From Herpetosiphon geysericola (lineage in GTDB: Bacteria > Chloroflexota > Chloroflexia > Chloroflexales > Herpetosiphonaceae): a DNA stretch of 64,000 bases. Position numbers and translations under genes: made by a program. The stretch is from positions 248,001 to 312,000 of the forward strand of contig NZ_LGKP01000022.1 in the NCBI RefSeq assembly GCF_001306135.1, in the 5' to 3' direction. The notes under the pieces were generated by a model. That model saw only the letters and a list, made by a program, of their open reading frames with translations, did no database searches and was not told where the DNA came from. Below, piece by piece: positions 1 to 64,000 of this stretch. The number at the start of each line of letters is the position of its first letter. Positions within the stretch are counted from its first letter, which is position 1.

Positions 1-419
1 TACTCTTTAACATTGTGCTAACAGTAGTTACTCGTTGGGCTAGGCTTAACGTTGACGCTTACCCGGATAAATGTATGCCGCAGTTTTCCCACAATCTTGA
101 GGCACATCGACCACGGCCTTGCAGTGCGAACATGCTTAGGCCATTGCTGGCAAAGGTGAGAGTATTTGAATTTACTTTGCCAGTATGTTGGAACGATTTG
201 CCCCAAGCATAATGGTTCTGTCGCCTGCGATCACTATCATCTGTGCCTGGTTGGACAGCAATTGGGCTTAAATGCTGAGCGATTTTTGGCCAGTTGGACC
301 AGAATTTAGCCCAACAGCAAGCGCGATTGATCAAACTGAGCTGGATGTTTAGTGGCGCTTCCTTGAGAGCCTTTGCTAAGCAAATATCGATCCATGGCTA
401 TATATGTATAGTTGTAGGG
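1..419. other. Intergenic, no supported gene
   Basis: No reading frame here has a ribosome site, a recognisable domain or continuity beyond the window edge. A minus-strand frame near 60-170 carries two cysteine pairs, but it is interrupted by a stop and cannot be assigned. It may be the decayed end of a gene. Confidence 0.4.
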
Positions 420-806
420 CTAATGATGAAAATCAGAAGGCAAAATAGCAGGATGAAGGATGAGGAATGAAGTCAAAAATCAAAAATCAGAAGGCAAAAG
501 TCAAAAGGATGAGGGATGAAATGATAGCGATAGGCTGATGGCTATGGGCTGGCGAGAATATAATCCTGCTCATCTGTGCCAATCTGTGGCTAAAATAATA
601 AGGACTTTTAACCACGAAGAGCACGAAGGACACGAAGGGGATAAGTCTAATGGCTTTTGGTATGCGGCTATCGGATCGTTTGAAATTCCAAACCAAATTC
701 CGATAGCCTATCGCCCATAGCCTTTATTTCTCTGCGCTGCTGCGTTAAAACTTTGCGCGCTTCGCGGTTAATAAACGTATGTTCTATGCGCTATGTTCTA
801 TGTTCT
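420..806. repeat. Mosaic intergenic repeat island A
   Basis: This non-coding stretch is built from short phrases that recur in seven other intergenic islands of the window. It contains CACGAAGGACACGAAG, a run of GGATGAGGGATGAA type, CCCATAGCC, CTGCTGCGTTAA and TATGTTCTATG. The CACGAAG unit repeats with a period of 9 bases. There is no terminal inverted repeat and no ORF, so it is not an insertion sequence. Confidence 0.75.
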
Positions 807-808
807 GT

Positions 809-1786
809 TTACTGCCCCAAAATTAAGGCAAACATCAACGGCGCCACAATTGAGGCATCGGATTCGACGATAAACTTCGGCGTGGTTGGCTCCAACTTGC
901 CCCAGGTAATTTTTTCGTTGGGCACAGCGCCTGAGTATGAGCCATAGCTGGTGGTCGAATCGCTGATTTGGCAAAAGTAGCCCCAAACTGGCACGTTGCC
1001 CATCTGCATGTCTTGGTGCAACATTGGCACAACACAAATTGGGAAGTCGCCAGCGATGCCGCCGCCAATTTGGTAGAAGCCAATTGAATGGGTTTTGCTG
1101 GTTTCAATATACCAGTCGGCCAAGTAGGTCATGTATTCGATGCCCGTGCGCACGGTGTGCACATTTTTGACTTCGCCTTGCATAACGTGAGCTGCAAACA
1201 TATTCCCAGTCGTCGAATCTTCCCAGCCTGGCACGATGATTGGCAGGTTTTTCTCCATTGCGGCGTACATCCACGAATCTTTGATGTCGATTTGGAAGAA
1301 TTCTTCCAACACACCTTTGCGCAAGATCCGATATAAAAACTCGTGGGGGAAATAGCGCTCGCCAGCAGCATCAGCCGCTGTCCATTCATCGACCAAGGCC
1401 CGTTCCAAGCGGCGCATTGCTTCTTCTTCTGGAATACAGGTGTCGGTGACGCGATTCATGTGGCGAGCCAACAGCGCTGCTTCATCGTCTGGGGTTAAAT
1501 CGCGATAATGCGGCACGCGTTCGTAGTAATCGTGGGCCACCAAGTTAAACAAATCTTCTTCGAGATTGGCTCCGGTACACGAAATAATTTGCACTTTATC
1601 TTGGCGAATCATTTCGGCCAACGAGAGGCCCAATTCGGCGGTGCTCATCGCGCCTGCAAGCGTGATCATCATTTTGCCATTGTTGGCAAGGTGCTGCACA
1701 TAGGCATCGCTGGCATCGATTAAGGCTGCCGCATTAAAGTGGCGAAAGTTATGGCGCAAAAAATCGCTGATAGGAGTTGTGCTCAC
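809..1786 (-). CDS. Deoxyhypusine synthase-like protein
   Basis: The 325-residue protein matches the deoxyhypusine synthase family along its length. It has the NAD-binding core and, near the C-terminus, the PNEKITWGKL segment, whose lysine at residue 297 corresponds to the active-site lysine that forms the enzyme-butylamine intermediate in the eukaryotic enzyme. Bacteria lack eIF5A, so members in bacteria are thought to make or rearrange polyamines (homospermidine synthase-like chemistry); the substrate here is unknown. The start is GTG, preceded by AGAGGTAG. The gene follows tex on the same strand with an 83-bp gap that contains an imperfect hairpin at 1820-1841, so co-transcription is possible. 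Confidence 0.85.
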   Translation of the reverse strand: MSTTPISDFLRHNFRHFNAAALIDASDAYVQHLANNGKMMITLAGAMSTAELGLSLAEMIRQDKVQIISCTGANLEEDLFNLVAHDYYERVPHYRDLTPDDEAALLARHMNRVTDTCIPEEEAMRRLERALVDEWTAADAAGERYFPHEFLYRILRKGVLEEFFQIDIKDSWMYAAMEKNLPIIVPGWEDSTTGNMFAAHVMQGEVKNVHTVRTGIEYMTYLADWYIETSKTHSIGFYQIGGGIAGDFPICVVPMLHQDMQMGNVPVWGYFCQISDSTTSYGSYSGAVPNEKITWGKLEPTTPKFIVESDASIVAPLMFALILGQ

Positions 1787-1869
1787 AAGCTACCTCTTTA
1801 TTGATAATGCAAAGATTAAGGCGCTAGATCGAGCCAGCGCCGCCGTCTATTGTACCGCAGGCTGCCGCA

Positions 1870-3990
1870 TTATTGTGCTAAAACGAGGGCAATCCGCTTG
1901 CGTTCTTGATCGATTGATTGAATGCTAACATCCAAAATATCGCCAACGCTCAAACTCAAGCCCCGCGGAATTTGCGAACGATGCAATAAGCCGTCGTGTT
2001 TGACCCCTAAATCGATGAATGCACCCCAATCGACGACATTGCGCACGGTGCCTTTGAGCTGCATGCCTGGCTGCAAATCTTCAAAGGCCAGCACATCGCT
2101 GCGCAAAATCGGCGCTGGCACATCCTCGCGTGGGTCGCGGCCAGGCCGAAGCAATTGATCGATAATATCGCTTAGGGTTGGCACGCCGGTGCCTAATTCT
2201 GCCGCAAGGCCATGCAACGGCTGATTCTTCAGATCTTCCAAGCGTTTGATCCGTTCGTTGCGGCCTGTTTTGGCGTTGATATTGAGCTTGGCTAGCAAAT
2301 TTCGTGCTACAGCATAGCTTTCTGGGTGAATGGCGCTGGCATCCAAAGCTTCATCGCCATCGCGAATGCGCAAGAAGCCTGCTGCTTGTTCAAAGGCTTT
2401 TGGCCCCAAGCCTTTGACTTTTTTGAGCGCGATGCGCGAACGAAATGGCCCATGTTCCTCGCGATGGCTGACGATTTGGGCCGAAAGTTTGGGGCCAATG
2501 CCTGCAACGTAGCGCAATAGCGCAGGCGAGGCGGTGTTGACATCAACGCCAACATTATTCACTGCGCTTTCAACCACCCCATCGAGCGCATTGCTCAGCG
2601 CCGTTTGATCAACATCGTGTTGATACATGCCCACGCCAATCGCTTTTGGCTCGATTTTAACCAACTCGGCGAGTGGGTCTTGCACGCGGCGGGCAATCGA
2701 AACCGCGCCGCGCAAACTCACATCAAGATCGGGCAATTCGTTGCGGGCAAGGGTGCTGGCGCTGTAGACGCTCGCTCCCGCTTCGCTAACAATCAAATAT
2801 TTGAGGCCAGGATTGTGGCGAATCACATCGGCGACCAATTGCTCGGTTTCACGCGAGGCTGTGCCATTGCCAATGGCGATTAAACTCACGGTGTAGCGTT
2901 TGATCAAGCCCTGTAATTCTTGAAACGCTCGTTCGCGGGCTGCCGCGCCGCTGTGGGGATAAATTGTGGCGGTGGTCAGCACATTGCCAGTTTGGCCAAT
3001 AATTGCCACTTTGCAGCCAGTGCGAAAGCCTGGGTCAAGCCCCAGCACGACGTTATTGGCAATTGGTGCTTGCAACAACAACGAATGCACGTTTTTGGCA
3101 AAAACGGTGATCGCGTGGCTTTCTGCTTGTTCAGTTAGGGCGCGGCGCACATCGCGCTCGATTGCTGGCAGCAGCAAGCGCTCAGCGCCATCGTGAACCG
3201 CCAACCGTAATTGCTCAGCCCAAGGTGAGCGTTGATCGAGCGGGAAATATTTGGCGGCAACATCAGCCCAATCGCGTTCGCTGACCTGAATTTTGAAGCG
3301 CAAAATATGTTCGGCTTCGCCGCGATTGAGCGCCAACACTTGGTAGGGCTTGAGCCGATTGGCGATGGCTTCGAATTGATAGTAAGTTTGATAGACGCCT
3401 TTGCTATCGTCTGCATCGGCGATTAACTCGCTACGCGCAACGCCCCAACGCAAAGCTCGTTCGCGGGTTTGGCGGCGCACTTCAGGATGCTCGCTTAGCT
3501 GCTCGGCCACAATATCGCGTGCTCCGGCCAAGGCATCTTCAATGCTCGCAACTTGGTCGTTGAGAAACTGGCGGGCAGTGGCCTCGATTGCATCGTTGGG
3601 CTGCATTTGAATTATCTCGGCCAAGCCTTCGAGGCCACGTTCGCGGGCGATACTGGCACGAGTGCGGCGTTTGGGCTTGAACGGTGCATACAAATCTTCG
3701 AGCGTCGTTTTATCGCTGGCTTCGGCCAAGGCTTGGGCAAGCGTATCAGTCAAGGTGCCTTGTTCGCGCAGGGCATTCAAAATCGCCTCGCGACGTTCAT
3801 CAAGCTCGCGCAAGCGGGCAATTTGGCTTTGGATGCTGCGCAATTGTTCTTCATCCAAGCCGCCAGTTTGCTCCTTGCGGTAGCGAGCAACAAACGGCAA
3901 GGTATTGCCTGCATCAAACAATTGAATTGCGGCGGTAACTTGGTCGGCACGCACCGTCAAGCTTTTGGCAATTAAATGAGCATAATCCAT
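1870..3990 (-). CDS. tex: Tex-family RNA-binding transcription accessory protein
   Basis: This is a 706-residue protein with the full Tex layout: an N-terminal helical region, a YqgF/RNase H-like domain (LDPGFRTGCK near residue 317), tandem helix-hairpin-helix motifs (VAGIGPKLSAQI near residue 495, then KVKGLGPKAFE), and a C-terminal S1 domain from about residue 634 (GTVRNVVDWGAFIDLG). Tex proteins bind nucleic acid and act with RNA polymerase or RNA decay. I chose the ATG of MDYAHLIAK; a TTG four codons upstream is in frame, but GGGAAC lies at a suitable distance only from the ATG. The gene is complete and of normal family length. Confidence 0.95.
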   Translation of the reverse strand: MDYAHLIAKSLTVRADQVTAAIQLFDAGNTLPFVARYRKEQTGGLDEEQLRSIQSQIARLRELDERREAILNALREQGTLTDTLAQALAEASDKTTLEDLYAPFKPKRRTRASIARERGLEGLAEIIQMQPNDAIEATARQFLNDQVASIEDALAGARDIVAEQLSEHPEVRRQTRERALRWGVARSELIADADDSKGVYQTYYQFEAIANRLKPYQVLALNRGEAEHILRFKIQVSERDWADVAAKYFPLDQRSPWAEQLRLAVHDGAERLLLPAIERDVRRALTEQAESHAITVFAKNVHSLLLQAPIANNVVLGLDPGFRTGCKVAIIGQTGNVLTTATIYPHSGAAARERAFQELQGLIKRYTVSLIAIGNGTASRETEQLVADVIRHNPGLKYLIVSEAGASVYSASTLARNELPDLDVSLRGAVSIARRVQDPLAELVKIEPKAIGVGMYQHDVDQTALSNALDGVVESAVNNVGVDVNTASPALLRYVAGIGPKLSAQIVSHREEHGPFRSRIALKKVKGLGPKAFEQAAGFLRIRDGDEALDASAIHPESYAVARNLLAKLNINAKTGRNERIKRLEDLKNQPLHGLAAELGTGVPTLSDIIDQLLRPGRDPREDVPAPILRSDVLAFEDLQPGMQLKGTVRNVVDWGAFIDLGVKHDGLLHRSQIPRGLSLSVGDILDVSIQSIDQERKRIALVLAQ

Positions 3991-4049
3991 ACAAGTTCCC
4001 AATCTAGCTAAACCAATAGCTTCATTTTAACATAGCAGGTTTGATCGAC

Positions 4050-4395
4050 GTAGGGGAAATTGGGATGAGGGATAAGCGTTCAGGGGTCAGGGTCTAGGGA
4101 GACGGAAACCACGAAGAGTTTTTAACCACGAAGGACACGAAGTGCACGAAGTTTAGATTTATTGGGTTAGTCACAGATTGCCACAGATTGTTTTGATTAG
4201 GTTCTTCTTAGCCACGAAATTTCACAAATTGCCCAAATGTTCACTATTCATCACTCATACTTCATCCTTTGGTTATCTGCGCCGCTGCGTTAATATTTCG
4301 ATCTACGAAGAGCACGAAGTATAGATTCAGCGTGCTCTGCTATTTGGCGGTAATTCATAGGTATCTTCAACCTTAGTCCCTGGCCCCTGACCCCT
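4050..4395. repeat. Mosaic intergenic repeat island B
   Basis: The island lies between the starts of tex and the end of the GerMN gene. It carries CACGAAGGACACGAAG, GTCACAGATTGCCACAG, CTGCGCCGCTGCGTTAA and a CTCATACTTCATCC run, the same phrase set as the other islands. No gene or promoter is evident inside it. Confidence 0.75.
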
Positions 4396-4402
4396 ACTAA
4401 TT

Positions 4403-6037
4403 CTACTCAGGATTGAGTTGTGGGCGCGTAAATGGATTGCTGAATGCTTCGCCCCAAGTCGCGCTGAGAGGCTGGCCTTCGATCGTAATAACAACCTGCT
4501 GGACGCTGCTGAATGAGGTTAATGCCAACACCAAGGCATCAACTGCTGCGCGGGGATTGCTGGTTTGGCTGAATTCAGCGCTAAGATCGAGCTGGGCCAC
4601 GCCATCGACAATGACTAAGCGCCGAACCTGGCTTGTGCTAGGAATCGCGCTGCTGACTAGGTTACTATAGCGACCAGCACCGCGAATAAGCTCATCGATA
4701 GTGGCCCGCGCCTCGGTTTTGGTGCTTGGCACAAGGCGCATCACCCGTACCCAACGGCCAGTGCTGGCTTGGAAATACAACGGTAAGAACGAAGTTGTGT
4801 TAAACTGACCATTTAAACCCTGCGGATTATCGGGATTGACGTTGGGTCGGTAACGCAAGCCCCCAAGATTCTGGCCTTGGACTTGAAGCTGCACTTGGCT
4901 AACGTCTGGTTGTTCAGTCAAGGCCAAAACAATCGAACGCAAGCCCAAATCTTCTACACCTGAATTGCCAAACGTCGGGATACGGTTAAAATTAGCCGTA
5001 GCGATGCCATTGTTCAGCCGTAGCCCAAGCAATTGGGTATCGCTTGGCAACAAACTGCGCAAATCGCTGCGTGCCCCAGCAATCAACTCATGAATTGCGG
5101 CAGTGCGTGGTTGGCGCGTCGTTACAATTTGGCGCGAAACCGGCACCAACACTTGGCCGCTACTATCGGCAAAAAACAGGGTTACTTGATTGACCTCACG
5201 GCCCCCAGTTTCCTCGGTTGGCTGTGCAGTTGGTTCTGGCAGCGGTTCGCTGGTTGGCTCGCTTGTTGGTTCAACAGTTGGCTCGCTGGTTGGTTCAACA
5301 GTTGGCTCAATGGTTGGTTCAAGCGTTGGTTCAACAGTTGGCTCGCTGGTTGGCACAATTGGCGATAACGTTGGCTCGAAAGTTGGCAGATCGGTGGCAA
5401 ACGGAATGCTAGGAGTTGGACTGGCAACAATCACATCTTCAGTTGGCGGTACAATAACAAATGTAGGCGATGCAAGAATCACCTGAGTGGTTGCAGAAGC
5501 CGATGGCGTAGCAGAGACCGAGGGAGTGGCGGTAGTGGTTAGAGCGATAGCTTCGGCTGTTTGAGTTTGACGAACCGCTGCTGTGGCAAAGGCATTTGGC
5601 GATGGTGAAACGGTTAATGTTGGGCCAGCGTTGGTTGGTTGGACGACTAACGCTGTGGTGCTCGGTGTCGTAGGGCTGGAGTTGTTGCTAAATAAGACAA
5701 CCCCGCTAATGGCATAGGCCACAATAATTAAGCAGAGCAAGCCGACCAAGGTGGCATAAATGCGGCGATCACGGCTTGATAAGCCAGCGACCCAACCGCG
5801 CCAACCACCAACCCCAACCGGCGTAGGCGGGCTAACCGCCTGCTCAATCGGCAGATCTTCACCAGTATATAATGGGCAACGCACATGGTTGCTACTTAAA
5901 CAAAACGCTGCTTGGGGCACTGGAATATCGTGGGCCTCACCAGTTATGTAGCAACGGTGCTCCGACGTAGGACTCGCGAAACGAATCGCACGATTTTGTT
6001 TAAGGCCCACATATGGGCAGTGATGCACTGGTTCCAC
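4403..6037 (-). CDS. Membrane-anchored double GerMN-domain protein
   Basis: The 544-residue protein starts at GTG with GAGG at a good distance. Residues 1-60 form a cysteine/histidine-rich module (HHCPYVGL, HRCYITG, AFCLSSNHVRCPLY) of a kind seen at the N-terminus of Chloroflexi membrane proteins. One transmembrane helix follows at about 91-115, then a TP/SP-rich spacer with a run of EPTVEPTSEPT units (about 195-275). Two GerMN domains follow (about 282-410 and 425-540; VTLFFADSSGQ, then TEARATIDELIRG). GerMN domains were first described in spore-germination proteins, but they also occur in lipoproteins of non-spore-formers. Topology predicts an outside GerMN pair. Its role here is unknown. 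Confidence 0.8.
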   Translation of the reverse strand: MEPVHHCPYVGLKQNRAIRFASPTSEHRCYITGEAHDIPVPQAAFCLSSNHVRCPLYTGEDLPIEQAVSPPTPVGVGGWRGWVAGLSSRDRRIYATLVGLLCLIIVAYAISGVVLFSNNSSPTTPSTTALVVQPTNAGPTLTVSPSPNAFATAAVRQTQTAEAIALTTTATPSVSATPSASATTQVILASPTFVIVPPTEDVIVASPTPSIPFATDLPTFEPTLSPIVPTSEPTVEPTLEPTIEPTVEPTSEPTVEPTSEPTSEPLPEPTAQPTEETGGREVNQVTLFFADSSGQVLVPVSRQIVTTRQPRTAAIHELIAGARSDLRSLLPSDTQLLGLRLNNGIATANFNRIPTFGNSGVEDLGLRSIVLALTEQPDVSQVQLQVQGQNLGGLRYRPNVNPDNPQGLNGQFNTTSFLPLYFQASTGRWVRVMRLVPSTKTEARATIDELIRGAGRYSNLVSSAIPSTSQVRRLVIVDGVAQLDLSAEFSQTSNPRAAVDALVLALTSFSSVQQVVITIEGQPLSATWGEAFSNPFTRPQLNPE

Positions 6038-6132
6038 GACGTTCCTCGTTCAAGCTCAAAAGGCTCCTGACCGCCATTATACTCTACCAACCCTTGCCAC
6101 AGAAACAGCGCTTGATTGCAGAAAGGTAACAC

Positions 6133-6867
6133 ATGCGGGTTCTGGTTCTTGCTGATATTCATGCTAACTTAGCCGCACTGGAAGCTGTTCTTGGAGCAGC
6201 AGGCGAGGTCGATTCGGTTTGGTGTTTGGGTGATACGGTTGGTTATGGGCCTCAACCAAATGAATGTGTAGCGCTCATGCGTGAACGCCAGCAAGCGATG
6301 TTGGTCGGGAATCACGACCTTGGTTGCCTTGGCTCAATTTCGCTGAGCAATTTTAATCGTGATGCTCGGATTGCCAATGAATGGAATGGTTCGCAATTAA
6401 CCGAGGACAATCGCGAGTTTTTGCTCAGCCTTAGCCCCATGCAACAGGTGAACGATACGGTTACATTGGCTCATGGCAGCCCACGCGACCCAGTTTGGGA
6501 ATATTTACTTGATACGGTGGGGGCAACCTATTCGTTTGATCATTTTAGCACACCTATTTGCTTTGTTGGCCATACCCACCAACCAGTTATTTTTACTGCC
6601 GATATGCTTGGCGACCATTGCACCGCCACGATTCCTACCGATAACTTGGTGCTGAAGCTCCAACCAGATAAACGCTATATCATCAACCCTGGTGGCGTAG
6701 GTCAACCCCGCGATGGCGATGCCCGCTCAGGCTGGGCGATTTACGACGATGAGCAACAAACGGTCACCTTTCATCGCACAACTTACAATATTCGGCGCAC
6801 CCAAACCTTGATGCTTGAACATGGCTTGCCTAATATTTTGGCTGCCCGTTTGAGCTTTGGGATGTAG
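6133..6867 (+). CDS. Metallophosphoesterase (YfcE/calcineurin-like)
   Basis: The 244-residue protein has the metal-binding motifs of calcineurin-like phosphoesterases in order: DIH near residue 8, GDTVGYG, GNHD, a mid-protein histidine in LAHGSPRD, and GHTHQP. It resembles the small YfcE/MJ0936 phosphodiesterases in length and lacks any extra domain, so it is probably a cytoplasmic phosphodiesterase of unknown substrate. The start ATG has AAAGGT upstream. Its stop codon abuts the stop of the convergent LuxR-Kelch gene with no base between them. Confidence 0.9.
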   Translation: MRVLVLADIHANLAALEAVLGAAGEVDSVWCLGDTVGYGPQPNECVALMRERQQAMLVGNHDLGCLGSISLSNFNRDARIANEWNGSQLTEDNREFLLSLSPMQQVNDTVTLAHGSPRDPVWEYLLDTVGATYSFDHFSTPICFVGHTHQPVIFTADMLGDHCTATIPTDNLVLKLQPDKRYIINPGGVGQPRDGDARSGWAIYDDEQQTVTFHRTTYNIRRTQTLMLEHGLPNILAARLSFGM

Positions 6868-8259
6868 CTATCGGCCCACACCAGGCAAAAAGATGTTGGT
6901 AATTGGTGTCCAGCTGCGAGTTTCAGCGAGCGCATTCGTGCCATTCCACCCACCAATGCTATAAATATCCCGAGCATTTGAAAGCACGAGGTGTTCGCTG
7001 AGGGCATGGCCTGTGCGTAAATCAGTTATCGTCCAAAGGTTGTTTTGCAACACCAGCACCGGCTGATCGCCTTCCGCGCCGCCAACCAGATAGATTTGAT
7101 TGGTAATATAGACTGCGCCAGCGTCAATTCGTGGGGCTGGCAAATCAGCCAAGGCCTGCCATACGCCAGTTTGCAAGCGCCAAGTTTTGAGGTTTGGGCC
7201 GCTCGTCGTTTGACCACCGATCAAGACCACATCGCTGCCGCTTTGGGCAAGCGCTGCATCGCGTAATGGCAATGGGATGGGGGCACCTTGGCTCCAGCTT
7301 TTGCTATCGGGGCTATAAATAAAGCTGGTTGCGGCAATCACGCTTTCGCTTTCGCCGCCAAATACATAGACTTTGCCATCAATTGCCGCAACCATGGCGT
7401 TGGCGCGCGCTTCTGGCATGGCTGGCCCACTTTGCCAGCGATTTTGGGCCAGATCAAAAATCTCAAAGCTCTTGCTTGCATTGCCATTTTTATCGCGACC
7501 CCCAGCCACATAAATTTGGCCTGCAATCTGGACTGCGCCGCTAGCTGCGACTGCGGTTGGCTTGGGCGCAAGCTCGCGCCAAGCTCCAGTTGCAAGGTTA
7601 AGTTGCCATGTCTGGGCTACCACGCCTGTATCCGTGTTGCCGCCAATGACAATCAAGCTATCGGCCAAAAAGACTCCGGTATGTTGATAGGTTGGTTGGG
7701 GCAAGGCAGTCAGCGGTTGCCACATATTGCTCACAACTGTGGTTGGCGCTGGTTGGGTTGTGGGCGTGATGTTGTTGCGCACAACAAACCAGCCAATGGC
7801 CATGACCGCCACAATCAGCCCTCCCAACACGCCCAAAATTGCCAACGCATAGCCGCGCGGAATCGTAATTTGATTGGTTGGTTGGGTCAGGACTGGGGTA
7901 ATTGGATCTGGCGTTGGGGCTAAAGTTGGTTGAACAAGATTGGTCGCTTGAACTGGCTCTGCTGGCGTTGGCTCACTGCTTGGGGATGTTACCATCGCTT
8001 CTGGCTCGGCTGGGCCAACTTCTGGCTCTGGCGCAAGGGTTGGGTTAATTGCAACCTCAATTAAGCCGCGCCGCACAGCTTCGAGCGTTGCCTCTGTTCG
8101 TGATAACACCCCTAATTTAGCATAGATATTGCGGATATGTACTTTAACCGTGTTGGGGCTGATGACGAGCGTATTGGCGATTTCGTTATTGCTTGCCCCC
8201 AGCGCTAGCTGCTGCAAGACTTCAATTTCACGCTCGCTAAGTGGTGATTGTTCAGACAT
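6868..8259 (-). CDS. LuxR-type HTH, transmembrane, Kelch-repeat regulator
   Basis: The 463-residue protein begins with a LuxR/GerE helix-turn-helix (LSEREIEVLQQLALGASNNEIA, VSPNTVKVHIRNIYAKLGV-like, residues about 5-65). A Pro/Glu-rich spacer follows, then one transmembrane helix (about 135-158) and a long C-terminal Kelch/galactose-oxidase-like propeller with repeated YVAGG and VYVFGG strands (about 180-463). There is no receiver domain, so it would act as a one-component, membrane-tethered regulator with the propeller outside the cell. The ATG at 8259 is preferred to an upstream TTG because GAGGAAT sits just before it. Ligand and target genes are unknown. Confidence 0.85.
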   Translation of the reverse strand: MSEQSPLSEREIEVLQQLALGASNNEIANTLVISPNTVKVHIRNIYAKLGVLSRTEATLEAVRRGLIEVAINPTLAPEPEVGPAEPEAMVTSPSSEPTPAEPVQATNLVQPTLAPTPDPITPVLTQPTNQITIPRGYALAILGVLGGLIVAVMAIGWFVVRNNITPTTQPAPTTVVSNMWQPLTALPQPTYQHTGVFLADSLIVIGGNTDTGVVAQTWQLNLATGAWRELAPKPTAVAASGAVQIAGQIYVAGGRDKNGNASKSFEIFDLAQNRWQSGPAMPEARANAMVAAIDGKVYVFGGESESVIAATSFIYSPDSKSWSQGAPIPLPLRDAALAQSGSDVVLIGGQTTSGPNLKTWRLQTGVWQALADLPAPRIDAGAVYITNQIYLVGGAEGDQPVLVLQNNLWTITDLRTGHALSEHLVLSNARDIYSIGGWNGTNALAETRSWTPITNIFLPGVGR

Positions 8260-8338
8260 ATTCCTCAATTCCTGAGCCAATTCTCGATCGTTTGCATGGT
8301 AGCTGAACGCAGGTGCAAAGTCAAAGGGTTAATCAACA

Positions 8339-8376
8339 ATCAGGGGTGGAATCGTATGCTGATTCCTACCCCTGAT
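8339..8376 (-). terminator. Probable terminator of the SEC-C gene
   Basis: A 15-bp stem with one bulged base (ATCAGGGGT arms) lies just past the SEC-C stop codon on the minus strand. The T-rich tail is weak (TTGTTGATT), so termination may be partial. Confidence 0.55.
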
Positions 8377-8393
8377 CGCTTCGTTAACATGGT

Positions 8394-9437
<1,044 letters not shown>

Positions 9438-9451
9438 GGAACTACTCCTGA

Positions 9452-11125
9452 TTATGCTGCTGAGGGCATGCTAAAGATAAAGGTACTGCCTTTGCCAGGC
9501 GTGCTATCGACCCAAATGCGGCCACCGTGGGCCTCGATGACCTGCTTGCAATAGGCTAAGCCAACCCCGCCAATGCGTTGCTCGCCAACCTGTTTGCTGA
9601 AGCGGTCGAAAATGCGGCCCGCAAGCTCGACCGGAATACTTGGGCCTTGGTCGGCGATGCGCACTTGGGCATTGCCACCAGTATTGCTGACTTGCACCCG
9701 CACCGTGCTATAGGCTGGGCTACGGCGCAAGGCATTATCCAACAGATGGCTCATCACGCGGCGCATTTTATCTGCATCAAACGCCAGCCCACCGCTATCA
9801 GCGCCATATTCCAACACCAGGTTGATTGCGCGTTGTTGGGCTTGGGGCGTGGCTTGGGCAATGCTGCCTTCGATCAATGGCCGCAAGGGGTTGGCCAAAC
9901 GATGCAAGCTATTGGCATCGCCATGTAAACGGCTCATTTCCATCAGTGTATTGGTCAGTTCAACCAAGCGCGAGGTTGTGCGGCGGGCGGTCGATAATAC
10001 CCGCTCATTGCCATCGCCTAAATCGCCAGCCAACAAGGTATCTTGGGCCGCCAACACCGAGTTAAGCGGATCATGCATATCTTGCACCAAGAAATCGAGC
10101 AATTGCGAGCGCATTTCCTCAACTTCCAATTCGGTGGTTTTATCGTGAAAGACCCCAACATAGCCCAAAACGCTGCCAGCGCTACTGCGAATTGGCACTT
10201 GATTCAGGCCAATGACGGGCTTGCGCGTGCCTTGTTGTTGCTCAAAAACCACCCGTTGGCGTTCACCTTCGCGCTCATTGCTGATCACGCGCAGGCGGCC
10301 TGTGTTTTCTTGGCTCCATTGATTGAGCGCTTGGCCTTCGAGTGTGCCGCCAAAGGTTTCATTCAACAATTGGCGCGCAGCAGCATTGGCCTGCAAAATG
10401 ATGCCATTGCTATCGGCCAAAACCACGCCATCGCTGGCAGCGCCAATCACCGCCGCCAGCCGATCGCGCTCTTGCACCAGCAATTGGGCGGCGCGTTCGA
10501 CTCGCTCTTGTTCTTCGCCAAGCTGCTTGTTGAGTTGGGTCGTCGATTCGTGACCAACGGTTTGCTGGCGGTCAAAGGCGCGCAAGGCTGCGCTACATAC
10601 CAAGCCAAAAATGCTAATCACTAGCACAAAGGCGCTCAGCACGCCCCATTGAATTAATTGGTTGCTGTTTGGCTCGGCAGCGGCAAAATAGGCTGCTGCC
10701 CACAAACTAGCTAAACTAACAACCGTAACAATAGCAGTGTGCAAGGGGCGCAAGGTTAAAGCGGCACACAACACCGGCAAGGCCGCGCTGATAATCGCCA
10801 ATTCACGTTGGTCGGGAAAAACCATGGTTGCGCCGAGGGCAATGCTCAGAGTGCCAACGACCAAAGCCCAACCACTCAAGGGCAAACGTCGACGCAGGCC
10901 AGCAATCAAGCCAACCAAGGCGGCGAGTGCGCCAACCCCGCCAGCAATTGCGCCAATTAGCATGGGTTGCGAACCAAAATTAAGCCCACACCACGCTGCT
11001 AGCCCTGCGCCAAGCGCCAAGATAACCAAGGCAATTGGCAATAATAACCGACTTAAGGGCGAACGTGGGCTGGGTATGGCAGCCGTTTGGCTAGGCTGCT
11101 CGGCAATTGCGACGCTTTCAGTCAT
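9452..11125 (-). CDS. Membrane sensor histidine kinase with PAS domain
   Basis: The 557-residue kinase has about six hydrophobic segments in residues 25-185, a short coiled stretch, a PAS domain (about 220-335, [23 protein letters not shown]-like), a HisKA domain with H351 (QDMHDPLNS), and an HATPase domain with N box (HLLDNALRR), G1 (ADQGPSIP) and G2 (GGVGLAYCK). The H box has Asp-Pro in place of the usual Glu-Leu-Arg context, but the histidine is present. No response regulator lies next to it; the next gene on the strand is the SEC-C protein. The signal is unknown. Confidence 0.92.
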
Positions 11126-11168
11126 GAGCCAATCCTCAATCCATCTAAGCTAGGGCTGCCCAATTATA

Positions 11169-13028
11169 CTACGGTGTGACGTTATAGCTGTAATCGGCTG
11201 CTTCGGTTGTGGCTTGCGTCGTTGCATTGATCACCAAAACCGCGCGCTGATTGGCCGGAATCACCCAGCGCGCTTTGCCGTTATCAGTTGGAATTGACAT
11301 AATTTTGATTGCCCCAGTTTGATCATAAAGTACCGCCGTCAGCATCCAGCGCTGGGCTAGTTGATTGCGCACGCGTACAAAACCAGCGCCCTGCCATTCT
11401 GGCGTTAAGCCAGCGATTGTGAGATCGCTCAAGGCCAAGCCTGGAGCATTATAGGCTTCATCATTGATGACCCAAAAACGAAGTTGAATATGTTGGCCCG
11501 CCCACGGCGTGAGATCGACGGTTTCTGCTTGCCAACTGGTTTGTTGGCCTGTCCAGCCAGCGCCAATATTTAAGCCAACTGGATTCGCGCCTGTGCTCGC
11601 TTGGGTTGCGATTGCCTGCCACGTTTGGCCTTGGTCAAGCGAGACGCTGAGATAGGCATAATCGTAATCTTGCTCTAAATCAAACCAGCGTTGATAGCTT
11701 AGGCTGCTGCCCGTGCTGGGCACTTGAAGCGCCGTGGTTAATGTGCTGACGCGGGCATCGCCGCGACCACTCCACCATGTGGCGCTATTTGTCACATCAG
11801 CAGCGAAAATAGGTACAGTGTTATTGCCCTGCCACTCAACTGTGCGTTCGAAGGCTGCTGGTTCAAAGGCCAAGTAATCGCTGCCAAATTGTTGAATGTT
11901 GAGTTTTTGTTCGCTGCTTTGGGCTGGCTCTGGCACGATGGGTCGCGGCAGATCGTAGCCATAGCGGCCATCAGCCAAACTGCGATCATTAACCAAATTG
12001 GCCACCGACCAAGCTGCAAACACTTGGTCAAAGCTGGTCAAATCGGGGTAGCGGGTGGCCATCAGGCTGGTAATGCTGGTTAAATTGTCGCCAGCATCGG
12101 CAGCGGCCAAGGTTCCCATCGGCAAGCCGTCGAGTTGCTGATCAAGGTACCTGAGAAAAAGCTGCGCTGCGCCATAGTGCTTGAGGGCAGTGCCCGGACT
12201 ACTGGCCCATGCATTCAGTTGGGTATCGGGTGAGGCCAGAAAATCGAGCGCCAAGCTATCGTTGCCATAGCCCGAGCGCTGTTCGCTCAGCATCGAAGCG
12301 CCTTCGTTGATCCAAGTTGCTGGATGGCTTAGCACATTGCGCTGCAATAAATGCTGCATCTCGTGGATGACGGTGGCAACATAACTTGGATCGCTTGGTG
12401 GCGTGGCCGCAGCGTTAATCACCACCATCTCGCGCTCATTCGAAAAAGGATTGATCGCTTGGGGCAATTCATTATCGCTGGCATAGTAGCCGCCAGCCCC
12501 GCTAATCTTCGTATTCAATACAGTTACGGGCACTTTGGGCCAAGCCTGTTGCGGATACCATTTGGCAAGTAGCGGCCAGCCAACTTGCTCAAATTGCGTG
12601 GCAGCATTGCTCAGCGCTGCTTGATCAACTGGCAAATCGTCAGCCACATAGATTAACAAGTGGGTTGTGCTGAGTTGAAGGGTGGCACTGATATTGCGCT
12701 GTTGATTGCTCGTTAAGTCGGTAACCCAAAAGCTGCGCTGCTCGTATGGGGGTGGCATTTTGGGCAGCACGGCTGGTGGTTTGGCCGCAATTAAGCGCCA
12801 ATCAACTGCCAATTGGGCTAAATCGCGCTCAAGCCCTTGTTGGTTGGCTTGTTCCACGGCTGCTTCATCAGCAATTATTGGAAGGGTTGTGGCGACAACG
12901 TGCGTCGGATTGAGTGACTGAGTTGGAGTTAATGAGCTTATAGTTGGTGGTTGGGTGGGCTTTGCAGGGGTGGTTGGGCTACAACCGACCAACATCAAAA
13001 GCAAAAGGCAGATTCGCCAGCAACGCAT
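11169..13028 (-). CDS. Lipoprotein metalloprotease, immune-inhibitor-A-like
   Basis: The 619-residue protein begins with a lipoprotein signal peptide ending LVGC; the ATG at 13028 is chosen because it gives this signal and has AAGGAT upstream. The catalytic part has HEMQH (H222, E223, H226) and a downstream NEGASMLSE with E242, the spacing of a gluzincin zinc protease. The C-terminal half holds a beta-rich segment (SYQRWFDLEQDYDYAYL, then WAGQHIQLRFW), as in the accessory domain of immune inhibitor A (M6-like) proteins. It would be tethered outside the cell and degrade protein. It is divergent from the plus-strand lipoprotein gene at 13151. Confidence 0.82.
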   Translation of the reverse strand: MRCWRICLLLLMLVGCSPTTPAKPTQPPTISSLTPTQSLNPTHVVATTLPIIADEAAVEQANQQGLERDLAQLAVDWRLIAAKPPAVLPKMPPPYEQRSFWVTDLTSNQQRNISATLQLSTTHLLIYVADDLPVDQAALSNAATQFEQVGWPLLAKWYPQQAWPKVPVTVLNTKISGAGGYYASDNELPQAINPFSNEREMVVINAAATPPSDPSYVATVIHEMQHLLQRNVLSHPATWINEGASMLSEQRSGYGNDSLALDFLASPDTQLNAWASSPGTALKHYGAAQLFLRYLDQQLDGLPMGTLAAADAGDNLTSITSLMATRYPDLTSFDQVFAAWSVANLVNDRSLADGRYGYDLPRPIVPEPAQSSEQKLNIQQFGSDYLAFEPAAFERTVEWQGNNTVPIFAADVTNSATWWSGRGDARVSTLTTALQVPSTGSSLSYQRWFDLEQDYDYAYLSVSLDQGQTWQAIATQASTGANPVGLNIGAGWTGQQTSWQAETVDLTPWAGQHIQLRFWVINDEAYNAPGLALSDLTIAGLTPEWQGAGFVRVRNQLAQRWMLTAVLYDQTGAIKIMSIPTDNGKARWVIPANQRAVLVINATTQATTEAADYSYNVTP

Positions 13029-13078
13029 ACCATTGATCCTTATCGCAATTTTGCTATCAGGATAGCACAGAACTTCGG

Positions 13079-13107
13079 TAGACATGGCATGGTTTGCCAT
13101 CTATAAT
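13079..13107 (+). promoter_or_regulatory. Sigma-70-type promoter
   Basis: TAGACA and TATAAT are separated by 17 bp, about 45 bp before the lipoprotein ATG at 13151. Only the consensus match is evidence. Confidence 0.6.
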
Positions 13108-13150
13108 CGCAGTATCCTCCGTTAGACTATTTATTGAAGGAGCGAAACCC

Positions 13151-14023
13151 ATGAAACAATGGATGAGCCGTATTTTAGTCGGCGTTTTAGCACTTTCCTT
13201 GAGCGGTTGTGTTGCCTCACAAATCGAAACTTCGATTAAAGATGATGGTACTGGCACAAACACCTTTAAAGCGGGCTTGGGCGAAAAAGGTTTGGCCATG
13301 CTTCAAGAGCTTGGTGGCGACGATGCTCAAGAGCCATTCGCTGATGTTAAAGAAGGTGTATCTGCCTATCCCGCCGCATGGGGCGCAACCGCCGCTGATT
13401 GGCAAGAAACCATCAATGGCACGACCTTCAAAGGCGTGAAGGTTGACATGAAGTTTGATAACCTTGCTATGCTCAATGAGCAACTGAACAAATTTATGAG
13501 TGATTCAAATAGCGAACAAATCCCCGCTACCCAGTCATTATCAAATTTGAAAGTGACTGATGATGGCGATAGCTACACGGTTACTGGGAATGCGACCGCT
13601 ACCGACTTGGCAGCTGACCTTGCAGCTCAAGGTGGCGGCGAAATGGGCGAATTACCCAGCGAAGTTGAAGATCCAAAAAGCGCTGTGATTGTCTGGCAGA
13701 TCACCTTGCCTGGCGAAATTACCGAATCAGGCCCAGCTGAAATTACTACCGTCAATGGCAATACCGTAACTTGGAAGATTCCTGCCGACAAGGTTGCAAC
13801 CTATAGCTTGAAGGCTGTTTCGTCGAAGGGTGGGAGTAACTTGCCGTTGATTATTGGCGGCATTGGTTTGTTGGTGGTTTTGGCAGGTGTCGGCTTATTT
13901 GTGATGAATCGCCGCAAAGCAGCTCCAGTCGCCGCTGGCTATCAACAATATGGTGGCCAAACCTACGACCCGAACGCCCAACAAAATTATTCAGATCCTA
14001 ATGACCCTAACCGCAAACCATAA
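13151..14023 (+). CDS. LppM-like lipoprotein with C-terminal TM
   Basis: The 290-residue protein has a lipoprotein signal ending LSGC, then a domain beginning SQIETSIKDDGTGTNTFK that resembles LppM/DUF3153 proteins (an Asp-rich strand pattern with an AxxW-containing middle). A single transmembrane helix (LPLIIGGIGLLVVLAGVG, about 228-250) and a polar cytoplasmic tail follow. The ATG at 13151 has AAGGAG upstream; an in-frame upstream methionine lacks it. It is paralogous in layout to the next gene. The function is unknown; a surface or envelope role is inferred. Confidence 0.8.
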   Translation: MKQWMSRILVGVLALSLSGCVASQIETSIKDDGTGTNTFKAGLGEKGLAMLQELGGDDAQEPFADVKEGVSAYPAAWGATAADWQETINGTTFKGVKVDMKFDNLAMLNEQLNKFMSDSNSEQIPATQSLSNLKVTDDGDSYTVTGNATATDLAADLAAQGGGEMGELPSEVEDPKSAVIVWQITLPGEITESGPAEITTVNGNTVTWKIPADKVATYSLKAVSSKGGSNLPLIIGGIGLLVVLAGVGLFVMNRRKAAPVAAGYQQYGGQTYDPNAQQNYSDPNDPNRKP

Positions 14024-14044
14024 CCAAGCTTGAAACCTTTTCAA

Positions 14045-14082
14045 CCAACACTCCGTCTTTAGGGCGGAGTGTTGGCGTTTTA
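14045..14082 (+). terminator. Rho-independent terminator
   Basis: An 11-bp perfect stem (CCAACACTCCG / CGGAGTGTTGG) is followed by CGTTTTAG. It sits directly after the first LppM-like gene and separates it from the second. Confidence 0.8.
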
Positions 14083-14140
14083 GCGGGCAAAAATGCGGTA
14101 CGATTAGAGTGAGCGATTTTTGATTAATGGAGGCTTGTGT

Positions 14141-15226
14141 ATGCGCGCTTGGTTGTTGCTTCTCGGTCTGATGTTGTTGAGCGGGTGTGTGAGTCAGCAA
14201 CAACAAACTGAATTTAATCCCGATGGTAGCGGTTCGTATGAAATTCGCATTGGCTTTTCGCAGCAAATGCTTGATTTTGCCATGATGGGAAATTCTGGGG
14301 TAAGTGATGACATGCTTGATGATGCGCTGGTAGAGTTAGGCTCAATTGCCAATGGCTTGCCCACTGAATGGCAAGCAAGCAGCGAAAATTGGAAAAGTGA
14401 TGATGGCAAATATCGCGGCACATTAATTCGCATGCAATTTCGCGATGCGGCGATGCTGCGCGATCAATTGACGAGCGCTGAATTAAATGAATTGTATAGT
14501 TTGGTGCGCTTTGAAGCTGTTGAAGTTGTTCAGGATGACCAGCAAGTCCGCATCCTTGCAACGGTCAAAAATGGCGAAAATAGCATGTTCGATAGCCAAG
14601 AAAGCGCTGATGTGCTAGGCGCTGGGTTGATCGCTAGCCCAACCACGAGCTGGACAATTCGCTTTCCTGAAAGTATCGATTCGTGGAGCGAACGCGAAAT
14701 TGCCTCAATCAGCGAAGATAAAAAGACCTTGACCTATGAGTTTCCTTACCCGCTCACTCGTGATTATCAGCTTGAGATCGTTGGCACACTCAGCCCGGCT
14801 GTGCCGCAATGGGCGCTTTGGGTTGTTGGTGGCTTGGTTGGCGTTGGCTTGATCTTGGTTGGTATTGGCTTCGGGTTGAGCCGCCGTAAACCAACCACGA
14901 GCTATCAGCCCTATGATCTAGCAACTGCTGGCCCGAGCACTGCGCCCTATCCAGCAGCCAGCCAAACCGCCCCGCTGGCTCCACCAAGCTACGCGCCTAA
15001 GCCCGCTGAATATCAACCAAGCGATAGCATTGCGCCCTATGCTCCCAAGCCCGCTGAGTATCAACCAAGCGATAGCATTGCGCCCTATATGCCCAAGCCT
15101 GCTGAGTATCAACCAAGCACCAGCTACGAACAGCCAACCAGTTTTGGCTCAACGCCTGCCGAGTATGGTGGGCGCACGCCAACCCGCTCCTTGGGCATAT
15201 GGCAAGATCCCAACGATCAAGCCTAA
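14141..15226 (+). CDS. LppM-like lipoprotein with TM and repeat tail
   Basis: The 361-residue paralogue of the upstream gene has a lipoprotein signal ending LSGC, the same NPDGSGSYEIRI start of the LppM-like domain, and a transmembrane helix (about 225-248). It then has a long cytoplasmic tail containing three near-identical 16-residue units of APKPAEYQPSDSIAPY type (positions 14996-15118). GGAGG precedes the ATG at 14141; the longer upstream start has no ribosome site. The tail is rich in Pro, Tyr and Ser and may bind a partner. It converges with the RCK channel-like gene at 15223, overlapping by 4 bp. Confidence 0.8.
   Translation: MRAWLLLLGLMLLSGCVSQQQQTEFNPDGSGSYEIRIGFSQQMLDFAMMGNSGVSDDMLDDALVELGSIANGLPTEWQASSENWKSDDGKYRGTLIRMQFRDAAMLRDQLTSAELNELYSLVRFEAVEVVQDDQQVRILATVKNGENSMFDSQESADVLGAGLIASPTTSWTIRFPESIDSWSEREIASISEDKKTLTYEFPYPLTRDYQLEIVGTLSPAVPQWALWVVGGLVGVGLILVGIGFGLSRRKPTTSYQPYDLATAGPSTAPYPAASQTAPLAPPSYAPKPAEYQPSDSIAPYAPKPAEYQPSDSIAPYMPKPAEYQPSTSYEQPTSFGSTPAEYGGRTPTRSLGIWQDPNDQA
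14996..15118 (+). repeat. 48-bp in-frame tandem repeat
   Basis: Three copies with unit starts at 14996, 15044 and 15092 encode 16-residue units in the lipoprotein tail. Copies differ by a few bases, mostly silent or conservative. Confidence 0.9.
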
Positions 15227-16302
15227 AGTCGATATGGCGCGTGTGGCGCTGCATTTGGCTTATTTTGGGCTTGAATATGATTAATAGCTGCCAGCGGCCC
15301 AATAATCACCAGCTGATCGCCGCTGGTCAAGCGTTCATCGCCACGTGGGCGTAAATCTTCGCCATTACGCCCACGTCGATAGAGCACCGAAATATCGTGT
15401 TGATTTTCGACCGTCTGAATCAAGCGCCCATCAAAAATGCCATCACGTTCGACCGTGATTTCTACCGTCGAAAGCAATTTGCCTGCAACATACAACGCAT
15501 TGGTAATGCCTCGACCCAAGGCTGCTGCCGCCAAGGTTGGCGCTGCCAAAGCCGAGGTGCTAAATGCAGTCTGAATATTAAACGCCGAGCTGAGTTTGCC
15601 TGCCAACGAATCGTTGAACACCCGCATCACAATATGAATATCTGGGTGTTGTTCGCGAGCGGTCAGCGCAATATCAAGGTTGGTCAAATCGTCGCCAGTG
15701 ACGACGGTGAGCGAGGTGGCATGATGCAGCCCCGCTTGTTGCAACAGCTCTGGCTGGCGCGCATCGCCAATAATCACTGGCACATGCTGGCCCATCACCA
15801 ATTCATGAAACGGCCCATCGTTATGGGCATCGATCACCACAATATCGCAGCCGCTGGCCAACAATTGGCCAACCACCCGATAACCAATCTTGCCCAAACC
15901 ACAGACAATAATATGATCACGATAGGTTGATGCTAACGCCATTTGCCATGCCTCCCGTCGATTGCGTTTATCGAACAGCAAAATGCCCATGTTGAGCGCA
16001 CCTCGCGCCAGCAAAATAATATTCAAGGCTGGCGCGAGATAAAACAAGAGCTGCAACCACCATGGCTCGGGCAACGGCACCGGGTTCAGGGTCATTTGGC
16101 TAAATGCTTGATATAACGCCTCATGAAATGCCAGCACTGGGCGCGTACCCGCCCAAATTGCCATCGTAAATCCCAGCCAGAGCAAGAGCCACAAACCCAA
16201 CCAGACCCACGAATCGCGAAACACAATCCAGCCGTCGCGCAACGAGGCAGCGACCAAGCGTTTCCAACGGGCTTTGCGACTAGGGGCTTTGGCTCGTTTC
16301 AT
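15223..16302 (-). CDS. RCK-domain potassium-channel-like protein
   Basis: The 359-residue protein has two hydrophobic segments (about 30-52 and 85-112) around a pore-like loop, then a TrkA-N/RCK NAD-binding domain (VCGLGKIGYRVVG near 130) and a TrkA-C domain (about 275-345). Its architecture is that of a two-TM potassium channel, but where a channel has TVGYGD the sequence reads MTLNPVPLPEP, so the canonical selectivity filter is absent. It overlaps the upstream antiporter gene by 4 bp (ATGA), so translation is coupled. It may be a non-conducting regulator or an unusual channel. Confidence 0.8.
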   Translation of the reverse strand: MKRAKAPSRKARWKRLVAASLRDGWIVFRDSWVWLGLWLLLWLGFTMAIWAGTRPVLAFHEALYQAFSQMTLNPVPLPEPWWLQLLFYLAPALNIILLARGALNMGILLFDKRNRREAWQMALASTYRDHIIVCGLGKIGYRVVGQLLASGCDIVVIDAHNDGPFHELVMGQHVPVIIGDARQPELLQQAGLHHATSLTVVTGDDLTNLDIALTAREQHPDIHIVMRVFNDSLAGKLSSAFNIQTAFSTSALAAPTLAAAALGRGITNALYVAGKLLSTVEITVERDGIFDGRLIQTVENQHDISVLYRRGRNGEDLRPRGDERLTSGDQLVIIGPLAAINHIQAQNKPNAAPHAPYRL

Positions 16303-18161
16303 GCGTGATACATTGCCTCGCTCGCTCCCTCACGCAGTTGTTGATCAGCTTGTTGAATTGTGCTGGCAGTCCCAATTAAGGTTAGTTGATCTGCTGCTTG
16401 TAATTCGGTTTGACCATCGGGCACAAATAGATTGCCCGCCCGCCGAATCGCCACAATCAACACATTACTTGGCAAATTAAGCTGTTTCAACGGCTTACCC
16501 ACAACCCGCGGATTGGATACTTCAACTTCGTAAATGCTTTGATCTGCTTGATGACTTAAGAGCATGCTCATGGCTGATGGGCCTTGAACCAATTGAGTCA
16601 AAGCATCAATTGATGCTTGCAAGGGATTCAACACCATAATCCCGAGATCGCGCAAAACGCTGCTGGTACTTTCATTGTCAGCCCGAGCCACAATGGTTAC
16701 AACCTTGAAATGCGAACGCACAACTTGGCTTACCAACAGATTGAGTTTATCACTCGGGGTCAAGGCTACAACCGCTTTGGCCCGTTCAACGCCAGCTTTA
16801 CGCAACACTTGCAGATCTGTCGCATCGCCAGTGATGGTACTTATGCCATGTTGGCGTACCCGATCGATCAATTGTTGATCAGTATCGATCACGACTACAT
16901 CGTGATGTTGGCTATGTAGTTGGCGGGCAAAGAGCTGGCCTAAATCATTTGCGCCAATAACTAAAGTGGTCATCGGTTCAACTCCTAATAAACGGGCAAA
17001 TAGTGGGGTAGTGAAGCTTTGCAACACAACTGTGCCGATCACGGTCATAAAGACCAAGCCAATCAACAAATTGCCCCCAGCAAATCCTGCTTCTTCCAAT
17101 GAGATCGAGGCAAAGGTCGCGACCGAAGCGGCCACAACTCCGCGTGGGCAAACCGCAGCAATAAATGCCCGTTCGCGCCAGGTTAACGTTGAGCCAAGCG
17201 TCGAGGCAAAGACACACAATGGTCGAACCACCACAATCATCAACACTACTGCCAACACGCCCCACCAGCCAAGCGCGGCCAAATCGGCAAATTTCAAACG
17301 AGCTGCCAGCAAAATAAAAATAATTGTAATTGCCAACATGGTTAGGTCGCCCTTGAACAACACGACTTCTTCTTCATGCGGAAAATCAATATTGCCAACG
17401 ACAATCCCTGAAACTGCGGCGGCGGCAATCCCAGCTTCATGCGAAATCGCTTCGGCAATAATAAAGATCGCAATTGCGCCACCCAACGCGCTCAAACGGG
17501 TGGTTTCAGCATTGAGTTTCGAGCCAATAAAGCGCAACGCATAGGCCAAACCAATGCCGCCAACCAAGCCAATCAACGAACCAAGCAATAAGCGTTCGGC
17601 CCAATCGAAGGCTCCGCTAATGGTTGTGCCGCTGGTAAGCAAGACATCAAGTACAACCACTGCCAAAATAGCTCCAACCGCATCGACCAGCACGCCTTCA
17701 GCTTGTAACAACACTTTTAAGCGTTCTTTGGCATTGCTGCGCCGCATCAAGGGTGTGATCACGGTTGGCCCAGTGACACTCATTAACGCCCCAAACAAGG
17801 TTGCTAGTGGCCACGATAAGCCCGCCACAAAATGTGCTACCAGGGTTGCACTGCCCCATGTCACCAAGGCTCCAACACTCATCAACATTTGCAATGGGTA
17901 GGATAAACGGCGCAAATCGTTGATATCGAGCACCAAACCACCCTCAAACACAATAATCGCCACAAACAATGGAATTAATACTCGCAGCCCAACCCCTAAG
18001 GCCGATGGATCAACCAAGCCAAAAACTTCGGGGCCAACCAGCACCCCTACCAACAGCAACAATACAATCGACGGGATGCCAATCCGTTCGGCCAGCACGA
18101 AGGTGGCAATACCAAAACAAATTACCATTCCCGCCATCAACAGCAAACTATGTGCATCCAT
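16299..18161 (-). CDS. CPA2 cation:proton antiporter with RCK domains
   Basis: The 620-residue protein has about 12-13 transmembrane helices (residues 1-390) of the Na+/H+ exchanger (CPA2, KefB/RosB) type. These are followed by a TrkA-N domain (VIGANDLGQLFARQL, about 395-515) and a TrkA-C domain (about 530-610). It would exchange K+ or Na+ for protons across the membrane under nucleotide control. It is the first gene of a two-gene unit with the RCK channel-like protein. It is divergent from cysK. Confidence 0.9.
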   Translation of the reverse strand: MDAHSLLLMAGMVICFGIATFVLAERIGIPSIVLLLLVGVLVGPEVFGLVDPSALGVGLRVLIPLFVAIIVFEGGLVLDINDLRRLSYPLQMLMSVGALVTWGSATLVAHFVAGLSWPLATLFGALMSVTGPTVITPLMRRSNAKERLKVLLQAEGVLVDAVGAILAVVVLDVLLTSGTTISGAFDWAERLLLGSLIGLVGGIGLAYALRFIGSKLNAETTRLSALGGAIAIFIIAEAISHEAGIAAAAVSGIVVGNIDFPHEEEVVLFKGDLTMLAITIIFILLAARLKFADLAALGWWGVLAVVLMIVVVRPLCVFASTLGSTLTWRERAFIAAVCPRGVVAASVATFASISLEEAGFAGGNLLIGLVFMTVIGTVVLQSFTTPLFARLLGVEPMTTLVIGANDLGQLFARQLHSQHHDVVVIDTDQQLIDRVRQHGISTITGDATDLQVLRKAGVERAKAVVALTPSDKLNLLVSQVVRSHFKVVTIVARADNESTSSVLRDLGIMVLNPLQASIDALTQLVQGPSAMSMLLSHQADQSIYEVEVSNPRVVGKPLKQLNLPSNVLIVAIRRAGNLFVPDGQTELQAADQLTLIGTASTIQQADQQLREGASEAMYHA

Positions 18162-18189
18162 ATAACTCCTTTCTGTGCGCCATGGTACA

Positions 18190-18217
18190 TTGACACAAAC
18201 CTAAGCTATGCTACTAT
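18190..18217 (+). promoter_or_regulatory. cysK promoter
   Basis: TTGACA and TACTAT are separated by 16 bp and lie about 50 bp before the cysK ATG. The leader is short, and no riboswitch is visible in it. Confidence 0.65.
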
Positions 18218-18264
18218 TATTGTTAGGTTTGTCGTTTAACTTAGTTAACAAAAGGACCCAAACG

Positions 18265-19194
18265 ATGGCGCGGATTTACGAAAACATTACCCAACTTGTC
18301 GGCAACACGCCGCTGGTTCGCTTGGGCAAAGTTAATACCACGGGGGCGACGGTATTAGCGAAGCTTGAGTTTTTCAACCCAGCAAGCAGCGTCAAAGATC
18401 GGATTGGCTTGGCGATGATCGAGGCAGCGGAGGCCGACGGTCTGATCAATCCAAGCGAAACCACGATTATCGAGCCAACCAGTGGCAATACAGGCATTGG
18501 CTTGGCCTTCGTGGCAGCAGCCAAAGGCTACCGGATTGTGCTGGTTATGCCAGAAACGATGAGCCTAGAGCGACGCAAATTGCTCAAAGGTTTTGGCGCT
18601 GAATTAGTGCTGACCCCAGGGCCAGAAGGCATGACTGGCGCGATTCGCAAGGCCGAAGAAATAGCCGCCGAACGACCTGGCAGCTTTATTCCACAACAAT
18701 TCAAAAATAAGGCCAATCCAGCAGTGCACCAACGCACAACCGCTGAAGAAATTTGGAATGATACTGATGGCGCGGTTGATATTTTGGTTTCTGGGGTTGG
18801 CACTGGCGGCACACTCACCGGGATTGCCTCGGTGCTCAAAGCGCGCAATCCAAACTTTAAGGCCATTGCGGTTGAGCCAACTGCCTCGCCGGTGCTTTCT
18901 GGCGGCAAAATGGGGCCGCATAAAATCCAAGGCATTGGGGCTGGCTTTATCCCCGATGTGCTTGATACCAGCTTGATCGATGAAGTGATTCAGGTAACCA
19001 ATGAACACGCCTTTGAATGGGCGCGCAAATTGGCCCAAGAAGAAGGCTTGATGGTGGGTATTAGCTCTGGAGCTGCCGCTTGGGCCGCTTTACAAGTAGC
19101 TGCCCGCCCAGAAAATGCTGGTAAAACGATTGTCTTTATTGTACCAAGCAATGGCGAACGCTACCTCAGCACGCCATTGTTTGATGCTGAGTAG
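18265..19194 (+). CDS. cysK: Cysteine synthase A (O-acetylserine thiol-lyase)
   Basis: The 309-residue PLP enzyme makes cysteine from O-acetylserine and sulfide. K44 in SSVKDRIG binds [12 protein letters not shown] is the substrate loop, [10 protein letters not shown] is the phosphate cradle and GISSGAA is the C-terminal loop. The length is that of the CysK/CysM family. The ATG at 18265 is used because it gives the family N-terminus ([18 protein letters not shown]). It is a single-gene unit with its own promoter and a strong terminator. Confidence 0.96.
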
Positions 19195-19292
19195 CTAACG
19201 CTAGGGGTCGGGGATCGGTTGGTGGGGGTCGAAATCTAATCATAAGCTATGTTGCATCTCCCGATCCCCAACGACCAAGAACCAAACCCCAT

Positions 19293-19337
19293 AAAAAACC
19301 CACCCCCAGCACTTAAATATGCTGAGGGTGGGTTTTT
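19293..19337. terminator. Bidirectional terminator
   Basis: Arms AAAAACCCACCC and GGGTGGGTTTTT, extended inward by AGCA/TGCT with a small offset, surround an 8-base loop. The structure has T runs on both strands and serves cysK and the convergent small gene at 19353. Confidence 0.85.
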
Positions 19338-19352
19338 GGGTTTTAGCCAAAC

Positions 19353-19589
19353 TTAGGCAGCTGGAGGAGCTTCGTCGCCGTCGATGCCCAATTTATCTTT
19401 GGCAGCTTCATAGACATCGCTGGCTTTATCGCCAACGACTTCGGCAACATCGCTAATTTTTTCTGCTGCTTGTTCTGCAAGGTCGCCTGCTTTTTCAGCG
19501 GCATCGCCTAAAAATTCACCAACCGACTCGGCAACATCCTTGGCTTTATCAACCAAATTTTCGAAAAACCCTGGTTCATTATCAGTCAT
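19353..19589 (-). CDS. Small Ala/Lys/Asp/Glu-rich helical protein
   Basis: The 78-residue protein is almost entirely amphipathic helix with an 11-residue-like pattern (DKAKDVAESVGEFLGDAAEKA). This is similar to LEA-like or YtxH/CsbD-like stress proteins, but the family cannot be named. GGAGGAAA precedes the ATG at 19589. There is no signal peptide and no cysteine. A role in desiccation, envelope or stress protection is only inference. Confidence 0.7.
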   Translation of the reverse strand: MTDNEPGFFENLVDKAKDVAESVGEFLGDAAEKAGDLAEQAAEKISDVAEVVGDKASDVYEAAKDKLGIDGDEAPPAA

Positions 19590-19694
19590 GGGGTTTCCTC
19601 CAAAATGCCACGTGGTAGCTACCACGATCCGGTGCTTAGCTCTATTGTAGTAGATTCATGCCAACTTACAAGTAGCAATTTGGTTCCATTCCAC

Positions 19695-19870
19695 TGCAGT
19701 AAGCGCTGATCTGCGTAGGCTGAAACCGCGAAGAACACGAAGGACACGAAGGTTAAGTTTTTTCGCCACAGATTGGCACAGATTGAATTTCCACGAGCCC
19801 ATAGCCCATAGCCCATAGCCCATAGCCTAGAGCCAAAAGCCTGTACCCTTATCCCTGAATACGCGCCCAT
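19695..19870. repeat. Mosaic intergenic repeat island C
   Basis: The island contains ACACGAAGGACACGAAGG, CCACAGATTGGCACAG and three tandem CCCATAG units. It lies between the small helical-protein gene and the zinc-ribbon-like gene. Confidence 0.75.
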
Positions 19871-19917
19871 CCATTCTCATGTCGCGTATAATCGAAATAC
19901 ATAGCAAGGAGTGAACA

Positions 19918-20280
19918 ATGAAAGTAATTTGGAGTTTTCATTGCGATTATTGTGTATCATGGCAAGAATTTCACGATGATGATTGGGAATTGCCAGATGA
20001 TTATTATTGCCCCAATGGCCATGAACTTGTAACTGCTTCCAAGCGATTGCTATCCGACAAACCAATTATTTGTTTGTATCCAACCAACACCTATGATCCG
20101 ATTAAAAAACAAACTAGCGAAGACAAAAATTTTTGGCTGATGATTCAACATATTCATACTGGCGAGCAAGTTTTTTCGCAAAACTTCTATCTTTTGGCCG
20201 ATGCGCTCAAAATTGTTGAAAACTTACATCTGTTGACATGGGAACGAGCACTGTGGTATTTGCAATTGAAAAAGATTTAA
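19918..20280 (+). CDS. Hypothetical protein with zinc-ribbon-like N-terminus
   Basis: The 120-residue protein has a CDYC pair near residues 9-12 and CPNGHE around 31-36, which together could bind zinc. The rest is rich in Leu, Lys and aromatic residues. AAGGAG lies just upstream of the ATG. It is flanked by repeat islands on both sides. I do not recognise the family; no function is assigned. Confidence 0.65.
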   Translation: MKVIWSFHCDYCVSWQEFHDDDWELPDDYYCPNGHELVTASKRLLSDKPIICLYPTNTYDPIKKQTSEDKNFWLMIQHIHTGEQVFSQNFYLLADALKIVENLHLLTWERALWYLQLKKI

Positions 20281-20685
20281 TCGTTGGATGAGGCTATAGG
20301 CTCTGGTCTATCGGGGCATAGTTGAAATGACCCATGCAGGCTGAAACCGCGAAGAACACGAAGACCACGAAGGTTAAGTTTTTTCGCCACAGATTGCACA
20401 GATTATCGAGATGAATTCTTTTGGCCACGAATTGCACGAATTTTACCAATTGATGAGCCAAAAGCCCATAGCCCATAGCCAAATTTCCTCTGCGCCTCTG
20501 CGTTAAAGACCACGAAGGTTAAGTTTTTTCGCCACAGATTGCCACAGATTTGTTTGATTTTCCCCCATCAACCCCTCGTCGAGCGCCTGATCCCTGAGTC
20601 CTCATTCCTTCTGACTTTTGACTTCTGACTTTTGCTCTTCATCCTTCATCCTTTGTTCTATGCTCTCTGTTCTATGTTCTTATTC
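20281..20685. repeat. Mosaic intergenic repeat island D
   Basis: The island repeats the phrases of island C (GAACACGAAGACCACGAAGG, GCCACAGATTGCACAG, CCCATAGCCC, CTGCGCCTCTGCGTTAA) and then adds CATCCTTCATCC and TATGCTCTCTGTTCTATG. It leads directly into the recG promoter. Confidence 0.75.
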
Positions 20686-20694
20686 TGGTACAAT
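20686..20694 (+). promoter_or_regulatory. Extended -10 promoter before recG
   Basis: TGGTACAAT is an extended -10 element; the -35 region is poor. It argues against recG starting at the far upstream in-frame ATG. Confidence 0.45.
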
Positions 20695-20739
20695 ATACGC
20701 ACAGTTGAGCGACTAGATTTGAACATAGAGCCAATTTCT

Positions 20740-23238
20740 ATGTTCTTTGTTTTGATGGCTATGCAAGCAAATCAGTACATTATTGACCTTGGCAAAACCT
20801 TGGCCGCCGAGGAAAAAGCCGGTTGCGACGACACCGCAACTCCCGAAGGCATCAGCGTCTTTCTGCGCGAATGGCAATTGCAGCATCCCCAAGCCTTGCA
20901 CGAACCAGTTGTGCAGGGCGTGCTTGATGCGCTCGATGGCTATTCCGATTTGGGCTACGCCGAACGTGAGGCGCGTTTGAGCGTTGCGCTTGATCGGCTG
21001 CGCAATTTGTTTCGTAAGCAGCCCAAAGCTCCTAGCGAGCCAGTTGGCGCTGTACCGCCGCTCGATACCTTGCTGAAAAATTTGGCGGGCATTGGGCCAA
21101 GTACCGCGCGCTCGTTTGCCAAGCTGGGCGTGCATACCCTCGAAGATTTGCTCTATCACGTGCCCCATCGCTACGACGATTTTAGCAAACGCAAGCAGAT
21201 TTGCGATTTGGTGGTGGGCGAAACCGATACCGTGATTGTGACCGTTGATGCGATTAAAAGCTTTAATGCCAAAGGTCGCCAAGGGGTTGAAATTACGGTC
21301 GGCGACGATACTGGCGTGCTCAAGGCTTCATGGTTTCGTGGCACGTGGATGGCCAAGCAATTTCGCGAAGGCATGCGGATTGTACTAAGCGGCAAAGTGA
21401 GTATGTTCCGCGAAATGAAATCAATGAGCAACCCCCAGTGGGAGCCATTTGTCGAGGACGATTTGGTGCATACTGGCCGACTTGTGCCAGTCCATCCGCT
21501 GACCAAAGGCTTGCAAGATCGTAATGCGCGCCAAGTGATCAAACGGGTGGTTGATGTGCTAACGCCAACTTTGCCCGATCCATTGCCAATTGAGCTACGC
21601 GAACGTGCCAGTTTGTTGCCCTTGGGCGTGGCAGTCAGCCAAATTCATTTTCCTGATAGCTGGGCGATGGTGCAACGGGCGCGTCAACGCTTGGGCTTTG
21701 ATGAATTTCTGTATATTCAGCTGGGCGTGTTGCAGCGCAAACGGCTTTATCAAGGCGTGCAAGGCCAGCCAATTCCCTTTAATCAAGCAATTCACGATGC
21801 CTATTTGGCTTCGTTGCCCTTTGCTTTGACCAATGCTCAAGCGCGCACCTTTACCGAAATTTGCCGTGATTTGGAGCGGCCTGTGCCGATGACCCGCTTG
21901 GTGCAGGGCGATGTTGGTTCGGGCAAGACGGCGGTTGCAGCAGCAGCCTTGGTGCAAGCAGTTGCTGCTGGTTTTCAAGGTGCGATGATGGCTCCGACCG
22001 AAATTTTGGCCGAGCAACATTATCGCGGCCTGAAAAAACTGCTAGCGAATGTTAAAATTCCTGGCCGTGAAACGCCGACGAATGGCGATTGGCGCAGCGA
22101 TCTGGATCAAGAAAAACGTAATCGGCTGGCCCAAATTAAGCAATTGCTGATGCTCGCCGATGAGCCAGAGCCAGAGCCAGGTGGGATTCGGGTGGCACTT
22201 TTGACTGGCAGTCTCAAGGCTCGCCAACGCCGCGAAGCACTCAAATTAATTGCCGATGGCGAAGTTGACATTATCATTGGCACCCATTCGCTGATTCAAG
22301 CTAATGTCGATTATCAAGCGCTTGGCTTGGCGGTGGTCGATGAACAGCATCGCTTTGGGGTTGAGCAACGTGAGGCGCTCAAACGCAAGGGCTTTAATCC
22401 GCATCTCTTGGTGATGACGGCCACGCCAATTCCGCGCTCGCTAGCCTTGACGATTTATGGCGATCTTGACGTTTCGGTGATTGATGAACGCCCACCAGGC
22501 CGCCAGCCAATTCGCACCAAATGGATTAGCTCAGGCGAACGTAGCAAAGCTTACAAACATATGCGCAAAGAGATTGCTGATGGCCGCCAAGCTTTTGTGA
22601 TCTGTCCATTGGTTGAGGAAAGCGAAAAACTCGAAGATGTAAAATCAGCGATTGTTGAGCAAGAGCATTTGCAGCACGAGATTTTCCCTGAACTGAAAGT
22701 TGGCTTGATTCATGGCCGCATGACTGCCAGCGAAAAAGACACGATTATGGCGCAGTTTCGCGACCGCGAATTTGATATTTTGGTGGCGACGGCGGTAGTT
22801 GAAGTTGGCATCGACATTCCCAACGCGACCACGATTATGATCGAAGGTGCTGAGCGTTTTGGTTTGGCTCAATTGCACCAATTCCGTGGGCGGGTTGGGC
22901 GCGGCAGTCATCAATCGTTCTGCATTTTGGTCAGCGATAAAGAAGATAACGATGTGACGGTGGCGCGGCTTTCATCGATGGAAGAAAGCGAAGATGGCTT
23001 TCGCTTGGCCGAGGTTGACCTTGAATTGCGTGGGCCAGGCGAGTTTTTTGGCATTCGCCAGAGTGGCACGCCCGATCTCAAAGTGGCCCAACTGACCGAT
23101 ACCCGCTTGTTGCATGCTGCGCGAATCGAGGCCGAGCGCATCTTGAAGATCGACCCTGAGCTAGAATTGCCTGAGCATGCTAAAGTGCGCGAAAAGCTCC
23201 AAGCCTTCTGGGCTGGCATGGAAACCCAAAGTAACTAG
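20740..23238 (+). CDS. recG: ATP-dependent DNA helicase RecG
   Basis: This is the branch-migration helicase that reverses stalled forks and processes Holliday junctions. The order is an N-terminal helical extension, a wedge/OB domain (GETDTVIVTVDAIKSF onward), and a helicase core with Walker A (GDVGSGKT), DEQHRFG (motif II), TATPIPRS (motif III) and the C-terminal QFRGRVGRG (motif VI). The length fits RecG. The start is uncertain: ATGs at 20740, 20755 and 20761 are in frame with weak ribosome sites. I use 20740 because it lies downstream of the -10 element at 20689. Confidence 0.92.
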   Translation: MFFVLMAMQANQYIIDLGKTLAAEEKAGCDDTATPEGISVFLREWQLQHPQALHEPVVQGVLDALDGYSDLGYAEREARLSVALDRLRNLFRKQPKAPSEPVGAVPPLDTLLKNLAGIGPSTARSFAKLGVHTLEDLLYHVPHRYDDFSKRKQICDLVVGETDTVIVTVDAIKSFNAKGRQGVEITVGDDTGVLKASWFRGTWMAKQFREGMRIVLSGKVSMFREMKSMSNPQWEPFVEDDLVHTGRLVPVHPLTKGLQDRNARQVIKRVVDVLTPTLPDPLPIELRERASLLPLGVAVSQIHFPDSWAMVQRARQRLGFDEFLYIQLGVLQRKRLYQGVQGQPIPFNQAIHDAYLASLPFALTNAQARTFTEICRDLERPVPMTRLVQGDVGSGKTAVAAAALVQAVAAGFQGAMMAPTEILAEQHYRGLKKLLANVKIPGRETPTNGDWRSDLDQEKRNRLAQIKQLLMLADEPEPEPGGIRVALLTGSLKARQRREALKLIADGEVDIIIGTHSLIQANVDYQALGLAVVDEQHRFGVEQREALKRKGFNPHLLVMTATPIPRSLALTIYGDLDVSVIDERPPGRQPIRTKWISSGERSKAYKHMRKEIADGRQAFVICPLVEESEKLEDVKSAIVEQEHLQHEIFPELKVGLIHGRMTASEKDTIMAQFRDREFDILVATAVVEVGIDIPNATTIMIEGAERFGLAQLHQFRGRVGRGSHQSFCILVSDKEDNDVTVARLSSMEESEDGFRLAEVDLELRGPGEFFGIRQSGTPDLKVAQLTDTRLLHAARIEAERILKIDPELELPEHAKVREKLQAFWAGMETQSN

Positions 23239-23285
23239 TAGTTGTAGGTTGCAAAAATTGGCCAACTAAAACACCAAAGACCCTC

Positions 23286-23314
23286 TTGACAGAGAGTGAT
23301 TGGTGGTGTACTAT
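23286..23314 (+). promoter_or_regulatory. Near-consensus sigma-70 promoter
   Basis: TTGACA and TACTAT are spaced by exactly 17 bp. No ORF follows it; a hairpin lies 24 bases past the predicted start site, and the EF-G gene has its own promoter further on. Confidence 0.7.
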
Positions 23315-23320
23315 CTATTC

Positions 23321-23394
23321 AAACCTTCTCCTCTCTCTTCTCTCCCACAAGCGGCTCCATTATGCGAGCCGTTTGTGGTTTAAAACGCTTTTTT
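23321..23394 (+). ncRNA. Candidate small RNA with pyrimidine-rich 5' end
   Basis: Starting at the site predicted by the 23286 promoter, the transcript would open with a C/U-rich tract (CCUUCUCCUCUCUCUUCUCU). A 13-bp stem follows (345-357 / 366-378, one G-U pair, 8-base loop), then U6 at 389-394, ten bases past the stem. The tract is complementary to GGAG-type ribosome sites, including that of the EF-G gene downstream. It could instead be an attenuated leader. No folding program was run. Confidence 0.45.
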
Positions 23395-23554
23395 ACTTCC
23401 CTCAAGCCAAAACTCTTTGCTTTTGCACTTAAAAATTTTTGATTTATCTCCAAGGGTAGCGAAACTGTAACATTCTGTCACTTGGCGCATGCTATGCTCA
23501 AAGCCTAAACCGCGAGCGCCCAAGCATAGTGGTTTAGGTTATTAAGGATTAAGC

Positions 23555-23583
23555 TTGCCGTTCGCTCGCGACGGCGCTATAAT
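23555..23583 (+). promoter_or_regulatory. EF-G-like gene promoter
   Basis: TTGCCG and TATAAT are spaced by 17 bp, about 67 bp before the ATG at 23650. The leader is about 60 nt. Confidence 0.65.
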
Positions 23584-23649
23584 CGACAGACAATCAACCC
23601 TCACATTGATTCCGTCGTCGTTTCAAGTAACTCCAAAGGAGGAGTCTCT

Positions 23650-25761
23650 ATGAAAGAGTACGGTCCGGATCGTATCCACACAATTGGCCTATTTGGCCAT
23701 GGCGGTGCTGGCAAAACCACCCTCGCTGAAGCCCTGCTTTTTGCCAGCAAAGCCCTCCCACGCATGGGGCGCGTTGAAGATGGCTCAACCGTGAGCGATT
23801 ACGATCCCGATGAAGTCAAACGCCACGCCTCAATCAACCTCTCGGTAATTCCAATCGAATGGAACGGCAACAAGTTCAATTTTATCGATGTGCCTGGCTA
23901 TGCCGATTTTCGCGGCGAAGCTGCTGCGGCGCTCAGGGTTATCGATGGTATGGTTCTGGTGCTCGATGCTGCTGGCGGGGTCGAAGTTGGCGCAGAATTG
24001 CTTTGGCAAATGGCTCGTGAGGCGAATATCCCACGAGTTGTTTTTATTAACAAGCTTGATCGCGAAAATGCCAACTTTCAACGGACTGTCGAACAAGCCA
24101 AAGGCCTGCTGAGCGAGGCAATCACGCCGATGCATATGCCTATTGGCAGCGGCGCCAACTTCAAGGGCATTGTTTCGTTGCGCAAACGCAAAGCATGGCT
24201 GCATCATAATGGCAAAGATGGAGCCTATGAGATTGCCGAAATTCCTGCTGAGATTCGCCCAGCAGCGCTGCAAATGGCCGATGGCTTGATTGAAAAAATT
24301 GCCATGACCAACGACCACTTGATCGAAGAATATTTGGAAGGCGGCGCAGAAGCGCTTAGCGATGAAGAGCTTCGCCAAGGCTTTCAGGCTGCAATCAATG
24401 CACATACGATTATGCCGCTGTTTATCGGCTCGGCAACCACGCTTTCGGGCATTCCTCAGTTGCTCGATGGCATTCTCGATGCGATTCCTTCAGCTGCCAA
24501 GCGTTTGACCACCGCCCACGATTTGCGCAACGATGATGATTATTTTCTCGAAGGCAAAGCAGATGAGCCGCTGAGTGCGCTGGTTTTCAAAACCCACGTC
24601 GATCAATATGTTGGGCGTTTGAGCTGCTTCCGCGTATTTAGTGGCGAGCTGCACTCAAATTCGGTGGTGCGCAATGCGCGTACAGGCCGCGACGAACGGA
24701 TTGGGCAACTCTTCCAGCTGCGCGGCAAGGAGCAAACGCCAGTCTCGGTGGTACGTGCAGGCGATTTGGGAGCTGTGGCCAAGCTCGCCGACACCCTGAG
24801 CGGCGACACACTCTACGGCCCTGAAAATCCGCTGCGTTTGCGCGGTATTAGTTACCCCGAAGCCGCCTTTACCGCCAAAGTCACCCCACACTCCAAAAAC
24901 GACCTCGACAAGTTAGGCAATGCACTGCATCGAATTATTGAAGAAGACCCGATTTTGCAGCTTGGACGCGACATCCAAACTGGCGAAACCTTGCTTTCGG
25001 GCTTGAGCGAAAGCCACTTGAATTTTGTTGCCGAACGAGTGAAGCGCAAATTCGATGTGCATTTCGATTTGGCAATTCCCAGCGTGCCCTATCGCGAACG
25101 CATCAGCAGCACTGCTAGCTCAACCTATCGCCATAAAAAGCAAACTGGTGGAGCTGGCCAATTTGCCGAAATTTCGCTGCGACTTGAGCCATTGCCAGCC
25201 GATCCCGATCGCGCTGATCCACTTGAATTTGCCAGCGAGATTGTGGGTGGAGTGGTTTCGCGTTCGTTTTGGCCTGCGATTGAGAAGGGCATTCGCGAAT
25301 CGATGGCGTTGGGCGTGCTTTCTGGCCACCCAGTGATTGACGTGAAGGCGGTGATTTACGATGGCAAGGAACACCCAGTTGATAGCAAAGAAATTGCCTT
25401 CAAAACTGCTGGTAAATTTGCCTTCCGCGAAGCTGCCCGCAAAGCCAATCCCGTGATTATCGAGCCAATTTATGTGCTGAATATCAATGTTCCCGATGAA
25501 TATGTTGGCGATATTTTGAGCGATTTGAATGGCAATAAACGCGGGCGGGTGCAAGGCATGGAGCAAATTGGCCATAGCCGCACCTTGATTACCGCCCATG
25601 TGCCATTAGCCGAATGCCAACGCTATTCGACCGATTTGCGTTCGATTACCCAAGGCCGTGGCGATTTTGTGATGCGGCTTGATCATTATGATGATGTGCC
25701 CCATAGCGTCGCCCAAACCATCATCGCCAATGCCAAGCAACACCACGACGACGATGAATAG
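23650..25761 (+). CDS. Elongation factor G-like GTPase (FusA paralogue)
   Basis: The 703-residue translational GTPase has a P-loop GHGGAGKTT (residues 16-24), DVPGYADF (G3), NKLD (G4) and the domain II, III, IV and V arrangement of EF-G. It differs from housekeeping EF-G in its GHGGAGKT loop and in lacking the usual N-terminal DAGKTT sequence. It therefore resembles the secondary EF-G group (EF-G2-like), which may act in ribosome recycling or stress. The ribosome site AAAGGAGGA is excellent. It stands alone, without rpsL, rpsG or tuf nearby, which also argues for the paralogue. Confidence 0.9.
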   Translation: MKEYGPDRIHTIGLFGHGGAGKTTLAEALLFASKALPRMGRVEDGSTVSDYDPDEVKRHASINLSVIPIEWNGNKFNFIDVPGYADFRGEAAAALRVIDGMVLVLDAAGGVEVGAELLWQMAREANIPRVVFINKLDRENANFQRTVEQAKGLLSEAITPMHMPIGSGANFKGIVSLRKRKAWLHHNGKDGAYEIAEIPAEIRPAALQMADGLIEKIAMTNDHLIEEYLEGGAEALSDEELRQGFQAAINAHTIMPLFIGSATTLSGIPQLLDGILDAIPSAAKRLTTAHDLRNDDDYFLEGKADEPLSALVFKTHVDQYVGRLSCFRVFSGELHSNSVVRNARTGRDERIGQLFQLRGKEQTPVSVVRAGDLGAVAKLADTLSGDTLYGPENPLRLRGISYPEAAFTAKVTPHSKNDLDKLGNALHRIIEEDPILQLGRDIQTGETLLSGLSESHLNFVAERVKRKFDVHFDLAIPSVPYRERISSTASSTYRHKKQTGGAGQFAEISLRLEPLPADPDRADPLEFASEIVGGVVSRSFWPAIEKGIRESMALGVLSGHPVIDVKAVIYDGKEHPVDSKEIAFKTAGKFAFREAARKANPVIIEPIYVLNINVPDEYVGDILSDLNGNKRGRVQGMEQIGHSRTLITAHVPLAECQRYSTDLRSITQGRGDFVMRLDHYDDVPHSVAQTIIANAKQHHDDDE

Positions 25762-25764
25762 AGC

Positions 25765-26030
25765 TGATAAAGGATGAGGGATGAAGGCAGAAATCAAAAG
25801 TCAAAAGTCAAAAATTTAACGTAGCGGCGCAGAGAACCAAAGGATGAAGGATGGAAATTCGGGCTATAGGCTTTGGGAACAATTCCTATAGCCTATAGCC
25901 AACAGCCCATAGCCAATAAATCTCTGCGCCTCTGCGTTAAAACCCCGATCTCTTATCCCCTATGTTCTATGTTCTATGCTCTATGTTCTTACTTCCCGAT
26001 CCCCAACCCCCAACAACCGATCCCCGAATT
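25765..26030. repeat. Mosaic intergenic repeat island E
   Basis: The island contains GGATGAGGGATGAAGG, AGCCCATAGCC, CTCTGCGCCTCTGCGTTAA, TATGTTCTATG and CCCGATCCCCAACC. It fills the gap between the EF-G gene and the rpsT terminator. Confidence 0.75.
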
Positions 26031-26032
26031 AA

Positions 26033-26060
26033 AGCAAAAAAGCCCACAGATGGGGCTTTC
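26033..26060 (-). terminator. rpsT terminator
   Basis: Arms AAAGCCC and GGGCTTT surround a 7-base loop, with a T6 tract on the minus strand. It lies 30 bp past the rpsT stop. Confidence 0.8.
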
Positions 26061-26090
26061 ATTGCAGAACAGTGCTAAAAATGGCAGAGC

Positions 26091-26378
26091 TTATTGCACG
26101 GTGGTGCGGGTGCCGATGCCATTAGCAATGTTGAAGCGGCGAACCAACCGTGATTTGCGGCGGGCTGCTTGGTTTTTGTGAATGATGCCTTTAGCGGCTG
26201 CTTGATCCAAGGCTTTCAACGCTGCTGCCAACGATTCTTTGCTAGCTTCGTTTTTGGCATTGACGCTTTGGGCTGATTTCTTGACCAAGGTTTTAAGTTG
26301 TGAGCGCACCATAACGTTGCGAGCATGGCGGCGAGCAGTTGTCCGAATGCGTTTGCGGGCTGAAGCTGTATTAGCCAA
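26091..26378 (-). CDS. rpsT: 30S ribosomal protein S20 (TTG start)
   Basis: The 95-residue basic protein is S20 (MANTASARKRIRTTARRH start, RKSRLVRRFN near the end), binding 16S rRNA early in 30S assembly. The start codon is TTG, preceded by a perfect GAGGAGGT ribosome site four bases away. In E. coli rpsT also starts with UUG, and the weak start is needed for S20 autoregulation, so the same control may apply here. The leader is about 75 nt. Its promoter lies across the first codons of the divergent murJ gene. Confidence 0.95.
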   Translation of the reverse strand: MANTASARKRIRTTARRHARNVMVRSQLKTLVKKSAQSVNAKNEASKESLAAALKALDQAAAKGIIHKNQAARRKSRLVRRFNIANGIGTRTTVQ

Positions 26379-26459
26379 CGTGACCTCCTCGAAGGTTTGG
26401 TATCATAAGAAAACGCCGAGGCCACGCAGCCTGCGGCTAATTTGGTTTCGCGACGATGG

Positions 26460-26488
26460 ATTATACCAGAAAGAATCAAAATGAGCAA
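26460..26488 (-). promoter_or_regulatory. rpsT promoter overlapping murJ start
   Basis: On the minus strand, TTGCTC and TATAAT are spaced by 17 bp. The -35 hexamer covers codons 1-3 of murJ, so polymerase bound here would physically overlap murJ initiation. Confidence 0.65.
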
Positions 26489-28304
26489 CGAGTCATTATC
26501 GCCGACTCCCACGCCGAATTCCAGCCCGTTACGCAAGCGCTCGATGAGTGCAGTGCTCAATAGCGCAATCGTGATGTTGGGCTATTTATTAAGTCGGGTG
26601 ATTGGGATTGTGCGCCAAACGGTCTTGTCGAGCTACTTTGGCACCAATATTGTCAGCGATATTTATACCACTGCCTTTCAAATCCCCGATTTGCTGTATT
26701 TGGTGATTATTGGCGGCGCGTTGGGCACAGCCTTTATTCCAATTTTTATCGAAGCCTATACCAACCAAACCCATGAACGAGCGTGGCAAGTTGCCAATTT
26801 GGTGATTAATGCCGCCTTGGCTGTTTTGAGTGTGGTTTCATTAGCAATTTTGCTGCTGGCCGCCCCGCTACTGCGTTGGCTTAACCCCACTTATACCCCT
26901 GAACAACTCGGTTTGGCGATTTATTTGGTGCGCTTATTTATGCTCTCGCCGTTGCTGCTTGGCTTGGGTGGTTTGGCAATGGCAACGCTGAATGCGCTTG
27001 ATCATTTCACCATGCCAGCCTTGGTTCCGGTGATTTATAACGTGGCGATTATTGCGGGGATTGTGCTAATTGGGCCGTTGCTGGTGCGTTTTGGCTTGGT
27101 GCAACACCCGATTAGCGTGGTTGAGCATAATGGCCAAGCGGTGTCGATTGAAGGCGCTGCCTGGGGCGTGGTGCTGGGTGCGTTGCTCTATTTGGTTTGT
27201 CAATTGCCGGTGCTCTATCGGGCGGGCTTTCGCTACCAAGTGTTGTTCAATTGGCGCGATGCTGCCTTGCGCCGGATTGGCCTGTTGATGGGGCCGCGGG
27301 TCTTTGGCCAAGCAGCGATGCAAATCAACACCATTGCGATTTTCAGCTTTGCCAAATTGCTTGGCGATGGCCGCGCCACGGCGTTGAGCAACGCATTAAC
27401 GTTGATGTTGTTGCCGCATGGCATTTTTGCCCTGAGCCTAGCAACCGTGATGTTTCCCCAACTCAGTCGCTTGGATGCAGCAGGCGATGAGGAAGGCTTT
27501 AATCAAACGACGCGCAGCACCTTGGGCACAGTGTTATGGGCAATTATTCCTGCCGCTGTTGGCTTGCTGCTGCTGGCCACGCCAATTGTCCAAGTGCTGT
27601 TCCAACGCGGCAACTTCGATAGCCAATCGACTTTGTGGGTGGTGCAAGCCTTGATGATGTATGCCACAGCGTTGCCAGCATTTGGCGCTGCCGAAATCTT
27701 GATTCGCGGCTTTTATGCGCGCCAAGAAACCACAATTCCGGTGGTGATTGGGATTGTGACCGTGGTGTTGAATATTGGGCTGTGTTGGATACTAACTCGT
27801 TATAGCACCAGCCATATTGTGCTGGCTGGCGCATTTAGCGTTACCAACAATCTTGAATTGTTGTTGCTGCTGGTGATGTGGCGGCGGCGCAATGGCAACC
27901 TTGATGGTGCTGGTCAATTGCAGCGTTCGTTGCTAATTACGCTGCTTAGCTCATTGGCGATGGCGTTGGTGTTGCAAGCGCCGATATTTAGCCTGTTGAT
28001 TGTTGGCTTGCTTGGCTTAAATTATGGGTGGCGCCGTTTGAAAGCCGAGCCGCTGCCCCAATGGCTGGGCTTTGCAATTGCTGCGATCGGTGGCTTGGGC
28101 TTGGCATGGCAAACCAACGTATTCGATCTAAAGGCTTGGGTGCAAATTGCGCCACAAGCCCAAAGTTTATGGAGTTTGCTTGGTTCGCTGGTGGTTAACG
28201 GCTTCTTGGCGATTGCGATTTATTTTGCGTGTTCAAGCGCCTTGGGTGCGCCCGAAGCAGCAGTCTGGCAACAACGCATTTTGGGGCGACTGAAACGACG
28301 CTAA
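26481..28304 (+). CDS. murJ: Lipid II flippase MurJ (MviN family)
   Basis: The 607-residue polytopic protein has about 14 transmembrane helices and the MviN/MurJ signature: SRVIGIVRQTVLSSYFGT near residue 38, PHGIFALSLATVMFPQLS mid-protein and RGNFDSQST later. It flips the peptidoglycan precursor lipid II across the membrane. The ATG at 26481 is chosen because it starts MSNESLSPTPTP before the first helix; the ribosome site is weak (AGAAAGAA). The gene is divergent from rpsT with a 102-bp gap. Confidence 0.93.
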   Translation: MSNESLSPTPTPNSSPLRKRSMSAVLNSAIVMLGYLLSRVIGIVRQTVLSSYFGTNIVSDIYTTAFQIPDLLYLVIIGGALGTAFIPIFIEAYTNQTHERAWQVANLVINAALAVLSVVSLAILLLAAPLLRWLNPTYTPEQLGLAIYLVRLFMLSPLLLGLGGLAMATLNALDHFTMPALVPVIYNVAIIAGIVLIGPLLVRFGLVQHPISVVEHNGQAVSIEGAAWGVVLGALLYLVCQLPVLYRAGFRYQVLFNWRDAALRRIGLLMGPRVFGQAAMQINTIAIFSFAKLLGDGRATALSNALTLMLLPHGIFALSLATVMFPQLSRLDAAGDEEGFNQTTRSTLGTVLWAIIPAAVGLLLLATPIVQVLFQRGNFDSQSTLWVVQALMMYATALPAFGAAEILIRGFYARQETTIPVVIGIVTVVLNIGLCWILTRYSTSHIVLAGAFSVTNNLELLLLLVMWRRRNGNLDGAGQLQRSLLITLLSSLAMALVLQAPIFSLLIVGLLGLNYGWRRLKAEPLPQWLGFAIAAIGGLGLAWQTNVFDLKAWVQIAPQAQSLWSLLGSLVVNGFLAIAIYFACSSALGAPEAAVWQQRILGRLKRR

Positions 28305-28416
28305 ATCAGCTGTGAGCTAATTCACACTAAAATTGCTCAATTCGTGACAGAACATGACACACAAGCCAATTATAGTATCTCCATCAACAGAAAATTGTTT
28401 ATGGAGGAACGTATTC

Positions 28417-28845
28417 ATGGCTACACGACGGATTTCAACGCTAGTAATGGCAGTTTTGGGTTTGATTATGTTAGTTGGTTTATTCTTGCCCTATATTCAA
28501 AGCACAAGCTCGCCAGATTTAAAGATTAGCGTGTTTCAAGTGCTTGGTGGTGAAATTAGCGATTTGATTCCAGCAGCAAATAAAACAATTTATCTGGTTA
28601 TCGGTGCTGCTGTGGCAATTGGTGGTTTGTTCGCATTACTGAGCCTGACTGGCAAAAAAGTATTTGGCGTTTTCAGTATTATTGCAAGTTTTTTGATTGC
28701 TGCATTCCATGGCTTGCTCACGATTGGATTCTCGGAAAAACGCGATATTGTGGCAGGCTTAGGGTTTTGGTTGCTCTTAGCAGCAAGCTTGGTTTTGTTT
28801 GTTACGAGCATTGTCTTTGTTGCGCGTAAACCAAAACTTATCTAA
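28417..28845 (+). CDS. Small four-TM membrane protein
   Basis: The 142-residue protein has four predicted transmembrane segments (about 10-30, 50-70, 80-100 and 112-135) and no other motif. GGAGG precedes the ATG at 28417. A perfect terminator follows 14 bp after the stop, so it is a real single gene. It is not recognised as a named family. The sequence between murJ and this gene has a TATAGT element but no clear -35 box. Confidence 0.7.
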   Translation: MATRRISTLVMAVLGLIMLVGLFLPYIQSTSSPDLKISVFQVLGGEISDLIPAANKTIYLVIGAAVAIGGLFALLSLTGKKVFGVFSIIASFLIAAFHGLLTIGFSEKRDIVAGLGFWLLLAASLVLFVTSIVFVARKPKLI

Positions 28846-28858
28846 TTAATTGTGACGG

Positions 28859-28892
28859 ACGGCGGCAGTTCCACCCAACTGCCGCCGTTTTG
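28859..28892 (+). terminator. Rho-independent terminator
   Basis: A 12-bp perfect stem (ACGGCGGCAGTT and its complement) with a 6-base loop is followed by TTTGTATTT on the plus strand. It also marks the downstream end of the convergent GH8 gene. Confidence 0.9.
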
Positions 28893-28899
28893 TATTTAA

Positions 28900-30381
28900 T
28901 TAGCGATTGGATTTAGCAAACGGTAGATACATACGAAAATTCAAATTTGGCACCAGCGTTGGTGTGCGACTTGGGGTGATGGTAATTGTCGCGGGTGTGC
29001 CAGTCGCAGTGCGAGTTGGCGTATTGCTTGGTGTCGTCGTTGCAGTACGAGTTGGGGTGTTGCTTGCGGTTGGCGTTGCGGTACCGCCATTGCCTGCCAA
29101 TCCCAGCTCATACAAATTGGGAAAGTTGCCCGTTAGCAACAACATATTCAGCAAGCGCCAAGCGTTGGGATAATAGCTGTTGGGCGTATCTTTGGTTGCA
29201 AGCACGGCGTTGTAGGCTTGTTGCGGCGTGGTTTTCAGGCTGGCGGTTGCAGCGCCACAATTGACAGCTTGCGGAGCTGGCGCGGCCCAAATCGCGGCAG
29301 CAGCATTGGCCACGAAGAACACACCGCGATAATTATCAACCGAGGTGCCATCGAGCCGATAGCGCGCTTGTAGGTTGTCGATGCCGACACTACTGAAAAA
29401 ACCGCCAATTTCGTTCATGGTTTCGCGTGAGCTGGCGGTGTTATACCACGCTTTATCGATTGCGATGCGCCATGCAAAGCGCGCTGCATCGTAGCTCCAC
29501 CACGCCGATTCCTCAGGCTGCCACGAAACATATTGCACATCGCCATCATATTGATTCCAATTTGGCACCAGTTTGGAGCAATTGCCAGCCTTAGCTTGGA
29601 CTAAATTGGTAATTGCATAGTTGCGGGTATTGACGGCGGCCCATTCGCTATTTTTATTGGTAAATTTACCAAAAACGGTGCTATAGCCAGGCGAAAAATA
29701 AGAGAGATTAACAATACCTTCAGTATATTCGGTCGCTGTTGACCAAGAATCACCTGGCAGCAGCTCGTTGCCTTGGTTGTTGGGCAAACCAGCAGGTGGG
29801 TTGCTGCCAGCATGATCAACTTCGTAGCTATAAATATTGTTGATCATCGTGGTTGCTAGGCTGCAATAATTCAAGCCGTTGCTGCTGGCGGGCCAAACCC
29901 CTTGTTGCACTTTGACACAGGCATTGACAAGGCCCAAAGCCATATCTTCATCGCCATCGGTCGCAGCGCCGCTCCCATTAATTTGGCCTGGATTGCCGAT
30001 GTGCCAGTGCATCAAGCCGCGACTGGTCAAATAGTCGCGCGTGAAGAGCCAAAGCCCATCGAAGGTCGTCTGATCATCGAATAACGAGGCAAACAGCAGT
30101 CCATAGCCTTGGCCCTCGGAAACCGTCGTGCTATTGCTGACCCCACCAAGAACGCGTAGGCGATTGCCGCCGCCAGCGTTGTTGCTGGTAATTTGGGCGC
30201 TTTTCCATTCGTTCCAAGCTTGGGTGAGATCGGTCACATTGTAATTAATGCCAGAAGCTTGATTATAGGGAAAGGTAAAGCCTTGTGGGCTAGCCTTGGC
30301 TGCTTGCTCACGTGGCAACGTGAAGCCGAGAGCCACCAAAATTGCCAAAATAAGCCAACGCGTATGGAATGCTTGCTTCAT
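28900..30381 (-). CDS. GH8 endoglucanase, no CBM
   Basis: The 493-residue secreted protein has a signal peptide (WLILAILVALGFTL core), then a GH8 catalytic domain (about 30-395). SEGQGYGLLFASL contains the general-acid Glu and TDGDEDMALG an Asp of the GH8 active site. It is a retained-fold beta-1,4-glucanase acting on cellulose or beta-glucans. A TP/TN-rich linker (about 415-470) follows, but there is no CBM; the tail ends LNFRMYLPFAKSNR, a C-terminal pattern of secreted proteins in this lineage. The ATG at 30381 has AGGAGC upstream. It is the last gene of the cellulase cluster. Confidence 0.9.
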   Translation of the reverse strand: MKQAFHTRWLILAILVALGFTLPREQAAKASPQGFTFPYNQASGINYNVTDLTQAWNEWKSAQITSNNAGGGNRLRVLGGVSNSTTVSEGQGYGLLFASLFDDQTTFDGLWLFTRDYLTSRGLMHWHIGNPGQINGSGAATDGDEDMALGLVNACVKVQQGVWPASSNGLNYCSLATTMINNIYSYEVDHAGSNPPAGLPNNQGNELLPGDSWSTATEYTEGIVNLSYFSPGYSTVFGKFTNKNSEWAAVNTRNYAITNLVQAKAGNCSKLVPNWNQYDGDVQYVSWQPEESAWWSYDAARFAWRIAIDKAWYNTASSRETMNEIGGFFSSVGIDNLQARYRLDGTSVDNYRGVFFVANAAAAIWAAPAPQAVNCGAATASLKTTPQQAYNAVLATKDTPNSYYPNAWRLLNMLLLTGNFPNLYELGLAGNGGTATPTASNTPTRTATTTPSNTPTRTATGTPATITITPSRTPTLVPNLNFRMYLPFAKSNR

Positions 30382-30400
30382 CGTGCTTGCTCCTGCACAC

Positions 30401-30432
30401 AAAAACAAGGATGCAGCTAAAACTGCATCCTT
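30401..30432 (-). terminator. Terminator or processing stem after GH8-CBM2
   Basis: A perfect 10-bp stem (AAGGATGCAG / CTGCATCCTT) with a 6-base loop is followed on the minus strand by TGTTTTTG. It lies in the 83-bp gap between the two GH8 genes and could terminate or attenuate the transcript. Confidence 0.75.
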
Positions 30433-30464
30433 GCAATAAACCGACGGCTAGTATACCAAGAATC

Positions 30465-32288
30465 TTATGGCGCGACGCTACATGCAGTGCCATTTAAGCT
30501 AATGCTGCTTGGCTTCGCGTTGCTGCCGCTGTAGGTTCCTTGGAAGCCAAAGCTCGCAGTGCCACCACTAGCGATCGAGCCATTCCAGCCAGCGCTAGTG
30601 ACGCTAACGTTTTGGCCACTTTGGCTCACAACGCCATTCCAAAGATTAGTAATTTGTTGATTGCCTGCGAATGTCCAAGCGACATTCCAATTATTAATCG
30701 CTGACCCATTGTTGCGAATGCTGACATCGGCGGTGAAGCCATTGCCCCACTGATTGCTGATGGTATAGGTGATTTGGCATGCGCCTGCAATTGGGGTGTT
30801 GGTTGGCGGCACGCTAGTTGGCACAGGTGTGTTGGTTGGGCGAATCGTTGGAACTGTTGTATTGGTTGGCAACACATTGGTTGGGACTGGGGTGTTGGTT
30901 GCTGGAACTGTCGTATTAGTTGGCAACACGTTGGTTGGGACTGGGGTGTTGGTTGCTGGCACGGTTGTATTAGTTGGCAATGGCGTGCTGGTTGGTGTAA
31001 CACCGTTGGCCAATTCATAAATATTGGGGAAGTTGCCAGTCAGCAACAACATGCTCATCAAGCGCCAAGCATTGACATAATATGAATTAGGTGCATCTTT
31101 GGTTGCTAAAACCATGTTATAGGCTTGTTGCGGGCTGGTTTTGAGCGTGCCCGTGGCAGCACCACAATTGACAGCCTGCGCAGCAGGCGCGGCCCAAATT
31201 GCGGCAGCAGCATTGGCCACGAAGAACACGCCGCGATAATTATCAACCGAGGTGCCGTTCATGCGGTAGCGCGCTTGCACGTTTTCGATGCCAACGCTGC
31301 TGAAGAAGCCACCAACTTCGTTCATGGTTTCGCGTGAGCTAGCGGTGTTGTACCACGCTTTATCGACAGCAACCCGCCATGCGAAGCGCGCTGCATCATA
31401 GCTCCACCAAGCGTATTCTTCTGGCTGCCACGAAACGAGTTGAGCATCGCCATCATATTGGTTCCAGTTGGGTACAAGCTTCGAGCAGTTGCCCGGGCGT
31501 GATTGAGCGAGGTTGGTAATTTCATAATTGCGGCTGTTGACCGCTTCCCATTGACTGGTTTTGCCAGTGAATTTACCAAACACGGTGAAATAACCAGGCG
31601 AGAAATAGGAAAGATTGACGATCCCTTCTGGATAATCGCGGGCCAAGTTCCAGCCATCGCCGGGCAATAATTCGTTGCCTTGGTTGTTGGGCAAGCCAGC
31701 GACTGGGCTTGAGCCTGGGTGATCAACTTCGTAGGTATAAATATTGTTGATCATCGTCGTTGCTAAGCCACAATAATCGAGGCCATTGCTGCTTGGTTGC
31801 CAAACGCCCTTGCGCACCTTGACACAAGCATTGAGCAAGCCTAGCGCCATATCTTCATCGCCATCGGTGGCGGCATAGCTCCCGCGCAATTGGCCAGGAT
31901 TGCCAATGTGCCAGTGCATCAAGCCGTTGGGGTCAAGGTGATCGCTGGTGAACAACCACAAGCCGTCAAGCGTGTTTTGGTCGTCGAAGAGCGAGGCAAA
32001 CAACATGCCATAGCCTTGGCCTTCGGAAACAGTCGACGAATTATCGACCCCACCCATCACGCGTAGGCGATTGCCGCCACCAGCGTTGTTGGCGGTGATC
32101 ATGTTGCTTTTCCACTCGTTCCAAGCCTGGGTGAGATCGGACACATTGAAACTAATGCCAGATGGTTGATTATAGGGAAACAACAATGGGCTGACATTAT
32201 TGCCTTGAGCTGGTTTGGATTGCAACCAGGTCACGCTCATGAGCGTGAGTAACGCCACGAGTAGCAATATTTTGCGCTGCTTTAACAT
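30465..32288 (-). CDS. GH8 endoglucanase with C-terminal CBM2
   Basis: The 607-residue secreted enzyme has a signal peptide (LLLVALLTLMSVTW core), a GH8 domain (about 32-395, SEGQGYGMLFASLFDDQ and TDGDEDMALG), a TNTTVPATNTPVPTNVLP-type linker, and a C-terminal CBM2 (about 500-607, CQITYTISNQWGNG, FAGNQQITNLWNG, GWNGSIASG). CBM2 binds crystalline cellulose through surface tryptophans. It is a close paralogue of the downstream GH8 gene; only this copy has the CBM. GGAGG precedes the ATG at 32288. Confidence 0.92.
   Translation of the reverse strand: MLKQRKILLLVALLTLMSVTWLQSKPAQGNNVSPLLFPYNQPSGISFNVSDLTQAWNEWKSNMITANNAGGGNRLRVMGGVDNSSTVSEGQGYGMLFASLFDDQNTLDGLWLFTSDHLDPNGLMHWHIGNPGQLRGSYAATDGDEDMALGLLNACVKVRKGVWQPSSNGLDYCGLATTMINNIYTYEVDHPGSSPVAGLPNNQGNELLPGDGWNLARDYPEGIVNLSYFSPGYFTVFGKFTGKTSQWEAVNSRNYEITNLAQSRPGNCSKLVPNWNQYDGDAQLVSWQPEEYAWWSYDAARFAWRVAVDKAWYNTASSRETMNEVGGFFSSVGIENVQARYRMNGTSVDNYRGVFFVANAAAAIWAAPAAQAVNCGAATGTLKTSPQQAYNMVLATKDAPNSYYVNAWRLMSMLLLTGNFPNIYELANGVTPTSTPLPTNTTVPATNTPVPTNVLPTNTTVPATNTPVPTNVLPTNTTVPTIRPTNTPVPTSVPPTNTPIAGACQITYTISNQWGNGFTADVSIRNNGSAINNWNVAWTFAGNQQITNLWNGVVSQSGQNVSVTSAGWNGSIASGGTASFGFQGTYSGSNAKPSSISLNGTACSVAP
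30859..30985 (-). repeat. 54-bp linker tandem repeat
   Basis: Units starting at 30859, 30913 and 30967 encode 18-residue linker segments (TNTTVPATNTPVPTNVLP) in the GH8-CBM2 linker. The first two are nearly identical and the third is partial. Confidence 0.85.
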
Positions 32289-32311
32289 CAAACAACCTCC
32301 CAAAAGCACAA

Positions 32312-32352
32312 TTGAGAAAAAAGAGGGCGGGCAATCAATTACTGCCGCCCTC
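32312..32352 (-). terminator. Terminator after GH48
   Basis: GAGGGCGG and CCGCCCTC arms with a 14-base loop are followed by T6 on the minus strand. It lies in the gap between GH48 and GH8-CBM2, so downstream genes depend on read-through or their own promoter. Confidence 0.8.
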
Positions 32353-32415
32353 AATGTACTCTTTATTAAAATATTTAATGAACAGGCGAAAAGTTCAAAG
32401 TACTATCTAGTAAGT

Positions 32416-32446
32416 GATGCTCGCCAGCGATTGCTGACGAGCATCG
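32416..32446 (-). other. Stem-loop directly after GH48 stop
   Basis: GATGCTCG and CGAGCATC arms plus an inner CAGC/GCTG pair form a compact hairpin 8 bp past the stop codon. There is no T tract, so an mRNA 3'-end stabilising role is plausible. Confidence 0.6.
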
Positions 32447-32453
32447 ATAACGC

Positions 32454-34997
32454 TTATTGGAACAAGCGATCGTATTCGGCGTATGCCATTGCGATGTCTG
32501 CTTGGGCCCAGAAGCGGTGGTAGGTGAAGGTTGGGGCTGGGCCACCATTGAGGTAGGCTTGCACTGCTGGGAATGCTGGATCATCTTCATACTTGGTGCG
32601 AATGCTCAAGAACGTCGATGAATTGTTGATTGGATCACCATTGGCCATGGTGCCAGTCCAGCCGTTTGGCACAGACACTGGATCATCGAAGCGGTTGTAG
32701 TCGCGGCGGGTTTCTGGGTTAGCAACGCCCTTATCATCGCGATACTCCGTCCACATGCGGTCGATCAACTCTTTGGCCATGGTTTGTGAAGCAACGTGTT
32801 GGGTGCCATAGCGCTTGGTTGCAGCGCTGTAGTACATCAAGGTTTTGGCATAGGCGGCGGCAACACCCACGTCTTGGGTTTTATCAACAACCGTGACGTG
32901 CAAGTTGGTGTTGGCGGCTGGGTTGCTGGCGTTCCAAGTCGCTGGTTGGCCAGTCCATGCCAAGGTTGATGGAATTTCGTAGCTGCCATTGCTGGTCAAG
33001 GTGGTGTTGGCCAAGGCCCAAGTTACCCACTTGTCGAGCACGTTTTTGGCTTTGACATCGCCTGAAGCGTAGTAGTATTCAGCGACCCGTTCCATCGACC
33101 ACGCTTGGAAACCAAACCAGGTGTTGCTCGCAGGATCGTGATAGACCGGTTTTTCGTCGTAGGCCATGTTGTAGAAGGTGCTCGTGCCTGCTGGCGGCGT
33201 TTCGTAGCGGCCATTCCAGCTGTTGGTAGCGCCACCTGCGATTGCGCCTTCGCTTGATTGCAACCAGGTGTAGAACTCAATTTGGCGGGTCAAGCTGGTG
33301 TTCCAGTCGCGAGCGCCGTTGGGTGAAGCTGGTTTGAAGGCTGGTTGGCTGCCCAAGATCCAGGCTGCCATTGGGTTTTGGTAGCCAAAGTGATTGTGGC
33401 TGCTGCCGATGCGCCATGCCCAGCCGCCGCCGTTGCCAATCGAGCCGCCCCAAGCGTAGTACCACGACAACAGATAGTGAGCGCTGTTGTAGCCTGAGCC
33501 TGCTGGGCACGAGGTTGATTTACAGCCAATTTGCTTGAAGTACTTGTCGAAGAAGGCGTAGCGCAGGTAGTCGCCCATCTTGGAGGCTTTGGTTACCAAG
33601 CCATTGACGATTGGTGAGCCGCCTTGTTCGTCGGCCCATACTTTAGCCCAGTAGATTGCTTGGACAGCGCGGGCATCAGCATCGGGAGCGTTGGTGTAGC
33701 GCCATTGGCGAGCGTAGCTAGCATCGCCAGTGAACAAGTCTAAGAAGCCGTTGGGGCCGCCATCGTTGAAACTTTCCCACGATGGATGGGGCACGGTTTC
33801 CCACACTGATTCTTGTGCGCCACGTTGGAAGGTGTTGATATATGATGGTTTGCTGGTGCCATCGCCACGGCGGCCATAGCCATACCAGTTATCGACGTCG
33901 AGCAACCAGTGCATGCCATAAACATCGCTGGTGCCATAGGCCGAGCGCAATTCAGCGGCAATTGGGTCTTGGCCAACTGAAACGTTAGTTTGCAATTGTG
34001 ATGGATATTGGCTAGGCAGTTCCCATTCGCCAGCGTAGGTGGCTGGGCTATTGGCATTGTATGAACCACTGCTTGGTTGATCTTGGCTGGTTGGAATGAT
34101 GTACATTTCCATGTTGCGCCAAGCATCGGCTAATGGTTGCCAGTTGCCAGTTGCTTCGCCGTACATGGCTTCGAGCCACAACCAGTAGCTATAGGCTTCG
34201 GAAGTGGTTTCGTGGCCATAATCTGGGGCTTCGACAATCAAGGTTTCGATTGAGTGATAGGGCACACCTTCGGCGCTGAAGTAACCATTGGCTGGGTTTT
34301 TCAACTCAGCGTACAGCTCTAAGAAGCGTTGATCATACGTATCATCGCCTGGGAGCGTTGGCGTGCTGGTTGGTGGTACCACGGTTGGCGTATTGGTTGG
34401 CCGTGGGGTGCTGGTTGGGCCGTTGGTTGCGGTTGGTGGCACGGTTGTGTTGGTTGGCCGCGTCGTTGCGGTTGGCGGCACAGCCGTGTTGGTTGGTGGT
34501 ACAACGACGGTGTTAGTTGGCCGCGTCGTTGCGGTTGGTGGCACGCTGGTATTGGTTGGGCCACTGGTTGGGGTTGGGGTGTTTTCACCACAAACCACGC
34601 CATTTAAGGTAAACACGGTTGGCAGGGCGTTAGCTCCGCTGTAGGTACCTTGGAACCCAACGTTAACAGCGCCACCGCTGCTAATTGCCCCGTTCCAGCC
34701 AGCGTTGCTGACCGTCACTTGGTTACCGGTTTGGCTGACAACTCCGTTCCAGAGGTTGCTAATTTGCTGATTGCCAGCAAACGTCCAGCTGAGCGTCCAG
34801 CTACTGAGGGCTGCGCCATTATTCTGAATGTTGACATCACCTAAGAAGCCATTGCCCCATTGATTGGGAACGCGATAGGTGACAACACAACTGGCAGCAG
34901 CGGCGGTTGGCTTGGCATTATGGGTGGTTAATAAGCCACCAATCATTGTTAGCAGCGCTAACAACATCGCCCCACGGGCATAATAGTGCCGAGACAT
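32454..34997 (-). CDS. GH48 cellobiohydrolase with N-terminal CBM2
   Basis: The 847-residue secreted enzyme has a signal peptide (about 1-33), CBM2 (36-135; [27 protein letters not shown]), a TP/RPTN-rich linker (about 140-210) and a full GH48 domain (about 215-847). The GH48 start [14 protein letters not shown] and [19 protein letters not shown] are visible; the Glu of HETTSEA is the general acid. GH48 is an inverting, processive exoglucanase that releases cellobiose from chain ends and is the key exo-enzyme of bacterial cellulolysis. AAGGAG precedes the ATG at 34997. The enzyme is the natural partner of the upstream GH9. Confidence 0.95.
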
Positions 34998-35103
34998 ACA
35001 TGCTCCTTGGATAAATAAAAAGTTCGGAGACAATACGAAGCGAACCTCTGCCCAATCGACGGCAGAGCTATCTATTTCCATACAACTGGCCTAGCCTGGC
35101 CCG

Positions 35104-35151
35104 GGCAATGTTTGCAGCAAACAGCGCGGATCGTTCGCTGCAAACATTGCC
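35104..35151 (-). other. Long stem-loop between GH9 and GH48
   Basis: An inverted repeat of about 19 bp (GCAATGTTTGCAGC and its complement, extended with one mismatch) has a 10-base loop and no T tract. It lies in the 175-bp gap after the GH9 stop codon. It resembles mRNA-processing or stabilising stem-loops of other cellulase operons rather than a classical terminator. Confidence 0.75.
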
Positions 35152-35172
35152 GAGGATTTGCCGAGCAGTTGG

Positions 35173-37686
<2,514 letters not shown>

Positions 37687-37773
37687 TTAATGTTGATTGC
37701 ATGTACTTGGCTGCTGTGTGGCACAACAGCCCGATCATGGACGCTGTGGCTTCAGCGCGCTTGTTTGGACAAT

Positions 37774-37787
37774 TGAGACCGCTCCCA
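37774..37787. promoter_or_regulatory. CebR-like operator 1
   Basis: TGAGACCGCTCCCA resembles the actinobacterial CebR box TGGGAGCGCTCCCA. It lies 115 bp before the GH9 start and is identical in all 14 bases to the site inside the binding-protein gene. Confidence 0.7.
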
Positions 37788-37850
37788 ATTGCTTTCGATC
37801 AAGCGTTGGCTGCGTGGTTGAGGAGGAAGGCGAGTGATGGAGGAGTAGAA

Positions 37851-37864
37851 TGAGATCGCTCCCA
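37851..37864. promoter_or_regulatory. CebR-like operator 2
   Basis: TGAGATCGCTCCCA lies about 20-35 bp downstream of the start site predicted from the minus-strand promoter at 37892-37920. A bound repressor would block elongation into GH9. Confidence 0.75.
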
Positions 37865-37891
37865 AACACAGGTTGTTATGAAAGTAAAAAT

Positions 37892-37920
37892 ATCTTAAAT
37901 GATTCGTTGCAACTTGTCAA
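37892..37920 (-). promoter_or_regulatory. Cellulase cluster promoter
   Basis: On the minus strand, TTGACA and TAAGAT are spaced by 17 bp. The leader to the GH9 ATG would be about 225 nt and carries two operators. Confidence 0.7.
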
Positions 37921-38030
37921 GCGTATATTTTAAAAACTTTTTAGATTTGAAATTTGCCTATTTTAAAGGGCTGAAAGCCTACTACACAACCAAGAATAGC
38001 CCAAAAGAGCGTTTTGAGCCAAGCACAGCT

Positions 38031-38058
38031 TGACAAAATACATAAGATCTTTTATTCT
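38031..38058 (+). promoter_or_regulatory. LacI-type regulator promoter
   Basis: TTGACA and TATTCT are spaced by 16 bp. The predicted start is near 38065, just before operator 3. Confidence 0.65.
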
Positions 38059-38072
38059 CTCTTCAAGACTTC

Positions 38073-38086
38073 TGAGACCGGTTCCA
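38073..38086. promoter_or_regulatory. CebR-like operator 3
   Basis: TGAGACCGGTTCCA is the most divergent of the five sites. It sits between the predicted start site and the regulator's GTG, which suggests autorepression. Confidence 0.6.
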
Positions 38087-38118
38087 AAGTATTTTAAATC
38101 AGTTTGTGGGGTTTCACC

Positions 38119-39141
38119 GTGGAACAACTCACGATTCGTCAAATAGCCCAACTTGCGAATGTTTCACGCTCAACCGTTTCGCGGGTAATTAATAATCATC
38201 CCAGCGTGCGGCCTGAAGTGCGACAACGGGTGTTGGAAGTTATTCGCGAACAAGAATATGTTCCGCAGGCAGCCGCACGTAGTCTGGCAAGCCGCCGAAC
38301 CAATGTGGTGACCCTGTTGATCCCACGCAGCTCGGCAGTTATCTTCACTGACCCATTCTTCCCTTTAATTATTCAAGGAATTACCGAAACCTGTTCAGAA
38401 CGGGATTACTCGGTGATGCTCTCGATGGTGACGGGGCTCCAAGAACGGGATTTCTATCAGCGGGTATTACGCAGTCGGATGACCGACGGTCTGTTGATGC
38501 TTTCGAGCGATATTGATGACCCAGTTTTGCCCTTGTTGATTAACGACCAAATGCCGTTGGTCTTAATTGGCGAACACCCCTATATGCAACCAATGTATAC
38601 CGTTGATGTGGCAAATCGGGCAGGTGCAGTGCTGGCAGTCAATCATTTATTGCAACTTGGGCATCGCCGGATTGGGGCAATTACAGGCCTACTTCAGATG
38701 AAAACCGCCATTGATCGACGTGATGGCTACAAGCAATCGCTGTTGCAAGCAGGCGTCGCCATCGAGCATCAATTGATGATTGAGGGCGAATTTACCCAAG
38801 AGGGTGGCTATGCTGCAATGCGTCAATTGCTAAGCCTCGAAAATCGACCAAGCGCTGTCTTTGTGGCAAGCGACACCATGGCGTTAGGAGCCTTACGGGC
38901 TATTTACGAGGCCGGTTTACATGCCCCGCATGATATTTCCTTGATAGGCTTTGACGATGTGCCAGGCGCGGCCTACACAACCCCCGCCCTGACAACAATT
39001 CACCAACCGATTCAAAAACTCGGAAGTACCGCCGCTACGATGTTGCTTGACCATCTCGAAGGGCGACCACCGCTTCAGCAACACATCCGTCTCTCACCTT
39101 CGTTAGTCTTACGCCAATCGTGCGGACCACGGGTTTCATAA
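38119..39141 (+). CDS. LacI-family cellulase/cellobiose regulator (CebR-like)
   Basis: The 340-residue protein has an N-terminal LacI helix-turn-helix (IRQIAQLANVSRSTVSRVINN) with hinge helix (PQAAARSLASRRTN), then a periplasmic-binding-fold effector domain (IGFDDVPGAAYTTPALTTI). I chose the GTG at 38119, giving MEQLTIRQIAQL; a TTG five codons upstream lacks a ribosome site. It lies between the divergent cellulase genes and the sugar importer, and near-palindromic GAGCGATCCC-type operators flank it. It is therefore probably the local repressor, released by cellobiose or another cello-oligosaccharide (inferred). Confidence 0.9.
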   Translation: MEQLTIRQIAQLANVSRSTVSRVINNHPSVRPEVRQRVLEVIREQEYVPQAAARSLASRRTNVVTLLIPRSSAVIFTDPFFPLIIQGITETCSERDYSVMLSMVTGLQERDFYQRVLRSRMTDGLLMLSSDIDDPVLPLLINDQMPLVLIGEHPYMQPMYTVDVANRAGAVLAVNHLLQLGHRRIGAITGLLQMKTAIDRRDGYKQSLLQAGVAIEHQLMIEGEFTQEGGYAAMRQLLSLENRPSAVFVASDTMALGALRAIYEAGLHAPHDISLIGFDDVPGAAYTTPALTTIHQPIQKLGSTAATMLLDHLEGRPPLQQHIRLSPSLVLRQSCGPRVS

Positions 39142-39190
39142 ACCCGCCGGATTCACTAGATCGCATGGTCTGATCGAACACGGGAGTTTT

Positions 39191-39204
39191 TGGGAGCGAT
39201 CCCA
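39191..39204. promoter_or_regulatory. CebR-like operator 4
   Basis: TGGGAGCGATCCCA, the most symmetric site, differs from the CebR consensus palindrome by one base. It lies 63 bp before the binding-protein ATG. Confidence 0.8.
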
Positions 39205-39266
39205 AATGCGTTCGCATTGGACACTGATGTTCAACCTACTCAACGCCGGAATCAAGGAGGATTCGT

Positions 39267-40721
39267 ATGCAACGCTCACGCCGTCCGTTTATTAATTGGC
39301 TGACCCTCTTAACCCTGATCTCAATGATCTTAGTTGCTTGTGGTGGTGCTGAGACCGCTCCCACCGCAACCACTGCGCCAGCTGCAACCGCAACGACTGC
39401 GGCCCAAGTTGAGCCAACCACTGCGGCAACTGCCGAAACCGCAGCAACCACCGAACCAGCAACCGCTGAGCCAGTTGCTGGCGAAGTAACCTTGAAGCTG
39501 TGGCACATGCCAAACGGTGCTGCTCCAGCAGATGCTATCCAAGCAGAAATCGATGCTTTCGAAAAAGCTAACCCAGGCATTAACGTTGAGCCAGAAATGC
39601 TCGACTGGGGTGCAGCATTCCAACGCATCCAAACCTCGGTGCAAGGTGGCGAAGGCCCATGTTTGACCCAATTGGGTACGACCTGGAACCCAACCTTTGC
39701 TGCAATGGGTGGTTTGCGCCCATTCACCGCTGAAGAAATCACCGCCATGGGTGGCAGCGATAGCTTCGTCGCCGCTTCATGGGCAACCTCACAATTGCAA
39801 GGCATGGAAGGCACGTTCTCGATTCCATGGTTTGCTGATGTGCGCGCCTTGGCCTATCGCAAAGACTTGTTGGAAAAAGCTGGCTTGAAGCCAGAAGATG
39901 CCTTCAAGGATTGGGCTAGCTTCAAAACCACCTTGGCTACCATCCAAGAACAAAATCCTGACGTTGCTGGGATCGCTTTCCCAGGCCGCAACGACTGGAA
40001 CGTTTGGCAAAATAGCTCAATGTGGATCTGGAATAGCGGTGGCGATTTGTTGAGCAGTGATCTCAGCGAAGCAACCTTCAACTCAGATGCAGCTGTGACT
40101 GGGGTTTCAGAATTTGCTAACCTCTACAGCAGCAAATTGACCGTCACCAACACCTTGGAATTGAACTCAGCCCAAGTTGATGCTAGCTTCGGCGATGGCC
40201 GCACTTTCAGCGCCATCACTGGCCCATGGTTGATCAGCAATGCTCGCACTGCTGCTGACGCTGGTGGCTGGGCTAACCGCACCGTAGCCGACAACTTGGC
40301 TTATGCCGAATTCCCAGCAGGCCCAGGTGGCTCATACACCTTCGTTGGTGGTAGCAACTTGGCTATCTTGAAGAGCTGCGAAAACGCCGAAGCCGCTGTC
40401 AAGTTCGTTCAATTCTTGGCTGGTAACGAATCACAATTACGCTACAGCCAAGCAATCGGGATGTTGCCAGCAACCAAGACCGCTCAAGCAGATGCAAGCA
40501 TCGCCAACGATCCGTTGTACAGCGTGTTCATCTCAGCTGCCGCTAAAGGCAAGACCTCAGCACCTATTGCTGAATGGGGTCAAGTTGAGAGCGTGCTCAA
40601 CGAACAACTTGGTTCACTCTGGGACGATGTAGCAACCGCTGGCGGCCCAGTCAGCGCTGAAGTCGTCAAGACCCGCTTGGATCAAGCTGCTCAAACCGTC
40701 AACGAATTGTTGGGTAACTAA
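39267..40721 (+). CDS. ABC sugar transporter binding lipoprotein
   Basis: The 484-residue protein has a lipoprotein signal ending LVAC, a low-complexity Ala/Thr spacer (TAPTATTAPAATATT region) and a solute-binding-protein family 1 domain (VTLKLWHMPNGAAPADAIQAE, then GGSNLAILKSCENAE). It would capture an oligosaccharide outside the membrane for the two permeases that follow. Given the cellulases and the GH116, cello-oligosaccharide is the likely ligand. AAGGAGG precedes the ATG. No ATP-binding subunit is encoded here, so a shared MsiK/MalK-type ATPase elsewhere is expected. Confidence 0.92.
   Translation: MQRSRRPFINWLTLLTLISMILVACGGAETAPTATTAPAATATTAAQVEPTTAATAETAATTEPATAEPVAGEVTLKLWHMPNGAAPADAIQAEIDAFEKANPGINVEPEMLDWGAAFQRIQTSVQGGEGPCLTQLGTTWNPTFAAMGGLRPFTAEEITAMGGSDSFVAASWATSQLQGMEGTFSIPWFADVRALAYRKDLLEKAGLKPEDAFKDWASFKTTLATIQEQNPDVAGIAFPGRNDWNVWQNSSMWIWNSGGDLLSSDLSEATFNSDAAVTGVSEFANLYSSKLTVTNTLELNSAQVDASFGDGRTFSAITGPWLISNARTAADAGGWANRTVADNLAYAEFPAGPGGSYTFVGGSNLAILKSCENAEAAVKFVQFLAGNESQLRYSQAIGMLPATKTAQADASIANDPLYSVFISAAAKGKTSAPIAEWGQVESVLNEQLGSLWDDVATAGGPVSAEVVKTRLDQAAQTVNELLGN
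39350..39363. promoter_or_regulatory. CebR-like operator 5, inside coding sequence
   Basis: TGAGACCGCTCCCA lies 84 bp into the binding-protein gene and encodes part of its signal/spacer region. It is identical to operator 1. A bound repressor here would act as a roadblock. It could be chance, but an exact 14-base match is unlikely. Confidence 0.6.
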
Positions 40722-40732
40722 TCGGACTGATG

Positions 40733-40766
40733 CTAGGATGCAGGCAGCTTGCTGCTTGCATCCTAG
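40733..40766 (+). other. Stem-loop after binding-protein gene
   Basis: A 15-bp stem (CTAGGATGCA arms plus G-U and four more pairs) with a 4-base loop and no T tract lies between the binding protein and the first permease. Such structures usually raise binding-protein mRNA over permease mRNA. Confidence 0.75.
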
Positions 40767-40799
40767 TAGCGACAGCATCCACGCAATGGAGCGACGTTT

Positions 40800-41777
40800 A
40801 TGGCTCTGGCACCAAAAAAAAATAAACTCTCATTGTGGCAACGGATTCGGCAAAACAGCCTAGCATATAAATTTATCGCTCCAACCTTTGTAGCGATGCT
40901 GGTTGTGCACTTGATTCCGATTGTGCAAGGCTTGTATCTTTCACTCCTCGACGTTCGCCTTACCACCCTGACCCTCTACCTCAAAGCTCCATTTGTTGGG
41001 CTGAAATACTACATCGAAGTATTCAACGCGATTTTTGGCATCGGCGAAGATGGCACCAGCTCGCGGGTAACTGGCCTAATTAATGCAGCCTCAAATACCT
41101 TAGTCTATACAATTTGGACGAATATTGGCACCTTGGGCCTTGGTTTGATTTTGGCTATGCTGCTGAATCGTAATTTCCGCTGGCGCGGGATTGCCCGAAC
41201 CTTGGTCTTGTTGCCGTGGGTTGTGCCCACTTTCGTCACTGGCACGATTTTCAATTTTATTTGGCTCGAACAAGGTGGCCTTGCCAATCGCATTTTGCTT
41301 GGCTTGAACATTATTGATATGCCAATAACCTGGTTGATTGGCCCGAACTCGCTGTATGCCTTGGTGATTGCCACGGTTTGGCGCGGCTTGCCCTTCACCA
41401 CAATTATGTTCCTCGCGGCTATTCAGGTGATTCCAACCGACTTATATGAGGCGGCCTCACTTGATGGTGCCAATGGTTGGCAGCGCTTTCGCCACATTAC
41501 CTTGCCCTTGATTAAGCCAATTGCTGGAACTCAAGTGTTGTTTGGCTTGATCAATGGTTTCTATGGTGGCTATAATATCGCTGTCCAAATGTTTGGCGGT
41601 GGTACCGGTTTCGCTGGCGAATACGCCGACTTGCTCGTCCCTGCAATTACCCGTCAAACCTGGGAACGTCACCTATATGGATTTGGTTCGGCAGCCTCAG
41701 TGATTCTGATGGGCATGCTGTTGATTTTTGTTGGCATTTGGTATCGTGCATTCCGCGATAGCTTGCGGGCTGAATAA
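40800..41777 (+). CDS. ABC sugar permease, MalF type
   Basis: The 325-residue inner-membrane protein has six main transmembrane helices and the EAA loop (YEAASLDGANGWQRFRHITLP), which contacts the ATPase. It is one half of the importer pore. AGCGAC with GGAG upstream gives a modest ribosome site. The gene follows the binding-protein gene after the hairpin and is 11 bp from the next permease. Confidence 0.93.
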   Translation: MALAPKKNKLSLWQRIRQNSLAYKFIAPTFVAMLVVHLIPIVQGLYLSLLDVRLTTLTLYLKAPFVGLKYYIEVFNAIFGIGEDGTSSRVTGLINAASNTLVYTIWTNIGTLGLGLILAMLLNRNFRWRGIARTLVLLPWVVPTFVTGTIFNFIWLEQGGLANRILLGLNIIDMPITWLIGPNSLYALVIATVWRGLPFTTIMFLAAIQVIPTDLYEAASLDGANGWQRFRHITLPLIKPIAGTQVLFGLINGFYGGYNIAVQMFGGGTGFAGEYADLLVPAITRQTWERHLYGFGSAASVILMGMLLIFVGIWYRAFRDSLRAE

Positions 41778-41788
41778 GGAGGCCGTTT

Positions 41789-42682
41789 ATGGGTGTTTCG
41801 CTCAGTAAAAAGGCCGAATCGGCCCGATCTGCACGCGCAACGATCAATTACAAAGCATGGTTGCTCGATCGTGGGGGCGATATCTTATTGCTGGTGATCA
41901 TTGCCTTAATGTTGTTGCCAATTATCTTCTTGATTGTTGGCTCGTTCAAATCGCGCGAAGAGTTTGCAGTGGGCAGTAATTTCTTCCCCAGCGACTGGCG
42001 ATTTGAAAATTATAGCGAGATGTGGACACGGGTTAAGTTTGGCACCTATTTCAGCAATAGCTTAATTATTTGTGGCATTACCACGCTGGTGGTCACGATT
42101 TTGGCATCGATGTCGGGCTATGCCTTGGCCCGTTTTCGCTTCCCTGGTGCTGGCGGGTTGAGTATGGCGATTTTGGGAACCCAATTAGTGCCTGGCACGC
42201 TGTTCCTGATTCCGTTGTATATGACCTTCCTTTGGATGAAAAATAACCTTGGAATTCCCTTGATTGGCACCAATTTTGGCGCGATTGTGCTGTATGTTGG
42301 GTTCTTTTTGCCAATCTCGCTTTGGATTCAACGCAGTTTCTTTGCGACGATTCCAATCGATTTGGAAGAACAAGCCATGGTCGATGGGGCAACGCGCTTC
42401 CAAGCCTTTGTCTATATCGTTATGCCATTGGCCGGCCCAGGCGTCATTTCAACCGCGATCTTTGTGTTCTTGACTGCATGGGACGAATTGTTGTTCGCAT
42501 GGGTCTTGAATGTTCAAACGATTCCGGTCGGAATTCGCCAATTTACCGGGGTTGCTGGCTCGCAAAATCGCTACGAGTTGCTTTCGGCAGCCTCGGTGGT
42601 GATTATTCTGCCAGTTGCTGCGATGTTCTTCCTGTTACAAAAGCGCTTTATCGCTGGCCTTACCGCTGGCGCTGTCAAATAG
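41789..42682 (+). CDS. ABC sugar permease, MalG type
   Basis: The 297-residue inner-membrane protein has six transmembrane helices and the EAA loop (EEQAMVDGATRFQAFVYIVMP), completing the importer pore with the MalF-type subunit. AAGGAGG precedes the ATG. It is followed by a hairpin and then the GH116 gene. Confidence 0.93.
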   Translation: MGVSLSKKAESARSARATINYKAWLLDRGGDILLLVIIALMLLPIIFLIVGSFKSREEFAVGSNFFPSDWRFENYSEMWTRVKFGTYFSNSLIICGITTLVVTILASMSGYALARFRFPGAGGLSMAILGTQLVPGTLFLIPLYMTFLWMKNNLGIPLIGTNFGAIVLYVGFFLPISLWIQRSFFATIPIDLEEQAMVDGATRFQAFVYIVMPLAGPGVISTAIFVFLTAWDELLFAWVLNVQTIPVGIRQFTGVAGSQNRYELLSAASVVIILPVAAMFFLLQKRFIAGLTAGAVK

Positions 42683-42705
42683 ATTTATTTTCTCAACAAC
42701 CGGGA

Positions 42706-42752
42706 CAAAGGCGTGCAGACTTTGGCGTTGCTGAGGTCTGCACGTCGCTTTG
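42706..42752 (+). other. Stem-loop between permease and GH116 genes
   Basis: AAAGGCGTGCAGAC pairs with GTCTGCACGTCGCTTT with a one-base bulge, followed by TTTGTTATTT. It may be a weak terminator or an attenuating stem ahead of GH116. Confidence 0.6.
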
Positions 42753-42805
42753 TTATTTATCGAGCAGTGTTTGGCAATCGCAACCAAACATAGGAGCACA
42801 GGATC

Positions 42806-45130
42806 ATGACCGAACAACGCCACCACCCCTCAATTCCTCTCGCAGCGTGGCAACGCCCGCTTGGCCTCGATTATCCGAATGCGGCGATTGCCGCCCACGA
42901 TCATGGGCCAATTATTGACGATGGAGTCTTTCACGGTTTGCCAATTGGTGGCATGGGTAGCGGGGCGATTGGCCGCAACTTTCGCGGCGATTGGTCACGC
43001 TGGCATTTAGAAGTTGGCAAACACATCCATCGCAGCGTTTGGCCGAATCAATGGAGTGTTTTCTGGCAAACTGCCAGTCAACAAGCAGCCCAAGTGTTGT
43101 GTACAACCCAACCAGATACTGATGAATTGAGCAGCTGGAATTGGAATTATCCCGTTGGCGCTGGCAATTATCATGCGCTGTTTCCCCGCGCTTGGTTCGA
43201 TTATCAACACCCAGATTGGCCGCTCGAATTGGTGCAAGAGCAATTTTCACCAGTCTTGGCTGGCAATCTCAAGGAAAGCAGCTTCCCTGTTGGCGTGTTT
43301 ACGTGGCGCGTAACCAATCGTGGCAGCGAAACAGTGCGCTTGGGATTGATGCTGACCTGGGAGCATACCCGCGCCGTTGAAGCAGCAGGCCTGAACTTGC
43401 AACGCCAACACAGCGCTTGGCACGATGGCAATACGACTGGCGTGACCTTGAGCCAAACCAGCGATCAAGCCTTGAGTAGCCACAATGGCACTTGGGCGTT
43501 GGCCGTGCAAGCCCCAGAATCGGCGAGCGTCAGCCAATGGACGTGTTGGGATGTAGCCCAAGATGCAGCAGCGTTGTGGCAAGATTTTGCCAGCGATGGT
43601 CAATTGGCTCAATATCCAACCAGCCAATCGGTAGCCGCCGACCAACGTAGCGCTACCGCAATTGCCGTAACCCTCGAACTTGCGCCCGGTGAAAGCGCCG
43701 TGATTCCGTTCAGCCTCGCTTGGGATTTTCCAATTGTCGAGTTTGCTGATGAAAGCCGCTGGTACAAGCGCTACACTCATTTTTGGGGCACAAACGGCGA
43801 TCAAGCCCAAGCTTTGGCAACTGCTAGTTTGAACAACGCCAATGCTTGGCGCACGGCAATTGAAGCTTGGCAAAACCCTATTTTGAATGACGATCAACGG
43901 CCACAGTGGTATAAATCTGCTCTTTTTAACGAACTGTATTATTTGGTTGATGGCGGCACGTTGTGGGTTGATCGCGCTGTGGGCGAGCCTGAACCTGCTG
44001 AGGATTCGGTAGGCTTGTTTAGCTACCTCGAATGCTACGATTATCCATTCTATGGCACGCTCGATGTGTCGTTTTATAGCTCGTGGAGCATCTTGGCCTT
44101 GTGGCCAGAGCTTGAACGCGGCGAAATTATTGCCTTCTCCAAAACCGTCAATGATGCTGATGATACGGTTGTGACGATTGTGGCAACCCAAGTGCAAGCG
44201 ATTCGCAAAGCAGCGGGAGCCTTGCCCCACGATCTTGGTGCGCCCAAAGAGCAACCACTGATCAAAACCAATGCCTACGACTTCCAAGACATCAACAATT
44301 GGAAAGATCTCAACCTCAAGTATATTTTGCGCATCTATCGTGATGTAAGCTTGTGGAACGATCAGGCCATGCTTGAAGCAACGTGGTCAACAATTCCAAC
44401 CGCCTTGGAATACGTGCATCAATTTGATAGCGATGGCGATGGCTTGCTTGATCATAGTGGAGCCGACCAAACCTACGATACCTGGGCGATGAGCGGGGCT
44501 GCTAGCTACTCGGCTAGCTTGTTGATTTGTGCCTTGGAAGCGGCAATTCGCTTGGCCCAACGCATGGGCGAGCATGCGCAAGCAGATGCTTGGAGCGAAT
44601 GGTTGGCTGCTGCCCGCCAAAGTTTTGAAACTAAGCTTTGGAACGGCACTTACTTCCGCTATCACACTGCCGATACCGATTTGCGCGAAGTGATTATGGC
44701 CGACCAGTTGGTGGGCCAATGGTATGCAGGTGCAATTGGCTTGCCAGCGGTCGCCCCGCACGCCATGATTCGCTCGGCCTTGCAAACGGTCTATCGCTTC
44801 AACGTCATGCACTATGCCAACGGCGCATTGGGTGCGGTCAATGGCATGCATCCAGATGGCACGGTTGATACCAGCTCGAACCAAGCTAGCGAAGTTTGGA
44901 GCGGCACGACCTACGCAATCGCGGCCATGATGCTGCAAGAAGGCTTGGATGTGGAAGGCTGGCAAACCGCTTGGGGAGCCTATAACGCCACCTATAACGA
45001 ACTTGGTTTGTGGTTCCGTACACCAGAAGCATGGGGCGTGGAGCGAACTTTCCGCGCCAGTATGTATATGCGGCCACAATCGATTTGGGCAATTGAGCAT
45101 GCCTTAGCGGTGCGTGCCAACAAAGCCTGA
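42806..45130 (+). CDS. GH116 beta-glycosidase (GBA2-like)
   Basis: The 774-residue protein matches the GH116 family, which includes human GBA2 and archaeal and bacterial beta-glucosidases. FHGLPIGGMGSGAIG is near the N-terminus; the nucleophile Glu (E409) lies in SYLECYDYPFYGTLDV, and the acid/base Asp region is DQTYDTWAMSG. There is no signal peptide, so it acts inside the cell, most likely on imported cellobiose or longer cello-oligosaccharides. The family also includes beta-xylosidases and beta-N-acetylglucosaminidases, so specificity is inferred from context. Confidence 0.88.
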   Translation: MTEQRHHPSIPLAAWQRPLGLDYPNAAIAAHDHGPIIDDGVFHGLPIGGMGSGAIGRNFRGDWSRWHLEVGKHIHRSVWPNQWSVFWQTASQQAAQVLCTTQPDTDELSSWNWNYPVGAGNYHALFPRAWFDYQHPDWPLELVQEQFSPVLAGNLKESSFPVGVFTWRVTNRGSETVRLGLMLTWEHTRAVEAAGLNLQRQHSAWHDGNTTGVTLSQTSDQALSSHNGTWALAVQAPESASVSQWTCWDVAQDAAALWQDFASDGQLAQYPTSQSVAADQRSATAIAVTLELAPGESAVIPFSLAWDFPIVEFADESRWYKRYTHFWGTNGDQAQALATASLNNANAWRTAIEAWQNPILNDDQRPQWYKSALFNELYYLVDGGTLWVDRAVGEPEPAEDSVGLFSYLECYDYPFYGTLDVSFYSSWSILALWPELERGEIIAFSKTVNDADDTVVTIVATQVQAIRKAAGALPHDLGAPKEQPLIKTNAYDFQDINNWKDLNLKYILRIYRDVSLWNDQAMLEATWSTIPTALEYVHQFDSDGDGLLDHSGADQTYDTWAMSGAASYSASLLICALEAAIRLAQRMGEHAQADAWSEWLAAARQSFETKLWNGTYFRYHTADTDLREVIMADQLVGQWYAGAIGLPAVAPHAMIRSALQTVYRFNVMHYANGALGAVNGMHPDGTVDTSSNQASEVWSGTTYAIAAMMLQEGLDVEGWQTAWGAYNATYNELGLWFRTPEAWGVERTFRASMYMRPQSIWAIEHALAVRANKA

Positions 45131-45189
45131 TTAGCGGACAAGCCTCGCTTGTCGAACCTCTTCGCGTCGCCTTGACGCAACCATGCTTT

Positions 45190-45224
45190 AAAACCACGCT
45201 GGATTCTGGCCCAGCGTGGTTTTG
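45190..45224. terminator. Bidirectional terminator
   Basis: A 13-bp perfect stem (AAAACCACGCTGG and its complement) has an 8-base loop with T4 and A4 ends. It separates the GH116 gene from the convergent L7/L12-like gene. Confidence 0.9.
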
Positions 45225-45227
45225 CAC

Positions 45228-45731
45228 TTACCACCGATCAACCATATCTTTGGCTTCTTTCAAGCCCAAATTAGTTGCTTGACGCACCAGCTTAATTGCC
45301 TGAATTTTGTTGCCTTGGCGGGCGATGGCTTGGGCTTCGCGCAAGAGATCTTCGGGCAAGACTTGAGCTTGAGGCGTAGCGCGATTTGCACTCATCAGCT
45401 GGCTGGGATTTTCGCCGCGTTCAATCATTTCGACATAATCTTTGGCTTCTTTGAGGCCAAGGTTGGTTTGCAGCCGCACTTGCTTGATTGCCTCGATCTT
45501 CTTGCCTTGGAGTAATAAGCCTTGAATAGCTGCTTGATCGATTGGCTTGGAATCGAAGCCAAGGCCAAATTGAGCACTTGAATTTGGCTCGAAGCTTGGC
45601 GTGCGGGCTGGATTGATTGGGGTTTGCTGGAGATTAATGCTGCTACTTGGCCGTTCTGAGCGTTTGCTCCAACGCCAAATCATAATCCCAATAAAGATTG
45701 CGGTTGAGATCCACCAAATTTCATTCGGCAT
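45228..45731 (-). CDS. Membrane-anchored L7/L12-CTD-like protein
   Basis: The 167-residue protein has an N-terminal transmembrane helix (WWISTAIFIGIMIW), a polar spacer, and two copies of the ribosomal protein L7/L12 C-terminal helix motif: KKIEAIKQVRLQTNLGLKEAKDYV (about residues 77-100) and NKIQAIKLVRQATNLGLKEAKDMV (about 141-164). It is not L7/L12 itself, since the N-terminal dimerisation domain is missing. Such duplicated CTD proteins are of unknown function. The topology puts the motifs in the cytoplasm if the N-terminus is outside. Confidence 0.8.
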   Translation of the reverse strand: MPNEIWWISTAIFIGIMIWRWSKRSERPSSSINLQQTPINPARTPSFEPNSSAQFGLGFDSKPIDQAAIQGLLLQGKKIEAIKQVRLQTNLGLKEAKDYVEMIERGENPSQLMSANRATPQAQVLPEDLLREAQAIARQGNKIQAIKLVRQATNLGLKEAKDMVDRW

Positions 45732-45784
45732 ATCATTGCTCCATTTAACTGAATGTTATATTGAGAGTGTATGTGAATCTATCA

Positions 45785-46090
45785 TCAATGCAAGGACGAA
45801 GCGCGGAACCACGAAGGGCACGAAGCGCACGAAGGCTATTTTAGTCACAGATTCCACAGATTATTTTTGATTTCTGCACTTTATGCTCTCTGTTCTATTT
45901 AGGATCAAGACGTGGCAGCAGCACCAAGAATTTCTTTTGCAAGGCCGAAGTTGATCCACGAAGGGCACGAAGTACAGAACCGCGAATTCCATGAATAATT
46001 ATGTTTTAGCCACAGATTTCATAGATTATTTTTAATTTTTGACTTTTGCTTTCTGATTTGGTTTTGCCTTCATCCCTCATCCTTCATCCT
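45785..46090. repeat. Mosaic intergenic repeat island F
   Basis: The island holds CACGAAGGGCACGAAGCGCA, GTCACAGATTCCACAG, TATGCTCTCTGTTCTAT and CATCCCTCATCCTTCATCC. It ends just before the selenoprotein-gene promoter. Confidence 0.75.
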
Positions 46091-46099
46091 TCTTCTGAG

Positions 46100-46105
46100 T
46101 ATAAT
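46100..46105 (+). promoter_or_regulatory. -10 element before selenoprotein gene
   Basis: TATAAT sits 36 bp before the ATG, but no good -35 hexamer is visible at 17 bp. Confidence 0.45.
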
Positions 46106-46140
46106 TAAACCAATGGCTTATTCAATAGAGGAGGCTGCTG

Positions 46141-46386
46141 ATGCAGATCACCATTACCTTTTGCATGTATTGAAACTACACCCCGCGTGCTGTCAGTTTG
46201 GCAGCCCAACTGTTGGACATTCATCGCCAAGCGATTCAGCAACTGAGCCTCGTTCCCTCGAAGGGTGGTTGTTTTGAAGTTGAAGTTAATGGGCAATTGC
46301 TCTATAGCAAACTTCAGACCGAACGCCATGCCGAGGCGGGCGAAGTCGAGGCCTTGATCGCTGCCTATCGCGACCAACAAGCCTAA
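46141..46386 (+). CDS. Selenoprotein W-like (Rdx family) protein, in-frame TGA as Sec
   Basis: The frame from the ATG at 46141 is MQITITFCMYUNYTPRA and continues as VSLAAQLLDIHRQAIQQL and LVPSKGGCFEVEVNGQLLYSKL; it ends at 46386 for 81 residues. The tail is a strong match to the SelW/Rdx thioredoxin-fold family. The TGA (46171-46173) occupies the second position of the CxxC/CxxU redox motif, exactly where selenocysteine is expected. AGAGGAGG lies six bases before the ATG, so translation starts upstream of the TGA. A SECIS-like hairpin follows it. Standard calls would start at the TTG at 46198 or miss the gene. A nonsense mutation is the alternative, but the frame and ribosome site are intact. 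Confidence 0.8.
46171..46205 (+). promoter_or_regulatory. UGA codon with bacterial SECIS-like hairpin
   Basis: After the TGA (46171-46173) comes a 15-nt spacer, then GCTGTC (46189-46194), loop AGTTT and GGCAGC (46200-46205), a 6-bp stem with one G-U pair. The loop starts 22 nt after the TGA and has G at its second position, as described for bacterial SECIS elements. A competing stem CAGTT/AACTG exists in the same region. Confidence 0.6.
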
Positions 46387-46392
46387 ACCGCT

Positions 46393-46435
46393 GCTGCAAG
46401 CTCACTTGCGGCATGCAGCGGGCTTGCAGCTTTCA
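46393..46435 (+). terminator. Probable terminator after selenoprotein gene
   Basis: GCTGCAAGC and GCTTGCAGC arms with a 20-base loop are followed by TTTC. It overlaps the -35 of the next gene and would separate the two units. Confidence 0.55.
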
Positions 46436-46460
46436 CAGGGCCAAATCCGCATGCTATAAT
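46432..46460 (+). promoter_or_regulatory. Epimerase-operon promoter
   Basis: TTCACA and TATAAT are spaced by 17 bp, about 35 bp before the GTG start at 46494. Confidence 0.65.
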
Positions 46461-46493
46461 CGCAGCCACAGCATCCTAAGCAAGGAGTCTCCC

Positions 46494-47447
46494 GTGTTGG
46501 TTTTGATCACCGGTTCCAGTGGGCAGATTGGCACCAATTTGGCGCTACGCCTTCTCGCAGATGGCCATGAAGTGTTTGGAGTTGATCAACGGGTCAACAC
46601 GTGGACAAAAGCTTTTGAGTATGTGATTCAGGATTTAGGGGCACCCTACCGCGATTTCGAAGGCGGTATTGGCGGCGTGCCCTATCCCAAGCCCGATGTC
46701 GTGGTCCACTTGGCGGCCAATGCCAAAGTTCACGAATTGGTGACCTATCCGCACCGAGCGTTGGAAAATGTGATGACCACCTATAACGTATTGGAATACT
46801 GTCGCCATCAACAAGTGCCAATCATTTTTAGCTCATCACGTGAAGTCTATGGTGATATTCATCGCTACTTAACCGAAGAAGCCCAAGCCGACTTTGTATA
46901 TACCGAAAGTCCATATTCAGCCTCAAAAATCAGCGGCGAAGCATTTATCTATTCCTATGCCCGATGTTACAACCTGCCCTATTTGGTTTTTCGCTTTTCG
47001 AATGTCTATGGGCGCTACGATAACGACATCGAACGTATGGAACGGGTAATTCCCCTGTTCATTCGCCGCATTCGCGACGGCCAACCTGTGACCGTCTTTG
47101 GGCGTGAAAAAACCCTCGATTTCACCTACGTCGACGATTGTGTCGATGGGATTGTGCGCGGAATCGAGCGGATTGTCAGTGGCCACGTTGCCAATCAGAC
47201 CTTTAATTTAGCCTATGGCGAAGGCAATACCCTGGTTCGTATGGCCGAATTGATCGCCGAGGCGTTGCAAATTGAAGCAACGATTAACGTGCAACCGTCA
47301 AAACTCGCTGGTGAAGTCACCTACTATGTGGCCAACATCGGGCGAGCACGCCAACTCTTGGGTTACACGCCCCAAGTTGCTTTAGCCGAAGGCTTACGGC
47401 GAGCTGTCGCGTGGAACATTGCGTGGGATGAGGAACAGCGGCGATGA
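46494..47447 (+). CDS. NAD-dependent sugar epimerase/dehydratase (extended SDR)
   Basis: The 317-residue extended short-chain dehydrogenase has the Rossmann GSSGQIG near residue 8 and the catalytic YSASK (about 140-145) with a Ser/Tyr environment of sugar-nucleotide epimerases. It would act on a UDP-, dTDP- or GDP-sugar; the substrate cannot be read. The start is GTG, preceded by AAGGAG. The last codons overlap the histidine kinase start by 4 bp. Confidence 0.9.
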   Translation: MLVLITGSSGQIGTNLALRLLADGHEVFGVDQRVNTWTKAFEYVIQDLGAPYRDFEGGIGGVPYPKPDVVVHLAANAKVHELVTYPHRALENVMTTYNVLEYCRHQQVPIIFSSSREVYGDIHRYLTEEAQADFVYTESPYSASKISGEAFIYSYARCYNLPYLVFRFSNVYGRYDNDIERMERVIPLFIRRIRDGQPVTVFGREKTLDFTYVDDCVDGIVRGIERIVSGHVANQTFNLAYGEGNTLVRMAELIAEALQIEATINVQPSKLAGEVTYYVANIGRARQLLGYTPQVALAEGLRRAVAWNIAWDEEQRR

Positions 47448-49708
47448 CAGAACGATCACGGCAACGCGGCCATCGACAGCTGCAAACGCTGGCTAGCAAA
47501 CGGATTCAAACTCGGCTTTTAGCGCTTTCACGGATCATGAACGATATTATGAATGTTGATGATCCTGCGCGCTTGATCACCGCCGCTAGTGCTCAATTGC
47601 GCCACGTTTTAGCTGTCGATGCGATTGCAGTGTGGTTTTATAGTCCTACTTCACATCGTTACCTGCTAAGCCACTTCAATAATGCCAGCCACGAGGATTT
47701 TAGTGCTGATGATCGCGAGGCGCTCAGTGCCTTGCAAGTGCGCAGCGGCGAGGCGCTGGCTGGGCGCGTCATCAGCGAAGGCCATGCGATTACCGCAAGC
47801 AACGTCGATGAATATCGGGCCATGTTTGGGGCGTTGGGTCGCCGCCGCGAGGCGCTTTTCAATCGTTGGCGCGCCTTATTGCCCATTTCGTTTCAAGTAA
47901 CTGCGTTTACCTTGGGTGGCAATGGGCGGCCCAGCGGCGTAATTGAGTTTTTTTGTAGCAAACCCAGCCTCAACGCCAATTCGGCTGCTTGGTTGCAACC
48001 AACCCTCGATCAACTGGGTTCGTTGTTGCAGTTGGTGCGCCAACAGGCCGATGCCCGTGGCCAACGCCGCCGCTTGGCTGCACTCGATGCAGTTGTCACT
48101 GCAATCAGCACCTCATCCGATTTGCCCGACTTGCTGAATGTGGCTTTGTTGGTGGTGATTGAGGTCGTCAGCGCCAATGGAGGAGCAATTTGTTTGGCCT
48201 CGCCTGGTGGCCGCAGCATGTCGTTGGCCGCTCAACACCAACTTCCGCCGCGTGAGGCGCTGCTGCTTGGTTCGAGCCAAGCCAATAGCGTGCTCGAAGA
48301 TGTAGTCTATTACGGCCAGCCAACCTTGCGACCAGTCATCAGCACCAGCGATCTTGGCGAAGATATTATGGGGCGGGCGGCAATGCCACTCTTGGCAGGC
48401 GGCACAATCGTCGGCGTTTTGGTGTTGTATGGCAATTACCAAACCTTGGCCACCAACATCGATTGGCCCTCGCTGGTTTCAATGGGTTCGCAAATTGGGA
48501 TTGCAATTGCCAATACCCGTTTATATGAAGAAAGCCAGCGCGAACGCCAACGACTTGGCACGGTGATCGAATCAATTGCCGATGGCGTGGCGATTTGTAA
48601 TGGGATTGGCGAGTTGATTTTGGCCAACGAAACTGCCGCCGGTTTGTTGGAAATTTCGATTTTGCCAACCTTGGCGACGAGCAGCGAAGCAGGCGCACGT
48701 TATCTCGATGGCAGTTTTGTTGAAGCCGATATGTTGCCGTTTGCCCGCGCCTTGGCTGGCGAAGTCTTTCGCGATTATCGTTTGATTGTGCCTGGTAGCC
48801 AAGATCAAGATGTGGTGCTGAGCTTTAGTGGTGCGCCCTTGCGCCGTTCAGTATTAATTGATAGTGGCGATACTTCGTTTGATGGCGCGGTGATTGTGTT
48901 TCGAGATATTACCGAGCAACGCCGTTTGGAAGAAGCCAAAGATGAGTTTTTGGCGGTTGCTGCCCACGAGTTACGCTCGCCATTGGCCGCAATCAAAGGC
49001 TATAGCGATTTACTGCTGCGCCGCGAGTTGAAGCAAGCCACTGAAGGCCGCGATTTACGCGGCTTTATTACGCTTAGCCAGCAAGTTAATATTATGGTGC
49101 AATTGGTCGATAACTTGCTTGATGTGTCGCGAATTGATGCAGAGCGCTATACGATTCAGCTTGATGCTGTTGATTTGGGTATTTTGCTTGATTCAGTTGT
49201 GAACCAAGCTCGTCAAACAGCCAACCATCATACCCTGCACTTTGAGCAACTCAATCACAGCGTTGTGTATGGCGATTCGCTGAAATTGCGCCAAGTTGCC
49301 ACCAACTTTTTGACCAACGCCATTCGCTATAGCCCACAACAAACCCAAATTTGGGTGCAGGTGTTTAGCGATGAACATTTTGGCTATGTGCAAGTTGATG
49401 ATCAAGGGCCAGGCATTCCCCAAGCCCAACGCGAACGTTTGTTTGAACGCTACTACAGAGTGCCGGGGATTCGGCGCACTGGCTCAAGCACCGAAGGCTT
49501 AGGTTTAGGCTTGTATTTATGTCGCGAAATTATTACACTGCACAATGGGCGGATTTGGGTTGATAGCGCACCGAGCGGCGGCGCACGCTTCTGCATCGCC
49601 ATCCCGCGCTATATTCCTGAAAAACATGAAACCAACACCACCCAAACCACCCTCGATCTCGATGCATTTTTATTCTCGCCCCAACCAGGCCGGAGGAATG
49701 ATGAATAG
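47444..49708 (+). CDS. GAF-GAF-PAS sensor histidine kinase
   Basis: The 754-residue soluble kinase has two GAF domains (about 40-195 and 210-360), a PAS domain (about 370-480), a HisKA domain with H508 (AAHELRSPLAAIKGY) and an HATPase domain with ATNFLTNAIRYSP (N box) and GLGLGLYLCREI (G2). GAF domains suggest small-molecule or light sensing. It overlaps the epimerase gene by 4 bp and the cyclic-nucleotide-binding gene by 8 bp, so all three are translationally coupled. No receiver is encoded next to it. Confidence 0.92.
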   Translation: MTERSRQRGHRQLQTLASKRIQTRLLALSRIMNDIMNVDDPARLITAASAQLRHVLAVDAIAVWFYSPTSHRYLLSHFNNASHEDFSADDREALSALQVRSGEALAGRVISEGHAITASNVDEYRAMFGALGRRREALFNRWRALLPISFQVTAFTLGGNGRPSGVIEFFCSKPSLNANSAAWLQPTLDQLGSLLQLVRQQADARGQRRRLAALDAVVTAISTSSDLPDLLNVALLVVIEVVSANGGAICLASPGGRSMSLAAQHQLPPREALLLGSSQANSVLEDVVYYGQPTLRPVISTSDLGEDIMGRAAMPLLAGGTIVGVLVLYGNYQTLATNIDWPSLVSMGSQIGIAIANTRLYEESQRERQRLGTVIESIADGVAICNGIGELILANETAAGLLEISILPTLATSSEAGARYLDGSFVEADMLPFARALAGEVFRDYRLIVPGSQDQDVVLSFSGAPLRRSVLIDSGDTSFDGAVIVFRDITEQRRLEEAKDEFLAVAAHELRSPLAAIKGYSDLLLRRELKQATEGRDLRGFITLSQQVNIMVQLVDNLLDVSRIDAERYTIQLDAVDLGILLDSVVNQARQTANHHTLHFEQLNHSVVYGDSLKLRQVATNFLTNAIRYSPQQTQIWVQVFSDEHFGYVQVDDQGPGIPQAQRERLFERYYRVPGIRRTGSSTEGLGLGLYLCREIITLHNGRIWVDSAPSGGARFCIAIPRYIPEKHETNTTQTTLDLDAFLFSPQPGRRNDE

Positions 49709-50201
49709 TAGTGTGATTGCAGTATTACGGCGCGTCGATATTTTTGCTGGACTAAACGATCTCGAATTAAGCCAAATTGCCCAGCTTTGCAAAGTTGCCA
49801 AAGCCAAAAAAGGCCAAATTATCTTTCGCGAAGATAGTGATGGCGATGATTTGTATGTTGTGCACGATGGCGCGGTGGAAATTCAAGTTCAGACCCGTGG
49901 CTCCGACGGCCAAAGCCGCTTATCAACAATTAACACTGCCTACGAAGGCCAAGCGTTTGGCGAAATTGCCATGCTTGGCGGCGGCAGTCGTTCGGCCACT
50001 GCGGTTGCCAGCATGAACCCAACCACCTTATTGGTGATCAATGGGCCTGAACTTTCGGCGCTCTGCGATACCAACACCGCGATTGGCTACCGCATTATGC
50101 GCAACTTCATCAATGATATGATTTACAAGTTGCGCTCAGCTTCGTTGCTCCTGCGCGGGCATATCAAATGGCAAGATAATCAATTGAGCCAAATTGAATA
50201 A
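49701..50201 (+). CDS. Cyclic-nucleotide-binding domain protein
   Basis: The 166-residue protein is essentially one cNMP-binding (CAP-type) beta-roll (VDIFAGLNDLELSQIAQL, then EGQAFGEIAMLGGGSRSATA with the phosphate-binding cassette), plus a C-terminal helix and no DNA-binding domain. It may be an effector-binding partner of the kinase upstream. Two adjacent ATGs (49698 and 49701) are available; the second has better spacing to GGAGG. It is followed by a strong terminator. Confidence 0.85.
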   Translation: MNSSVIAVLRRVDIFAGLNDLELSQIAQLCKVAKAKKGQIIFREDSDGDDLYVVHDGAVEIQVQTRGSDGQSRLSTINTAYEGQAFGEIAMLGGGSRSATAVASMNPTTLLVINGPELSALCDTNTAIGYRIMRNFINDMIYKLRSASLLLRGHIKWQDNQLSQIE

Positions 50202-50225
50202 TTAGGTATCTGCAATTGAGGATCA

Positions 50226-50263
50226 AAAAACGCGTGGTAACTCCTACCACGCGTTTCTTTTTT
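50226..50263 (+). terminator. Rho-independent terminator
   Basis: A 12-bp perfect stem (AAACGCGTGGTA) with a 5-base loop is followed by a T-rich tail (TTTCTTTTTT). It ends the three-gene epimerase-kinase operon. Confidence 0.9.
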
Positions 50264-50700
50264 GGGGTTTCGATATTATTGCTTGGGGAAAAATTCTGCT
50301 GAGCGCTCGGTTGCAGGCGGCTATTGAGAATCATCCCCAGTTGCCCGTTCAGAAAGCGAGTTTTATGCGGTGCTGCCAGTTCTTGTTTATGGCTCGGAAT
50401 ACCATGGTGCTTGACTTGTATCCCCCATCGAATCCCCCTCGACAACGCATCTATGGATGGAGTATACTCGTCTTCGAGATGGAAGAGAAGCTAGAATAAT
50501 TCCCCTTTTTGAATCAATCCCTACCTAGCAAAATCTCTATCCTCCCATCTCAATCGCCCTATGTTGTATGGGTGAAAGGGAGCTATTAATGTATTAAATC
50601 AATTCATATCCTCTTCGTTCAGGCTGGTTAACGTGTGCAACGCGTGCTACTGGATGGCAATAGTTGGCGGCTTGCTGCGACTCGGCTTAAAGGATTCTGT
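50264..50700. other. Intergenic, possible gene remnant
   Basis: A 62-codon frame starting at the TTG at 50311 has no ribosome site and no recognisable family, while an alternative frame reads YAVLPVLVYGSEYHGA before a stop. Both look like decayed coding sequence. No promoter, repeat island or RNA is clear. Confidence 0.35.
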
Positions 50701-51201
50701 ATGAAACGTTATCTATGCTCAGTTCTTGGCGCGTTGGTTCTGGTTTTTGGGGGATGTGGGCCAAGCCAACCTGATCCAACGGCTCAAGCAATTACCTATC
50801 GCCTTGCCAAAGAAGGTGAAGGAAGGCATTTTGGTGATGATGCAAAAGTCTACCTTCCCAAGAACTGTTTCGATCTGCATGAATCAATCACCATGCAGAT
50901 CACCTTGCAAGCAGGCAACATCGATCTTGATCTCACGAGGCTCTCATTCATTGTAAAAGGTCCGCTCTATCCCGATATACCGCAACGCTTTGTCTGGAAT
51001 CCTCCCACAGCAACGATGCTTCGGGTCGGTGATCCAGCACAACAGTACGACTGGAAACTTGCCGATCTCGAACCTGGGATGTATATGCTCGTGATTGGCG
51101 ATTCAACCAGCGAAAAAATCACACGGATGGAGTTTGGTGTCGCCTATCTGCGGAATTTCTATGATGTCAATATTCCATGTAATCAACTAGAAACAGAATA
51201 A
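50701..51201 (+). CDS. Hypothetical lipoprotein
   Basis: The 166-residue protein has a lipoprotein signal ending FGGC, then a beta-rich domain without a recognisable motif. An in-frame upstream start at 50635 would break the signal, so the ATG at 50701 is chosen; the ribosome site is AAAGGAT. Pattern and size suggest an extracellular domain of unknown role. The next recognised gene is the SRPBCC protein. Confidence 0.65.
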   Translation: MKRYLCSVLGALVLVFGGCGPSQPDPTAQAITYRLAKEGEGRHFGDDAKVYLPKNCFDLHESITMQITLQAGNIDLDLTRLSFIVKGPLYPDIPQRFVWNPPTATMLRVGDPAQQYDWKLADLEPGMYMLVIGDSTSEKITRMEFGVAYLRNFYDVNIPCNQLETE

Positions 51202-51234
51202 CCATAGCAGTTCGTCAGCGCATGGTGAGAAGTT

Positions 51235-51309
51235 ATGCTTATTTCAACTACTCTGCTTTTTACTGCCATCGCCTTCGTACTCTATGTGCGCACGATTCGG
51301 ATTCCCTAA
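51235..51309 (+). CDS. Possible 24-residue single-TM peptide
   Basis: The frame encodes MLISTTLLFTAIAFVLYV and ends RTIRIP, one hydrophobic helix. GAGAAG precedes the ATG. It is too short to support by coding statistics and may be the remnant of a longer membrane protein. Confidence 0.25.
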   Translation: MLISTTLLFTAIAFVLYVRTIRIP

Positions 51310-51339
51310 CAATACTGATGGATATCTGCTTTGTCGGCA

Positions 51340-51475
51340 AGATTGTTGGTTTCTAGGCTTCGTGCTCTTCGCGTCCTTCGCGGTTTCAGTGGCTAATTCT
51401 GATGACTGGCCCCTACAACCTCTCCGCTTCGTGTCCTTCGTGTTCTTCGTGGATCAAATCTGTGGTACGTAACTT
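51340..51475. repeat. Mosaic intergenic repeat island G
   Basis: The CACGAAG phrases are present as their reverse complement (CTTCGTGTCCTTCGTG, CTTCGTGCTCTTCGCG), so islands exist in both orientations. Confidence 0.75.
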
Positions 51476-51522
51476 GCGATACTGCTCAGTAGTTTGCATT
51501 AGCCTAGTTGAAGGAGTTCTAT

Positions 51523-52434
51523 ATGGCTACTGAGAAAAATGTGCATCAAACTGAGCGCTTGCTTTCGGTAGCAAGCGGCAGCGCACTGGTTGCATTTGGG
51601 ATTATGCGACGGCATCTGCCAGTAAGTTTGGCAGCAATTGCTGGCGGCGCACCGCTCTTGTGGCGTGGCTTGACTGGCCATTGCCCAGCTTATAGCGCAC
51701 TCAACATTAATACTGCTGGCCAAGCAGCTGAATCGACGTGGAGCAAGCCCGCTGCCCCAACAACCCCACGAATTCCGATCCCTACAAATCATACCAATTC
51801 TGATCAAGCAGGCGTTGATCAAGCCAAAGCGATCAGCGTTGAACATACAGTGACAGTTGAGCAGCCAGTCGCCGAGGTTTTTCGCTTCTGGGGCAATTTC
51901 GAAAACCTGCCCAAATTTATGCACTATCTTAACAGCGTCAAGATGTTTCAAAATGGCACCAGCCATTGGGAAGCGAAAGCGCCGTTGGGCCTGAGCATTT
52001 CGTGGGATGCTGAAATTGCCGATGCGAAGCTCAATGAATATATCGCTTGGCGTTCGCTGCCCAACTCGACCTTGCCCAACCAAGGCCGCGTCGAATTTAC
52101 GGCCTTGAGCGATGAGCAAACCGAGGTTCGGGTGAAGCTCGATTATCAACCACCAGCTGGCGCTGTTGGCGAAGCAATTGCCAAATTGTTTGGCAATGAT
52201 CCGCAAAAAGCGATTACCGAAGACCTCGAACGTTTCCGCAAGGTGATTGAGGACGAGGAAGAACGTACGGCGGTTAAGTCGAATGTGGTCGGCGAAAAGC
52301 CAGCCAGCAACGACCCACAATACACCGAGCAATTGAAGGTCGAAGCCAAAACCAATAAAGAAGAATCGTTGGAGAATGAAGATAAAGCAGTTGATACCAG
52401 TTTTCCAGCCAGCGATCCGCCAGCAACTTGGTAA
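51523..52434 (+). CDS. DUF2892-like membrane and SRPBCC-domain protein
   Basis: The 303-residue protein has an N-terminal DUF2892/YgaP-like hydrophobic region (ERLLSVASGSALVAFGI, then a second helix near residue 40-55), a spacer, and an SRPBCC ligand-binding domain (about 105-250; VEQPVAEVFRFWGNFENLPKF, KLDYQPPAGAVGEAIAKLFG) like coenzyme Q-binding and polyketide-cyclase proteins. A charged C-terminal tail follows. AAGGAG precedes the ATG at 51523. The pair of domains recurs as one protein in many bacteria; the ligand is unknown. Confidence 0.8.
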   Translation: MATEKNVHQTERLLSVASGSALVAFGIMRRHLPVSLAAIAGGAPLLWRGLTGHCPAYSALNINTAGQAAESTWSKPAAPTTPRIPIPTNHTNSDQAGVDQAKAISVEHTVTVEQPVAEVFRFWGNFENLPKFMHYLNSVKMFQNGTSHWEAKAPLGLSISWDAEIADAKLNEYIAWRSLPNSTLPNQGRVEFTALSDEQTEVRVKLDYQPPAGAVGEAIAKLFGNDPQKAITEDLERFRKVIEDEEERTAVKSNVVGEKPASNDPQYTEQLKVEAKTNKEESLENEDKAVDTSFPASDPPATW

Positions 52435-52492
52435 GCAGCAAGAGCCTGAGGCTTTAAGAGCAGTGGCTAAATCCTAGCCGCGCCTTGCAATA

Positions 52493-52519
52493 CGAGAGCA
52501 ACCATTATGGTTGCTCTCG
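52493..52519. terminator. Bidirectional terminator
   Basis: An 11-bp perfect stem (CGAGAGCAACC) with a 5-base loop lies between the convergent SRPBCC and GNAT genes. Confidence 0.8.
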
Positions 52520-52524
52520 ATAAT

Positions 52525-53667
52525 TTAAGCAAGCTTTTTCTCGTAAATTCGGTAGGTTTTGTAGCGGCGCCCACCAAGCCCAGCAATCGTGTTGTTCATC
52601 ACATCGTTGTTTTCGAGAATCCACGACATTTCGGCGGTATGATAGCCACGCTTGAGGCCAGCATTGCGCACCTCACGATAGAACACTGCATCAATCCCGC
52701 GCCGCCGATATTCGGGCAGTACGCCCATAATCAAGACCCGCATTTGATTGATTTCGCGTTTATGCCGTAGCATCGTGAGCCAGCCAAAGGGCAATAAACG
52801 CCCATCGCTGTAGCGCAAGGGAATGTTAATATCGGGCACGGCGATCAGTAATCCAACCATCCGCCCCTGATCTTCGGCCACAATCATCACTTCGGGGTCG
52901 AGAAAGGGCTTAAAGCTATAGGCCAAATGGCGAAATTCGGCCAGCGTCATATGAATGGCGCCCCAGTTGTTGGCCCATGCCTGATTGTAGACATGCCAAC
53001 CAGCCTCAACTTCTTCGCTAAAACGCCGCATATTGAGCTTGCGAAAGGTCAAGCCAGTTTGGGCTTGAGCCAAGGCCGCTACCCGTTCGATTTTCGGGCC
53101 ACGGCCTTTTTCGGCATAGCTCTGTTGATCAATGACCCACGCATAGAGATCAATCTTTTTGCCAAAGCCTGCTTGCTCAATATACTCAACATAACGCGGG
53201 GGATTGTAAGTCATCATCATCACGGGCGCTCGCTCAAAGCCTTCGATTAGCAAGCCACATTCATCATTAATTGAAAAATTCATTGGGCCGCGAATCGCCT
53301 TATAGCCGCGATCTCGCACCCAAGCACAGGCGGTTTGCAACAATGCGGCGGCGGCTTCGGGGTCGTCAAGCACCTCGAAAAAGCCAAAAAAACCAAGCTG
53401 CTCATTGTGAGTACGATTGTGCAGAAAATTGATGTGGGCCGAGATTGTGCCAACGATTTCAGTGCCTCGTTGGGCTAAAAATAATTGCACATCACCATGG
53501 GCAAAAAAGCCGCCATGCTTGGGGTTAAAAAAGCGCTCACGTTCGATCAACAACGGCGGAACCCACAAGGGGTCGGGGTTCGCGCCACGATAAACCTGCC
53601 AAGGAAAACGAATAAACTGCTGCCGCTGTTTGGCATTGCGCACGGCTACAATCTGCAACGGCACCAT
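52525..53667 (-). CDS. GNAT-fold acetyltransferase-like protein
   Basis: The 380-residue protein carries a GNAT-type acetyltransferase core (RVLIMGVLPEYRRRGIDAVFYREV) and an N-terminal segment (VPPLLIERERFFNPKHGGFF) that recurs in a family of uncharacterised bacterial proteins. The substrate is unknown. It is the last gene of a three-gene unit with pth and the MmcQ/YjbR-like gene, 16 bp after the latter. Confidence 0.8.
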   Translation of the reverse strand: MVPLQIVAVRNAKQRQQFIRFPWQVYRGANPDPLWVPPLLIERERFFNPKHGGFFAHGDVQLFLAQRGTEIVGTISAHINFLHNRTHNEQLGFFGFFEVLDDPEAAAALLQTACAWVRDRGYKAIRGPMNFSINDECGLLIEGFERAPVMMMTYNPPRYVEYIEQAGFGKKIDLYAWVIDQQSYAEKGRGPKIERVAALAQAQTGLTFRKLNMRRFSEEVEAGWHVYNQAWANNWGAIHMTLAEFRHLAYSFKPFLDPEVMIVAEDQGRMVGLLIAVPDINIPLRYSDGRLLPFGWLTMLRHKREINQMRVLIMGVLPEYRRRGIDAVFYREVRNAGLKRGYHTAEMSWILENNDVMNNTIAGLGGRRYKTYRIYEKKLA

Positions 53668-53683
53668 TAATGAACCTCAAACG

Positions 53684-54040
53684 CTAGGCTTTGGCTTTAC
53701 GCCGTTTTGACCGCACTAAATCATACGAATGGCTAATCAAGGCCAAACATTCTTCGTCGGGCACGCTGCCATCAAGCACAATCGTGTTCCAATGGCGCTT
53801 GTTTAAATGATAGCCAGCAGTAATCGCCGGATATTGCTCGCGCAACATTTCAGCCCGATCGGGATCACATTTTAGGCTAATGGTGGCTGACTCGCCTTGG
53901 GTCAACAAGGCAAAGATTTTTCCTCGCTCATCGCCAATTTTAAACACCAATGGCTCAGGCCCAAACGGATGATCTTCGACCACATCATCAAGGCTTAGGC
54001 AATAGCTGCGCGCTTGGGCATAATCAACGTGGTTGCTCAT
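53684..54040 (-). CDS. MmcQ/YjbR family protein
   Basis: The 118-residue protein fits the MmcQ/YjbR family (CLSLDDVVEDHPFGPEP, FALLTQGESATISLKCDP, KRHWNTIVLDG), which has a double-wing DNA-binding-like fold and unknown function. The ATG at 54040 has AAGGAG upstream and overlaps the pth stop by 17 bp, so translation is coupled. Confidence 0.85.
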   Translation of the reverse strand: MSNHVDYAQARSYCLSLDDVVEDHPFGPEPLVFKIGDERGKIFALLTQGESATISLKCDPDRAEMLREQYPAITAGYHLNKRHWNTIVLDGSVPDEECLALISHSYDLVRSKRRKAKA

Positions 54041-54662
54041 TGGCTGGCTCCTTATCCTGCGTTGCTTGATTCTTCGGTTCTTTTTTTTGCTTAGGTGCTT
54101 CGCCGTTGACCGCATTCATGGCTTTGGTTATGCCATCGCGAATGCTCAATTCGCAGGCTTCAACCGCGCGATCATATAAATTTGGCAAGACTTCGCGTTC
54201 GGTAGCGTTCCAATTGCCCAGCACGAAATTGATCACTTCCCAGCCTTCTGGCGGGCGGCCAATCCCAAAGCGCAAACGAGCAAATTTTTGAGTTCCGAGC
54301 AATTGAATAATCGAATTCATGCCGCGCTGGCCGCCAGAACTGCCTTGATTGCGCAACTTGAGCGTGCCAAACGGTAAATCCAAATCATCATAAATAATCA
54401 ATAATTCGCTGGCGGGATCGATTTTGTACCAATTAACCAAGCCCACGACCGATTTGCCGCTATCGTTCATAAAAGTTTGCGGGCGAGCCAACGCAACCCG
54501 CTGGCCATGAATGTTGCCCTCAGCGATGCGGGCATCGGCACGCTTGCCATCGAAGCTCAAGCCATGGCGGCGAGCAAATTCAGCCACACATTGAAAGCCC
54601 ACATTATGCCGATTATTCAGATATTTTTCGCCTGGATTGCCCAGCCCAACAATTAAAAACAT
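54024..54662 (-). CDS. pth: Peptidyl-tRNA hydrolase
   Basis: The 212-residue enzyme releases peptides from prematurely dropped peptidyl-tRNA so the tRNA can be reused. The N-terminus LIVGLGNPGEKY, the catalytic His in NRHNVGF and the Asp in IYDDLDLPFG are present. A Lys/Glu-rich tail (KQKKEPKNQ) extends beyond the usual end. The ATG at 54662 gives the family start; an upstream start would add 16 residues without a match. The gene is divergent from the membrane-protein operon at 54756. Confidence 0.95.
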   Translation of the reverse strand: MFLIVGLGNPGEKYLNNRHNVGFQCVAEFARRHGLSFDGKRADARIAEGNIHGQRVALARPQTFMNDSGKSVVGLVNWYKIDPASELLIIYDDLDLPFGTLKLRNQGSSGGQRGMNSIIQLLGTQKFARLRFGIGRPPEGWEVINFVLGNWNATEREVLPNLYDRAVEACELSIRDGITKAMNAVNGEAPKQKKEPKNQATQDKEPANEQPR

Positions 54663-54755
54663 GACATCCCCACGACAGGTTTGGTTAAAATCGCGATATA
54701 CTACACGCAATGCGCCGCCAATGGCGCAGGCTGAAGCATTGTACCATAGGGAAGT

Positions 54756-55289
54756 ATGCGCATTCTACGTTTTATGATTGTGGCACTAGCGTTGCTGGTG
54801 CTCCTGCCCAACCGCGCTTTCGCGGATAATCCAACCGAGCAAGTGTTAATCGACGAAGTGCGCGGCGCCTATCGCGTTGTTGCTACGCTTGCCCCCAATC
54901 CACCAGCTGTTGGCGATGCCTTGTTGCGGGTGGTGATTACCGATGCCGCATCGGGCCAGCCTTCGCCGCTCAATTTGGTGCAGCTGTATGCAGCGCCCGA
55001 AAGTATTGGCCGCGAAGAATTGTTCATTATGGTGCCCGAAAACCAAGATCGCAACGCTGGCCGCTACACCAGTGAACGCTTGCGTTTTACGATCAGCGAC
55101 CAATGGAACTTGCGCTTGATCTTAGGCGCGCCGGAAGGCGAGATGGTCTTTACCAGCAAGGTCCAAGTCGACTCGGTATTCAAGGCGATTGGCGAGGCCG
55201 CAGTAATTGCAGTGCCAGCAACCTTGGTTGCGTTGGCAGTGGTCTTTATTGGCTATAAAATTTGGCGCAAAAAACGCCAAGCAGCTTAG
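54756..55289 (+). CDS. Signal-peptide, one-TM beta-domain protein
   Basis: The 177-residue protein has a signal peptide (MIVALALLVLLPNRAFA), a beta-sandwich-like extracellular part (about 30-140, with YtkA/FixH-like spacing) and a C-terminal transmembrane helix (AVIAVPATLVALAVVFIGY) with a basic cytoplasmic tail. The family is not recognised with confidence. It is the first of three close genes, with the next ATG 3 bp past its stop. Confidence 0.65.
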   Translation: MRILRFMIVALALLVLLPNRAFADNPTEQVLIDEVRGAYRVVATLAPNPPAVGDALLRVVITDAASGQPSPLNLVQLYAAPESIGREELFIMVPENQDRNAGRYTSERLRFTISDQWNLRLILGAPEGEMVFTSKVQVDSVFKAIGEAAVIAVPATLVALAVVFIGYKIWRKKRQAA

Positions 55290-55292
55290 CTA

Positions 55293-56141
55293 ATGCTGCC
55301 CGCTAGCATCTATCAAAGCCTTGAGCAGCATTTCGCCGCCACTATTCGGCCAATCAAGCCAATCTATGGCGGCGATATTAACCATGCAGTGCAAATTCAA
55401 ATTGGCCAGCAAATTGCCTTGCTCAAATGGCGCGAGCAGCCAGCCAACGATTTTTTTGTGGCCGAAGCCGATGGCTTGGCCTGTTTGGCGGCGACCAGTG
55501 CGTTGGCTGTGCCAGCAGTTTTGGGCCTGAGCCAAAGTTGGTTGGTGCTCGAATGGTTTGAAGCTCAAGGCCGTTATCAGGCTGGTGATCTTGGCGCTGG
55601 CTTAGCCCAATTGCATCGAACTAGTGGCCCAAGTTTTGGCTATTCACGAGCCAATTTTATTGGAGCCTTGACCCAACCCAACCAACCAAATGCCAACTGG
55701 GCCGAATTTTGGCGCGACCAACGCTTGTGGCCGCAAGTTGAATTGGCGGCTCAAGCAGGCCGCATGCCCAAACAACGCCAGCAGCAATGCCAGCGTTTGG
55801 CCGATCAGCTTGATCGTTTATTGAGCCATCAGCCACAGCCAAGCCTTGTGCATGGCGATTTATGGGCTGGCAACGTGATTACAACTAGCACTGGCCAGCC
55901 AAGCTTAATCGATCCCGCGGTCAGTTATAGCGACCGCGAAACCGATATTGCCTTTGCCAGCTTGTTTGGTGGTTTTGGTAGCCAATTTTTGGTGGCTTAT
56001 CAGGCTGCATGGCCGCTGTCGAACGAGTATCGTGAGCGCCAGCCGCTCTATCAACTGTATTGGTTATTGGTTCATTTAACCCTGTTTGGCGAGCAATATG
56101 GTCGCCAAATCGATCAGATTTTAAACTACTACAATGGTTAA
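55293..56141 (+). CDS. Fructosamine kinase family protein
   Basis: The 282-residue protein matches the fructosamine-3-kinase (APH-like) family: HGDLWAGNVI holds the catalytic Asp, and LIDPAVSYSDRETDIAF the metal-binding Asp. It would phosphorylate fructosamines or ribulosamines on proteins or free amines, a step in removing sugar adducts. It lies between the membrane protein and the methyltransferase in one operon with 3-bp gaps. Confidence 0.85.
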   Translation: MLPASIYQSLEQHFAATIRPIKPIYGGDINHAVQIQIGQQIALLKWREQPANDFFVAEADGLACLAATSALAVPAVLGLSQSWLVLEWFEAQGRYQAGDLGAGLAQLHRTSGPSFGYSRANFIGALTQPNQPNANWAEFWRDQRLWPQVELAAQAGRMPKQRQQQCQRLADQLDRLLSHQPQPSLVHGDLWAGNVITTSTGQPSLIDPAVSYSDRETDIAFASLFGGFGSQFLVAYQAAWPLSNEYRERQPLYQLYWLLVHLTLFGEQYGRQIDQILNYYNG

Positions 56142-56144
56142 CCT

Positions 56145-57311
56145 ATGCAACTAACAGCAGAAAATTACCGCGATCAATTGATCGCTTTGGCATTAACTGA
56201 CGATTTTGTGCGCCTAACTATGAGCGGTGCGGCCCGCGCTGCCGATTTGCGCTGGCAACGAGTGGTGGTGCGGCCTGTGCAACTGAAAAATGGGCGGGCA
56301 TGGCAAGCAGCCTACTTCGATCAGCGCCAAAATATCACCAAAAATTATGCGCTTGAGCAAGCCAGTGCCGCCTTGGGCGAAATTATCGACCTGCCGCTGA
56401 GCAACATCACCCTAGAAACAACCAGCGAGCGGATTCAAGTGCAGCGCAGCAAAAAGGGCAAAGTGATTCTTAGTCGGGCGCGTAATCAAGCTGCCGCACC
56501 AGATTTGCGCCATAATCACGTTAAAGCCCTGCCCTTGCCCAGCGATCGCCCTGATGCCTATTTGCAAAAAACGGGCATTATGACCAACGATGGCGTGATT
56601 CGCGCCAGCATGAGCAAAAAATACACCCAAATCAACGAATTTTTGCGGGTGTTTGATGAACTGGAACTCAAACCGCAGGCTGATCAGCCTTTGCGGATTC
56701 TTGATGCTGGCTGTGGCTCGGCCTATTTGACCTTCGCGGCCTACCATTATTTGGTCAATATTAAGGGCTTGGCGGCGGTGGTAATCGGTGTCGATTCAAA
56801 CGAGTATTTAATTGATAAATGTCGTGCTCAAGCAGCAGAATTGGGCTACACGGGCATGGAGTTTATTGCAACGCCGCTGGCCGATTGGCAACCAGCGCAG
56901 CAGCCAGATGTGGTGTTTTCGTTGCATGCCTGCGACACTGCCACCGACGATGCTTTGGCCCTAGCTTTGCGCAGCCAAGCGCAGGCAATTTTGAGCGTGC
57001 CATGTTGCCATAAACATCTGACTCATCAGATTCAGGCCCCTGTGCTAAACCCAATGTTGCGCCATGGCAGTATTCGCCAACGCACCGCCGATTTGGTGAC
57101 CGACAGCTTGCGCGCGCAAATTCTGCGGATCAATGGCTATCGCAGCGAAATTATCGAGTTTGTTGATGCAGAGCATACTGGCAAGAATTTAATGATTCGA
57201 GCCACCCGCAGCCCCAAGCCCGACCCCAAAGCTGTGGACGAATACGCAGCACTGAAACAATTTTGGGGCGTTACGCCGTATTTAGAGCAATTATTGGGAT
57301 CAGGCAACTGA
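56145..57311 (+). CDS. SAM-dependent methyltransferase (METTL25-like)
   Basis: The 388-residue protein has a Rossmann methyltransferase core (ILDAGCGSAYLTFAAYHYL) and the VVFSLHACDTATDDALA and SVPCCHKHL motifs of the methyltransferase-32/METTL25 group. The substrate is unknown. It begins 3 bp past the fructosamine kinase stop. Downstream lies repeat island H. Confidence 0.85.
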   Translation: MQLTAENYRDQLIALALTDDFVRLTMSGAARAADLRWQRVVVRPVQLKNGRAWQAAYFDQRQNITKNYALEQASAALGEIIDLPLSNITLETTSERIQVQRSKKGKVILSRARNQAAAPDLRHNHVKALPLPSDRPDAYLQKTGIMTNDGVIRASMSKKYTQINEFLRVFDELELKPQADQPLRILDAGCGSAYLTFAAYHYLVNIKGLAAVVIGVDSNEYLIDKCRAQAAELGYTGMEFIATPLADWQPAQQPDVVFSLHACDTATDDALALALRSQAQAILSVPCCHKHLTHQIQAPVLNPMLRHGSIRQRTADLVTDSLRAQILRINGYRSEIIEFVDAEHTGKNLMIRATRSPKPDPKAVDEYAALKQFWGVTPYLEQLLGSGN

Positions 57312-57314
57312 TCC

Positions 57315-57810
57315 CGATTTTGATCCACGCAGCGCACCAAGACTGTTTTTTGATCCACGAAGGACACGAAGAAGGGATATTGGCTTTTAAAACACCACTG
57401 CATGTTCCGATAGCCCAAAGCCCATAGCCATCGTTTCTCTTGCGCCGCTGCGTTAACAATGAGACTTTTTTTGCCACGAATTGCACGAATTGCACGAATG
57501 CTTATTTTTGAGCCACAGATGCCACAGATTATTGTGATTATTCTCCGATAGCCCAAAGCCCATAGCCATCGTTTCTCTGCGCCGCTGCGTTAACAATGAG
57601 ACTTTTTTTGCCACGAATTGCACGAATTGCACGAATGCTTATTTTTTTGAGCCACAGATGCCACAGATTATTGTGATTCTTCTCCTAGAGATAAAAGCCC
57701 ATAGCCAAGAGCCATCGTTTCTCTGCATGTTCTATGCTCTCTGTTCTATGCTCTTTTTGCCTTCTGCCTTTTGACTTCATCCCTCATCCCTCATCCTTCA
57801 TCCTTGTTAA
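57315..57810. repeat. Mosaic intergenic repeat island H
   Basis: The longest island, before dnaK, is built from CACGAAGGACACGAAG, TGCACGAATTGCACGAA, CCACAGATGCCACAG, CCCATAGCC, CGCCGCTGCGTTAACAA and CATCCCTCATCCTTCATCC. It contains a 138-bp tandem duplication (57407-57682). Confidence 0.8.
57407..57682. repeat. 138-bp tandem duplication
   Basis: Two copies starting at 57407 and 57545 differ at few positions, which indicates recent tandem duplication inside island H. Confidence 0.85.
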
Positions 57811-57967
57811 CCATCTCTTACACAAAACTAACATTCCATCTATATTGTTCTAGTGGATGATCGGCTATACTCCATACACAGGTCGAGCAGCGATGCAGCG
57901 CCTGTTCCAATAGATACGCAACAGATTAAGACATATCAATACATACTTTTTTGGAGGATTAACCGCT

Positions 57968-59851
57968 ATGGCAAAGATTGTAGGGATCGACTTGGGGACA
58001 ACCAACTCGGTAGTCGCTGTTATGGAAGGTGGCGATCCAGCGGTTATTGCAAACGTTGAAGGTGGTCGCACCACACCATCAGTTGTGGCCTTCTCGAAAA
58101 ACGGCGAACGATTGGTTGGGCAAACTGCCAAGCGGCAAGCAACCGTCAACCCTGAAAATACCATTTTCTCAATCAAGCGCTTTATGGGCTTGGAGTTTGA
58201 TAAAGCTACCCAAGAACGGAGCACTGTTCCATACGAAATTATCAATGGCCCTCGTGGTGATGCTCGGGTGCGCGTACCACGCACTGGCAAAGATTACACA
58301 CCACAAGAAATTTCGGCCATGACCTTGCAAAAGCTCAAAAATGATGCAGAGCAATATTTAGGCGAGCCAGTCCGCCAAGCAGTAATTACGGTTCCAGCCT
58401 ATTTCAACGATGCCCAACGCCAAGCAACCAAAGATGCTGGTCAAATCGCTGGCTTGGAAGTGCTACGGATTATCAACGAGCCAACCGCTGCTGCGTTGGC
58501 CTACGGCTTGGATAAAAAGAACGACGAAACGATCTTGGTCTTCGACCTTGGTGGCGGTACCTTCGACGTTTCAGTGCTCGAAGTTGGCGATGGCGTGATT
58601 CAGGTCAAGGCAACCAATGGCGATACGCACCTTGGTGGCGATGACTATGATCATCGGATTGTAAAATGGTTGATCGACGAGTATAAAAAAGATCAAGGCA
58701 TTGATTTGACTAGCGACAAGCAAGCGTTGCAACGTTTGAAAGAAGCTGCCGAAAAAGCCAAGATGGAACTCTCGACCACCATGGAAACCGAAATCAACCT
58801 GCCATTTATCACGGCAGATGCTAGCGGGCCAAAACACTTGGTTACCAACTTGACCCGCTCGAAGTTCGAGCAATTGACCGCCGATTTGACCGAACGGCTC
58901 AAAGGGCCATTCAACCAAGCACTCAAAGATGCTGGCTTGAAAGCAACCCAAATTGATGAAGTCGTGTTAGTTGGTGGTTCAACCCGGATGCCAGTTGTCC
59001 AAGAATTGGTGCGCAAACTGACGGGCAAAGATCCACACAAGGGCGTGAACCCTGATGAAGTGGTCGCCATCGGCGCTGCAATCCAAGCTGGTGTGCTTGG
59101 CGGCGAAGTCAAAGATGTGCTCTTGCTCGACGTTACACCATTGTCATTGGGCGTCGAAACCCTTGGTGGCATTATGACCAAGTTGATTGATCGCAACACC
59201 ACCATCCCAACCCGCAAGTCGGAAGTATTTAGCACGGCGGCTGATGGCCAAACCGCGGTTGATATTCACGTTTTGCAGGGCGAACGCGAGATGGCTAGCG
59301 ACAACATGACCTTGGCTCGCTTCCAATTGCAAGGCATTACGGCTGCGCCACGTGGTGTGCCGCAAATTGAAGTGACCTTTGACATCGATGCAAACGGCAT
59401 TATCAACGTTTCGGCGAAGGATAAAGCCACCAACAAAGAGCAAAAGATCACGATTACCGCCAGCACTAACCTGAGCAAGGACGATGTGCAAAAGATGGTG
59501 CGCGATGCTGAATCGAATGCTTCAGCAGACCAAGCCCGTCGGGCCAAGATTGAGCTGAAAAACCAAGCTGATAACATTGCCTATCAAGCTGAAAAAACGC
59601 TCAGCGACTTAGGCGATAAGGTTGACCCAAGCGTCAAGAGCCAAGCAGAAGCTCAAATTGCCGACTTGCGCAGCAAGATTGCCGAAGACGACGATGCTGG
59701 AATTCAAGCAGCTATGACCACCTTGCAACAAACCTTGATGAGCATTGGCGAAGCCCAGTATAGCGGCGACCAAGCTGCTGCTGCTGGCGCAACTGCCAAT
59801 AGTAAACCAGCTGATGATGGTGTGGTCGATGGTGAATTTACCGTCGAGTAA
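57968..59851 (+). CDS. dnaK: Chaperone DnaK (Hsp70)
   Basis: The 627-residue chaperone has [44 protein letters not shown] and the substrate-binding domain with the [12 protein letters not shown] linker. It folds and protects proteins with DnaJ and GrpE, neither of which is in this window. GGAGG precedes the ATG. A CIRCE element (TTAGCACTC repeat) is not visible in the 150 bases upstream, so regulation may differ from HrcA control. A strong terminator follows. Confidence 0.97.
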
Positions 59852-59872
59852 GCCCCAATTCCTTCGCTCAAG

Positions 59873-59906
59873 CCACCTCTATGCAATGCATAGGGGTGGT
59901 TTTTTA
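59873..59906 (+). terminator. dnaK terminator
   Basis: A 12-bp stem with one G-U pair (CCACCTCTATGC / GCATAGGGGTGG) is followed by T6. Confidence 0.9.
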
Positions 59907-59952
59907 TTGCTTGGGGGAGAAAATATCCCACCAATTTGGCTAAAATTCAGTC

Positions 59953-59981
59953 TTGCGATGGAGCAAAAAAATTGCTATCCT
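59953..59981 (+). promoter_or_regulatory. Promoter of structured leader
   Basis: TTGCGA and TATCCT are spaced by 17 bp. The predicted start, near 59988, leads into the micro-ORF and hairpin. Confidence 0.5.
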
Positions 59982-60027
59982 ATTTACACTATCGACCAGA
60001 TACATTTTGAAACTAAGGAGGGTCTCT

Positions 60028-60066
60028 ATGGCTGCCGTGATTGTTTTCTCAAACGGGGAGTTATAG
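60028..60066 (+). CDS. 12-residue leader peptide candidate
   Basis: ATG at 60028 follows AAGGAGGG with a six-base gap; the frame encodes MAAVIVFSNGEL and stops at 60064-60066. The last codons form one side of the hairpin at 60053-60116. Translation of this ORF would change folding of the hairpin. It could also be the start of a gene broken by mutation. Confidence 0.4.
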   Translation: MAAVIVFSNGEL

Positions 60067-60116
60067 TAGCTAGGGCTCGATATCCTTAACCATCGGCCCT
60101 GGGGCAGGCTCCCCGT
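60053..60116 (+). ncRNA. Candidate structured leader RNA
   Basis: An 8-bp outer helix (ACGGGGAG 60053-60060 with CTCCCCGT 60109-60116) encloses an inner helix of about 11 bp (60070-60081 with 60092-60102, one bulged base). A competing small hairpin GGGG/CCCC (60101-60104 / 60111-60114) would be exclusive of the outer helix. There is no T tract. It lies between the leader ORF and the 63-residue gene. I do not match it to a known riboswitch. Confidence 0.5.
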
Positions 60117-60164
60117 AGCGCTCGCGTTGCGGAATCAATTTCTATTGAGGAGTAAGCTGTCGCC

Positions 60165-60356
60165 ATGAAAGGCCAAACCCGAAATTATTTGAATGAAGAC
60201 TGGATTGAAGACCAAGAAGTCGAAGAAATAGCTGAGCGCCGAGAACGCAAAAATGACGATCGCCCACCGCCCAATCCGCGCCAACAAAAGGCCAAGGAAT
60301 GGGGTCGGGCAATGGCGAAATATCATCGCCAGCGCAAAAAAGAAGGTCGCCAATAA
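60165..60356 (+). CDS. Small basic hypothetical protein
   Basis: The 63-residue protein is highly charged (Glu-rich then Arg/Lys-rich: EVEEIAERRERK, then AKYHRQRKKEGRQ), with no hydrophobic segment. GAGGAG lies about 12 bases before the ATG, slightly far. A strong terminator follows directly, which supports it as a real gene. The family is not recognised. Confidence 0.6.
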   Translation: MKGQTRNYLNEDWIEDQEVEEIAERRERKNDDRPPPNPRQQKAKEWGRAMAKYHRQRKKEGRQ

Positions 60357-60360
60357 TTCC

Positions 60361-60396
60361 AAAAGCCCGCTGCACTTGTTGCAGCGGGCTTTGTTG
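60361..60396 (+). terminator. Rho-independent terminator
   Basis: A 13-bp perfect stem (AAAGCCCGCTGCA) with a 5-base loop is followed by TTTGTTG. It also lies before the stop of the convergent protease gene. Confidence 0.9.
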
Positions 60397-60411
60397 TGGA
60401 GGCTTGATTGC

Positions 60412-61761
60412 TTAGTTGAAGATTTCGCGTAAAGCAACGAAGTTATCGATCACTGAAGGCGTTACCCGACGAACCGTATTCACATACGAGTTAAGGTTTG
60501 AACAGGTGAAACATTCTTCGGTGATAACCACAGCTGAGACAACTGGCATTTCTTGGCCGTGATGGGCACTGTATTCATAATGATAAACTGGGCTGCCACT
60601 ATGGCCTGCGCTAAGATCACATTTAACATCGTAGCGCATTGACCAACCAGCGCCATCCAAATTTTTGAACCAACGTGCGCCACAATCGTTCGGATCACCA
60701 TACATGCGGGCTACTTGGCAGCCTGCAGGCGCATTGCCGCGAGTCGCACCATCGCCATTACAATTTGGGTAGCCCCGATTATAGCTGGTGGTGTTCTTCA
60801 AATAGCTGGCTGTACGTGGCGCAACGCCCATCCACGAGGTCGTATCGCCCAAACGATCAGGCACAACGATCATCCCAATGTCCCAACGACGACGATTGCT
60901 TTGGTTAGGGTCGCGCCATTCGTCAAAGGTCCAATACCACGATTCAACTGGTGGCGATGGATTGAGCGTAATTACGCTTGAGCCATACGGTGCCGAGCCG
61001 CTGCCTGTGCCATTGCGCCCAGGCGTCACTTTGGTGGTAAACCACACGTTGGTACCTACACGATTGATACAGTGGGCTGCTGTAATGAGGTGGCGTGGGC
61101 CAACAAACGTGCCCGTACAGTTGGAATCTTGGTTGCCGCTCACCCGCGAAAATTGGCTGATTGTGCGTAATGGATATTGGCTGGTATTAGTTTTCAATTC
61201 ACGGTTATCATCGCCATTGCTCCAGCCAAAGGGTGTGAACACTTCGCTTTGCTTGCTGCGTTGGGGCGCTGGCGCATCGATGTTGCCAGTGTAATCGCTT
61301 GGCGCGTTACCGCTGAGCAAATTGTTGCGTTCGTAGCAATCGCGGATGTTGCTCACCGCATTAGCTTGCATCACCACCCGAAACTCGTTCAAGGTTAGGG
61401 TGTTGAACACCCGAAATGTGGCGGTTGCCGCAGGCACAGGCTCGCGTTCGTATGGCTCATCATCGCCAGTTTCTAATGGCTCACTTGGCATTATTGGTGC
61501 TTCGCTGGTCAACACGCCAGTTGTAATAAATTCGACCGTCAAGTTGCGATTGACTCGTTGAATGCCGCTTGGTGGATTGGCTTGGCTTAGTTTGGTCTTC
61601 AGCGCGTTCAACTGGAATGGATCGCCAGTCAAACATGGTTGGGCACTGCTGGTTTGGGCCGATGCTGACGTGCTGGTCATTGAGAAGCTGCCAGCCAAGA
61701 GGCCAACCGTGCCAAGCAGGCTCAGCGTCGAGCGCCAAAGGTGATGGGTTCTGCGTTTCAT
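60412..61761 (-). CDS. Secreted trypsin-like serine protease (S1)
   Basis: The 449-residue protein has a signal peptide (STLSLLGTVGLLAGSFS core), a propeptide-like region with RVFNTLTLNEFRVVMQ, and a trypsin-fold domain. H230 lies in CTGTFVGPRHLITAAHC, the Asp in RRWDIGMIVV, and S388 in GHSGSPVYHY. It resembles glutamyl endopeptidase/V8-like proteases rather than digestive trypsin. The ATG at 61761 is used because AAGGAG precedes it and the signal starts there. Confidence 0.88.
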   Translation of the reverse strand: MKRRTHHLWRSTLSLLGTVGLLAGSFSMTSTSASAQTSSAQPCLTGDPFQLNALKTKLSQANPPSGIQRVNRNLTVEFITTGVLTSEAPIMPSEPLETGDDEPYEREPVPAATATFRVFNTLTLNEFRVVMQANAVSNIRDCYERNNLLSGNAPSDYTGNIDAPAPQRSKQSEVFTPFGWSNGDDNRELKTNTSQYPLRTISQFSRVSGNQDSNCTGTFVGPRHLITAAHCINRVGTNVWFTTKVTPGRNGTGSGSAPYGSSVITLNPSPPVESWYWTFDEWRDPNQSNRRRWDIGMIVVPDRLGDTTSWMGVAPRTASYLKNTTSYNRGYPNCNGDGATRGNAPAGCQVARMYGDPNDCGARWFKNLDGAGWSMRYDVKCDLSAGHSGSPVYHYEYSAHHGQEMPVVSAVVITEECFTCSNLNSYVNTVRRVTPSVIDNFVALREIFN

Positions 61762-61844
61762 TACTACACTCCTTCTTTGATTTCGATGGGTGTAGCATAG
61801 CAGCGCGACGCTGAGCAAAAGTCTCATTTCACGAGCAAAAAGTC

Positions 61845-62612
61845 TCACACTTGAATTGGCAAGACCAAGCCATCGTAGGCAAGTTGGACATGGCTGGGCA
61901 GGCTAGCGTTCTCAAGCGCGTAATCGAGGCTATGGCTGGTATGCACAAAAAAGGCTTGTTGCGGCTGAATCCGCTCTACCGCAGCAAGTGCTTGCGCAAC
62001 CGTAAAATGCAACGGGTGTGGCTCATGGCGCAATGCCCCAATCACCAAGCGCTTAACGCCATGGAGTAAATCAAAGGTTGGCTCTGGAATATGGCTCACA
62101 TCAGTCATATAGGCCAAATCGCCAATCCGAAAGCCCAAAATTTGCCAGTTGCCATGCTCAATTGGCAAGGGAATAATTGGCACATCGCCAATCTGTAACG
62201 CTGAGCCATCGAGTAAGTTCAAGCCCAAGCTAGGGCGAGTTGAAGCAGATTCGCCACTGGCAAAGGCATAATCATATTGGTAGCGAATGCGATCGAGGGT
62301 GAATTGGTTGGCATACAGCGGCAAGCTGCGTTGGCTGTGCAAGGTAAATGGTCGTAAATCGTCGATGCCGCCGATATGGTCTTGATGGGGGTGGGTAACC
62401 AACACCGCATCAAGTTGTGAGAGACCTTGGCGCAAGCCTTGAATCCGCAAATCAGGGCCAGGATCGATCAAAATCGTTGTGCTTGGGCTTTGAATTAATC
62501 CAGCAGTGCGGGTACGCTGGTTGCGCGGCTCATTCGAGGTACACACTGCACAGTCACAGGCCATCATTGGCACGCCCATGGAGCCGCCACAGCCCAAAAT
62601 TGTCAATTGCAT
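61845..62612 (-). CDS. PhnP-like MBL-fold hydrolase
   Basis: The 255-residue protein has an MBL fold with the THPHQDHIGG metal motif and the two-cysteine CDCAVCTSN segment of PhnP-like cyclic-phosphodiesterases. PhnP cleaves 5-phosphoribosyl 1,2-cyclic phosphate in phosphonate use, but related enzymes act on other nucleotides, and no phn gene is nearby. The ATG at 62612 has AAGGAG eight bases before it. It is divergent from the gene at 62729. Confidence 0.85.
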   Translation of the reverse strand: MQLTILGCGGSMGVPMMACDCAVCTSNEPRNQRTRTAGLIQSPSTTILIDPGPDLRIQGLRQGLSQLDAVLVTHPHQDHIGGIDDLRPFTLHSQRSLPLYANQFTLDRIRYQYDYAFASGESASTRPSLGLNLLDGSALQIGDVPIIPLPIEHGNWQILGFRIGDLAYMTDVSHIPEPTFDLLHGVKRLVIGALRHEPHPLHFTVAQALAAVERIQPQQAFFVHTSHSLDYALENASLPSHVQLAYDGLVLPIQV

Positions 62613-62728
62613 CAAACCCACTCCTTGGTAGCCTATTCAAGAAAATCGAGTGCAGCTAGCATTTTAGCATGGCCCAAGCCCTTTTACCGTTACAATGGAG
62701 CGAGCTTTGTTGATTGTTGGAGGTTGGA

Positions 62729-63493
62729 ATGAGTGCAGTTGTTGAGTTAAATCGCGCCGAGCTGGTGACGATTTGTGCGGTGGTTAGTGCCGCCACGATT
62801 ATGGGCGTTGAGCCAGCAGCCAATCCGAGTGAGCATGCCCAGCTGGTACAGCACGGCGAAGCCAGTTTGCGCCAACGCAAGCTCGCCCAATCCGATCACG
62901 ATGGGATGCTGATGATTGCCCGCGATACCTTGGCGCTGGTCGCAACCTGTGCCTATCCCCAACGCAGCCTGATTCTGCATCATCTGCCAAGCAATGGTGC
63001 GTTGTTGCAGGCTTTTGGCCATAAACACGCCGATTCAGTGGTTTTCCACGAGGTGCTCAATCCCGATGCCCAACGCTTGCAGGCACTTGGCTCGTTGGCG
63101 GATTTGACCAGCCATGTGCTCGATTGGTGTGGCTATGCTGGGGATGCCCAAACGCCGTTGCGCTTTCATATTCAAAGCGCGGTTTTGGCCGCCGTCCGTA
63201 GCCTCATCGAACGCAGCGAAGAGCAAGCAGCCTTGCAAGCCTTGGCTGATTCTGGGGTGAGCGCGCAAGCAGCCAGCGTATTTATTGATATGCTGAGCCA
63301 AAACCACACAACCAGCATTTTCAATGCGGTGGTGTATCAGGGCCAACAGGTGTTGAGCCGCGAATATACGCTGTTACAGGCAGGCGATCAGGCCTTGCTG
63401 ATGACCCAAACCAATATCGAACAGGATCTCTATCAATTGGAAACAACTAGCCGCGAACGCTTGGCCAGTTTGTTGCTTCAATCGTTAGCATAG
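62729..63493 (+). CDS. Hypothetical protein, family not recognised
   Basis: The 254-residue protein is Ala/Leu-rich and mostly helical, with no membrane helix, signal peptide or catalytic motif that I can name. TGGAGG precedes the ATG at 62729; an in-frame upstream ATG lacks this. The C-terminus reads LLMTQTNIEQDLYQLETTSRERLASLLLQSL. It is followed by the DNA methyltransferase. Confidence 0.65.
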   Translation: MSAVVELNRAELVTICAVVSAATIMGVEPAANPSEHAQLVQHGEASLRQRKLAQSDHDGMLMIARDTLALVATCAYPQRSLILHHLPSNGALLQAFGHKHADSVVFHEVLNPDAQRLQALGSLADLTSHVLDWCGYAGDAQTPLRFHIQSAVLAAVRSLIERSEEQAALQALADSGVSAQAASVFIDMLSQNHTTSIFNAVVYQGQQVLSREYTLLQAGDQALLMTQTNIEQDLYQLETTSRERLASLLLQSLA

Positions 63494-63508
63494 TTAGAAG
63501 GACGGGGC

Positions 63509-64000
63509 GTGAATTCGCAGCACTCAAATCAGCTTATTCAGGGCGAAATGCTTGCCGTTATCGCCACAATCGCGCCACAATCGATCGATTTGTTGTATCT
63601 CGACCCGCCGTTTGCTGCTGGTCGGGTGTTTGCTGATAGCGCTGGAGCGTTTGATGATCGTTGGCACGGTGGTTTGAACGAATATTTGACTTGGCTCGAG
63701 CAACGGTTGGTGGCTGCACGTCAGCTTGTAGCTGAGCATGGCTCGTTGTTTTTGCACCTTGATCGACGGGCGGTGCATTATGCTAAAGTGCTGCTTGATC
63801 GGATTTGGGGCTTCGATTGTTTTCGCAATGAAATTATTTGGCATTACACTGGCGGCGGGCGCGCGCGGCGCAGCTTTTCGCATAAGCACGATACGATTCT
63901 TTGGTATAGCAAACATCCCCAACAATGGACATTTAATCTTCAGGCAATGCGCCAACCTTATAAAGCAAGCAGTGGTTTTGCCAAGGCGGGCATTCGCTCG
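63509..64000 (+). CDS. Site-specific DNA methyltransferase (partial, runs off end)
   Basis: The GTG start (AAGGA nearby) opens a frame that continues past the window; 164 codons are visible. It has YLDPPFAAGRVF, the motif IV (DPPF) of N4/N6-type methylases, followed by LFLHLDRRAVHYAKVLLD. It is the 5' part of a gene whose catalytic order (motif IV first) suggests the beta group. Whether a restriction partner follows cannot be seen. Confidence 0.85.
   Translation, partial: MNSQHSNQLIQGEMLAVIATIAPQSIDLLYLDPPFAAGRVFADSAGAFDDRWHGGLNEYLTWLEQRLVAARQLVAEHGSLFLHLDRRAVHYAKVLLDRIWGFDCFRNEIIWHYTGGGRARRSFSHKHDTILWYSKHPQQWTFNLQAMRQPYKASSGFAKAGIRS

Follow-up and report, generated by a model that had tools for sequence, protein, structure and literature searches.

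The window, by which we mean the whole stretch of 64,000 nucleotides from Herpetosiphon geysericola that was analysed, contains a short selW-like reading frame that is interrupted by a single in-frame TGA and carries a small hairpin shortly behind this codon (Table 1). The host is a gliding predatory bacterium of the phylum whose present name is Chloroflexota. Read directly, the frame is open from its ATG through the TGA to a TAA stop at 46384-46386, and the ribosome-binding site AGAGGAGG stands six bases before the ATG, both as described in the first-pass annotation of this DNA. With the TGA translated as U, the product reads MQITITFCMYUNYTPRAVSLAAQLLDIHRQAIQQLSLVPSKGGCFEVEVNGQLLYSKLQTERHAEAGEVEALIAAYRDQQA. 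The TGA had been placed at the second redox position of the motif, and this assignment is exact: the motif is C8-M-Y-U11, homologues align at the position of the TGA with Cys, and an alignment of 12 rows shows nothing but Cys or Sec in either redox column. The strong Rdx/SelW match that had been claimed from the letters alone was likewise recovered with profiles. The Pfam profile PF10262 (Rdx) matches across the TGA (E=1e-17, 64.5 bits against a cut-off of 22.6, positions 1-72 of 74) and the NCBIfam profile TIGR02174 (CXXU_selWTH) scores 55.1 bits against a cut-off of 34.2. Judged by these matches, the gene encodes a protein of the Rdx/SelW family, related to animal selenoprotein W, and a whole-genome Rdx search returned it as the single match in its own genome. 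A thioredoxin-like fold is a trait of this family. A gene caller that stops at every TGA would miss such a gene or cut it.

Table 1. Features at the selW-like locus, in coordinates of the window.
Feature	Position	Strand	Basis
Possible -10 box, TATAAT	46100..46105	+	Upstream alignment
Ribosome-binding site	46127..46134	+	Direct read; 6 nt before ATG
Predicted selW-like selenoprotein gene, 81 residues, Sec as residue 11	46141..46386	+	Pfam Rdx, TIGR02174
CMYU redox motif codons	46162..46173	+	Translation; aligned with CxxC of 2fa8, 3dex and 2p0g
In-frame TGA, taken as selenocysteine (second redox residue of the CxxU motif)	46171..46173	+	Direct read; conservation
Putative SECIS hairpin of the bacterial type (stem of 6 bp, loop AGTTT)	46189..46205	+	Covariation, position, SECIS rules

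The TATAAT upstream of selW is also found in all four other genomes of the genus that were compared over the upstream region, and might serve as a -10 box; a promoter scan of the + strand did not call it. Further upstream, the window contains diverged repeats at 45806-46041, with units of the type CCACGAAGGGCACGAAG, including a repeat of 38 nt, the two copies of which, at 45839 and 46004, are 87% alike.

Selenocysteine machinery in the host and its family

The first-pass annotation had named selA, selB, selC and selD as the genes to look for in the same genome, and all four are present with scores over their cut-offs: SelB with 320.3 bits (cut-off 242.25), SelA with 535.2 bits (267.9), SelD with 376 bits (125) and tRNA-Sec with 62 bits against a gathering score of 47. 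ARAGORN, which was run on 14 loci, calls the latter as tRNA-SeC with the anticodon TCA (UCA). In 14 control genomes, the same searches exceeded the cut-off twice for SelB (E. coli and M. jannaschii), once for SelA (E. coli), twice for SelD and five times for tRNA-Sec, and the tRNA-Sec model is hence the least specific of the four. Among the nine genomes of the family, SelB and SelD are over the cut-off in all nine, tRNA-Sec in eight and SelA in seven, and the two genomes without a SelA match are 75 and 76% complete. The selD gene itself contains one in-frame TGA, in the host as well as in the other members of the family (9/9), in the context SCAG-TGA in seven and ACAG-TGA in two of the nine loci; in the host, a hairpin with the loop AGGT can be seen by eye after this TGA. 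One family genome, G008, is rated 100% complete and contains a TGA-type selW, selA, selB and a TGA-type selD. Here, none of the 150 tRNA-Sec candidates that were scored, out of 696, was over the cut-off, and a BLAST search that used a tRNA-Sec from a different genus gave no hit; a candidate may have been overlooked, or the assembly may have a gap.

With regard to its location, tRNA-Sec precedes one of the EF-Tu genes in 6/6 genomes of the genus, at a distance of approximately 0.3 kb from the EF-Tu match. At locus L015, the tRNA occupies positions 1501-1597 and the EF-Tu frame 1811-3067; the arrangement is likewise found in G002-G006, although in G004 and G006 the contig ends within the EF-Tu gene. 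A further copy of EF-Tu, in G000 (L051), is preceded by tRNA-Tyr and tRNA-Thr.

Besides selW and selD, two selenoprotein families were examined in the host genome, Fdh-alpha and AhpC-TSA, which gave 8 and 13 matched stretches, respectively, none of them with an in-frame stop. A selenouridine synthase (TIGR03167), which would otherwise account for the presence of SelD, was not found in this genome. One might speculate that SelW is the only selenoprotein of Herpetosiphon besides SelD, and that the lineage retains its entire Sec system for the sake of this one 81-residue protein, an idea that we put forward tentatively and hold to be rather doubtful. If it were correct, deletion of selB or selW would directly test the role of a bacterial SelW protein and the reason for which the Sec system is retained.

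The TGA codon and the downstream hairpin in related genomes

A selW gene was found in eight of the nine family genomes, and the one without a match, G001, is 75% complete. All eight genes carry the TGA; six belong to the same genus and two to further genera. In seven of these genomes the TGA was reported by the profile search, with no other stop flagged in the seven rows, and in G004, whose contig ends four bases before the TGA, it was read directly. G008 contains a second selW copy of the Cys form besides its TGA copy. Within the genus, 28 of the 81 selW codons vary, and none of these lies between codons 9 and 25, the stretch that covers the TGA and the hairpin; codons 2, 6 and 8 vary silently, and G004 contributes to this comparison only from codon 10 on. 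To look beyond the family, we collected 39 loci from the phylum, namely nine from the family (L001-L009) and the 30 best-scoring matches in the phylum (L060-L089). At the Sec position, 31 of them have TGA and the other eight a Cys codon, in agreement with the expectation of the first-pass annotation that homologues should have Cys or Sec here; the selenocysteine reading is not refuted by any of these sequences.

The hairpin had been described as starting 15 nt after the TGA, with a 6-bp stem and, 22 nt after the TGA, a 5-base loop that has a G in second position, and its coordinates agree: GCTGTC (46189-46194) and GGCAGC (46200-46205) enclose AGTTT (46195-46199), and, counted from the first base that follows the TGA, the G of the loop is 22 nt further on. 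An A-U pair can shrink the loop, so that the structure is either a 7-bp stem with a 3-nt loop 22 nt after the TGA or a 6-bp stem with a 5-nt loop 21 nt after it. With -7.8 kcal/mol, the hairpin falls within all four rules for bacterial SECIS elements as they are set out in a figure legend of PMC13188914 (a loop of 3-9 nt with a G in its first two positions, a distance of 16-37 nt from the UGA, a stem of 4-16 bp and an energy of <= -7.5 kcal/mol). On its own, such a hairpin is nevertheless weak evidence, since, among the 59 TGAs of the window that come after an ATG and are followed by 60 or more open codons, four have a hairpin of 6 bp with a G early in the loop, and since the fold of the 61-nt region is not more stable than that of shuffled sequences (z=+0.42). 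Energy also separates Sec from Cys copies poorly: under the strict published rule, applied to isolated perfect stems, 12/31 Sec copies pass compared with 17/88 Cys copies that pass somewhere in the allowed range, and with the loop held at 20-23 nt after the codon the numbers are 10/31 and 4/88. Similarly, the G at loop position 2 is present in 26/26 Sec sequences and in 84/88 Cys sequences and is thus not diagnostic here. We therefore dropped hairpin energy as evidence, and the argument rests on position-specific pairing rather than on stability.

For this, we scored five pairs of the stem, at a constant spacing from the codon, in 119 loci, which comprise the 39 phylum loci and 80 named Cys loci and yield 26 distinct Sec sequences and 88 Cys sequences. 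The 80 named loci are the best 80 of 111 stretches found with a pattern that required Cys codons; they are Cys by construction and say nothing about the frequency of TGA. The control was a shuffling of synonymous codons over 5000 rounds, which is blind to kinship. The 26 Sec sequences form 123 of their 130 possible stem pairs, compared with a mean of 96.5 (sd 3.6) and a maximum of 110 among the shuffles, and none of the 5000 rounds of this kinship-blind control reached 123. Complete stems are found in 21/26 Sec sequences, whereas the shuffles gave a mean of 4.24 and a maximum of 13 (n=5000). When the stem was slid by one to three or by six bases, only 20 to 77 of the 130 pairs formed. Both sides of the stem pairs vary among 25 distinct Sec sequences, with C-G, T-A and G-C occurring at one and the same pair, and in the alignment of the two other family genera a T-A pair of the stem is replaced by C-G, both sides having changed. 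No excess of pairing was seen in the 88 Cys homologues (205/440 pairs compared with 199.3, a number reached by 1109 of 5000 shuffles) or in the eight Cys sequences from the same phylum (15/40 compared with 17.3). Two loci, L064 and L065, are off the fixed register; a stem of 6 bp around a loop of 6 nt, with its start shifted two bases towards the codon, is possible in both.

These results bear on what the TGA is. Because it is the sole departure from an ordinary open frame, the sequence could represent a premature-stop pseudogene, or a sequencing error in an ordinary Cys-type SelW gene. However, the same TGA is present in 6/6 assemblies of the genus and in two further genera of the family, it stands at exactly the same codon in 31/39 phylum loci, no other stop was flagged in the seven family rows, the hairpin covaries and the genome contains the genes of the Sec machinery. 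The conservation of the TGA, the family match that extends across it and the covariation of the stem, all far beyond chance, make a pseudogene or a chance stop very unlikely. Alternatively, the TGA could be a real stop, with a product that starts behind it and would be an Rdx protein shortened at its N-terminus and lacking the redox motif; software that closes every gene at TGA could report this part alone. We regard this as hardly more probable than a pseudogene, as the conserved beginning of the protein and the Cys of the CxxU motif are encoded ahead of the TGA, the ribosome-binding site stands before the upstream ATG, and the excess of stem pairs is confined to the TGA copies. Lastly, the fact that other copies have Cys at this codon might suggest that the TGA is read through as another amino acid, such as Trp or Cys. 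Of the alternatives this one seems to us the least credible, given that selA, selB, selD and a tRNA-Sec with the anticodon UCA are present in the genome and that a stem of the SECIS type follows the codon.

We thus consider it almost certain, on the grounds of sequence comparison, that the gene encodes a selenocysteine-containing redox protein of the SelW/Rdx family, with Sec insertion pieced together from the individual components. Decoding of UGA by SelB and Sec-tRNA, with a stem-loop as the tether, is an established route in bacteria, as outlined in PMC1794560. In the host, SelA would make Sec on the tRNA from the selenophosphate supplied by SelD, which itself appears to be TGA-encoded here. 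A ribosome that arrives at the selW TGA would be served by SelB carrying Sec-tRNA(UCA), and SelB would be tethered by the stem-loop 15 nt downstream of the TGA, the loop of which would present G-U. By analogy with other members of the family, the CxxU pair of the folded protein may act as a reversible selenylsulfide/thiol switch, and SelW would then most likely reduce an oxidised thiol or peroxide partner.

SelW in the phylum and comparison with known systems

An Rdx match with E<=1e-6 was obtained in 186 of 400 sampled genomes of the phylum. Among the 150 best-scoring match rows, which do not include rows from the host genus, 96 have one TGA and 54 have none. Counted by genome, and among the matches listed (n=138), 94 genomes have at least one TGA copy, seven of which also have a stop-free copy, and 44 have stop-free copies only. 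SelB (E<=1e-70) was found in 91/94 of the TGA genomes compared with 31/44 of the stop-free-only genomes among these listed matches (Fisher p=2e-5, a test that is blind to kinship), and the three TGA genomes without a selB match are 77, 83 and 89% complete. This pattern fits with a use of Sec that is restricted to genomes possessing the machinery, and with Cys forms occurring in genomes with and without it.

The surroundings of the gene were considered separately. Eight family loci were compared, namely the window (46413-49708) and L002-L008. In seven of them, the genes behind selW are an NAD-dependent epimerase and, after it, a GAF histidine kinase. In the eighth, L008 of G004, the end of selW is kept and a different long frame follows within 1.5 kb, indicating that the neighbourhood has been rearranged there. 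The interval between selW and the epimerase, 46387-46460 in the window, folds into a stem-loop, which was not called by a terminator scan, and after the stem-loop contains a promoter match (TTCACA-17-TATAAT, 11/12); due to these two elements, selW and the epimerase may be separate transcription units. One other family of the class, f5, has a related gene behind selW, with a frame start approximately 0.2-0.9 kb on, in 7/7 of the TGA loci fetched (L063, L068, L069, L071, L072, L074 and L079). At L069 this neighbour is ThiI (Pfam 223 bits), and SelW may be connected with the transfer of sulfur to tRNA. Across the phylum, the gene neighbourhood was discarded as a clue to function, as each of the 14 largest clusters leaves out at least one of the 31 TGA loci.

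Several open-access sources were consulted for earlier descriptions of this gene. The genome paper on H. aurantiacus 114-95T (PMC3368417), which places the strain in the Chloroflexi, contains the word start 'selen' a single time, in the name of an author in its references, and Herpetosiphon has no match (0) in the main text of PMC1794560. Neither Chloroflex nor Herpetosiphon is mentioned in PMC12013277, PMC5330540, PMC4561486 and PMC1914089, and the terms 'SelW' and 'Chloroflex' do not occur in the 2026 review PMC13188914.

Against NCBIfam NF041051 (SelTWH_Campy), a model of SelT/SelW/SelH family (seleno)proteins, the window product scores 79 bits with a match along almost the full length, which is under the equivalog cut-off of 88 bits and places it outside the equivalog; of four relatives from the phylum, three with Sec and one with Cys, only L064 passes, with 89 bits. 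The Rdx structures 2fa8 (Atu0228), 3dex (SAV_2001) and 2p0g are members of the same family in which the motif aligns at the same position, as CxxC compared with CxxU in the window product. Selenoprotein W (2npb) also belongs to this family, with a profile match of E=1.5e-07, and was not matched by a single-sequence search at E<=0.001. SelW-like selenoproteins of bacteria had been described by 2006, when PMC1794560 gave a count of 10 for SelW-like in its table and listed three selenoproteins of three families for the Chloroflexi. In marine samples, SelW-like proteins and SelD were the most widespread selenoproteins according to the abstract of a 2008 report (PMC2398784). As far as these texts describe them, the bacterial SelW-like selenoproteins share with the window gene the SelW/Rdx family, Sec at the CxxU motif and a SECIS element just after the UGA. 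Since proteins of this kind were already known, the window gene adds to a known type. In comparison with the 2006 count, what is added here is the spread of predicted Sec-encoding SelW in the Chloroflexota, with TGA forms in 94 of 138 phylum genomes among the matches listed, and the observation that genomes with Cys forms only are more often without selB.
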